From assembly GCA_947624835.1 (NCBI GenBank), contig CANQLX010000010.1, forward strand, positions 1-40,280: a DNA stretch of 40,280 bases. The letters are read 5' to 3'. How positions within the stretch are numbered: position 1 is the first letter of the stretch; every line of letters begins with the position of its first letter. Positions 1-40,280 of this stretch are shown one piece after another. The translations under genes and the position numbers were made by a program. The DNA is from an uncultured Clostridia bacterium (GTDB taxonomy: Bacteria; Bacillota; Clostridia; Oscillospirales; Acutalibacteraceae). The notes beneath the pieces were generated by a model. That model saw only the letters and a program-made list of their open reading frames with translations. It had not been told where the DNA came from and ran no database searches.

Positions 1-360
1 CTCAAGATTTTTCTGAAGCTCCAATGTATGCTTCATTCTTGTGCTGTATGCACGTCTATCAATTTGTGCCCGAAGTGAATGTACAGCCGGACCCTTTCCC
101 CTATTCAACATTCTGCTTTGGAGAAAGCAAGCATCCGCCGCCTTACCCATTTCTCCGCCGAGAGCGTCTATTTCACGCACAAGATGTCCCTTAGCAGTAC
201 CGCCTATTGACGGGTTGCATGGACAGTTACCCACAGCATCCATGTTTATAGTAAAAACGACTGTTTTACTTCCGAGTCTTGCCGAAGCGAGGGCGGCCTC
301 TATTCCGGCATGACCTGCGCCTATAACTGCGACATCAAATTTTCCTGCAATAAATTTCAT
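1..360 (-). CDS. mnmG: MnmG (GidA), tRNA U34 carboxymethylaminomethyl-modification flavoprotein, N-terminal part
   Basis: The first 120 residues are present and the rest lies beyond the left edge. After the ATG at 360 the protein reads [23 protein letters not shown], the FAD-binding Rossmann motif (GxGxxG). It is followed by the MnmG hallmark [26 protein letters not shown]. With MnmE this FAD enzyme uses methylene-tetrahydrofolate and glycine or ammonium to modify U34 of tRNAs that read NNA/NNG codons. A GGAG lies about 10 bases before the start. In most Firmicutes mnmG directly follows mnmE; here over 1 kb separates them, holding an orphan pseudogene and parS, so mnmG probably has its own promoter. 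A TTGACT is visible on the minus strand near 450, but its -10 is unclear. Confidence 0.97.
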
Positions 361-692
361 TTTAAACTAACTCCAATATATTAAAATATACATCAGTTTT
401 TTCAATACCCAAAAAAACCGATCCATAATAATTATAAAACAAAAAAGTCAAATTGTACAGTCCCGGCTGCGTGCCGTCGCTATCAATTCGTAACTCCTTT
501 ACTCAGAATAACTATTCTATGGTTCGACTGTAAATTTACCTTATGAATAATAGATAAGTTTGTAATTTCTGTCTGTGGTGTATCTCCCAATGCTTTATAC
601 CTAACACCGACAGGTAAATTTCTGCCGCATGAACCTGCTCACCGCCACATATCAGATCGAGCGAAAACGCAAACATGACACCTGCGGCACAT
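361..692. other. Intergenic region upstream of mnmG, no convincing gene
   Basis: The mnmG-proximal 100 bases are AT-rich and should hold its promoter; a TTGACT and a TATAAT occur on the minus strand near 440-455 but are not ideally spaced. Bases 536-676 are open on the minus strand for 46 codons. That stretch has no good ribosome-binding site and no family I recognise, so I do not call it. No tRNA or known structured RNA is apparent. Confidence 0.4.
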
Positions 693-714
693 CAATGTTT
701 CACGTGAAACATTG
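693..714. promoter_or_regulatory. parS: parS centromere site (ParB-binding)
   Basis: Bases 696-711 read TGTTTCACGTGAAACA, an exact match to the bacterial parS consensus. The dyad extends to a perfect 22-bp palindrome. ParB clamps load at such sites and recruit SMC for origin segregation. This is the only copy I found, about 7 kb from the inferred unwinding site. The parA/parB genes are not in the window; in relatives they usually lie beyond mnmG and rsmG, off the left edge. Confidence 0.95.
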
Positions 715-737
715 TAAAACAATTATATAAAAATCGC

Positions 738-780
738 ACCCGACCTAAATATAATCAAAATACCTGATATATGGTCGGGT
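738..780 (-). terminator. Hairpin terminator of the orphan gene
   Basis: ACCCGACC (738-745) pairs perfectly with GGTCGGGT (773-780) across a 27-base AT-rich loop. Read on the minus strand, the stem is followed by GCGATTTTTAT. It lies just after the stop of the frameshifted orphan gene. The same CCCGACC/GGTCGGG core recurs at three other intergenic positions in the window. Confidence 0.6.
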
Positions 781-807
781 TGTATAAATAAAAATTTTTG
801 ATAGGCT

Positions 808-1199
808 TTAATCATCTGTGTAAACAGTTATACAACTGATCACTATTTTCTTAATTTCTTTCTTATCTACAATAATATCAGCTTTTGTACGAAAATTGCC
901 TAAAGTGTCATCGTCATCAAATAAAGTATAATTGAAAGACCTTTTCAATATTTTATTCGAGTAATCCCCCTATTTTCCGTCAGATAATATTTTGTTCTGT
1001 CTTTCATTATTACATAAGAATTAAGTAAATCAATATTATCCTTATTCACCACAGTATCTTTATTTATCCTGATATAAACATTAAATGGAGATATGTTCAT
1101 TCTTCCGTCAGTGGTATTATCCCCCATTATTGAGGTAGTTTGTTTTTCATCAAGCTTTATAACCTCACCCCCTCTATTATCTATAACGGTTATTCGCAC
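808..1199 (-). pseudogene. Orphan gene of unknown function split by a one-base frameshift
   Basis: Frame 1 runs from a GTG at 1199 to TGA at 945 (84 residues, VRITVIDNRGGEVIKL...). In another minus-strand frame an open stretch begins right after a TAG at 970-972 and runs to TAA at 808-810, ending ...KKIVISCITVYTDD. The two frames meet at a run of five Gs (plus-strand Cs 966-970). Adding one base there fuses them into one 130-residue reading frame with no other defect. The product is hydrophilic, probably beta-rich, with no signal peptide or membrane segment. I do not recognise the family. It sits between mnmE and mnmG, with hairpin terminators on both sides and no clear Shine-Dalgarno. It may be an authentic pseudogene, a phase-variable poly-G tract, or a sequencing error. 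Confidence 0.6.
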
Positions 1200-1423
1200 C
1201 GTTGGGTTACATGAAATTTCTACTTACAGAGTATTATTAAGAAAAATATTATAAATATCAAATAAATGACCCGACCGTAAAATATAGATACAGTCAGGTC
1301 GTTAGATTATATATGATTTTAATATTGTGCATGATGTTATCATCAGTAATATATGCATGAGAATCTTCAATCCAATAACACAGAACAGGCTAAAACTCTA
1401 ACCGACGACAGGGGTACTCTGCG
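1200..1423 (-). terminator. Spacer after mnmE with a weak hairpin terminator (1268-1300)
   Basis: GACCCGAC at 1268-1275 pairs with GTCAGGTC at 1293-1300 with one wobble, forming a hairpin read on the minus strand after mnmE. The downstream side is T-rich but lacks a clean T-run. The remaining bases are AT-rich with no open frame I would call; they may include the promoter of the orphan gene. Confidence 0.4.
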
Positions 1424-2788
1424 TTATTTACCAACACAGAAATGAGAAAATACCTTGTCAACTACTGCCTCGGTAACTCTCTCACCTGTAAGTTCAAGAA
1501 GGCTGTTTATTGAGTCCTCAATAAGAACAGTGACAGCATCAAGAGTTATTCCTGCTTTTATCGCCGCTAAAGACTCCTCAACGGATCTAAGAGCCGCTTG
1601 TGCAGCACCGAATTGACGCTCTGTTGCAAGTATCCCCTGCGACGGGTCAAGATTTGATGTACCTACTATTTCCCCTACTTCACGCTTGAGCTCCTCTGCA
1701 CCCATTCCGGTTTTTGCAGAAATAAATACGGTATGCTTTATTTTATTTTTTATGAGATTACTGTCAATCCTTGATTCAAGATCCGTCTTATTCACAATAG
1801 CAACAGCCGGGGCATTTTTTAGTAAATCAAGAAGTTCCATATCCTCCTCGGATAACGGCATAGATGCATCAAATACGGCAAAAATCAATCCTGCACTCGA
1901 TAATCTGTCCTTCGCCCTCTTTACACCTATACTTTCAACCGGATCATCCGTTGAATGTATTCCGGCTGTATCAGAAAGTCTTAAAGGTATATCACCAAGC
2001 ATAATGGTTTCCTCGACTATATCCCTTGTTGTACCTGGTATATCAGTGACAATGGAACGGTCAAAGCCCGAAAGCAGATTCATCAGAGTAGACTTGCCTA
2101 CATTCGGTCTGCCTACAATAACGGTATCCATACCCTCTCGGATAACCTTTCCGGCATCATAAGAATTAATAAGGAAATTAAGCTCGGCTTTTACAATTTC
2201 AAGCTTTTCATTCAATGCACCTTCGTCTACATCGGGAATTTCTTCCTCCGGATAATCTGCCCATGCGGATAAATGTGCGGCAATATCAATAAGTATTTCC
2301 CTCACCTTATCTATTCTCTTTCTAAGATTTCCTTCCATTACGGACAATGCAGCCCTTGCGGACTGATCCCCCACTGCGGAAATAATATCCATAACGGATT
2401 CCGCTTCCGTCAGACCCATTTTTCCATTAAGAAATGCCCTTTTTGTAAACTCTCCCGGCTCCGCAGGCTTAGCACCCTTTCCAAGTACCGCCCTTAATAT
2501 TTTTTTCGTAATATATATACCTCCGTGGCAGGATATTTCAACAACGTCCTCTCCCGTATAACTGTGCGGTGCTCTGAAAACGAGAACAACGGCCTCATCA
2601 ATATGCTCACCGTTATCCGATATTTTTCCCAGGGAAGCAGTATAGCCTCTCATTTCGGTAATTTTTTTTCCCGATACCGACTCAAAAACACTGTCAGCTA
2701 TACTGAGTGCATTTTCACCTGATATTCTTATAATGCCTATACCCCCGTGTCCGATAGGAGTTGATATAGCAGCTATGGTATGCTCCAA
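1424..2788 (-). CDS. mnmE: MnmE (TrmE), tRNA U34 modification GTPase
   Basis: MnmE is the G-protein partner of MnmG in forming cmnm5U34. The N-terminal tetrahydrofolate-binding domain begins HTIAAISTPIGHGGIGIIRISG. A GTPase domain is inserted in the helical domain and carries GRPNVGKST (G1), DIPGTTRD (G2/G3 region), NKTDL (G4) and SAKTG (G5). The chain ends FCVGK, the conserved C-terminal CxGK with the functional cysteine. Length 454 fits the family. The frame is open to a TTG at 2803, but GGAGG lies between that codon and a second TTG at 2788, eight bases upstream of the latter. I therefore start at 2788, giving MEHTIAAIST, which matches homologues. A terminator separates it from jag, so it is probably transcribed separately. 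Confidence 0.97.
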   Translation of the reverse strand: MEHTIAAISTPIGHGGIGIIRISGENALSIADSVFESVSGKKITEMRGYTASLGKISDNGEHIDEAVVLVFRAPHSYTGEDVVEISCHGGIYITKKILRAVLGKGAKPAEPGEFTKRAFLNGKMGLTEAESVMDIISAVGDQSARAALSVMEGNLRKRIDKVREILIDIAAHLSAWADYPEEEIPDVDEGALNEKLEIVKAELNFLINSYDAGKVIREGMDTVIVGRPNVGKSTLMNLLSGFDRSIVTDIPGTTRDIVEETIMLGDIPLRLSDTAGIHSTDDPVESIGVKRAKDRLSSAGLIFAVFDASMPLSEEDMELLDLLKNAPAVAIVNKTDLESRIDSNLIKNKIKHTVFISAKTGMGAEELKREVGEIVGTSNLDPSQGILATERQFGAAQAALRSVEESLAAIKAGITLDAVTVLIEDSINSLLELTGERVTEAVVDKVFSHFCVGK

Positions 2789-2863
2789 CTTAATAACCTC
2801 CAAGTAATATTTATTTTACTTTCAACCATCTATCAAATTAATGTTGAAAACTATATTACAATT

Positions 2864-2927
2864 TATAAAAAATGCGGTGTAATGCCCTCCGGCGAAAGCC
2901 GGGACTGCTTAGGCACTCCACCGCATT
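2864..2927 (-). terminator. Long compound hairpin terminator after the rpmH-jag operon
   Basis: AATGCGGTG (2871-2879) pairs with CACCGCATT (2919-2927). Inside are a second helix (ATGCC with GGCA) and an apical CCGGC-GAAA-GCCGG hairpin. On the minus strand the structure is followed by TTTTTTAT. It lies between the jag stop (2983) and the mnmE start, which fits an intrinsic terminator of the upstream operon. Confidence 0.7.
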
Positions 2928-2982
2928 AATTTAACTCTTTAATTAACCTATGTAGAAAAAATATCAATATTGTAAAATCAAA

Positions 2983-3873
2983 TCAAATATTATCAATACT
3001 TTCATCAGATGATTTTTTTACATCAATTCTGCCATAAAGAGACATATCCGGACGTTCGTTAATACTTTCTCTGACCTTCTCAGAGGACGCATCATTTTCA
3101 AATGTACTGAACATACTGTCCTGAGGATGAGATTCATTCTCGTCGTACTGTCTTCGTTGATATCCGTTTGTACGAGGTCGCCTGTTATAAGAGCCGTCCT
3201 TGTTAAAATTATTGCTTCTACCTCTGTAGCCGCCCCTGTAATTTTGCTTATAATCGGGATCCGGACCAATAACAACATGACGTTGGAGATTTTCGCCTTC
3301 ACTCCACGATATAGCTCCTCTGACCCTCTGCACAGCAGTATGTATAATTCTTCTTTCATACGGATTCATAGGCTCAAGTGATGTTTTAACACCTAACTTG
3401 CAGGCTTTGAAAGCAAGCTTTCTTCCGAGTATTTCAAGAGTTTTTTCTCTTTTTTCACGGTAATTTCCTATGTTTATTGAAATTCTGTAATATTCATTAT
3501 CAATATGATTGGCAACAAGACCTGTCAGATACTGTAAAGCATCGAGAGTTTCTCCCCTATGTCCTATAACAAATCCAATCTCATCACCATCTATATTAAG
3601 AACAGCACCGCCGTCGGATTCCTCCGCATTGATAACTACATCCCTAATTCCCATTAAACTAAGAACATTTTTAAGATATTCTTCAGCCGATTCAAGGGGC
3701 GACAGTGTAATATATGCCCTTACAACTGCCGGACTTCCTCCGAAAATACCGAATTTTTTCTTTTCCGGCTGTTTAATAACCTCAATCTGCACATTATCAG
3801 CACCAAGCTGCTGTTTTGCCTGAATCTCCGCTTCCTCAACAGAATCAGCTGTAACCATAACTTCCTTTATCAT
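2983..3873 (-). CDS. khpB: Jag/KhpB, KH-R3H RNA-binding protein
   Basis: Domains in order are a Jag_N domain (residues 1-50, MVTADSVEEAEIQAKQQLG), a KH-II domain (about 65-140, with DEIGFVIGHRGETLDALQYL, whose GHRG is the RNA-binding loop) and R3H (about 140-205, NPYERRIIHTAVQ). A tail of about 90 residues, rich in Arg, Gly, Asn and Tyr, follows and is probably disordered. In pneumococcus and relatives KhpB pairs with KhpA as an RNA chaperone affecting cell elongation and division. The ATG at 3873 has a perfect GGAGG seven to eight bases upstream. It lies 17 bases after yidC and shares its transcript, a conserved arrangement. The RG-rich tail is longer than in Bacillus homologues and may add RNA affinity. 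Confidence 0.95.
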   Translation of the reverse strand: MIKEVMVTADSVEEAEIQAKQQLGADNVQIEVIKQPEKKKFGIFGGSPAVVRAYITLSPLESAEEYLKNVLSLMGIRDVVINAEESDGGAVLNIDGDEIGFVIGHRGETLDALQYLTGLVANHIDNEYYRISINIGNYREKREKTLEILGRKLAFKACKLGVKTSLEPMNPYERRIIHTAVQRVRGAISWSEGENLQRHVVIGPDPDYKQNYRGGYRGRSNNFNKDGSYNRRPRTNGYQRRQYDENESHPQDSMFSTFENDASSEKVRESINERPDMSLYGRIDVKKSSDESIDNI

Positions 3874-3890
3874 AACCGATAACCTCCTGT

Positions 3891-4955
3891 TTATCTTTTT
3901 CTTCCCTGATAACTACTGCTGTTATTATTCAATTTTTTACGCTTCTGTTTTTTATTGCCCGATTTTATCTGCTTATCGGCAGTATTTATTTTTTTCATAA
4001 GTTCTGACGGAGCAACATATCCCTCTGCCTCAACATATGCGACATCGGCCTCCTGCTGCCGCCTCAGGACAACCCTCCTGGCTTCCGTTTTAGCTTCAAT
4101 AATACTTGCATTATAGAATATATTCAGAACAAGAGACTGAATAAATCCGATAACAGTGGAAACTATCCAATAGAAACCAACCGCACCCGGAACGATATAT
4201 GCAATCCAAGTACTGAGAAGCGGCATGAAAAATATCATAAAAATCATACATCCCTGCATTTTTGTTCCATTCATTTTCTGTATGATAAACATACTTGCAA
4301 CAGACGTAACAAAACAAAGCACAGGTATAAGCCACATCATTGACTGGAAAGAACATTCGCTCGGTGTTGCAAGCAAATCAAGACCGAGAAAATTAAATCC
4401 CTTGCTGAATTCATCAATTTTTTCCGTTTCAGCGGAATTAAAAAGAGGATTATTGTCTACAACAAGATAACCTTTTAAAGAACTAAAATATTTTATTATA
4501 CTTATTTCCCCATATTGACTGTTTATTCCCGTTCCTATTCCGGGAAGAGCAGTAATGCTGTTAAGTGCCTCACTTACCTTTTCATAGGCAATATGAAGCG
4601 TATTAGTGAGAGGATTTCTCACTGAATAAAGCACACCGAACATTATTATCATCGGTGCAATCATAGGCATACATCCAAAGGAAGGTTTTATATTTTCCTT
4701 TTCCATCAAATTTTGTATTTCTTCATTTGCTTTTGCCCTGTTATTTTTGTACTTTTCCATTATCTCTCTTTGCTTCATTTGAAAACGCATATTTGAAGCC
4801 ATTGATTTTTGCTGTTTCATAGAAAAGGGGAAAATAATCAATCTCGTAAGTAAAGTAAAAATTATAATTGCTATACCGTAATTTTTAAACAAATAAAAGG
4901 CAAACCATAGAACATATCCGAAAATACTACCTATAAAATTAAATACTAAATCCAT
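3891..4955 (-). CDS. yidC: YidC/Oxa1-family membrane protein insertase
   Basis: YidC inserts and folds membrane proteins, alone or with SecYEG. The 354 residues start with a membrane segment, then a second TM (about 25-42) containing TRLIIFP, whose arginine corresponds to the groove arginine of YidC proteins. A charged cytoplasmic hairpin rich in Lys/Gln follows (KQQKSMASNMRFQMKQREIMEKYK), then three more TMs (about 95-112, 205-225, 235-285). The C-terminal 60 residues are strongly basic and suit ribosome contact. There is no lipobox, unlike Bacillus SpoIIIJ; the start resembles clostridial homologues. A hydrophilic stretch of about 70 residues after TM3 is probably external. It sits between yidD and jag as is usual. 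The Shine-Dalgarno is weak and distant, so the start is slightly uncertain. Confidence 0.95.
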   Translation of the reverse strand: MDLVFNFIGSIFGYVLWFAFYLFKNYGIAIIIFTLLTRLIIFPFSMKQQKSMASNMRFQMKQREIMEKYKNNRAKANEEIQNLMEKENIKPSFGCMPMIAPMIIMFGVLYSVRNPLTNTLHIAYEKVSEALNSITALPGIGTGINSQYGEISIIKYFSSLKGYLVVDNNPLFNSAETEKIDEFSKGFNFLGLDLLATPSECSFQSMMWLIPVLCFVTSVASMFIIQKMNGTKMQGCMIFMIFFMPLLSTWIAYIVPGAVGFYWIVSTVIGFIQSLVLNIFYNASIIEAKTEARRVVLRRQQEADVAYVEAEGYVAPSELMKKINTADKQIKSGNKKQKRKKLNNNSSSYQGRKR

Positions 4956-4993
4956 TAACCAAAAATCATTCCCTTCACCCTTTTAAATAACAT

Positions 4994-5260
4994 TTATTTT
5001 TTTAAGGGACTATTCTTACCGTATGAAATACGCTTTCTCCTGTTTTTCTTTTCCGGGACAGGATCGTATCCCCCCTTTGAAAAAGGATTACAACGCAGTA
5101 TTCTCCATATCGTAAGTGCACTTCCTTTAAATGCACCAAATCGCTCTATCGCCTCCATACCGTATGTCGAACAGGTAGGGCAATATTTACAGTGTGGAGG
5201 GGTTTTCGACGAAATATTTTTTTTGTAAAATTTAATAAGCCAAATAAGCGGGCGCTTCAT
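4994..5260 (-). CDS. yidD: YidD, membrane protein insertion efficiency factor
   Basis: This 88-residue protein has the YidD (DUF37) signature: an amphipathic N-terminus ([15 protein letters not shown]) then [23 protein letters not shown] and [17 protein letters not shown]. It has three conserved cysteines and is very basic at the C-terminus. YidD associates with the inner face of the membrane and aids YidC-dependent insertion. Its ATG overlaps the rnpA stop by four bases, indicating translational coupling. Length and order (rnpA-yidD-yidC) are typical. Confidence 0.95.
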
Positions 5261-5592
5261 TTTAAAACACCCGCCTCCCTGAGCTCTTTTCTCATAGCAC
5301 GCAGAACATCACCGGTTTTAACATACGGTGTTTTGCCTCTTGCAACAAACACCAAATCGTAACCTGCACAGACTTCCTCTGAAAGCATACGATATGCTTC
5401 TCTTATAACTCTGCGGGATCTGCTGCGCAAAACGGCCTTTCCTACTTTTTTGCTTACAGTTATTCCGATCCTTACATAACCCAGACGATTTTTTCCGACA
5501 TAGGCAACAAGAACCGCTGAAGTATAGCACCGACCCTTGGAGTAAAGTCTCCGGAAGTCGTTATTTCTTTTCAAAGTGATGATATCACCCAA
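5257..5592 (-). CDS. rnpA: RNase P protein component
   Basis: RnpA binds RNase P RNA and the pre-tRNA 5' leader during tRNA maturation. The 111-residue chain has the family start ([14 protein letters not shown]) and the basic core [29 protein letters not shown]. In most RnpA proteins the core reads RNRxKRxxRE; here residues 56-65 are [10 protein letters not shown], with Ser57 in place of the usual Asn. The start is TTG at 5592, about ten bases after GGAGGG. An internal start would remove the conserved N-terminus. It lies 57 bases after rpmH in the same transcript and overlaps yidD. Confidence 0.93.
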
Positions 5593-5649
5593 AACAATCA
5601 GTCCCTCCGTTTACCCTATCCGGACCGTTTTGCACGGGAAACAATCTTA

Positions 5650-5784
5650 TCAGTATGTAAGTCTTTTTCTTCCCTTTGCCCTGCGGCGTGCAAGTACCTT
5701 TCTGCCATTAGCATCAGACATCCTTTTCCTGAAGCCGTGTTCCTTTTTTCTGTGAATCTTCTTTGGCTGATATGTTCTCAGCAT
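5650..5784 (-). CDS. rpmH: 50S ribosomal protein L34
   Basis: Forty-four codons give the classic L34: [20 protein letters not shown], then [20 protein letters not shown], ending RLTY. The ATG at 5784 has a perfect AGGAGG. L34 is a small basic protein of the large ribosomal subunit. The gene heads the rpmH-rnpA-yidD-yidC-jag operon, and its promoter is about 220 bases upstream. Confidence 0.98.
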
Positions 5785-6001
5785 AACAATTCCTCCTTTT
5801 GTCGTTGACATATATTTTTCAGATATTCTATGACAGCTCCCCGTTCATACGGGAAAGCCTCCCGCAGCAGCGGGATCAGCCGATTGTCCCTATAAAAGTC
5901 AACCGACACGGGTCACATATAATACAGGGCGGAAGTTATCTTAATTTCCATGAAAAGAAAGCAGATTCATATACATTACCAATAAAACCCTGCACCGTAA
6001 A
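5785..6001 (-). other. Structured 5' leader of the rpmH operon
   Basis: About 210 transcribed bases separate the inferred promoter from rpmH. On the minus strand the leader holds compact hairpins: CCCGC-TGCT-GCGGG, then CCCGT-ATGA-ACGGG, with GGGACAATCGGCTGATCCC just before. No reading frame here looks coding. The GC-rich structures contrast with the AT-rich surroundings and may act in L34 autoregulation or mRNA processing; this is inference. Confidence 0.4.
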
Positions 6002-6031
6002 ATTATAAACTATATAATACACTTCTGTCAA
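6002..6031 (-). promoter_or_regulatory. Promoter of the rpmH operon
   Basis: On the minus strand a perfect -35 TTGACA (6031-6026) and a perfect -10 TATAAT (6007-6002) are 18 bases apart. This is a strong vegetative sigma-A-type promoter, divergent from dnaA, as expected for a ribosomal protein operon. Confidence 0.85.
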
Positions 6032-6474
6032 CAATAATTTAAAAAATAAAGTCATTTATAATATATTTTTTATAATTTATCACAGTTTTGCGTCCTTCTG
6101 AGTCCTATTACTTTATACTTTTTATAACCAATCCCCCATTTTCAACATTATGCCTCAATTATGTTGATAAACAGATATAAATACTTTTTAATTTATGTTA
6201 ATGAAAAAAATTTACATATTTTAAAATTCCTACAACTTGTTAAAAAAATTTGAAATATGCAAATTATTATGATATAATTAATTTGTATAAGTGTTTGCTT
6301 GATTGTAGATTATGTTGTGATAAGCAATTTATAGTAAATAGGCATTTTTGCCGGACGTTATGTCTGATAACAAATAAAAACAACAGATGAACACCGTACA
6401 ATAAAACTTATCGGATATAAAGAATCAGGGAAACAAAAAATAATAAACTTTAAAGAAACAGGAGAAACATACAT
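6032..6474. other. Origin-proximal spacer upstream of dnaA with DnaA-box-like sites
   Basis: This spacer is very AT-rich. TTTTCAACA lies at 6139-6147 and, on the minus strand, TTATCAACA at 6162-6170. The latter differs from the canonical TTATCCACA box by one base. It also contains the dnaA promoter (6250-6278) and a leader of about 190 bases. Together with the dnaA-dnaN spacer it would form a bipartite origin like that of Bacillus. A few boxes here could also serve dnaA autoregulation. Confidence 0.6.
6250..6278 (+). promoter_or_regulatory. dnaA promoter
   Basis: TTGAAA (6250-6255) and TATAAT (6273-6278) are 17 bases apart. Transcription would start near 6285, giving a leader of about 190 bases before dnaA. 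DnaA-box-like motifs lie about 80-110 bases upstream. Confidence 0.7.
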
Positions 6475-7788
6475 ATGGATTCATTCAATGAAGCTTGGGC
6501 TCTCATATGTGAGTATTGTAAGCAACATGTTACAGAGGTCGCATATAAGTCCTGGTTACAGAATATTGAGCCTTTGAAGCTTGATCTTGCTGACGGAAAA
6601 ATAATTCTTATGGTTCGTTCTGACTTTCAGAGGAATATAATAATGACGGTTTATATGAAGCTTTTAAAGGAAGCCTCAAAAAATGTATTTGGAACGGATC
6701 TTGATATAGCAGTAATAGTACCCGAGGATGTAAATAATGAAACAACAGCTAAGAACGAAACACCGGTTGATGAGGATTATGAATTCACTTTTGATACATT
6801 CATAGTAGGTTCGTCTAATAAATTTGCTCATGCTGCATCACTTGCTGTTGCAACAAATCCCGGAAGAGCATATAATCCTTTATTCATCTATGGCAATTCA
6901 GGACTTGGAAAAACACATCTGCTTTACGCAATAAGAAATGAAATACACAAAAATCATCCGGAAAAGGATATAGTTTATGTTAAGGGTGAGGATTTTACAA
7001 ACGAGCTTATTGAAGCAATAATGACAAAATCCAATATTGAATTTAGGCAGAAGTACCGCAGATCAGATGTTCTTCTCGTAGACGATATACAGTTTATAGG
7101 AGGAAAAGATTCAACACAGGAAGAATTTTTCCATACCTTCAATACTCTGTATGAAGCAAAAAGTCAGATAGTACTTACATCCGACCGACCGCCAAAGGAA
7201 ATACAGACTCTTGAAGACAGACTTCGCAGCCGCTTTGAATCAGGACTGATAGCAGATATACAGCCACCGGATTTTGAAACAAGAATTGCAATAATAAGAA
7301 GAAAAGCAGAGCTTTTACAGATAGAGCTTCCGGACGATGTAACTGAGTATATAGCTACAAGACTTAAATCCAATATAAGACAGCTTGAGGGAGTTGTAAA
7401 GAAGCTGAAAGCAAACAATCAGCTGTACGGAGATAAAATAAATATAAATATAGCACAAAAAACCATATCCGAAATACTTAACAATGAGCAGCCGCCTCCA
7501 TTGACAGTGGATATAGTTATAGAGGAAGTGGCAAGACACCTCGGAGTTACAGGAAATGATATACGCTCCTCAAAAAGAAATTCAAATATTTCAAATGCCC
7601 GTCAGATAGCAATCTATGCGGTAAGGGAGCTTATGGATATGTCAATGAACAATATCGGGGATGAATTTGGAGGAAGAGATCATTCAACCATAGTATATGC
7701 ACTCAAACAGATAGAAAAGAATATGGAAAGGGACCCTAAGCTCAAATCGACGGTTAATGATATTATAAATAATATATCTAAAAGATGA
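6475..7788 (+). CDS. dnaA: DnaA, chromosomal replication initiator ATPase
   Basis: DnaA binds the origin and opens it to load DnaB helicase. The 437 residues show domain I (1-80, AWALICEYCKQHVTEVAYKSW), a short linker, and the AAA+ domain with YTFDTF-type entry (EFTFDTFIVGSSN). Walker A is at residues 140-147 (GNSGLGKT) and Walker B is LLVDDIQFIGGKD. Domain IV ends with the box-recognition helix GGRDHSTIVYA (399-409). Against E. coli, the loop pair Leu422-Pro423 is Met391-Asn392 here and Thr435 is Ser404, while the Arg-Gln of the PRQ motif and the RDH are kept. This may relate to the unusual box sequence around it. The ATG follows GGAGAAA by seven bases. Confidence 0.99.
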   Translation: MDSFNEAWALICEYCKQHVTEVAYKSWLQNIEPLKLDLADGKIILMVRSDFQRNIIMTVYMKLLKEASKNVFGTDLDIAVIVPEDVNNETTAKNETPVDEDYEFTFDTFIVGSSNKFAHAASLAVATNPGRAYNPLFIYGNSGLGKTHLLYAIRNEIHKNHPEKDIVYVKGEDFTNELIEAIMTKSNIEFRQKYRRSDVLLVDDIQFIGGKDSTQEEFFHTFNTLYEAKSQIVLTSDRPPKEIQTLEDRLRSRFESGLIADIQPPDFETRIAIIRRKAELLQIELPDDVTEYIATRLKSNIRQLEGVVKKLKANNQLYGDKININIAQKTISEILNNEQPPPLTVDIVIEEVARHLGVTGNDIRSSKRNSNISNARQIAIYAVRELMDMSMNNIGDEFGGRDHSTIVYALKQIEKNMERDPKLKSTVNDIINNISKR

Positions 7789-8050
7789 TGTTGAAAAAAA
7801 TTCAACAATTCAACATTTTAAGTTGAATGGAAATTTAAAGAAGTACATAAAAATAAACATACTTTTCAACATTCCCCAAACATAATTCAACAGGAAAGTT
7901 AAAAACAACAGAAACTCAAAAAATTATAAACAAAATTCCAACAAATCTTCAACAATAAAAATAGGGTTTAAATATTAGAAAAAATCGGAGTTAGAAGAAA
8001 AATCTAACAATTCCACAGCTCCTATTACTACTTCTTAAAAATATATCTTT
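7789..8050. other. oriC: oriC: DnaA-box cluster and inferred unwinding site
   Basis: Six box-like nonamers ending in TTCAACA fall in the first 170 bases: 7789-7797 (minus), 7799-7807, 7807-7815, 7863-7871, 7884-7892 and 7946-7954. Two are exact TTTTCAACA; the others vary in the first bases. The right end reads AATTCCACA (8009-8017), a GC-rich GCTCC (8018-8022), then TAT TAC TAC TTC TTA (8023-8037) followed by an A/T tract. This order matches the Bacillus basal unwinding element (DnaA box, GC-rich patch, DnaA-trios). The trio stretch resembles the B. subtilis TACTATTACTTC sequence. The position between dnaA and dnaN is classical. Confidence 0.8.
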
Positions 8051-8086
8051 TCTATGATAAGTTTACCGACGAAAGGAAGAAAACAA

Positions 8087-9190
8087 ATGAAATTCCAGTG
8101 TAACAGAAATAAGCTTACCGAAGCTGTTACAAATGTTCAAAGAGCAGTATCGGTAAAAACAACAATGCCTGCACTTGAAGGCATACTTATAAAATGTGCC
8201 GATAATAAAATAGAACTTTTTGGATATGACCTTGAAATATGCATAACAACCGAAATAGATGCGGTTGTTATAGAGGAAGGAAGCTCCGTCATAAAAGCCA
8301 AGCTTTTTTCCGACATAATAAGAAGGATGCCAGATGATAATATAAACATTGAGGTTGATTCAAAAAATATAGTATATATCAACAGCGGAAGGGTTGACTA
8401 TAAACTTGTAGGACTTCCTGCCGAAGACTATCCGGAAATTCCGGTCATAAACAGTGAGGACAAAATCTCCATAGAGGAAGAAATCCTTGGAAGTATGATA
8501 AGACAGACCATCTATGCTGTAGCCGAAAATGATGTAAAACCCACCAATAAAGGAACACTGTTCGAAATACAGGACAGAACAGTAAGAATGGTATCTCTTG
8601 ACGGATACAGACTCGCAATGAGAACTGAAAAGATTGACTGTGATGCGGAAAAGTCATTTATCGTACCGGGAAAATCTCTTACGGAAATAAACAGACTTAT
8701 ATCAGACGGAAATGATGAAAATATAGATATAATTTCCGGAACACGTCATATCATGTTCAAGATAGGAAGCTACCGTGTAATTTCAAGGCTTATAGAAGGG
8801 GAATTCATAAATTACAGAAGCTCAATACCAAAATCCCATGTAACCGAGATTAAAATAAACACAAGAGTATTCATGGAAACAATAGAAAGAATGTCACTGA
8901 TGCTTACAGACAAAATGAAAAGCCCAATTAGATGCATCATAGAAAATAATGAGATAAAAACGACCTGTAACACTCCTCTCGGTCAAGCAAATGACAGTCT
9001 GGAAGTTATGATGACAGGTGAATCGATAGAAATAGGCTTTAACAATAAATTTTTGCTGGATGCTCTGCGTTATTGTGAAACCGATGAAATTATGATGGAG
9101 CTTACAGGAGCGACAAAGGCAATAGTTATAAAACCAACAGAAGGTGACAGCTTCCTGTTCATGCTTATGCCTATGAGGTTATCAAAATGA
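8087..9190 (+). CDS. dnaN: DnaN, DNA polymerase III beta sliding clamp
   Basis: The clamp encircles DNA and tethers polymerase III. The 367 residues begin [21 protein letters not shown] and end with the typical MLMPMRL tail. An in-frame ATG at 8054 would add 11 residues, but the ATG at 8087 has GAAAGGAAG about eight bases upstream and gives the family's normal start. The stop overlaps the next gene by ATGA. Replication genes dnaN to gyrA follow on the same strand with short gaps. Confidence 0.98.
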
Positions 9191-9405
9191 AATATCTAAT
9201 ATTAGAGCTTGACCCAAGAGAGGAATATATAAAGCTTGACAGTGCACTTAAGCTGGTCGGTCTGTTTTCAACCGGTGGACAGGCAAAGATTGCCGTTCAG
9301 AACGGTAAAGTTGAAGTAAACGGTGAAGTATGCACAATGAGAGGAAAAAAGCTTCGCAGAGGAGATCAGGTTAGGTTTGAAAATACTGTTTTTGAGGTGT
9401 CCTGA
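9187..9405 (+). CDS. yaaA: S4-domain RNA-binding protein, YaaA/RlbA type
   Basis: Seventy-two residues form one S4 domain: [34 protein letters not shown] then [10 protein letters not shown]. The dnaN-yaaA-recF order matches Bacillus, where the homologue (also called RlbA) has a role in ribosome assembly. Its ATG overlaps the dnaN stop and its TGA directly abuts the GTG of recF, so translation is coupled. Confidence 0.93.
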
Positions 9406-10494
9406 GTGATTGTAAAAAGTCTCAAATCGGAAAATTACAGAAATCTCGAAAATGAAATATTTTACCCGTCAGAGAAAATAAATGTAATATACGGTTCAAA
9501 TGCTCAGGGAAAAACCAATCTTATTGAATGTCTGTGGCTCTTTACGGGAGGCAGATCATTTAGAGGTTCAAAGGAAAGTGAACTTATAACATTCGGAAAA
9601 AACAGAGCTGATATAGAGATGTGCTTTCGGACAAAGGAAAGGGAACAAACAATTAAATTTATAATTCAGGGAGGAAAAAGACATCCTGTTTTGAATGATG
9701 TTCCAAAAAACAGTCTTTCTCAAATAGTAGGAAGCTTTTGTGCGGTGGTTTTTTCTCCCGATCATCTGACTCTCATAAAAAACGGACCTGAGGAAAGAAG
9801 AACTTTTATTGACGGTGCAATATGTCAGATAAAACCGTCATATGCATCACTGCTTTCAAGGTATAAAAAAATACTAAGCGAAAGAAATGCATTGTTGAAG
9901 GATATTCCGCATCACAGGGAGCTTGAGGATACTCTTGATATCTGGAATGAAAGATTATCGGTTGAGGGCTCGGCTATAGCGTTACAGAGAATAGCCTATA
10001 TAAACGGTCTTACTGAGCCTGCAATAAGCTTTTACGAAGGAATAAGCTCAGGAAGGGAAAGGCTCAGTATAGGATATAAAATGCACTACCCGGCAAATAT
10101 CAATATGGGCAGGGAGGAAATAGCAGAAATAATGCTCGATACCCTTAGAAAAAGACAAAATGAAGATATATACTGCGGTTATACAACAACGGGTATACAC
10201 AGGGACGATCTCACGGTAAAAATTAATGATATGGAGGCAAGAAGCTTCGGCTCACAGGGACAGCAAAGAAGCGCAGTTCTTGCACTGAAGCTTGCAGAAG
10301 CTGAACAGATCGGAGAGTACCGTGGAGAAAATCCGGTGATATTGCTTGATGATGTTTTAAGTGAGCTTGACAGTACAAGAAGAAATTATCTTCTTAAGGA
10401 ACTGAGCGGTATGCAGATATTCATAACCTGTTGTGAACCGTTTGTTGATGCTGAAAATACAGTTCATATAGAAAACGGAAAAATAAGCTTTTGA
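9406..10494 (+). CDS. recF: RecF, DNA gap-repair ATPase
   Basis: RecF is an SMC-like ATPase that helps load RecA at gaps with RecO and RecR. The 362 residues have Walker A GSNAQGKT (30-37), the ABC-type signature region SFGSQGQQRSAVLALKLAE, and Walker B VILLDDVLSELD. It begins with the family motif LKSENYRNLE. The start is GTG at 9406, immediately after the preceding stop, with no separate strong ribosome-binding site, consistent with translational coupling. Confidence 0.98.
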   Translation: MIVKSLKSENYRNLENEIFYPSEKINVIYGSNAQGKTNLIECLWLFTGGRSFRGSKESELITFGKNRADIEMCFRTKEREQTIKFIIQGGKRHPVLNDVPKNSLSQIVGSFCAVVFSPDHLTLIKNGPEERRTFIDGAICQIKPSYASLLSRYKKILSERNALLKDIPHHRELEDTLDIWNERLSVEGSAIALQRIAYINGLTEPAISFYEGISSGRERLSIGYKMHYPANINMGREEIAEIMLDTLRKRQNEDIYCGYTTTGIHRDDLTVKINDMEARSFGSQGQQRSAVLALKLAEAEQIGEYRGENPVILLDDVLSELDSTRRNYLLKELSGMQIFITCCEPFVDAENTVHIENGKISF

Positions 10495-10504
10495 GGAGAA
10501 ATTT

Positions 10505-10768
10505 ATGTATTTGTATCTGGGCGGTGACGTTACCGTCATGACTGAAGAAATAATAGGAATATTTGATCTTGACAATTCAACCCTGTCGTATAAAACAAGG
10601 GAGTTTTTATCAGAGGCAGAAAAAAGCGGAAAGGCTGAAACACTGTCTTATGATCTGCCGAAGTCCTTTTTTATATGTGAAAGGAATAAAAATGATTACA
10701 GTGTATATATATGCCAACCGGCACCTGCAACTTTTTTGAAAAGAATGGAACAATTTGGAAAGGAATGA
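10505..10768 (+). CDS. remB: RemB/YaaB-like extracellular-matrix regulator family protein
   Basis: The 87 residues begin MYLYLGGDVTVMTEEIIGIF, the RemB/YaaB pattern (Tyr-Leu-Gly-Asp and ...IIGIFD), and the later PKSFFICE matches the conserved strand. In Bacillus subtilis the gene also sits between recF and gyrB, and RemB is linked to biofilm matrix gene expression. That role cannot be assumed here; position and length support orthology. The Shine-Dalgarno GAGGAG is seven bases from the ATG. Confidence 0.85.
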   Translation: MYLYLGGDVTVMTEEIIGIFDLDNSTLSYKTREFLSEAEKSGKAETLSYDLPKSFFICERNKNDYSVYICQPAPATFLKRMEQFGKE

Positions 10769-10772
10769 TAAT

Positions 10773-11558
10773 ATGGCAAGAAAGCTGCTTACGGAATGTC
10801 CTTATTGCCACAGAAAGGTATCATATTTCGGGGCGGGAATCCTTAAGACAAGGGGAGAACACAGCTGTAAGGGCTGCAAATGTATATCAAATGTGGTTAT
10901 ACACAGAGCTTTATACGGAATAGGAGGAGGAGCTGTTGTATTATCTCTTATTTTTGTTCTTGTATTGTCCACATATATGGAACATGACAATATATGGGGA
11001 ATAGTAATTGTTCTTTTGCCGTATTTGATATTTTATATTCTTTCTCCGTTTTTTATAAAACTGGAGCCGTGTAATGACAAATCAGCCGTAAACAGGCTGA
11101 AAAGAAAGCTGGAGCCGGTTCCGAGTGAAAAAAAACATACTGTGAAAAAACAGGACCGACCTATTGAGCTTAATGTCGGGGAACAGTTCAGATCAAGCTT
11201 TATGGAGGCAAAAAGCAGTGTGAAAACGGAAGAAGATAATTTTTCAGAGGAATATTCGGAAAGTTTATCTCCAACAGATAATATAAAAATGGATATAACC
11301 TCAGGTATAGATATAGATATTTCGGCAGATGTTCAAAATACAAACAGTTCTTTGAAAAATGAAACAGACAAAGTTAATGTCAAAACGAATTATGAATCAA
11401 CACAGGAGTCGGATAAAAGTAAAAATGAAGTTTCGTTTTTATTCGGAAATACAGCTTCGGAGGAAGAAAAAGTTGTTGAAGATCCTATACCGTTAAGTGA
11501 CGATAATAATGAAGTTTCATTTTTATTTGGAGGGTCAGAAAACAGAAACGACAGTTAA
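10773..11558 (+). CDS. Zinc-ribbon membrane protein of unknown function with a duplicated C-terminal motif
   Basis: I do not recognise a characterised family. The N-terminus carries a CPYC...CKGC pair spaced as a treble-clef/zinc ribbon (residues 9-34). Two membrane helices follow (about 45-66 and 72-92), then an acidic, Ser/Glu/Asp-rich cytoplasmic tail of about 160 residues. The octamer NEVSFLFG occurs twice near the end (within 217-225 and 245-253). The exact repeat in an otherwise disordered tail suggests a short docking motif. The frame is open from an ATG at 10755, but the ATG at 10773 follows AAAGGA at proper spacing and does not overlap remB. The next gene encodes a second zinc-ribbon membrane protein. 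Both lie in the remB-gyrB interval, where Bacillus has no such genes. Confidence 0.8.
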   Translation: MARKLLTECPYCHRKVSYFGAGILKTRGEHSCKGCKCISNVVIHRALYGIGGGAVVLSLIFVLVLSTYMEHDNIWGIVIVLLPYLIFYILSPFFIKLEPCNDKSAVNRLKRKLEPVPSEKKHTVKKQDRPIELNVGEQFRSSFMEAKSSVKTEEDNFSEEYSESLSPTDNIKMDITSGIDIDISADVQNTNSSLKNETDKVNVKTNYESTQESDKSKNEVSFLFGNTASEEEKVVEDPIPLSDDNNEVSFLFGGSENRNDS

Positions 11559-11572
11559 GGGAGTGAGAAATA

Positions 11573-11905
11573 TTGTTAAAGCTTCCTGTATGTCCTCATT
11601 GTCATGCTGTTTACAGCTATAAAGAGGTTTCTGAAATGAAGCAGGGGGAGAGATTTTGCTATCACTGCAAAAAAAAATACAGAGTTGATAAAATTACAGG
11701 CAGTCTTATATTTATATCTGCCGTTTGTATAGTTTTGGTATGTCTTAATTTATTTTTATTTTGTACAAATGAAAATATAAACATGATTTTACTTATATTA
11801 TTGAATCTTTCGGTTGTTACGTCGGCTGTGCTTATTCTTCCGCTTACAGTCAGATTTAAAGCGGAAAAAATTAAAAAAGCCGAAAAAAGAAGGTTAAAAA
11901 AATAA
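11573..11905 (+). CDS. Small zinc-ribbon protein with two membrane helices, CxxC-20-CxxC type
   Basis: The 110 residues open with CPHC, then 20 residues later CYHC, the spacing of the cxxc_20_cxxc family of unknown function. Two transmembrane segments (about 45-65 and 70-92) are followed by a very basic tail (KAEKIKKAEKRRLKK). The start is TTG at 11573, preceded by AAGGGAG. It lies 14 bases after the previous zinc-ribbon gene and 34 before gyrB, so it is in the same transcript. Topology puts the ribbon and the basic tail in the cytoplasm, where they could touch nucleic acid or a partner; this is inference. Confidence 0.8.
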   Translation: MLKLPVCPHCHAVYSYKEVSEMKQGERFCYHCKKKYRVDKITGSLIFISAVCIVLVCLNLFLFCTNENINMILLILLNLSVVTSAVLILPLTVRFKAEKIKKAEKRRLKK

Positions 11906-11924
11906 ACAGTAAATTTCCCGATAG

Positions 11925-13883
<1,959 letters not shown>

Positions 13884-13923
13884 GCATATTATGTAAAAAA
13901 TATTTAAAAAAGGAAAATGCTAA

Positions 13924-14574
13924 ATGAGTGATAATGATTCTGTCAAACCTTCGGGTGAACATAATTCAGAGGAAATTGAGAAGGTCAATGAGGATAATCC
14001 TGAGTGGGACGGCTCGGAAGCTGAATTTGTAAGTGAGGACGATACTGAGGAATATGAAATTCCGGAAACGGGATTCAGACTTTCGTATGTACTGACGAGA
14101 GATGAGATATACAAATGTCTGTATCACAGCGGTGCTGTTAAAACAAAGGGATTAAGAGCAGTTGTTCAGAGTATTATACTGGCGGCTGCGGCAGTGGTGT
14201 TTTTTGTTGTTTATTTTACGACTAAGTCGCAGTATAATAATTACAATATATTTTTTGGCATTGTCTGCCTTATAACAATAGCTGTTATATGGATAGTTCC
14301 ACATATTTATCTTAAGAGTATGTCAAAAATGATGGCAGACGGAAAGACAGTAGAGGCGGAAATATATCCGACACATATTGATATAGGCAGCGGTGATGGT
14401 GAATGGTCTATACCGCTTGACGGAAGATCATATATTGAGGAAGCTGACGGTATATTTATTATTTTCACGGAAAATGACAGGACCTTTGCAATACCGAAAA
14501 GAGTTATTGAGCCGGAAGTGTATAATGAAATAAGTGCAATACTCCGTTCCGGAACAGAGCCTGCTGAATTCTGA
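13924..14574 (+). CDS. YcxB-like membrane protein
   Basis: The 216 residues begin with about 50 acidic, disordered residues. A YcxB-type module follows: LSYVLTRDEIYKCLYHSG, two adjacent membrane helices (about 80-100 and 108-128), then a beta-rich soluble part (VEAEIYPTHIDIGSGDGEWSIPLDG...EADGIFIIF...FAIPKRV). YcxB-like proteins are of unknown function and often resemble membrane-attached PH-like domains. The acidic N-terminal extension is unusual. AAAGGAAAA precedes the ATG. The gene is ten bases from the thioesterase and lies in the gyrB-gyrA gap, so it is probably co-transcribed. Confidence 0.75.
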   Translation: MSDNDSVKPSGEHNSEEIEKVNEDNPEWDGSEAEFVSEDDTEEYEIPETGFRLSYVLTRDEIYKCLYHSGAVKTKGLRAVVQSIILAAAAVVFFVVYFTTKSQYNNYNIFFGIVCLITIAVIWIVPHIYLKSMSKMMADGKTVEAEIYPTHIDIGSGDGEWSIPLDGRSYIEEADGIFIIFTENDRTFAIPKRVIEPEVYNEISAILRSGTEPAEF

Positions 14575-14583
14575 GGTATTATT

Positions 14584-15006
14584 ATGGAAAAAATAAACAA
14601 ACTTGAAATTACGGCAAGATATGCCGAAACCGATATGATGGGGATAATACATCATTCAGTATATCCCGTATGGTTTGAGGCCGCAAGGACAGAATTTATA
14701 AAAATGGCGGGGATTTCATACTCTGAGCTTGAAAAAAAAGGAATAATGCTTCCTTTGACCGGTCTTGAATGTAAATATATAAAGCCGGTTCATTATGAGG
14801 ATGTTGTGACAGTTGAAACCTCCGTTTCAAAGATGAGCTTTGCAAAAATACATTTTTCATATAAAGTAATACTTAACGGTGAAATAATGGCGGAGGGCAG
14901 AACCTTCCACGGTTTTGTAAGCTCAGAGGATTTTAGACCTGTAAATATAAAAAAATTTATGCCGCAGCTTTATGAGAAGCTAAGTAATGCGGTAATAAAA
15001 GAATAG
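14584..15006 (+). CDS. Hot-dog acyl-CoA thioesterase, YbgC/FadM family
   Basis: The 140-residue single hot-dog domain has the 4HBT signature [29 protein letters not shown]. The Asp of YAETD is the predicted catalytic residue, followed by the conserved MG and the HxxYxxWFE helix. It is expected to hydrolyse acyl-CoA thioesters in the cytoplasm; the acyl preference cannot be read. It sits between the YcxB-like gene and gyrA with short spacers, probably as an operon passenger. Confidence 0.88.
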
Positions 15007-15037
15007 AAAACAAAAAATACCTGAGGAGGTACTGATT

Positions 15038-17575
15038 TTGGATATACAAGATGCATTGTCCAATACAAAAATTATAGATGTGGATATAGAGAAGGAAATG
15101 AAAAAATCGTTCCTTGATTATTCCATGTCGGTAATTGTTTCCCGTGCTCTTCCCGATGTACGTGACGGATTGAAGCCGGTACACAGGAGAATACTTTATT
15201 CGCAATATGAGGATAAGCTTACACCCGATAAGCCGTATAAAAAGTGTGCGACAACCGTAGGTAACGTGCTTGGTAGATATCATCCACACGGCGACAGCTC
15301 GGTTTATGATGCACTTGTCCGTCTGGCACAAGATTTCTCAATGAGATATATTCTCGTTGACGGTCACGGAAACTTCGGTTCCGTTGACGGAGATCCGCCT
15401 GCTGCATACCGTTATACCGAATCAAGAATGAGTAAGATATCTGTTGAAATGCTTACCGATATAGATAAGGAAACGGTTGATTTTATTCCTAACTATGACG
15501 ACAGCCGTAAGGAGCCGTCCGTTCTGCCTTCAAGATTCCCAAATCTTCTGGTAAACGGATCAAAGGGTATAGCCGTTGGTATGGCTACAAATATTCCTCC
15601 GCATAATTTAGGGGAAGTAATAGATGCTGTGTGTTGTGTTATTGATAATCCCAATGCGGGACTTGATGATATTATGCAGTATATCAAAGGTCCCGATTTC
15701 CCGACAGGCGGTATTATTATGGGAAAAAGCGGTATCCGTGCCGCTTATGCAACGGGTCGTGCCAAAATTACCGTCAGGGCAAAGGCAGAAATAGTTGAGG
15801 ATAAAAACGGAAGGTTTAAAATTGCCGTTACCGAAATACCTTATCAGGTAAATAAATCCGAGCTTGTTCTGAGTATTGCCGAAATGATAAAAAACAAAAA
15901 AATTGAGGGAATTTCCGGCATAGAGGATCATTCCGACAGAAACGGTATGTATATCGAAATTACCGTTAAAAGAGAGGCTTCTCCTCAGATAGTTCTTAAT
16001 AATCTGTTTAAGTATTCACAGCTTCAGGTTACATTCGGAATTATTATGCTTGCTATAGTAAACGGTGTTCCAAAAATTCTTAACCTTAAGGATATTATAC
16101 AGAATTATATTGATTTTCAGGTTGAAATTATCACAAGAAGAACAGTATATGATCTAAAAAAGGCAGAGGAAAGGGCCCATATACTCGAAGGTTTGAAAAT
16201 AGCAATAGATTTTATTGATGAGGTTATAAAAATAATACGTTCTTCAAAGGATACTCCCACAGCAAAGCAAAGACTTTCCGAGCGTTTCGGACTTGATGAT
16301 ATACAGACTCAGGCTATAGTTGATATGAGATTAAGACAGCTTTCGGGTCTGGAAAGAGAAAAAATTGAGGAAGAACTTCGTGCACTTCTTGAAAAAATTG
16401 ACTATTTCAAAAAAATACTTGAGGACGGAGAAATGCTTCTCGGTATCATAAAAACTGAGCTTGGAGAAATCAAAAAGAAATACAATGATGAACGCCGTAC
16501 GGAGATAGCAGCAGTCAGCGGTGAGGTTGATATTGAGGATCTTATTCCCTATGAGGACTGTGTTCTTACAATGACAAATCTCGGTTATGTGAAAAGACAG
16601 AAAATTGATACATACCATACCCAACGCAGGGGCGGCAGAGGTATAAGCGGTATGAACAGACGTGAGGAAGATGTTGCAACAGATATGTTTGTTATAGGAA
16701 CACATGACCATGTTTTGTTCTTTACCAATATGGGAAAGGTTTACCGGCTGAAATGCTATGAAATACCGGAGGGCTCAAGAACATCAAAAGGAATGAACAT
16801 AAATAATCTACTCCCGCTCAGCAGTGATGAAAAGGTCACCTCAATGATAAGAATACCCGAAAACGGTGACGAGGATAAATACCTTGTTATGATAACGAAA
16901 AAGGGTATAATAAAAAGAACTGCTACAAAGGAATTTTACAGCAACCGTAAGGGAGGACTTATCGCTATTGACCTTGACGAGGATGACGAGCTTGTGTGGG
17001 TACGTCTTACGGACGGACAATGTGAGCTGCTTGTTGCAACAAGAAACGGTATGGCTATACGCTTTAAGGAAACAGATGTAAGAGCAATGGGAAGAACAGC
17101 AAGAGGAGTTAAGGCAATAACTCTCAGGGGTGACGACAGTGTTATAGGTATGTCTATGCTCAGAGAGGGTGCACTCATCCTTACGGTATCTGAAACCGGA
17201 TACGGAAGGCTTTCAAATAAGGATGATTACCGTATTCAGTCAAGAGGTGGATTTGGACTTACCAATTATCATACCGAGAAATTTGGTAAGGTTGCGGCAA
17301 TAAAGGCGGTTGATATTGACGATGATATTATAATAATTTCCGACAGTGGCATTATTATAAGAATTGAGGCATCATCCGTCAGAATATGTGCAAGACCGTC
17401 CAAGGGTGTTATTGTTATGAAAACAGGTGACGGAAGCAAGGTAGCAACTATTGCAAGAGCACCGCACGAGGATAATGATGATGGGGAAATAACCGAAGAG
17501 GAAGAGAAGCCGGGTATTTCCGGGGAAATGATTAGTCCGGAAAACACAGAAGAAGGTGAAGCTCCGGAGGAATAA
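15038..17575 (+). CDS. gyrA: GyrA, DNA gyrase subunit A
   Basis: GyrA performs DNA cleavage and wrapping. The 845 residues start [20 protein letters not shown], with the conserved [31 protein letters not shown], and [11 protein letters not shown]; the catalytic Tyr lies in [10 protein letters not shown]. The GyrA box QRRGGRG in the C-terminal beta-pinwheel identifies gyrase rather than topoisomerase IV. The quinolone positions equivalent to E. coli Ser83 and Asp87 are Ser87 and Asp91, so no common resistance change is present. The tail is acidic. The start is TTG at 15038, eight bases after GAGGAGG. A terminator follows about 100 bases after the stop. Confidence 0.99.
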
Positions 17576-17675
17576 TATAATTGGAAAACAGAATATCCGG
17601 TCAGTTCGGAACCATCCTGACCTTAAACAAAACTACGGGAAACAGTGGGAAAAGTTTATTATCCTGCCGAAAATA

Positions 17676-17704
17676 AAGGGGACACCGTAGTGTGTCCCCT
17701 TTTT
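17676..17704 (+). terminator. Intrinsic terminator closing the dnaN-gyrA gene set
   Basis: GGGGACAC (17678-17685) and GTGTCCCC (17692-17699) form a perfect eight-pair stem with a six-base loop, followed by TTTTT. It lies 100 bases after gyrA. A smaller hairpin GGTCAG/CTGACC lies just upstream (about 17602-17624). Confidence 0.92.
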
Positions 17705-17757
17705 ATGTGAATTAGGTCGGTATTTATAAATTTATAAAAAATCAGGAGTAATTTATT

Positions 17758-18483
17758 ATGAACAGATACAGTGTTATTGAAAAGAAAAATCCGAGGGAAA
17801 TTGTACTTCTAAGAGGAAGCGGATGCAAATGGAAGAAATGTACATATTGCGATTATCATCTGGATTTTTGCAAGGATGAAGAGGAAAATTTCCTTTTAAA
17901 CAGTGAAGTACTCAAAAATGTTAAGGGTTTTTATAAAAAGCTTGAGGTCATAAATTCAGGCAGTTTTACAGAGCTTGACAAAAAAACACTTGATCTTATA
18001 GAAAAAATTTGCTTGAAAAAAGGAATAGAAACACTCTATTTTGAAAGTCATTATATCTATAAGAAAAAATCAATGGAAGTAAAAAAATATTATATGGAAA
18101 AGGGGATAACCCTGAAGATAAAAACAGGTGTTGAAACCTTTGATGAGGAATACAGGGAAAGATATCTGCATAAGGGCTTTGGATTTGTCGGAGTTAAGGA
18201 AATATCTGAATTTGCCGATGAAATATGCCTGTTGTTCGGGATAAAAGGTCAGACAGAAGAAAGCATGAGAAAGGATATTGAAACAGGACTTGAAAATTTT
18301 GAAAGAGTATGTATCAATATAATGAATAAAAATTCCACTCCTGTTCTGCCAAACAGGAATGTAATAAAAACATTTTCCGAAAAAATAGCACCTGCCTATG
18401 AAAATAATGACAGGGTGGATATACTTATGGATAATCTTGAATTCGGAATAGGTGCAAAGGTACAGGAGGTCTTTTTAAAATGA
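17758..18483 (+). CDS. Radical SAM enzyme of the RaSEA/Elp3-like group, candidate 7-deazaguanine (queuine) salvage enzyme
   Basis: The 241 residues carry an iron-sulfur motif GCKWKKCTYCDY with Cys23, Cys28 and Cys31. The C-x4-C-x2-C spacing differs from the usual C-x3-C-x2-C. They also have INSGSF, resembling the SGSF strand of archaeosine radical SAM (RaSEA) and Elp3-type proteins, and a later GVETFDEEYRERYLHKGF. The protein is short, a bare partial barrel without a TRAM or acetyltransferase domain. Its stop overlaps the start of a YhhQ-family transporter by four bases, so the two are coupled. The published QueL queuine lyase of clostridia is a radical SAM protein working with such transporters, and this gene could be QueL-like. 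The family call is firm; the substrate is inference from context. Confidence 0.8.
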   Translation: MNRYSVIEKKNPREIVLLRGSGCKWKKCTYCDYHLDFCKDEEENFLLNSEVLKNVKGFYKKLEVINSGSFTELDKKTLDLIEKICLKKGIETLYFESHYIYKKKSMEVKKYYMEKGITLKIKTGVETFDEEYRERYLHKGFGFVGVKEISEFADEICLLFGIKGQTEESMRKDIETGLENFERVCINIMNKNSTPVLPNRNVIKTFSEKIAPAYENNDRVDILMDNLEFGIGAKVQEVFLK

Positions 18484-19211
18484 ATTTTATATTCGGAGCA
18501 TATACAAATGAAATACTTCTTATATTATCACTCGCTGTGATATTCGGATCGGTTCTCCCTGCTTATAAATTTTTCGGAAAATACGGTCTTTATGCCATAA
18601 CAATTATAGCTACAATCACGGCAAATATTGAATGTCTTATAATGATACAGGCTTTCGGTATGGAACAGACACTCGGAAATGTTCTTTTTGCAGTTACTTT
18701 CCTTATAACGGATATACTCAGCGAAAACGAAAGCAAAAAGGATGCAAACAGGGCGGTAATATTAGGAATATTTTCATCTTTATTTTTCATGATCATAACA
18801 CAAAGCTGGATGTTGTATGTTCCTGCGGAGTCTGATTTCATTATGCCTTCCATAAAAGAGGTTTTTTCAAATACTCCAAGAATGATGATATCATCACTTG
18901 TTGTATATGCGGTATCTCAGTTTATGGATGTTCAGCTTTATCATGCATGGTGGAAGCTGACAGAAAGGCTCAGCGGAAACAAAAAAAAGTTTTTATGGCT
19001 AAGGAATAATGGTTCCACTCTAATTTCTCAGATACTTAATACCGCATTATTTACACTACTTGCGTTTTTCGGAACCTACGACTTTGGGACACTTATAAGC
19101 ATTATGCTGTCAAGTTATATCATATTTATTGTAACAAGTATTTGTGATACGCCTGTTGTCTATCTTGCAAGAAGGATAGGAGAATTAAGAAAACCAAAAT
19201 CAGATGAATAA
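18480..19211 (+). CDS. yhhQ: YhhQ-family queuosine-precursor transporter (DUF165/VUT)
   Basis: The 243-residue membrane protein has about six helices and the family motif LWLRNNGSTLISQILNTALF near the fifth helix, preceded by the HAWWKLTERLSG loop. YhhQ proteins import 7-deazaguanine precursors (preQ0, preQ1 or queuine) for tRNA queuosine. The acidic DILSENES after the third helix is also typical. It overlaps the radical SAM gene by four bases. No tgt, queA or preQ1 synthesis genes are in the window, which fits a salvage rather than a synthesis role. Confidence 0.88.
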   Translation: MNFIFGAYTNEILLILSLAVIFGSVLPAYKFFGKYGLYAITIIATITANIECLIMIQAFGMEQTLGNVLFAVTFLITDILSENESKKDANRAVILGIFSSLFFMIITQSWMLYVPAESDFIMPSIKEVFSNTPRMMISSLVVYAVSQFMDVQLYHAWWKLTERLSGNKKKFLWLRNNGSTLISQILNTALFTLLAFFGTYDFGTLISIMLSSYIIFIVTSICDTPVVYLARRIGELRKPKSDE

Positions 19212-19308
19212 CATAAAAGTAACATACCGTTTATTATAATATATTTATGGATCAACATAATAGTACTGCTTTCAAAAATAAAGAAATTTATGTTTGGGAG
19301 TGGACATT

Positions 19309-20547
19309 ATGAAAAGAGAAAGAAAACCAAAAAACAAAGTTTTGTTTTTTAAGCCTGAAAAATTCCGGGCTATGTTTTATAACGATTATGACGGAAAAAT
19401 TGTATTGCAGCAGGCTGATGAAACATATCTCAAGCTGTTGTGCTGTACAGAAAAGGATATTGGAGCAGATATAAGGGACATTTTTGAAGATAGGGAATAT
19501 AAGAGAATAAAATATTATTTTGATAGTTATAGGGGACATAATTTTAATTTGAAATATGTTGAACAATTTTCAAACTGCAAAAATCTGTTATGGGAGGTTG
19601 ATGTGCATATAAATTGTCCTTTAATAAAATTTGAAGGACATCTTATTGATACGGACAGTCATTGTATAACAAATATAGTAACAGATGAAAAGTCTGAGAA
19701 CAGGGATTCAGGATTATTTATAGTAAGTAAAAAGAAAAATGGGTATTTTGTTGAATTTTGCAGTGATAATATTACCTCGATTATTTCATATAACGTTGTA
19801 GGAAAATATATTGACAAGGAAATAAGCGATAATATTTTAGAACCGATAAAACTATGTATAGATGAAAGGAGAGAGGTTAAAAGCTGTAATGTATTTACTT
19901 TTCCCTCAAAAAAAGAAAAAATTGTTAAAATGCTTGCAAGACCTGTCTATAGAAATGATTGTTGTGCAGCGGTTGTTGAGATGATTTTTTCAGATTTAAA
20001 TGGGAATAACAGAAAATTTGAAACAGAAACCGACGAGTTTTTCCAAAAAAATATTATCGGCAGCGGTATAATAAACTGTGAAATGCATAATAATATGTAT
20101 TTTACTGACATAAATCCGTATCTTGCAAAACTTATAAAGGACGGAAAAATAAATAAGAGAGCGTTAATAAATGCACACCCCTTCCGCAGTGCAATTCATG
20201 AAAGACTGTCAAGCTTCGGAAGAATTTCATTTTATACCGACAATGATGAAAAAATAGATTACATCATGGGAGCCATACCGATAATAGAGGGAGGTACTGC
20301 AATCAGACTGTATGTGTTTATTGTACCGACCGAAAACAGTGATATGATTGATGCAAGCATATTTAATGAACTTACACCGAGAGAGAGTAATGTTTTGAGG
20401 CTTGCAGCCGAAGGGTTAGATAACAGACGTATCAGTCAGGCACTGAATATAACTGAGGGTACTGCAAAAAGAGAATTGTTTTACTGTTACAAAAAGCTTG
20501 GCGTAAAGAGTAAGATAGAAACAATAAGGAAACTTTATCATCTGTAA
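19309..20547 (+). CDS. LuxR-type transcriptional regulator with a PAS-like sensory region
   Basis: The last 60 residues of this 412-residue protein form a LuxR/GerE helix-turn-helix: FNELTPRESNVLRLAAEGLDNRRISQALNITEGTAKRELFYCYKKLGVKSKIETIRKL. The first 340 residues are soluble, with alternating strands and helices like two or three PAS folds (FRAMFYNDYDGKIVLQQADETYLKLL; GYFVEFCSDNITSIISYNVVGKYI; NIIGSGIINCEMHNNMYFTDINPYLAKLI). The ligand is unknown, and there is no receiver domain or membrane segment. I start at the ATG at 19309, eight bases after GGGAG; the upstream TTG at 19294 overlaps that site. Lysine and tyrosine content is higher than in the neighbouring housekeeping genes. Its targets cannot be read. 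Confidence 0.85.
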   Translation: MKRERKPKNKVLFFKPEKFRAMFYNDYDGKIVLQQADETYLKLLCCTEKDIGADIRDIFEDREYKRIKYYFDSYRGHNFNLKYVEQFSNCKNLLWEVDVHINCPLIKFEGHLIDTDSHCITNIVTDEKSENRDSGLFIVSKKKNGYFVEFCSDNITSIISYNVVGKYIDKEISDNILEPIKLCIDERREVKSCNVFTFPSKKEKIVKMLARPVYRNDCCAAVVEMIFSDLNGNNRKFETETDEFFQKNIIGSGIINCEMHNNMYFTDINPYLAKLIKDGKINKRALINAHPFRSAIHERLSSFGRISFYTDNDEKIDYIMGAIPIIEGGTAIRLYVFIVPTENSDMIDASIFNELTPRESNVLRLAAEGLDNRRISQALNITEGTAKRELFYCYKKLGVKSKIETIRKLYHL

Positions 20548-20565
20548 ATATCAACTTTTGTTATA

Positions 20566-20595
20566 TTGAAAGAATTGTCGGGTTTATTGTATAAT
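20566..20595 (+). promoter_or_regulatory. Promoter upstream of the DUF6514-like gene
   Basis: TTGAAA (20566-20571) and TATAAT (20590-20595) are 18 bases apart, 41 bases before the start codon. It begins a monocistronic unit just after the LuxR gene. Confidence 0.65.
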
Positions 20596-20636
20596 GTTCA
20601 AGCAACAGAAATTATACAGTCTGAGGAGAGAAATTA

Positions 20637-20909
20637 ATGTCATCAACCGGCTTATTTACATACAAAAATAATGATTATAATTATGAGGTAACCAAAAGCA
20701 TTATATTTATTGAAGAATATGGAAATGCCACAGTTTATGGGATCAGTGTTTATAATGCTGACGGCAGTGAATTTAACAGTATTGAAGATATTTCCGATGA
20801 TCTTGATTCCGTAGACAGATTATGCAGGCTTATGTGCAGTGAAAATGCCTGTCCTGTTCACCTTATTGATATTGCGGAAGATTTCATAAATGAACTGTAT
20901 GGTTTATGA
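20637..20909 (+). CDS. Small DUF6514-like protein
   Basis: The 90-residue soluble protein reads YKNNDYNYEVTKSIIFIEEYGNATVYGISVYNADGS and ends CPVHLIDIAEDFINELYG. The tail pattern (xPVHLxDIxEDF) and size resemble DUF6514 proteins common in Ruminococcaceae; the function is unknown. GAGGAGAG precedes the ATG. It has its own promoter. Confidence 0.65.
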   Translation: MSSTGLFTYKNNDYNYEVTKSIIFIEEYGNATVYGISVYNADGSEFNSIEDISDDLDSVDRLCRLMCSENACPVHLIDIAEDFINELYGL

Positions 20910-20911
20910 TT

Positions 20912-21280
20912 TTACATGGTAAAATAAAATGCTCTGCAGAAATCCGATTCTACAGAGTATATATATTTCATTAAAGTTTCTGCTCTCAACAAGCCATAGA
21001 GTCCACACAGCAAGACTATTCTATGTTCCTCCGATTTTGATATAATAAATATTGCATACGCATCAAGCACAGCTTTAACTGCATTTGATACATCAATGTC
21101 AGTACTACACTTTTGTATTGGCTCAACATCATAATTACAATTACCGAAATAAATGGTATCGGTTCGCAGTATATTAAGAGAATTAAGTATCACCTTAATT
21201 CCGTTCCATTTTGTTGCTGTTCTGCTCATAATTTGTATGAGTTCACTATTTGCAACGGAGTAGTACACATCATCCGTCAA
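20912..21280 (-). CDS. Uncertain minus-strand ORF, possibly a gene remnant
   Basis: A 122-residue frame starts at a TTG (21280) without a ribosome-binding site and ends two bases from the convergent DUF6514-like gene. The frame is open upstream to about 21360 with no start codon, so this may be the 3' part of a decayed gene. Codon choice looks normal and the composition is protein-like (KWNGIKVILNSLNILRTDTIYFG, then IVLLCGLYGLLRAETLMKYI). I recognise no family. A second minus-strand frame is open over about 21290-21425 (...VLKEETSFPIYIHREQYLKF...), so a frameshift is possible. Confidence 0.3.
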   Translation of the reverse strand: MTDDVYYSVANSELIQIMSRTATKWNGIKVILNSLNILRTDTIYFGNCNYDVEPIQKCSTDIDVSNAVKAVLDAYAIFIISKSEEHRIVLLCGLYGLLRAETLMKYIYSVESDFCRAFYFTM

Positions 21281-21530
21281 CGCACTTTCAATCTGTTCAT
21301 ATGACGTACACTTTCGATTACTTGAGAGAATTTTAAATATTGTTCCCTGTGTATGTAAATCGGGAAAGATGTTTCTTCCTTAAGCACTAATTTACTGATT
21401 TGGCAAAGGTACACTTTTTAATTTTTCCTGTCCCATGTATCAAAGTTTGCAAGATGATCTCAGCAAAGGATTTTACATTCTGAAAAGAGATGTTCAATGC
21501 CGCCCAAAAAGCAGGGACGTCACTCTGTAA
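21281..21530. other. Spacer between ychF and the uncertain ORF
   Basis: This stretch holds only short overlapping open stretches on the minus strand and no promoter or terminator I trust. It may be the decayed 5' part of the neighbouring ORF. No RNA gene is apparent. Confidence 0.35.
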
Positions 21531-22628
21531 TTATACATTAAATCTGAAAAGAACAATATCTCCGTCCCTCATTATATAGTCCTTACCCTCGGAACGTACA
21601 AGTCCCTTTTCCTTTGCAGCTGACATTGAACCGCATTCCATAAGTTCATCATAGGAAACAACCTCGGCACGGATAAAACCTCTTTCAAAATCCGTATGTA
21701 TTTTTCCTGCTGCTTGAGGTGCCTTTGTTCCTTTGGTTATTGTCCATGCCCTTACCTCTTGCTTACCTGCTGTGAGATAAGATATAAGTCCAAGCAGGTC
21801 ATAGCAGGCATTTATGAGCCTGTCAAGACCGGACTGCTCAAGACCCATTTCGGAAAGGAAAAGTTGCTTTTCATCCTTTTCCATACCTGATATTTCAGCC
21901 TCTATTTCAGCACATATCGGAAGTACTGCTGCATTTTCTGATTCAGCTATTTCTTTTACGGTATCATAAAAAGGATTTCCGTCTGCCGAGCCGTTTTTGA
22001 AATCGCTGTCACTGAGATTTGCTGCATATATTATCGGTTTGTTTGTAAGCAGTGAAACAGTTGAGAGGAGTTCGGATTCCTCAGGTGTACATTCAACAGA
22101 ACGTGCAGGTCTGCCCCCGTCAAGAGCTTCCTTCACTCTTTTGAAAAAGTCGAGATCAGCCTGATATTTCTTATCGCCCTTTATAAGCTTTTGGGTTTTG
22201 TCGATTCTTCTGTCAAGAATTTCAATATCTGAAAGGATAAGCTCAACATTAATCGTATCAATATCCCTTTTTGGATCGATATTACCGTCAACGTGAATTA
22301 TATCATCATTTTCAAAGCAACGTACAACATGAACGATAGCATCAACCTCACGAATATTTGAAAGGAATTTATTTCCGAGTCCTTCGCCCTTTGACGCACC
22401 CTTTACAAGACCTGCAATATCAACAAATTCGATAGTAGCAGGTGTATATTTATCAGGTTCGTACATTTTGGCAAGCTCATCAAGCCTTTTGTCCGGAACG
22501 GCAACCACTCCTACATTCGGTTCTATTGTGCAGAATGGATAGTTTGCAGACTGAGCCCCCGCATTTGTTATAGCATTGAAAAGTGTACTTTTGCCGACAT
22601 TTGGCAGACCTACTATTCCTAATTTCAT
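21531..22628 (-). CDS. ychF: YchF (EngD/OLA1), redox-regulated ATPase
   Basis: The 365 residues begin with the OBG-type G1 motif GLPNVGKSTLFNAIT (6-20) and continue YPFCTIEPNVGVV and DIAGLVKGASKGEGLGNKFL. A coiled-coil hairpin and the C-terminal TGS domain (VRAWTITKGTKAPQAAGKIHTDFERGFIRAEVV) follow. The G4 motif is NLSD rather than NKxD, as usual in YchF, explaining ATP over GTP preference. It binds ribosomes and is implicated in stress responses. The start is ATG at 22628 with a usable GAAAGGAATG upstream. It appears monocistronic or shares a transcript with the metallophosphoesterase 78 bases upstream. Confidence 0.97.
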   Translation of the reverse strand: MKLGIVGLPNVGKSTLFNAITNAGAQSANYPFCTIEPNVGVVAVPDKRLDELAKMYEPDKYTPATIEFVDIAGLVKGASKGEGLGNKFLSNIREVDAIVHVVRCFENDDIIHVDGNIDPKRDIDTINVELILSDIEILDRRIDKTQKLIKGDKKYQADLDFFKRVKEALDGGRPARSVECTPEESELLSTVSLLTNKPIIYAANLSDSDFKNGSADGNPFYDTVKEIAESENAAVLPICAEIEAEISGMEKDEKQLFLSEMGLEQSGLDRLINACYDLLGLISYLTAGKQEVRAWTITKGTKAPQAAGKIHTDFERGFIRAEVVSYDELMECGSMSAAKEKGLVRSEGKDYIMRDGDIVLFRFNV

Positions 22629-22706
22629 AATTACATTCCTTTCATTCAGTTTATTTATCCGTATTAGATAATAACATATTTTTCTTGTTTATACAAGAGT
22701 CCGGCA

Positions 22707-23369
22707 TTATACTATCTTTACTATGTCTGTAAAGAGGCAATGAGCATTTTTACTTAATTTTTTGTTTATATGAAGACTGCCGAAATACCATTTCTTATAA
22801 CTTATGTTATGCTCAAGCTCATCAAAAAAGGTTGAAAGTGGATTTACACGGCAGGTGCGGTTCACATGAGCCATATCTGTGAGTGACGGTTCATGCGTAA
22901 TAACATAGTCCACCTTTCTGTCTGCTTTGTCAAGATTCTCGACGGCATACTGCATCTCTATCATTGACGGAAGCTCCTCCTTCCACCAAGTCCCGTTTTC
23001 ACGCCGCAGCTCCTTGTCTGTACTGTCGCCGCCGCCAAATGTAAAAAAGCTTTTTCCGTCTATGGTATAAATTTCACCGCGAAGAAGCTGATACAAATTT
23101 CCGCCTATTTTTCTTGCACGTCCGCCGAAAATTTCAACTACGGGATAAAAAGACAGAAGTGAAAAATTTTCATGGGTACCTTCCACAAAGAGAGTTTTAT
23201 ATTTCTTTTCACATATTTTTTTTAAATTATCCCTTTCACTTTTTGAATTATTCCATATGAAACCAAAATCTCCGCAGATTATAAGACAATCATCTTCTGT
23301 GAGCTTTTTAAGTTTTTTATTTTCAAACCGTTTATATTCCCCGTGTGTATCGCCGGTAACATAAATCAT
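22707..23369 (-). CDS. Calcineurin-like metallophosphoesterase with altered metal-ligand motifs
   Basis: The 220-residue single domain begins MIYVTGDTHGEYKRF (DxH), then CLIICGDFGFIW (GDxx), VEGTHENF where the family has GNHE, ITHEP, and WYFGSLHIN where GHxH is usual. Two canonical metal or phosphate ligands (Asn to Thr, His to Ser) are thus replaced while the others remain. The fold assignment is clear; the substrate is unknown. It may be a less active or differently metallated enzyme. The ATG at 23369 follows AAGGGG by about seven bases. Confidence 0.88.
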   Translation of the reverse strand: MIYVTGDTHGEYKRFENKKLKKLTEDDCLIICGDFGFIWNNSKSERDNLKKICEKKYKTLFVEGTHENFSLLSFYPVVEIFGGRARKIGGNLYQLLRGEIYTIDGKSFFTFGGGDSTDKELRRENGTWWKEELPSMIEMQYAVENLDKADRKVDYVITHEPSLTDMAHVNRTCRVNPLSTFFDELEHNISYKKWYFGSLHINKKLSKNAHCLFTDIVKIV

Positions 23370-23663
23370 AGTTTTTTCCCCTTATTACAATTTTAATCTG
23401 AAAAACCGGATTACAGCACCCAGTCAGTCGGTGGCTGTAAAATATTATTATTTTGACAGTATCGTTGTAGATAAACGCAGTTGTTATTACTATATTTACG
23501 TTAATATTCCGTCCAAATTTTAGCAGAATTGTATTTGTGTTTTATGCGGAAATAATGTAAAATATATGTAGATATATTTTAAGTCTGCGGTTATTATACT
23601 GAAGTTCGGAAAACTTGTTTTTTCCACCAATATTAATTATATCACAGGAGTTGACATTTTTCT

Positions 23664-25001
23664 ATGAAAAAAACTATGACATTTTTGATGGCTGTTGTTG
23701 TTTTTTTGTCAGCATTGATGATCATACCTCCGCAAAGTGTAGATGCAGCTGAATTCAATGCAGATATAAAGCTTAACTGTAAATCAATTTATCTTGAAAA
23801 TCTTGATACGGAAAATGTAGTTTTTTCAAAGGAACCGGAGGCAAGGAGGTTTCCTGCATCCACAACAAAGATAATGACATACATAATAACAGCCGAAAAG
23901 GTAAGTGATTTTGATAATACGTATGTTACAATAAAAGGCGAGATACTGGACATGCTTGACGGAACAGGAAGTTCGGTTGCAGGTCTTAAAGAAAATGAAA
24001 AGCTCACCGTTTATCAGCTTTTGAATTGTCTTATGATACCTTCGGGAAATGATGCTGCATTAGTTCTTGCAGATTACGTGGGCGGAGGTAATATATCAAA
24101 GTTTGTGGACATGATGAATGAAAAGGCAAAGGAGCTTGGCTGTACCGGAACACATTTTGAAAATCCTCATGGTCTTAATGATCCTAACCATTATACTACT
24201 GTTGCTGACATGGCAAAGATAACGAAATATGCCCTGACGTTGCCGAGGTTTGCGGAAATATCGAATACTGTAACCTCAGATTGTCTTGGTGATGACAGAT
24301 ATCTTGTCACAACTAATTATATGATTGACGAATACAGAGGCGGAGATTATTATTATCCGTATGCATCCGGAATAAAGACAGGATCAACCGGAAATGATTC
24401 CGGTTATTGTCTTGTTTCCACAGCCTCAAAAAACGGATATACTTATCTTTGTATTGCATATGGTGCACCGTATGAAGATGAAAACGGAGAATATTATGAT
24501 AACGGTGCAATGATTGATTCTGTTAATCTTTATAATTGGGCATTTGACAATCTTTCTATCAAAACAATACTTGACAAAAATGAGCTTGTAAAGGAAATAA
24601 ATATAAACTATGCATGGAATAAAGACAAAATCCGTCTGACGCCTGCAAAGGGATATTCGACTATTATACCTGATGATGTTTCCATTGAGAGCATAGACAG
24701 AATATTTGATATTCCGGATCATATAGATGCACCCGTCAAGGAGGGTACAAAAATCGGTACAGTGACATTGAGTTATGCAAACCAGAAGCTTGCAACCATT
24801 GATCTTCTTGCGGGAGAGTCTGTTGACCGCAGTGAGCTTCTTACTGCAATTAACGGAATAAAGACGATTGCTACTTCACAATGGTTTATTATCGTTATTA
24901 TTATTGTTGCCATTTTAGTACTGATATATTTCATAATTATAGTAATTTACAAACGAAACAAAAAAAATCAAAGACCTGTCAAAAAATACCGCAAATTTTA
25001 G
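23664..25001 (+). CDS. dacF: D-alanyl-D-alanine carboxypeptidase (DacF/PBP5-type)
   Basis: This enzyme trims the terminal D-Ala of peptidoglycan stem peptides outside the cell. The 445 residues have a signal peptide (MKKTMTFLMAVVVFLSALMI, cleavage near VDA-A), the catalytic SxxK at Ser66-Lys69 (ASTTK), SxN at 127-129 (SGN) and KTG at 238-240. A C-terminal beta domain follows. The end has a true transmembrane helix (WFIIVIIIVAILVLIYFIIIVIY) and a basic tail, rather than the amphipathic anchor of E. coli PBP5. The ATG is 12 bases after AGGAG, somewhat long spacing. An upstream spacer of 290 bases holds a hairpin but no gene. Confidence 0.95.
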   Translation: MKKTMTFLMAVVVFLSALMIIPPQSVDAAEFNADIKLNCKSIYLENLDTENVVFSKEPEARRFPASTTKIMTYIITAEKVSDFDNTYVTIKGEILDMLDGTGSSVAGLKENEKLTVYQLLNCLMIPSGNDAALVLADYVGGGNISKFVDMMNEKAKELGCTGTHFENPHGLNDPNHYTTVADMAKITKYALTLPRFAEISNTVTSDCLGDDRYLVTTNYMIDEYRGGDYYYPYASGIKTGSTGNDSGYCLVSTASKNGYTYLCIAYGAPYEDENGEYYDNGAMIDSVNLYNWAFDNLSIKTILDKNELVKEININYAWNKDKIRLTPAKGYSTIIPDDVSIESIDRIFDIPDHIDAPVKEGTKIGTVTLSYANQKLATIDLLAGESVDRSELLTAINGIKTIATSQWFIIVIIIVAILVLIYFIIIVIYKRNKKNQRPVKKYRKF

Positions 25002-25097
25002 CGGCGTGCCGATGCTGTAATGGTTGCTCTGATTCTTTTAGCGGAAAATACACCCATGTGGCGGTAATTTGTCTGTCGGTGTGGGGAGGAAATTGTC

Positions 25098-25123
25098 GTG
25101 AAAGCCTCTTAAGAGGCTTTCCG
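25098..25123 (+). terminator. Hairpin after dacF
   Basis: AAAGCCTCTTAAGAGGCTTT (25101-25120) is a perfect 20-bp palindrome, about 100 bases after the dacF stop. It has no long T-run beyond the stem's own TTT, so it may act bidirectionally or as a weak terminator. Confidence 0.55.
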
Positions 25124-25315
25124 TAGAAAGAAATTTATGTGGATAAAAATGACAAGTAAAACTTATCAATAATCTGACATTAGAGAATAATTAAATAAAA
25201 TGAAAAACTTATAGCTTGTCTATCTAATGAATTTATGGTCGGGTCATAAAACAAATGACCTGAGTAAAGTAGTTGTGAATTAACAGTGTCGGCATGGCAC
25301 TTAAAAATTAAAAAA
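25124..25315. other. AT-rich spacer with a GGTCGGGTCAT hairpin
   Basis: The spacer holds no gene. At 25238-25260, GGTCGGGTCAT is followed by a short AT loop and ATGACC. This is a hairpin that shares the GGTCGGG core with the structures at 738-780, 1268-1300 and 37011-37046. I see no other recognisable element. Confidence 0.4.
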
Positions 25316-25380
25316 AACCTATTGACATATAGGTTTATAGGTGTTATAATTAATGCATATAAAACATATAGGTGTTATAA
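25316..25380 (+). promoter_or_regulatory. metY promoter with overlapping operator-like repeats
   Basis: A perfect promoter is present: TTGACA (25322-25327), 17 bases, TATAAT (25345-25350). An inverted repeat AACCTAT-N6-ATAGGTT (25316-25335) covers the -35. The 14-mer TATAGGTGTTATAA occurs exactly at 25336-25349, overlapping the -10, and again at 25367-25380, just past the inferred start of transcription. The two copies are 31 bp apart, about three helical turns, and a third, imperfect copy starts at 25328. The layout is that of a tightly repressed sulfur-metabolism promoter; an Rrf2/CymR-type repressor is a guess. Confidence 0.75.
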
Positions 25381-25402
25381 GACATTTAGGGGGCATTGTT
25401 TT

Positions 25403-25468
25403 ATGAAAATTCTGTTGAAAGAAATAAGACACAACTTTAGGAACGGACGAATGTGCTGTCGTGTCTGA
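25403..25468 (+). CDS. Upstream leader peptide with tandem Cys codons, candidate cysteine attenuator
   Basis: A 21-residue ORF begins ATG at 25403, nine bases after AGGGGG, and ends with NGRMCCRV and TGA at 25468. It lies inside the metY transcript, downstream of the promoter and 51 bases before metY. The tandem codons TGC-TGT are at 25454-25459, four codons before the stop. The reading frame overlaps a potential stem pairing AGACAC (25428-25433) with GTGTCT (25461-25466). A ribosome stalling at Cys codons when cysteine is short would change this pairing. That mechanism is inferred; the ORF, its ribosome-binding site and the Cys pair are directly visible. Confidence 0.65.
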   Translation: MKILLKEIRHNFRNGRMCCRV

Positions 25469-25519
25469 TATAAAATCTTAATGTAAATGTAATTTTTTAT
25501 TAAAGAGAGGTATTTTATT

Positions 25520-26812
25520 ATGAGTAAAGATAATTATAGGTTTGAAACACTCCAACTTCATGTAGGGCAGGAACAGCCTGACCCCGCAACCGATTCAAGG
25601 GCAGTTCCGATTTATGCTACAACATCTTATGTTTTCCGTAATTCTCAGCACGCTGCTGACCGATTCGGACTTAGGGATGCCGGAAATATCTACGGAAGAC
25701 TTACAAATTCCACACAGGATGTATTTGAAAAGAGGATTGCCGCACTTGAGGGTGGTGTTGCCGGTCTTGCGGTTGCATCAGGTGCTGCCGCTATTACCTA
25801 TACAATACAGGCACTTGCACAGGCAGGAGATCACATTGTTGCACAGAAGACTATATACGGAGGAAGCTATAACCTTCTCGCACATACTCTTTCACAGTTC
25901 GGCATAAAGACTACATTTGTTGATGCACATAATCTTAAAGAGCTTGAAGGTGCTATTCAGGATAATACAAAGGCTATTTATATAGAAACTTTAGGAAATC
26001 CTAACAGTGATATTCCGGATATTGATGCTATCTCCGAAATTGCACATAAACACGGACTTCCGGTTGTTGTTGACAATACCTTCGGTACACCGTATCTTAT
26101 CCGTCCCATTGAGCATGGTGCGGACATTGTGGTACACTCGGCTACAAAGTTTATTGGCGGTCATGGTACGACCCTCGGCGGCGTTATTGTTGACAGCGGC
26201 AAATTTGACTGGAAAGCAAGCGGAAAATATGCTCCTATTGCCGAGCCTAATCCGAGCTATCACGGAATTTCTTTTGCCGATGCAGTCGGTCCTGCAGCTT
26301 TTGTAACGTACATCCGTGCTATTCTCCTCAGGGATGAGGGTGCTGCAATATCTCCCTTTGCTGCTTTCCTTCTCCTTCAGGGAACGGAAACACTTTCGCT
26401 CAGACTTGAACGTCATGCGGAGAATACAAAGAAGGTTATTGAGTATCTTTCAAACAGTCCGTATGTTGAAAAAGTTAATCATCCTTCCCTGCCCGATCAC
26501 CCCGATCATGAACTTTACGAAAGATATTTCCCAAACGGCGGTGCAAGCATATTTACATTTGAAATTAAGGGCGGACAGACTGAGGCACATAAATTTATTG
26601 ATAGTCTTGAAATATTCTCGTTGCTTGCGAATGTAGCTGATGTGAAATCCCTCGTTATACATCCGGCAACAACAACACATTCTCAACTCACAGATGAGGA
26701 GCTTGAGGATCAGGGTATAAAGCAGAATACAATACGTCTTTCAATCGGTACAGAGCATATAGACGATATTATTGAGGATTTGGATCAGGCATTCAAAAAG
26801 GTTTTTGGTTGA
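25520..26812 (+). CDS. metY: O-acetylhomoserine sulfhydrylase (MetY/Met17), PLP enzyme
   Basis: MetY makes homocysteine (or cysteine, from O-acetylserine) by direct sulfhydrylation. The 430 residues fit the Cys/Met-metabolism PLP family and begin [32 protein letters not shown]. The Tyr/Arg of IYGRLTNST and the PLP lysine Lys210 in [16 protein letters not shown] are present. The long insertion after the PLP motif ([23 protein letters not shown]) is typical of MetY rather than MetB or MetC. AGAGAGG precedes the ATG. It is a single gene followed by a strong terminator, regulated by the promoter and leader described. Confidence 0.96.
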
Positions 26813-26858
26813 TACTGTACTTCAAACCGATTTGATTTATAAACCGAATATAAGAAAT

Positions 26859-26901
26859 AATCTCCGACATTGCAGATAATGTGTGTCGGAGATTGTTTTT
26901 T
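26859..26901 (+). terminator. Intrinsic terminator after metY
   Basis: AATCTCCGACA (26859-26869) pairs exactly with TGTCGGAGATT (26884-26894), followed by GTTTTTT. It ends the metY transcript 47 bases after the stop codon. Confidence 0.93.
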
Positions 26902-26913
26902 GCCCATATTTGG

Positions 26914-26942
26914 TTGACAATTATCATGATATGCATTAAAAT
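26914..26942 (+). promoter_or_regulatory. Promoter of the gtrA gene cluster
   Basis: TTGACA (26914-26919) and TAAAAT (26937-26942) are 17 bases apart, just beyond the metY terminator and 57 bases before the gtrA start. Confidence 0.75.
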
Positions 26943-26998
26943 ATTACCTGTGGTATTGTGCTCAAAAATGTTTGAAGGCAGTAAAATGAGGAAACAAA

Positions 26999-27454
26999 AT
27001 GAAAATAAAAAATTTATTTGTAGGGGAAACGGATAATACGTTTATACAATTTTTCAGGTATATATTTGTCGGAGGTTTTGCTACAGCTGTTGACTGGGGA
27101 CTTTCGGCAGCTTTGTTCTATCTCGTATTCGGACAGCAGCTTGCGGTGTTGTGTAACGGTTTATCCTTTGTAGCAGGTCTGATTGTAAATTATTTTATAA
27201 GTACCTTCTGGGTATTTAATAATTCTAAAATAAAAAATAAATTTGTTGAGTTTCTTTCCTTTGCCGCAATAGGTGTTGTCGGATTACTTTTAACACTTGG
27301 GGTTACCTATACCTTTGAATGGCTCCTTGCGGATAAGACAAGTCTTTATCAGATGATTGCAAAGGTAGCATCAACTGCACTTTCTTTCTTCTGGAATTTT
27401 TTTGCAAGAAAATTTCTTCTGTTCAATAAGGATAAGAAGGAAAATAAAGAGTGA
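26999..27454 (+). CDS. GtrA-family membrane protein
   Basis: The 151 residues contain four membrane helices and the GtrA pattern: FIQFFRYIFVGGFATAVDWGLSAALFY, the loop NGLSFVAGLIVNYFISTFWVFN, and the closing FFWNFFARKFLLF. GtrA proteins are thought to help flip or present polyprenyl-linked sugars for cell-surface glycosylation. The next genes are a FAD sugar-mutase-like enzyme and a GT39-like glycosyltransferase, which supports that role. The ATG follows GAGGAAACAA. Confidence 0.92.
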   Translation: MKIKNLFVGETDNTFIQFFRYIFVGGFATAVDWGLSAALFYLVFGQQLAVLCNGLSFVAGLIVNYFISTFWVFNNSKIKNKFVEFLSFAAIGVVGLLLTLGVTYTFEWLLADKTSLYQMIAKVASTALSFFWNFFARKFLLFNKDKKENKE

Positions 27455-27480
27455 ATATCAAAGAATCATTTGAAATTTTT

Positions 27481-27503
27481 TCTGACAACCTTTGGTTGTC
27501 AGA
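27481..27503 (+). other. Intergenic hairpin between gtrA and the FAD oxidoreductase gene
   Basis: TCTGACAACC and GGTTGTCAGA form a perfect ten-pair stem with a three-base loop. No T-run follows on either strand, so it is more likely an mRNA processing or stabilising hairpin than a full terminator. Confidence 0.5.
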
Positions 27504-27544
27504 CTTAATGTAATTCAATTAACTAATAGAAAGGTGAATGTAGC

Positions 27545-29101
27545 TTGAAAAAAGTAATTATTATAGGTGCCGGACCGGCAGGACTTACAGCTGCAAATGA
27601 GCTTCTTAAGGACGGAGGGGATTTTGACGTTACTATACTTGAAAGCACCCAGGCAATAGGCGGAATATCCCAGACGGTAGAGTATCATGGCAACAGAATG
27701 GATATAGGAGGACACAGGTTTTTCTCTAAAAATGATGAGATCATGAAATGGTGGAGTGACCTTATGCCAATTCAAGGTGCGCCGTCATATGATGACAAGG
27801 TGCTCGGCAGGGAAAAGCCTCTTTCAGACGGCGGTCCGGACCCTGAAAAGGAGGATGAGGTTATGCTTGTCCGTACGAGGGTATCCAGAATTTATTATAA
27901 AAAAAAGTTTTTTGATTATCCCGTAAAGATGTCTGCGGATACAATAAAAAATATGGGTTTTGCAACGACAGTTGCAGCAGGATTCAGCTACCTTAAGTCG
28001 GCAATGTTCAAAAAACCTGAGGATTCCCTTGAAAATTTCTACATAAACAGATTCGGAAAAAAATTGTACAGTATGTTTTTTGAAGGCTATACCGAGAAAC
28101 TGTGGGGACGTCATCCGAGAGATATATCAGCAGATTGGGGCTCACAGAGAGTAAAGGGACTGTCAATCCGTGCCGTGCTAAAGGATATGTTTTCAAAGGC
28201 TTTCGGAGGAAATAAGAAAAATAAGAATGTGGAAACTTCTCTTATTGAGCAATTTTGGTATCCGAAGTACGGACCCGGTCAGCTTTGGGAGCTTGCAGCA
28301 GATAAGGCAGTCAAATTAGGGGCAAAGCTGTTGAAGGGATACACAGTAAAGAATATTGTATGTGAAAAAGGAATTATAAAATCCGTAATATGCGATACCC
28401 CGGATGGGGAAAAGACGATAGAGGGCGATATATTTATATCATCTATGCCCGTTAAGGATCTTGTTGAGGGAATTACAGGAGAAAAGCCTGACAAGAAAAT
28501 AGTTGATATTGCAAAGGGTTTGCCGTACAGAGATTTTGTTACGGTTGGACTGCTTGTTAAAAAGCTTAATCTTGAAAATAAGACGAATATAAAAACTCTC
28601 GGTAATATCGTGCCTGATTGCTGGATATATGTGCAGGAGCCTGGAGTAAAGGTGGGAAGAATACAGATTTTCAACAACTGGTCGCCGTATATGGTTGAAA
28701 AACCGGAGGAAAGTGTATGGATAGGTTTGGAATTTTTCTGTACGGAAGGCGACAGTTTCTGGAATATGAGTGATGAGGAATGTATTTCGCTTGCTGTGAA
28801 AGAGCTTGAGGAAATGGGAATTGTTTCCCATGATGATATAATAGACAGTCACAGGGAAAGAGTGAAAAAGGCATACCCGGCATATTTTGACACTTATTCG
28901 GAGATGAATAAGCTTATAGAATATCTTGACGGTTTTGAAAATCTTTATTGCACCGGAAGAAATGGCCAGCACCGTTATAATAATATGGATCATTCTATGC
29001 TCACAGCCATTATTGCCGCAAATAATATCAAGTCCGGCAAAAAGGATAAGGCTGACATTTGGAATGTCAACACAGAAAAAGAATACCATGAAACAAAATA
29101 G
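27545..29101 (+). CDS. FAD-dependent oxidoreductase, UDP-galactopyranose mutase/protoporphyrinogen oxidase-like
   Basis: The 518 residues begin with an FAD Rossmann fold ([20 protein letters not shown]), then [28 protein letters not shown], the GG-doublet and GGHRFF signature of UGM-like amine-oxidase enzymes. [18 protein letters not shown] and the closing [22 protein letters not shown] are also typical. Such enzymes often sit beside GtrA and glycosyltransferases and are thought to modify nucleotide- or lipid-linked sugars; the exact reaction is unknown. The start is TTG at 27545, with AAAGGTG upstream. It is co-directional with gtrA and the GT39 gene. Confidence 0.85.
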
Positions 29102-29149
29102 ATCTGTTTCCGGGATTTTTCCATAACGAATGAAAGACGGAGTAATATT

Positions 29150-30880
29150 ATGGATAATAACAAAACATTAAAGTTAAACAGTAAACCCGACATATACTAT
29201 ACAATAAAGGATTGGTGCCGTCATCCGTTTATAATTGCAGCAGTAGCGTGTTTTTTCTGTATTTCAATTACTGTTGAGGGAAAATTACCTTTATTTAATG
29301 CGGCAATTCCTGTACTGATATTTTGTTTTAGTGGGATTTTTGCCTGTTTATGTATTTTGTACAGAGTTAATAAATACAGAAAGACTACCGTTAAAGCAGC
29401 CTTATTCGGATCTTGTATTTTTCTTTCATTGCTGTTCGGACATTTGCTTGTAATAAGTGACAAACCGCAAATGGTTATATTATTTACGGGAATAGTCATT
29501 ACGGTTTCTGCGGCCGTTTATCTTTTTGCCACAAGACTGATGACAACAAAGAAATTCATATTTCTTATGTTTATTCTCGGTTTTTTGATAAGGCTTGCCT
29601 ATATTATGACAATAACCATATATAGAAAGCAACATGATGCCGGAAGTATTGAGGATATGGACGGTCATTTGGGATATATTGCATATATAGCAAATTATGC
29701 TTCCTTGCCGGATATTGATGTTCGTGAGGTGTATCAGTTTTATCATCCCCCGCTGCATCATATAATTGCCGCAGTATGGATAAAGCTACAGTCAATAATG
29801 GGAATAAGCCAAAAATATGTATGGGAGAATATACAGATCCTTACATTGTTTTATTCCTGCTGCTGCATGATACTCAGCTATAAGCTTTTCCGCAAACTCG
29901 GTCTTGACGGAAAGGGTCTTTGTGCGGCTATGGCTATCGTTGTGTTCAGTCCGACATTTTTTATTCTTTCGGGAAGTATAAATAATGATATACTTTCTGT
30001 AACATTCATGCTCGGTGCTTTGGTTAATACTCTGTATTGGTATGAAAACAGGAGCTTTAAAAGAATAATATGTATTGCTCTTTGTGTCGGTTTGGGAATG
30101 ATGACGAAGCTCTCTGTATGGATGGTAACACCTGCTATCGCATTTATATTTATATATGTATTTTTCAAAAACCCCAAGAATATCAAAAAGTATATAGCAC
30201 AGTTTGCAGCTTTTATGGGAATTTGTGCACCCCTCGGATTGTGGTGGGGGATAAGGAATCTTGTGACTCATGGTGTTCCGATAACGTATATTCCGAAGCT
30301 TTCGGAAATAAGTAAACAGTATATTGGAGATATTCCTGTTGTAAGGCGTCTATTTGATCTTAACCCTATGCAGTTTGAAAACGTCGGGGATCAATTTACA
30401 ATGTATGACGGGAAATACAATGAATACAATCCCCTTATTGCATTATTTAAAACATCATGCTTTGATGAACTCTTTACTGTAAATAAATATCCTATAGTTG
30501 CCGGTTGGGATAAGCTTTTATTTTGGTCAGCCGTTATTGTTGGGATTATAGGTTTTGTTGCAATGGTATATGTTTTTGTAAATGACAAAACGATGAATTT
30601 TGTCCATAAAATATTTATCGGAATTGTATATGGTGTAATGTTTGTTTCCTATTATGAATTCTGTATTCAGTTTCCGCACGTCTGCACGGAGAATATCCGC
30701 TATGCAGTTCTTCTTATCGTCATAGGGGGATTTTTCTTTGGAAAGGCAGTAAATCTTTTTGTTAATTCAAAAATGAAGCGGCAGTATATAGCAAATGTAG
30801 GGGAGATATGTCTTATAGAGTTTGTTTCGATGTATTCCTGTGCATCTGTCATATTTTATTATTTGATATTTATGAGTTAA
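29150..30880 (+). CDS. GT39/ArnT-like membrane glycosyltransferase
   Basis: The 576-residue protein has roughly a dozen hydrophobic helices. A large external loop after an early helix carries DMDGHLGYIAYIANYASLPDIDVREVYQFYHPPLHHIIAAVW. The acidic residues before the His and the HPPLHH motif are typical of GT-C enzymes that use polyprenyl-phosphate sugars. The acceptor cannot be predicted. It is the third gene of a probable envelope glycosylation cluster with gtrA and the FAD enzyme, and ends 16 bases before pth. Confidence 0.82.
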   Translation: MDNNKTLKLNSKPDIYYTIKDWCRHPFIIAAVACFFCISITVEGKLPLFNAAIPVLIFCFSGIFACLCILYRVNKYRKTTVKAALFGSCIFLSLLFGHLLVISDKPQMVILFTGIVITVSAAVYLFATRLMTTKKFIFLMFILGFLIRLAYIMTITIYRKQHDAGSIEDMDGHLGYIAYIANYASLPDIDVREVYQFYHPPLHHIIAAVWIKLQSIMGISQKYVWENIQILTLFYSCCCMILSYKLFRKLGLDGKGLCAAMAIVVFSPTFFILSGSINNDILSVTFMLGALVNTLYWYENRSFKRIICIALCVGLGMMTKLSVWMVTPAIAFIFIYVFFKNPKNIKKYIAQFAAFMGICAPLGLWWGIRNLVTHGVPITYIPKLSEISKQYIGDIPVVRRLFDLNPMQFENVGDQFTMYDGKYNEYNPLIALFKTSCFDELFTVNKYPIVAGWDKLLFWSAVIVGIIGFVAMVYVFVNDKTMNFVHKIFIGIVYGVMFVSYYEFCIQFPHVCTENIRYAVLLIVIGGFFFGKAVNLFVNSKMKRQYIANVGEICLIEFVSMYSCASVIFYYLIFMS

Positions 30881-30896
30881 ATCGGGGGATTGTTTG

Positions 30897-31496
30897 ATGT
30901 TTTTTAAGAAAAAGGAACCTCTTTCTTCAGGTGTGGAATATATGGTTGTAGGCTTGGGAAACAGTGGCAGAGAATATGAAAACACCCGACATAATGCAGG
31001 TTTTATTGCTGTTGATTTCCTCGCTGACAGGCTTGGAGTGAGGATTGACAGAATAAAGTATAAATCACTCGTTACCTCGTGTACCATAGCCCATAAAAAG
31101 GTTTTGCTTATGAAGCCGTCAACCTATATGAATAATTCCGGTCTTGCCGTCAAGGAGGCTATGAGCTTTTATAAGCTTCCGCCGGAAAGAGTTATCGTGG
31201 TATTTGACGATATTTCTCTTGATGTAGGAAGAATGAGGATACGTCGTAAGGGAAGTGACGGAGGGCATAACGGGATAAAGAATATTATTTATCTCACAGG
31301 CAGTGATATGTTCCCGAGAATAAAGCTGGGAGTCGGACATAAGCCGGAAAAATGGAATCTTGCCGATTGGGTATTGTCACACTTCACAGAAGATGAATTG
31401 AAGATTATGATGGAGTCTGCCGACAGGGCAAGTCAGGCTGTTGAACTTATAATTGACAATCAGACAGATAAGGCAATGAATATGTTTAACTCATAA
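30897..31496 (+). CDS. pth: Peptidyl-tRNA hydrolase
   Basis: Pth recycles peptidyl-tRNA by cleaving the ester bond. The 199 residues include VVGLGNSGREYENTRHNAGF (catalytic His32), KPSTYMNNSG, and the base Asp in VVFDDISLDVGRMRIRRKGSDGGHNGIKNI. A TTG directly precedes the ATG at 30897; the GGGGG eight bases upstream favours the ATG. The pth-mfd order is conserved in Firmicutes. It may be read from the glycosyltransferase promoter. Confidence 0.97.
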   Translation: MFFKKKEPLSSGVEYMVVGLGNSGREYENTRHNAGFIAVDFLADRLGVRIDRIKYKSLVTSCTIAHKKVLLMKPSTYMNNSGLAVKEAMSFYKLPPERVIVVFDDISLDVGRMRIRRKGSDGGHNGIKNIIYLTGSDMFPRIKLGVGHKPEKWNLADWVLSHFTEDELKIMMESADRASQAVELIIDNQTDKAMNMFNS

Positions 31497-31565
31497 GGTA
31501 TGGGTGAAATTTTGGTAATTTCAAAAATCGATAATTGATGTATGATACAATAATATATAAACATA

Positions 31566-31602
31566 TTTTACCGCAAGGGGGAAATACTCCTTTGCGGTAA
31601 AA
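31566..31602 (+). terminator. Hairpin between pth and mfd
   Basis: TTTTACCGCAA and TTGCGGTAAAA pair perfectly, extended inward by GGGGG/CTCCT with wobbles around an AAATA loop. No T-run follows, so attenuation of read-through into mfd or mRNA stabilisation is more likely than full termination. Confidence 0.5.
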
Positions 31603-31639
31603 GTGCGTGTAAAAATCAATAATGTTTTAGGAGAAATAT

Positions 31640-34600
31640 ATGAAATTTTTAGATGATGTATTGTGGGGAACAGAGGAATACAGGACACTCGAAAGGGCAG
31701 TTGAAAAGGGTGCAACACCCGTCATGGCTACGGGTCTTTCGGGAATACATAAAGCACATTTGATTTATTCAATGTGCAGGAGATTAGGAAGACGTGCACT
31801 TGTTATTGCTGCTGATGAAACCGAGGCATCAAGAATTTGTACGGATATAAATGAAATGGGCATTAAAGCTGTATATTATCCTGCAAGGGATTTCACCTTT
31901 CGTGAATATACCGGTGTATCGGGTGAGTTTATTCATCAAAGAATTGGTGCACTATGCTCTTTTATCAAGGGAGAATGTGATGTTGTTGTAACCTGTGCCG
32001 ATGCGGCATTACAATATACCGTTCCGCCGGAGATACTTAAGAAAAATATCGCAGTTGTCCGGGAGGGGGAGGAACTCTCTCTTGATAAGCTTGTGCGGAT
32101 ACTGCTTGCCTGCGGATATGTAAGGGCGGAGCAGGTTGAGGGCAGCGGTCAGTTTTCTGTCAGGGGAGGAATACTTGATGTATTTATGCCATCGGCAGTT
32201 CAGCCCTACCGTGTGGAATTTTGGGGTGATGAGATTGATACCATATCAGAATTTGATACGATAACTCAACGCAGGACCAAGAGGATAGAGGAATTTTCCA
32301 TTACTCCGTCAAGCGAAATATTATATGATGATAAGGAGGCGCTTGCAAACAAAATAGAGAAAAAAGCCTCATCGCTCCGTGATAAATACTCAGCAAAAGC
32401 AAAGGAGATAATGAAAGAGGAGGCGGATATCATAAGAAGTGGTGCAAGACTTACATCTGCTGACAAATATTATTCTCTTATATATGATAAGCCCTCAGTT
32501 TTATATGATTATTTTGAAGATAATGAAATTGTTTTTGTTTCCGAACAGCCTGTCTTGAAGGATAGAGTACGCTCCGTTCTTATGCAGTGGAGTGAAGATA
32601 TGGCGGACTATAAAGAAGAGGGAGTTCTTTGCAGGGGTCTTGACAAATTCATGAAAGAGTGGCAGGACCATTTACTCTATCTTTCGGAAAGAGATACAGT
32701 ATTTACCGATAATTTTGCAAGGGGAAGCTGTGAGCTTGCACTAAGGGAGCTTGTCAATTTTACGGCAAAACAGCTTTCGTTGTGGAGCGGCTCAATAAGT
32801 GTACTGTGTGAGGAACTTGATATATCATCTGCCCGTGATAAGACGTGCGTTATTCTTGCGGGAACAAAAAAGAATGCCGAAAATGTCTATAATGATCTGC
32901 TTGCAAAAAATATAAGCGTCCGCCTTTTATCGCCTGATGCACAGCTTGGGGGAAAAGGAATATATGTCACAGAGGGCAGCCTGAGTGCGAGTTTTGAATA
33001 TCCGTCGGCTCAATTTACACTTATAACACATTCAAGAATTTCTGCCGCCCAACACAGGGATAACAGAAAAAAGAAGAAAAAGGGTGCATTATTCAGTTTA
33101 TCTGAACTTTCTCCGGGAGATTATGTTGTACACAGTACCCACGGCATAGGTCTTTTCCAAGGTGTGCAAAAAAAGGAAATTCACGGAGTAGTAAAGGATT
33201 ATATTATAATAAAATACGCCAAGGGCGACAGTCTTTATGTTCCTGTAACACAGCTTGATATGATATCAAAATATATAGGTCCAAAAGAGGATTCTGCGGT
33301 AAGACTCAGCAGACTCGGAGGAAATGAATGGCAGAAATCCAAGTCAAGAGTAAGAAAGGCTGTCAAGGATATTGCTGACAAGATGATAAAAATGTATTCC
33401 GAAAGAATGAAGGCAAAGGGTTTTGCCTTTTCGGAAGATAATGAATGGCAAAGGGATTTTGAGCAGAGGTTTGAATATGAGGAAACTGAGGATCAGAAAC
33501 GCTGTATAGCAGAAATAAAGGAGGATATGGAAAAGCCTGTCCCGATGGACAGGCTGCTTTGCGGTGATGTAGGGTTTGGAAAGACAGAGGTCGCACTGAG
33601 GGCTGCATTCAAATGTATAACAGACGGAAAGCAATGTGCCATGCTCGTTCCGACAACAATTCTTGCATGGCAGCATTACCAGACGGTGCTCAGAAGATTT
33701 GAGGGTTATCCCATAAAAATAGAATTGCTTTCAAGATTCAGAACAGCGGCACAAAGAGAGGAGATAATAAAGAAGCTGCGACGTGGGGATATAGATATGG
33801 TTGTCGGCACACACAGCCTCATACGTAGGGATATTGAATTTTATGATATAGGACTCGTTATAATTGATGAGGAGCAAAGATTCGGTGTTGAACAGAAGGA
33901 AAATTTCAAGGCACTGTATAGGGGAGTGGATATATTAACTCTTTCGGCTACGCCTATACCAAGAACACTTAATATGGCAATGTCAGGGGTCAGGGATATG
34001 TCTGCGATTGAAGAGGCACCGCAGGACAGACAGCCTGTACAGTCCTATGTGCTTGAATACGATGGGGCGGTTATAAACGAGGCTATCCGGCGTGAATTGA
34101 GAAGGGGCGGACAGGTATTTTATCTGTATAACCGTGTTGAGGGAATAGAGCAAAAGGCAGCAGAAGTAGCAAAAGCCATACCTGAGGCAAAGGTTGGCTT
34201 TGGACACGGAAAAATGAGCGAAGCAGAGCTTTCTGAGGTATGGCGGAAAATGCTTGAGCAGGAAATAAATGTACTTGTAAGCACCACTATTATTGAAACA
34301 GGTGTCGATATTCCGAGTGCGAATACTCTAATAATAGAAAATGCAGACCGTATGGGCCTTTCACAGCTGCATCAGATAAGGGGAAGAGTTGGAAGATCAA
34401 GCAGGAGAGCATATGCATATTTTACTTTTCCGGCTAACAAGGCACTGAGTGAGATATCACAGAAAAGACTTGAAGCGATAAGGGAATTTACGGAATTTGG
34501 TTCAGGATTTAAAATAGCAATGCGTGATCTTGAAATCAGAGGTGCAGGAGATATGCTTGGAGCAAGTCAGCACGGGCATATGACAGATGTGGGCTATGAT

Positions 34601-35104
34601 ATGTATATGAAGCTTTTGGGAGAGGCTGTGAGCGAAGCAAAGGGAGAAAAGCTACACAGTGATGAAAATGATTGTGTTATTGATATACAGGAGGATGCAC
34701 ATATACCTGAAGACTATATTCAAAATCTGAGTCACCGACTTGAAATGTACAGGAGAATAGCGGGTATCCGTACAAACGATGACGCAGAGGATGTTATAGA
34801 TGAAATGATAGACAGATTTGGGGATATGCCGAGAACTGTCGAGGGTCTTATAAATATTGCACTCATAAGAAGCAAGGCACATGAAAAGGGAGTATCGTCC
34901 ATACATGAGCGTGACGGTCATATATGTATATATTTTCCGGAAATACGCTGTGAGGGTGCAGCTGATATTATGGAATACATGGGAAAGCTCGGAAGACGGG
35001 CAAACCTTGATATGGGTGCAAAGCCGCATATCCGCATTAAAATGGAGCCCGGTGAAAGTGCAGGGGCGGCATTGAGGGTTATATTCCGAACAAAAACTGT
35101 ATAA
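31640..35104 (+). CDS. mfd: Mfd, transcription-repair coupling factor
   Basis: Mfd removes RNA polymerase stalled at lesions and recruits UvrA. The 1154 residues show the UvrB-like N-terminal domains, the RNA-polymerase-interacting CarD/RID domain (PGDYVVHSTHGIGLFQG), and the RecG-like motor with GDVGFGKTE (about 642-650), DEEQRFGVEQKE and LSATPIPRTL. QIRGRVGRSSRRAYAYF and the C-terminal TRCF domain follow. The length is normal. GGAGAAATAT precedes the ATG. It lies between pth and the PrsA-like gene, as in many clostridia, with a weak hairpin at each end. Confidence 0.98.
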   Translation: MKFLDDVLWGTEEYRTLERAVEKGATPVMATGLSGIHKAHLIYSMCRRLGRRALVIAADETEASRICTDINEMGIKAVYYPARDFTFREYTGVSGEFIHQRIGALCSFIKGECDVVVTCADAALQYTVPPEILKKNIAVVREGEELSLDKLVRILLACGYVRAEQVEGSGQFSVRGGILDVFMPSAVQPYRVEFWGDEIDTISEFDTITQRRTKRIEEFSITPSSEILYDDKEALANKIEKKASSLRDKYSAKAKEIMKEEADIIRSGARLTSADKYYSLIYDKPSVLYDYFEDNEIVFVSEQPVLKDRVRSVLMQWSEDMADYKEEGVLCRGLDKFMKEWQDHLLYLSERDTVFTDNFARGSCELALRELVNFTAKQLSLWSGSISVLCEELDISSARDKTCVILAGTKKNAENVYNDLLAKNISVRLLSPDAQLGGKGIYVTEGSLSASFEYPSAQFTLITHSRISAAQHRDNRKKKKKGALFSLSELSPGDYVVHSTHGIGLFQGVQKKEIHGVVKDYIIIKYAKGDSLYVPVTQLDMISKYIGPKEDSAVRLSRLGGNEWQKSKSRVRKAVKDIADKMIKMYSERMKAKGFAFSEDNEWQRDFEQRFEYEETEDQKRCIAEIKEDMEKPVPMDRLLCGDVGFGKTEVALRAAFKCITDGKQCAMLVPTTILAWQHYQTVLRRFEGYPIKIELLSRFRTAAQREEIIKKLRRGDIDMVVGTHSLIRRDIEFYDIGLVIIDEEQRFGVEQKENFKALYRGVDILTLSATPIPRTLNMAMSGVRDMSAIEEAPQDRQPVQSYVLEYDGAVINEAIRRELRRGGQVFYLYNRVEGIEQKAAEVAKAIPEAKVGFGHGKMSEAELSEVWRKMLEQEINVLVSTTIIETGVDIPSANTLIIENADRMGLSQLHQIRGRVGRSSRRAYAYFTFPANKALSEISQKRLEAIREFTEFGSGFKIAMRDLEIRGAGDMLGASQHGHMTDVGYDMYMKLLGEAVSEAKGEKLHSDENDCVIDIQEDAHIPEDYIQNLSHRLEMYRRIAGIRTNDDAEDVIDEMIDRFGDMPRTVEGLINIALIRSKAHEKGVSSIHERDGHICIYFPEIRCEGAADIMEYMGKLGRRANLDMGAKPHIRIKMEPGESAGAALRVIFRTKTV

Positions 35105-35200
35105 CGGTAACCGTATCTGTAATAATTGGTAGATATCCCTTGTCCTTGGGACGGTTCTGAGTCGGTTTGATGAAAACGTTACCTCAATAACCATAGATAT

Positions 35201-35249
35201 ACGCACCCGTTGTTACATGACCAAATGATTATGCTTCGGCTGGGTGCGT
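35201..35249 (+). terminator. Hairpin after mfd
   Basis: ACGCACCC (35201-35208) pairs perfectly with GGGTGCGT (35242-35249), with a 33-base loop. It lies in the convergent space between mfd and the XRE gene and may serve both strands. There is no strong T-run. Confidence 0.5.
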
Positions 35250-35288
35250 AAAATATTATAAGATATTTGGTTATGTATTTTTTCTGAC

Positions 35289-35540
35289 CTATTTTTTAAA
35301 TTTCAAAAAGTTTGACGGTTCTGTGTTCAGTATGTCGGCAAGAGTGAACAGAAGCTCAAGAGAAAGGGTTTTTACCATATTTGGTGCTTCCAACGAACTT
35401 AAATATGATCGGCTTATTCCTGACCTTTCGGCAAGCTCCTCCTGAGTCATGCCTCGAAGCTTTCTGTAGTAGGAAATGTTAAGTCCGATTTGGACGTATC
35501 TGTCTATATTTTTGGTTGTTATAGGTTTTGATCTTGACAT
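35289..35540 (-). CDS. XRE-family transcriptional regulator
   Basis: The 83-residue protein is essentially one helix-turn-helix of the Cro/C1 type: IGLNISYYRKLRGMTQEELAERSGISRSYLSSLE, then LELLFTLADILNTEPSNFL. The basic N-terminus may contact DNA. The ATG at 35540 follows GAGGTGATATATC. A perfect ACTAATTATTAGT palindrome lies in its own promoter region, suggesting autorepression. The targets are unknown; the divergent PrsA-like gene is a candidate. Confidence 0.9.
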   Translation of the reverse strand: MSRSKPITTKNIDRYVQIGLNISYYRKLRGMTQEELAERSGISRSYLSSLEAPNMVKTLSLELLFTLADILNTEPSNFLKFKK

Positions 35541-35566
35541 GATATATCACCTCATAATTAGTATAG

Positions 35567-35579
35567 ACTAATTATTAGT
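35567..35579. promoter_or_regulatory. Palindromic operator upstream of the XRE gene
   Basis: ACTAATTATTAGT is a perfect 13-bp palindrome, flanked by GTATA on one side and TATAC a few bases beyond the other. It overlaps the likely -10 (TATACT on the minus strand) of the XRE gene. This fits a dimeric repressor site. Binding by the adjacent XRE protein is inferred. Confidence 0.55.
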
Positions 35580-35787
35580 TTATATACACCATTTTTTAAC
35601 TGACTTTTGCTTTTTAATATTTATCATTTACTATATTAGTGAATATATAATCATTAAATTTATATAAACGGGGCCGTACATATAAGTCTGAAATTACAAT
35701 ATCAACCCTTTTAACCAAAGATAAGAATAAAAACTTTCAGCAAATACAATAAAATATCGGAAAAAATAAAAGAAGTCAAAATTTTTA

Positions 35788-35816
35788 TAGACTTTACGGG
35801 CAAATTGGTGTATAAT
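35788..35816 (+). promoter_or_regulatory. Promoter of the PrsA-like lipoprotein gene
   Basis: TAGACT (35788-35793) and a perfect TATAAT (35811-35816) are 17 bases apart, 42 bases before the ATG. The spacer from 35580 to 35787 is AT-rich and holds no gene I can see. Confidence 0.65.
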
Positions 35817-35857
35817 AACGATATATGCCTATGATTAGTTGAAAGGAAGAAATCAAA

Positions 35858-36976
35858 ATGAAAATAAAGAACATTTTAAAGCCTGTTGCTGTTATCGGTA
35901 CGGCGGCTATGATTATTTCGGCATCCGGATGCTCCGATACATCATGGAGTATTAAAACAAAGGATAAGACTTTTACAAACGGGGGATGGATATATTATAC
36001 CTATGCTGCCTTGAATGATGCCATAGATAAGTTAAACGAGAATTCAGAATCCTCATTTGATATAACCAAGGATGATATTACAAAGAAGAAGATTGAAAAG
36101 AAGGACGCCGTTGACTGGATATATGATAAGGCAAAGGAAAAGGCAATAGAATATCTGACAGTTGAGAAGCTTTGCAAGGAAAATAAGCTTCAGGCAGACA
36201 AGGACGAAATCAAGTCGATTAAGAGTAATTACCAATCGTTTTTTGAATCAGGTTATATGGGAATATATGAGCAGCTTGGCATTTCTGCGGATACTTTTGC
36301 GGATATTTACGGAACATATAATCTGCGTGAGGAACAGCTTTTTAATCATATATACGGCAAGGGCGGTTCAAAGGAAATTTCCGATGATGAAATAAGCAAA
36401 TATTTTACGGAAAATTATACAAGCTACTATTATGTCCCCTATTCATTAAAGACAACAGATGATGACGGCAATGAGGTTGATATTGACGATGAAACCAAGG
36501 ATAAGGTTCTGACAAAATTTGCGGGATATGCTAAGGAGCTTAATGAGGGCAAAACAACAGATGATATTGATACCGAATACAAGAGTGATTTTGAGGTGGA
36601 AACTGCCCCGAGCGTCAAGGCAACAACTGTTATGAGCGATGCCAATGTGTCGGAGGATCTGCAAAAGGTAATCAAGGAGCTCGGTGACAAAAAGGCAACG
36701 GTAAAGACCATTGATGATACTCATTATCTTGTATACAAGGGCTCAATTTCCGAGGAGGCAAAGGCACTTATTGACGGAACATATGAAAACACAACAGTAA
36801 CGTCCGATACAATCCGTCATAAGATAAAGGATGATGAATTTGAAAAATATCTCGACGGAGAGGAAAAAAATCTTAAGTATGAGATGAATGATGCCTGCAT
36901 ATCAAAATACAGTGTTCAGAGGACTATTGACATAGTAAAATCCTACACAGCGAGTCAAGCAGAGAGCTCTGAATAA
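35858..36976 (+). CDS. PrsA/SurA-like lipoprotein chaperone, no clear parvulin domain
   Basis: The 372-residue protein has a lipoprotein signal peptide ending in SASGC (Cys25), so it should be anchored outside the membrane. A helical SurA_N-like region follows (about 40-200, WIYDKAKEKAIEYLTVEKLCKENKLQADKDEIKS). The C-terminal half aligns in position with a parvulin PPIase domain (DDEISKYFTENYTSYYYVPYSL...LVYKG), but I do not see the catalytic His/Cys/Asp pattern or the usual ARHIL entry. A charged, Lys/Asp/Thr-rich composition prevails. Its place after mfd matches the position of prsA in many clostridia. It probably helps fold exported proteins; foldase activity is doubtful. A terminator follows. 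Confidence 0.78.
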   Translation: MKIKNILKPVAVIGTAAMIISASGCSDTSWSIKTKDKTFTNGGWIYYTYAALNDAIDKLNENSESSFDITKDDITKKKIEKKDAVDWIYDKAKEKAIEYLTVEKLCKENKLQADKDEIKSIKSNYQSFFESGYMGIYEQLGISADTFADIYGTYNLREEQLFNHIYGKGGSKEISDDEISKYFTENYTSYYYVPYSLKTTDDDGNEVDIDDETKDKVLTKFAGYAKELNEGKTTDDIDTEYKSDFEVETAPSVKATTVMSDANVSEDLQKVIKELGDKKATVKTIDDTHYLVYKGSISEEAKALIDGTYENTTVTSDTIRHKIKDDEFEKYLDGEEKNLKYEMNDACISKYSVQRTIDIVKSYTASQAESSE

Positions 36977-37010
36977 TAAACTGTCAATAAATACTGTCTG
37001 AAATTTTTGT

Positions 37011-37055
37011 AACCCGACCGAAAATTAATTGATTTTCTTTCGGGTTATAATTTTT
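37011..37055 (+). terminator. Terminator after the PrsA-like gene
   Basis: AACCCGA at 37011 pairs with TCGGGTT at 37040-37046. Inner pairing of CGAAAAT with ATTTTCT-type bases gives a long imperfect stem. ATAATTTTT follows. It shares the CCCGACC core with other hairpins of the window. Confidence 0.75.
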
Positions 37056-37105
37056 ATAACGACCGATTTTTGATTATTAACAGTATGTGATTGGGAGGCG
37101 GTATT

Positions 37106-37789
37106 GTGTACAGACTTATGATTGTTGAGGATGACAGCGGAATTGCCTGCGCTGTTAAGGAGCAGGCGGAGCTGTGGGATTTTGATGTATATATATCGGA
37201 AAATTTCAGGGATGTTCTCGGCGACTTTGCAAATTTTCAGCCTCATATTGTTCTTATGGATATATCACTGCCATTTTTTAACGGATATCATTGGTGTGCT
37301 GAAATACGCAAAATATCCTCGGTTCCGATAATATTTATATCGTCTGCCTCAGATAATATGAATATAGTCATGGCTGTAAATATGGGTGCGGATGATTTTA
37401 TAGCAAAGCCCTTTGACCATAGTGTGCTCATGGCAAAAATACAGGCACTTCTAAGAAGAACCTACGATTTTGCAGACAGTGTTCCGATTATAGAACACAG
37501 AGGTGCAATTCTTGATACAGGGGATAATTCCTTAAGTCGCGGTGGGGAGAAAATACCCCTTACAAAAAATGAGTACAGAATACTTTTGTGTCTTATGCAA
37601 AACAAGGGTAGGGTTGTAAGCCGTGAAAGACTTATGGAAAAGCTGTGGGAAAGTGAGAGCTTTATTGATGATAATACCCTGACAGTAAATGTAAACCGAC
37701 TTAGGAAGAAGCTTGACGCAGCGGGCCTTGAGGACTTTATTCAGACAAAATTCGGTGTGGGATATATTGTAAAACAGGAGGATGTATGA
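37106..37789 (+). CDS. bceR: OmpR-family response regulator, BceR type
   Basis: The receiver domain has acidic residues Asp9-Asp10, the phosphoacceptor Asp52 (VLMDISLPF) and Lys101 (AKPF). It is followed by a winged-helix domain (LTKNEYRILLCLMQNKGRVVSRERLMEKLW...DDNTLTVNVNRLRKKL). The sequence groups with BceR-type regulators of peptide-antibiotic detoxification modules. The 227-residue frame starts at GTG 37106, eight bases after GGGAGG; an upstream TTG at 37091 overlaps that site. It overlaps the kinase by four bases. Confidence 0.93.
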   Translation: MYRLMIVEDDSGIACAVKEQAELWDFDVYISENFRDVLGDFANFQPHIVLMDISLPFFNGYHWCAEIRKISSVPIIFISSASDNMNIVMAVNMGADDFIAKPFDHSVLMAKIQALLRRTYDFADSVPIIEHRGAILDTGDNSLSRGGEKIPLTKNEYRILLCLMQNKGRVVSRERLMEKLWESESFIDDNTLTVNVNRLRKKLDAAGLEDFIQTKFGVGYIVKQEDV

Positions 37790-38772
37790 AGCTTTTTATT
37801 TCATATCTGAAATATCATAAAAGGCTGATACTTTTGTATGTGCTGTTCTGCATTATATTTATTGCAGTCTTTGCCCTGTATCATCTTCCGCTTAATGCAG
37901 TTATATACCCTTTTGTGTTATGCCTTCTAATTACTGCGGTTATTGTAATATATGATTTTATCTATATAAGACAAAGGTATAAGAAGCTTGAGGAGCTGAA
38001 AAAATTTACAGAAGCCATGATTGAGGATTTTCCGCAGCCGCACAGTGTGGAAGAGGAGCAATATGCGGAAATAATATCAGTCCTCAAAAATGAAATTGCA
38101 GAGCTTGAAGCTGTATCAGGTAAAAAATATAATGATGTAATTGAGTACTATACTCTTTGGGTGCATCAGATAAAAACACCGATTGCGTCAATGCGGCTTA
38201 CACTGCAAAATGAGGACAGTGAACTGTCAAGACGGATTTCGGCGGATCTGTTCAGAATAGAGCAGTATGTTGAAATGGTACTCACATATCTCAGACTTGA
38301 CAGCGACAGCAGTGATTATGTTTTCAAAGAATACGATATTGACAGTATGCTAAGACAGTGCATTAAAAAGTTTGCGTCTGAATTTATTGCACGACATCTC
38401 AGTATAGATTTTACCCCTACGTGTGAAATGATAATAACCGACGAAAAGTGGCTTTCGTTTGTTATAGAGCAGATTATTTCCAATGCACTCAAATATACCC
38501 GAAAGGGCGGAATAAGAATATATATGAAGGCTCCAAAGCTGTTGTGTATTGAGGACAGCGGCATTGGAATTGCACAGGGAGATCTTCCGAGAATTTTTGA
38601 AAAGGGATATACGGGGAATATCGGGAGAATAGAGGAACATTCAAGCGGTATAGGACTTTATCTTTGTAAAAGAATTTGTGATAATCTTGGGATAAAAATA
38701 GAAGTGCAGTCGGAAATAAATAAAGGAACAATAGTAATGCTCGATTTGGGCAGGAACAGAAATGTGACATAA
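37786..38772 (+). CDS. bceS: Intramembrane-sensing histidine kinase, BceS type
   Basis: The 328 residues begin with two transmembrane helices (about 12-31 and 37-60) joined by only a few residues, so there is no external sensor domain. A short linker leads to the DHp helix with His127 in WVHQIKTPIASM, the BceS-type H-box. The ATPase domain follows, with N-box IISNALKY, GIGIAQGDLPRIFEKGYTG and GIGLYLCKRI. Such kinases sense peptide antibiotics through a partner BceAB transporter, which is encoded immediately downstream. Confidence 0.93.
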   Translation: MKLFISYLKYHKRLILLYVLFCIIFIAVFALYHLPLNAVIYPFVLCLLITAVIVIYDFIYIRQRYKKLEELKKFTEAMIEDFPQPHSVEEEQYAEIISVLKNEIAELEAVSGKKYNDVIEYYTLWVHQIKTPIASMRLTLQNEDSELSRRISADLFRIEQYVEMVLTYLRLDSDSSDYVFKEYDIDSMLRQCIKKFASEFIARHLSIDFTPTCEMIITDEKWLSFVIEQIISNALKYTRKGGIRIYMKAPKLLCIEDSGIGIAQGDLPRIFEKGYTGNIGRIEEHSSGIGLYLCKRICDNLGIKIEVQSEINKGTIVMLDLGRNRNVT

Positions 38773-38838
38773 ATGTAAGAATTGGAGCGGGAAATGTAAG
38801 CCAATCAAATGGCGTACATTTCCCTTTCCTGATATAAT
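38765..38838 (+). promoter_or_regulatory. bceA promoter region with BceR-type box and inverted repeat
   Basis: TGACATAAATGTAA (38765-38778) matches the TNACA-N4-TGTAA consensus of BceR main sites and overlaps the bceS stop codon. A 14-base inverted repeat follows: GGGAAATGTAAGCC (38789-38802) and GGCGTACATTTCCC (38811-38824), with one mismatch. A perfect -10 TATAAT lies at 38833-38838. No good -35 is present at 17-18 bases, as expected for an activator-dependent promoter. The transcript would have a leader of only about 22 bases. Confidence 0.75.
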
Positions 38839-38866
38839 GACAGTATAAGAAAGGGGAGAGTAAAAA

Positions 38867-39673
38867 ATGTCTGCATACAAAATCAATATTGAAAGAGGAG
38901 GTACTGTATCAGAACTTTTGGAGGTTGACGGCCTTAAAAAGACATATACAACACGCTTTGGCGGAAACAGGGTAGAGGCACTGAAAAATGTTAATTTTAA
39001 GGTTAAAAAAGGGGAATATGTTGCCATAATGGGCGAATCCGGATCGGGAAAAACAACACTTCTTAATATCCTTGCTGCACTCGATAAGCCGACCGGAGGA
39101 AAAATTATTCTTGACGGTAAGGATTTTTCAAAGCTCAAGGAATCGGCTGTTACAAAATTCAGGAGGGATAACCTCGGCTTTGTTTTTCAGGAATTTAATC
39201 TTCTTGATACATTTACGTTGGAAGATAATATTTATCTTCCGCTTGTGCTTGCAGGGACGGATTATAAGGAAATGCACCAAAGACTTATACCGATTGCGGA
39301 AAGACTTGAAATAGATGATCTGCTGAAAAAATATCCATATGAGGTATCGGGAGGACAGAAACAGAGGGCGGCGGTTGCACGGGCGCTTATAACCGAGCCG
39401 AAAATAATCCTTGCCGATGAGCCGACAGGGGCACTTGATTCAAGATCATCGGACGAGCTGTTAAGGCTGTTCGGTGAGGTAAACAAACAAGGACAAACCA
39501 TACTTATGGTGACACATTCCGTAAAGGCGGCAAGCACGGCAGGACGTGTGCTGTTTATAAGGGACGGAGAGGTATTTCACCAAATGTATAAAGGTGAGGA
39601 CAGCAATCAGAATTTCTATCAGAAGATATCCGATACCCTTACATTGCTTGCGACAGGCGGTGATAGAAAATGA
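38867..39673 (+). CDS. bceA: ABC transporter ATPase, BceA type
   Basis: The 268 residues show Walker A GESGSGKT (56-63), the Q-loop FQEFNLLD, signature VSGGQKQRAAVARAL, Walker B IILADEPTGALD and the switch His in VTHS. The start is ATG at 38867, eight bases after GGGGAG. Homologues usually begin with MSELLEV. Here SELLEV occurs at residues 15-20, preceded by GTA and by an internal AGGAGG. The first 14 residues thus look like an extension that took over after loss of an older start codon. The permease ATG overlaps its stop. Confidence 0.94.
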   Translation: MSAYKINIERGGTVSELLEVDGLKKTYTTRFGGNRVEALKNVNFKVKKGEYVAIMGESGSGKTTLLNILAALDKPTGGKIILDGKDFSKLKESAVTKFRRDNLGFVFQEFNLLDTFTLEDNIYLPLVLAGTDYKEMHQRLIPIAERLEIDDLLKKYPYEVSGGQKQRAAVARALITEPKIILADEPTGALDSRSSDELLRLFGEVNKQGQTILMVTHSVKAASTAGRVLFIRDGEVFHQMYKGEDSNQNFYQKISDTLTLLATGGDRK

Positions 39674-40280
39674 AAAAATCATTTTATCCCGGTCTTGCCT
39701 TTCAGGGCATAAAAAAGAACAGAAAAATATATTTTCCGTATATTCTTACCTGCATAGGCATTGTAATGATGCATAATATTGTAAGTACGCTCAGCGAGGA
39801 CGAGCTTCTGTATGTCGAGAGGGGCAGGGAATTTGTAAAGATAATAATGAATTTCGGCAAATGGGTCATTGCAGTGTTTGCCTTTATATTCCTGTTTTAT
39901 ACCTACTCCTTTATTATCCGCAGAAGAAAAAAGGAATTCGGTCTTTATAATATTCTTGGAATGGAAAAGAAAAATATTGCCCGTATCTTATTCTGGGAAA
40001 CTCTTATAACAGCGGTCATATCGCTTGGTGCAGGTATTTTGCTCAGTATAGTTTTTTATAAAGCGGCTGAACTGTGCATGATGAATATGCTTGGAGGGGA
40101 TTTATCCTATGATTTTCAAATTTTCCCGAATGCAATTCTTAATACGGTTGAAGTATTTGGAATACTGTTTGTAATACTATTTCTTAGCTCTGTCGGGCGT
40201 GTTAAATTCCTCAATTCAATTTCACTTCTGAAAAGCGAAAATGTGGGTGAAAAGCCGCCAAAAGGTAATATTATCTTTGC
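39670..40280 (+). CDS. bceB: ABC transporter permease, BceB type, N-terminal part
   Basis: The 203 visible residues continue past the right edge. They begin MKKSFYPGLAFQGIKKNRKIYFPYILT, with a first membrane helix. The FtsX-like motif YSFIIRRRKKEFGLYNILGMEKKNIARILFWETL is followed by further helices (about 60-80, 110-135, 155-175). BceB permeases have ten helices with a large external domain that binds peptide antibiotics; that domain is not yet reached. The ATG overlaps the bceA stop by four bases. Confidence 0.93.
   Translation, partial: MKKSFYPGLAFQGIKKNRKIYFPYILTCIGIVMMHNIVSTLSEDELLYVERGREFVKIIMNFGKWVIAVFAFIFLFYTYSFIIRRRKKEFGLYNILGMEKKNIARILFWETLITAVISLGAGILLSIVFYKAAELCMMNMLGGDLSYDFQIFPNAILNTVEVFGILFVILFLSSVGRVKFLNSISLLKSENVGEKPPKGNIIF

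Follow-up and report, generated by a model that had tools for sequence, protein, structure and literature searches.

The window, a stretch of 40,280 nucleotides from an uncultured Clostridia bacterium, contains the gene metY preceded by a promoter, an inverted repeat and a short ORF encoding the peptide MKILLKEIRHNFRNGRMCCRV (Table 1). The metY product scored 640 bits against TIGR01326 (cutoff, 495) and 463 bits against PF01053. A first-pass annotation of this DNA had described a perfect promoter, a 21-codon ORF with its own AGGGGG ribosome-binding site, tandem Cys codons within that ORF and a gap of 51 bases between its stop codon and the metY start; our re-examination gave the promoter a score of 12/12 and confirmed each of these features, together with all coordinates. 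The ORF is a short reading frame with a Shine-Dalgarno (SD) sequence between promoter and gene, as in classical attenuators, and its conservation suggests that it is translated. Apart from its start codon, it contains one Met codon, along with two Cys codons. A comparison of the leader peptide with Pfam and NCBIfam matched 0 families.

Table 1. Features of the metY upstream region in the window.
Feature	Position	Strand	Basis
Inverted repeat AAACCTAT-TGACAT-ATAGGTTT over the -35 element, candidate operator	25315..25336	.	Sequence
Promoter TTGACA-17-TATAAT	25322..25350	+	12/12 score
Leader ribosome-binding site AGGGGG	25388..25393	+	Sequence
Leader ORF MKILLKEIRHNFRNGRMCCRV, 21 codons, stop included (start ATG at 25403; stop TGA at 25466-25468)	25403..25468	+	Sequence, relatives
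Conserved peptide segment RHNFRNG	25427..25447	+	Codon table, 68 leaders
Codon pair CGA-AUG (Arg16-Met17), proposed pause/sensing site	25448..25453	+	Leader comparison
Tandem Cys codons TGC-TGT (codons 18-19), common but not universal	25454..25459	+	Leader comparison
metY Shine-Dalgarno sequence AAGAGAGG	25503..25510	+	Sequence
metY, O-acetylhomoserine (O-acetylserine) sulfhydrylase, presumed target	25520..26812	+	TIGR01326, PF01053

The inverted repeat over the -35 element is a candidate operator of a repressor, presumably of the Rrf2/CymR type. Inspection by eye found CCTATTGACAnnnTAGG-like repeats before the leaders of six other loci (L110, L117, L125, L156, L157 and L167; loci are designated by L numbers) and an Rrf2-like gene 3' of metY in L170 and 3' of metY-cysK in L139. 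A further inverted repeat, the perfect GAAAGCCTCTTAAGAGGCTTTC, lies at 25100-25121 behind a D-Ala-D-Ala carboxypeptidase gene and has no T run.

Conservation and distribution of the leader ORF

A tblastn search of 60 genomes (the window's own and its relatives) gave matches in 18 genomes at E<=1. Inspection by eye classified 17 of the 25 matches as short ORFs located before metY or sulfur-transport genes and 8 as false. The 17 ORFs end in ...NFRxGRM or a near variant, and one of them, the paralogue L002, comes from the same genome as the window. Conservation in relatives, on which the first-pass annotation had made its proposal depend, was therefore found. Profile searching across the order (295 genomes) produced matches in 145 genomes at E<=0.5, many of them false; the best 29 further loci were leaders, and 40 weaker loci that were fetched comprised 23 leaders and 17 non-leaders, as judged by eye. 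The same kind of search in 398 genomes drawn from the phylum gave matches in 10 genomes at E<=0.02, the window's own included, which is about the chance level. We regard it as certain for practical purposes that the ORF is a real leader peptide conserved before sulfur genes.

L002, on contig C119, encodes RHNWRNGRMC with a longer tail and stands before the gene for a sulfate ABC transporter binding protein; similar leaders occur in L020, L021 and L057. Among the matches listed, 68 named loci had a start that could be located, and metY was the target in 59 of them. The sulfate-binding protein target scored above its NCBIfam cutoff, and the MetQ/NlpA-like, MetN-like and SsuA-like targets scored above the Pfam cutoffs and below the NCBIfam cutoffs. 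A permease (L047) was another target, and a URO-D family protein (L157) was exceptional. In the 132 loci that were measured, the ATG of the Arg-Met (RM) codons lies 49-185 nt from the start of the gene.

Within the window's order, at least 14 families contributed matches with CGA in the codon-neutral search described below, and relatives were found in other orders as well; many gut and rumen Clostridia carry the leader. The record labels among the matches listed (at least 80 loci) were mostly Clostridia, Oscillospiraceae, Ruminococcaceae and Ruminococcus, and also included Erysipelatoclostridium sp. An173, Emergencia sp. 1XD21-10 and a Treponema metagenome-assembled genome (MAG). The records of Ruminococcus sp. 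zg-924 (L152) and Emergencia sp. 1XD21-10 (L185) bear no MAG label. Among the loci listed, L176 looks like a chance match, and L169 was not recovered by script. On the Treponema MAG contig JAFZYR010000045.1 (L157), the leader and the same operator-like promoter precede the URO-D family gene, which reflects either transfer between phyla or a mis-binned contig. A script that searched six genomes for short SD-started ORFs with CGAATGTG picked up two ORFs with a length of 3-4 residues and four leaders, each of them in front of metY or a MetQ-like gene; since it missed a known leader of genome G204, it does not amount to a census.

A constant codon pair in the leaders

Codon usage was tabulated for 69 ORFs fitting [NHY][FYW]Rx[GQNS]RM, from which L083 was dropped as false (it has an AGG codon and no sulfur gene behind it), leaving 68 leaders. 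This set was obtained by a protein-level search, and hence the Arg codon was unselected. The last Arg codon was CGA in 68/68 leaders, and the next codon was ATG in 68/68. The Asn, Phe/Tyr/Trp, Arg and Gly residues of the preceding segment were also kept, with one Tyr for Asn and one Gln for Gly as the exceptions. Synonymous codons varied within this segment: Arg13 used all six codons, and Gly15 was encoded by GGA (36), GGG (19), GGT (8) and GGC (4). CGA accounts for 5 of the 176 Arg codons in eight genes of the window. When 394 genomes of the order were searched with a pattern neutral to the Arg codon, 73 matches were obtained in 66 genomes, and 69 of the 73 had CGA; the four others (AGG, CGG, AGC and CGG) were ORFs without a recognised sulfur gene behind them. 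The reversed pattern, used as a control in the same search, gave 4 matches.

We also surveyed the regions upstream of metY. For the order, we took 39 genomes that lack the pattern, 37 of them with metY-like genes, and kept the 20 closest loci; the metY-like matches considered there had about 50% identity or more. At the wider ranks, 79 genomes sampled from the class and 101 from the phylum each yielded 29 loci besides the window's. In all, 75 metY loci were open to analysis, over at most 330 nt of upstream sequence. CGAATG was present upstream of metY in 27 of the 75 loci, and in 25 of these 27 it lay in the frame of an SD-started ORF, versus a mean of 3.7 loci (maximum, 14), 17% in frame, for the 179 other permutations of the same bases. 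ATG preceded by another Arg codon was found in 3 (CGC), 4 (CGT), 2 (CGG), 4 (AGA) and 4 (AGG) of the 75 loci, and in the 48 metY loci that lack CGAATG, ATGTG was never preceded by an Arg codon. We judged 23 of the 75 loci to carry leaders (9/19 in the order, 12/29 in the class and 2/27 in the phylum); L256, L257, L274 and L275 carry CGAATG but are doubtful or chance occurrences. In 15 of the 23 leaders, a different peptide precedes CGA-AUG (for example, IRNERMCFRC, QRRYCRM-stop and NNRRMCCC, and further YNERM, GTDRM and YIFRM). By these comparisons, the least variable part of the leader is the in-frame CGA-AUG, not the Cys codons. Neither this codon pair nor the inverted repeat over the -35 element figured in the first-pass annotation. 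In L258, L259 and L260, metY has no leader and lies directly behind an ORF that resembles a NifU/IscU scaffold gene by eye.

In principle, the constant hexamer could instead belong to an RNA motif, GGNCGAAUGUG, to which a protein or another RNA binds, with the ORF as an incidental feature. CGAATG is indeed constant at the nucleotide level, and TG comes next in 59 of the 68 leaders. However, the upstream codons shift synonymously with the amino acids kept, the hexamer is in frame in 25 of 27 metY loci compared with 17% for permuted strings, CGAATGTGH is not enriched genome-wide (43 vs 59 in the control) and no conserved fold was found for the leader RNA, all of which make such a motif very improbable.

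Two further candidates were rejected. The heptamer GGACGAA resembles the anticodon loop of tRNA-Arg; A-to-I editing by TadA was dismissed because just 36 of the 68 leaders use GGA for the Gly that precedes CGA. An elemental pause of RNA polymerase was likewise rejected: GG...TGYG fits the pause consensus in part, but the TG after ATG is absent in 9 of 68 leaders.

Cys codons and variable tails

The first-pass annotation had centred on the tandem Cys codons. In the 68 leaders, the position after Met holds Cys in 36, a stop codon in 21, Tyr in 4, Trp, Pro and Leu in 2 each and Arg in 1; tandem Cys codons are therefore not a constant element. Sensing of sulfur amino acids in general fared better and is made likely by the Met/Cys-rich second leaders that stand ahead of terminators in sister loci, described below. 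Cys makes up 239 of 866 residues (27.6%) in the first 12 tail codons of 161 leaders from all sources, many of which were chosen by a DNA pattern holding CGAATGTG. Since CGA-AUG is constant, the sensed step more likely lies at or just after Met17, and the Cys codons appear to be a common addition.

A classical attenuator of the kind proposed by the first-pass annotation, in which ribosomes short of cysteine would halt at the tandem Cys codons and so alter the RNA structure, would agree with the enrichment of Cys after Met and with the sulfur targets. We nevertheless consider it distinctly unlikely, for 32 of the 68 leaders have no Cys directly after Met, the window has no terminator and the proposed downstream stem arm is present in only one of five leaders with the upstream arm, that of the window.

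The tails themselves repeat the usage of the core. An Arg codon that precedes Cys or Met in a tail is CGA in 22 of 33 cases, compared with 6 of 65 elsewhere (Fisher p 6e-9, uncorrected for descent), and thus the tails seem to follow a rule of CGA before a sulfur codon. Tails range from nothing to over 20 residues and vary in sequence, and some ORFs overlap the target start. These properties, together with the different upstream peptide of 15 leaders, argue against a role of the ORF product as a small protein with a function other than regulation in cis; such a role would fit the conserved peptide, but we consider it extremely improbable.

The conserved peptide could instead be an arrest peptide, its nascent NFRxGRM, within the exit tunnel, sensing a metabolite such as methionine, SAM, cysteine or sulfide and halting the ribosome with Met in the P site, much as TnaC senses tryptophan. 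The strong peptide conservation just before Met within the order agrees with this explanation, as does the occurrence of a stop codon next after Met in 21 of 68 leaders with a varied residue at that position otherwise. We consider it unlikely, however, as 15 leaders keep CGA-AUG behind another peptide and a pure peptide sensor leaves the fixed CGA codon unexplained.

RNA structure and pairing with the target SD sequence

The first-pass annotation had pointed to a stem between AGACAC (25427-25432) and GTGTCT (25461-25466). The complementarity exists, but it is not conserved: AGACAC is present in 5 of 132 leaders, and GTGTCT accompanies it only in the window's leader, so the stem was rejected. 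The predicted fold of the window's leader was no better than those of shuffled sequences (z +0.36), and no intrinsic terminator was found between the leader and metY at the window locus. A script detected terminator-like hairpins after the leader in 3 of 132 loci; a terminator would often not fit into the distance between the RM ATG and the gene.

Pairing of each leader with the SD sequence of its own gene was compared with its pairing with the SD sequences of other loci; these tests left out L042, L047, L060, L084 and another 10 named loci in which no start was located. In the first 64 loci, own-SD pairing was better in segments from -30 to +29 around the ATG. The same segments gave p values of 0.0009 to 0.05 in 110 non-redundant loci, in which the other segments gave 0.2 or more; support from the 50 newer loci by themselves was weak, p reaching 0.02 at best within this region and 0.03 also at -42..-19 and at +60..+83. 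Within -30..+29, a region picked after the earlier pairing results, own pairing ranked in the top 2% for 15 of 109 loci (2.2 expected; p 6e-9), compared with 4 of 109 (p 0.18) within -90..-31; these p values, like the others reported here, are too small because the loci are related by descent. A ribosome held at CGA-AUG would occupy the region from -30 to +29.

In an ensemble calculation on 63 loci, from which L048 was left out (no SD sequence found), a mask placed at CGA-AUG raised SD accessibility by more than 0.1 in 46% of the loci. This test did not single out CGA-AUG, for masks centred at -24 and +30 raised mean SD accessibility by 0.13 and a mask at 0 by 0.12. At the window locus, predicted SD accessibility changed from 0.44 to 0.45 with a ribosome at CGA-AUG, and neither strong pairing between the SD sequence and the leader nor clear SD sequestration was seen. 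An effect through the downstream RNA or translation, as the first-pass annotation had envisaged, therefore draws support from SD pairing in other loci but not from the window's own locus.

Proposed mechanism

We consider it moderately probable that the leader senses sulfur amino acids through pausing of the ribosome at or after CGA-AUG and acts in cis on metY. The leader would tie expression of metY to the available charged Met-tRNA and Cys-tRNA. A ribosome would translate the leader as far as CGA-AUG, where CGA would act as an Arg codon that is read slowly and the conserved NFRNG segment might cause additional slowing; the next step, at AUG and then at the Cys codons if present, would become rate-limiting. 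CGA is poorly read in the Salmonella his leader (PMC4046918), and recognition of the A-site codon is dependent on the P-site and E-site codons and tRNAs (PMC11805395). With Met or Cys in short supply, the ribosome would pause at CGA-AUG and cover about 15 bases on each side. In a subset of relatives, the covered bases would otherwise pair with the SD sequence of the gene, and pausing would then permit translation of metY. What the analysis shows directly is the conservation of the leader, the constancy of the codon pair, the target genes and, for part of the collection, an excess of pairing with the SD sequence. We infer the pause itself, its trigger (low Met or Cys), its sign (a pause turning expression on) and a similar mode of action in the window. 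The candidate operator at the promoter probably provides a further layer of control through a repressor.

A more specific version, which we put forward tentatively, is that the codon pair itself is the sensor: with CGA in the P site, decoding of the next sulfur codon would depend to an unusual degree on the level of charged tRNA. In these Clostridia, CGA is presumably read by an inosine tRNA. This inosine-wobble CGA would be followed by a sulfur codon that is either AUG or, in the CGA-UGY repeats of the tails, UGY, and a single codon would take the place of the codon run of classical attenuators. The arrangement would be used in many clostridial sulfur leaders, some of them stacked behind a Met/Cys-rich terminator attenuator.

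Relation to known regulatory systems

Cys-rich leaders in actinobacteria (the cys operons of Mycobacterium and Propionibacterium acnes and cbs of Bifidobacterium) likewise stand before sulfur genes. The clostridial leaders differ from them in that CGA-AUG is constant and Cys optional, in the phylum that carries them and in their mostly metY targets. The mycobacterial leader ORFs are reportedly leaderless, going by the title of the primary paper, whereas the clostridial leaders have an SD sequence. In the excerpted text of PMC1262725, the Mycobacterium leader is a short ORF with Cys codons near the stop and no conserved terminator hairpin, and the part of PMC13236596 that deals with M. smegmatis cites translation attenuation for its Cys leader.

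In ermC-type translational attenuation, the leader sequesters the SD sequence of the gene until a stalled ribosome frees it, a scheme that fits the subset of loci with SD pairing. The present targets are sulfur genes rather than antibiotic resistance, however, and SD sequestration was not seen in the window. The principle that a stalled ribosome frees a sequestered SD sequence is also stated in the excerpt of PMC13236596.

Leader translation probably senses amino-acid supply here, as it does in the his and trp attenuators, and the second leaders described below resemble their layout; in contrast to those attenuators, the window's leader has no terminator, and an antiterminator is unsupported in the second leaders. 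In plants, control by a nascent peptide acts through the MTO1 region of Arabidopsis CGS1, an enzyme of the same PLP family as MetY; there the peptide lies within the main ORF.

T-boxes and S-box (SAM) riboswitches are the usual RNA control of Met and Cys genes in Firmicutes. A scan of 39 source sequences with Rfam models, S-box and T-box included, gave 4 matches, none of them at a leader; L182 has a T-box about 2 kb away. The clostridial leaders that were scanned thus differ from S-box and T-box systems. Leader-peptide control has a precedent in Firmicutes in the His leaders of bacilli, which have His codons and hisS/hisZ targets instead and were found by a search for premature terminators (excerpt of PMC2965389). 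As of 2010, according to the same excerpt, ermC had been the one leader-peptide system known from bacteria other than Proteobacteria and Actinobacteria (PMC2965389).

The author of the first-pass annotation knew of no such leader before metY in this group, and we found no earlier report in the literature searched, nor any mention of the peptide motif there; the leaders appear to represent a variant of leader-peptide control that had not been reported in that literature. A mode of control considered rare in Firmicutes (PMC2965389) is here widespread in gut and rumen Clostridia. The genes behind the leaders serve the synthesis of methionine and cysteine and, judged by homology, the uptake of sulfate, methionine and sulfonates. 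With its synonymous codon fixed before the sensed codon and its peptide drifting, the family would be a natural experiment on the effects of codon pairs on decoding.

Second leaders and terminator-associated variants

Of 133 leaders with upstream sequence of 330 nt, 19 are preceded by a second SD-started ORF rich in Met and Cys; the opposite strand gave none. The carriers include L162, L041, L182, L180 and L185, and the second ORF stops 115-154 nt upstream of the RM codons; that of L162, MKQRTNIVTTMIMEMCMWTCRMCMTFCAH..., has 11 Met/Cys residues after the start. A terminator hairpin lies behind the second leader in 17 of the 19 according to one script and in 19 of 19 with looser settings. An antiterminator between an ORF-internal YTCTCC and the GGGAGA of the terminator, noted by eye, was unsupported by a duplex test against swapped arms. 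Because a Met/Cys-loaded leader followed by a terminator is the standard attenuator layout, these loci probably respond to a shortage of Met or Cys, and by association the CGA-AUG leader probably does likewise.

The leaders of L049, L071 and L084 have longer tails (SR...AGR) with CCCGG codons that can pair with an arm of a downstream terminator, recognised by eye in L084; they may represent a transcriptional form, possibly of opposite sign. In L324, a Met/Cys-rich leader with a terminator-like hairpin stands alone before metY.
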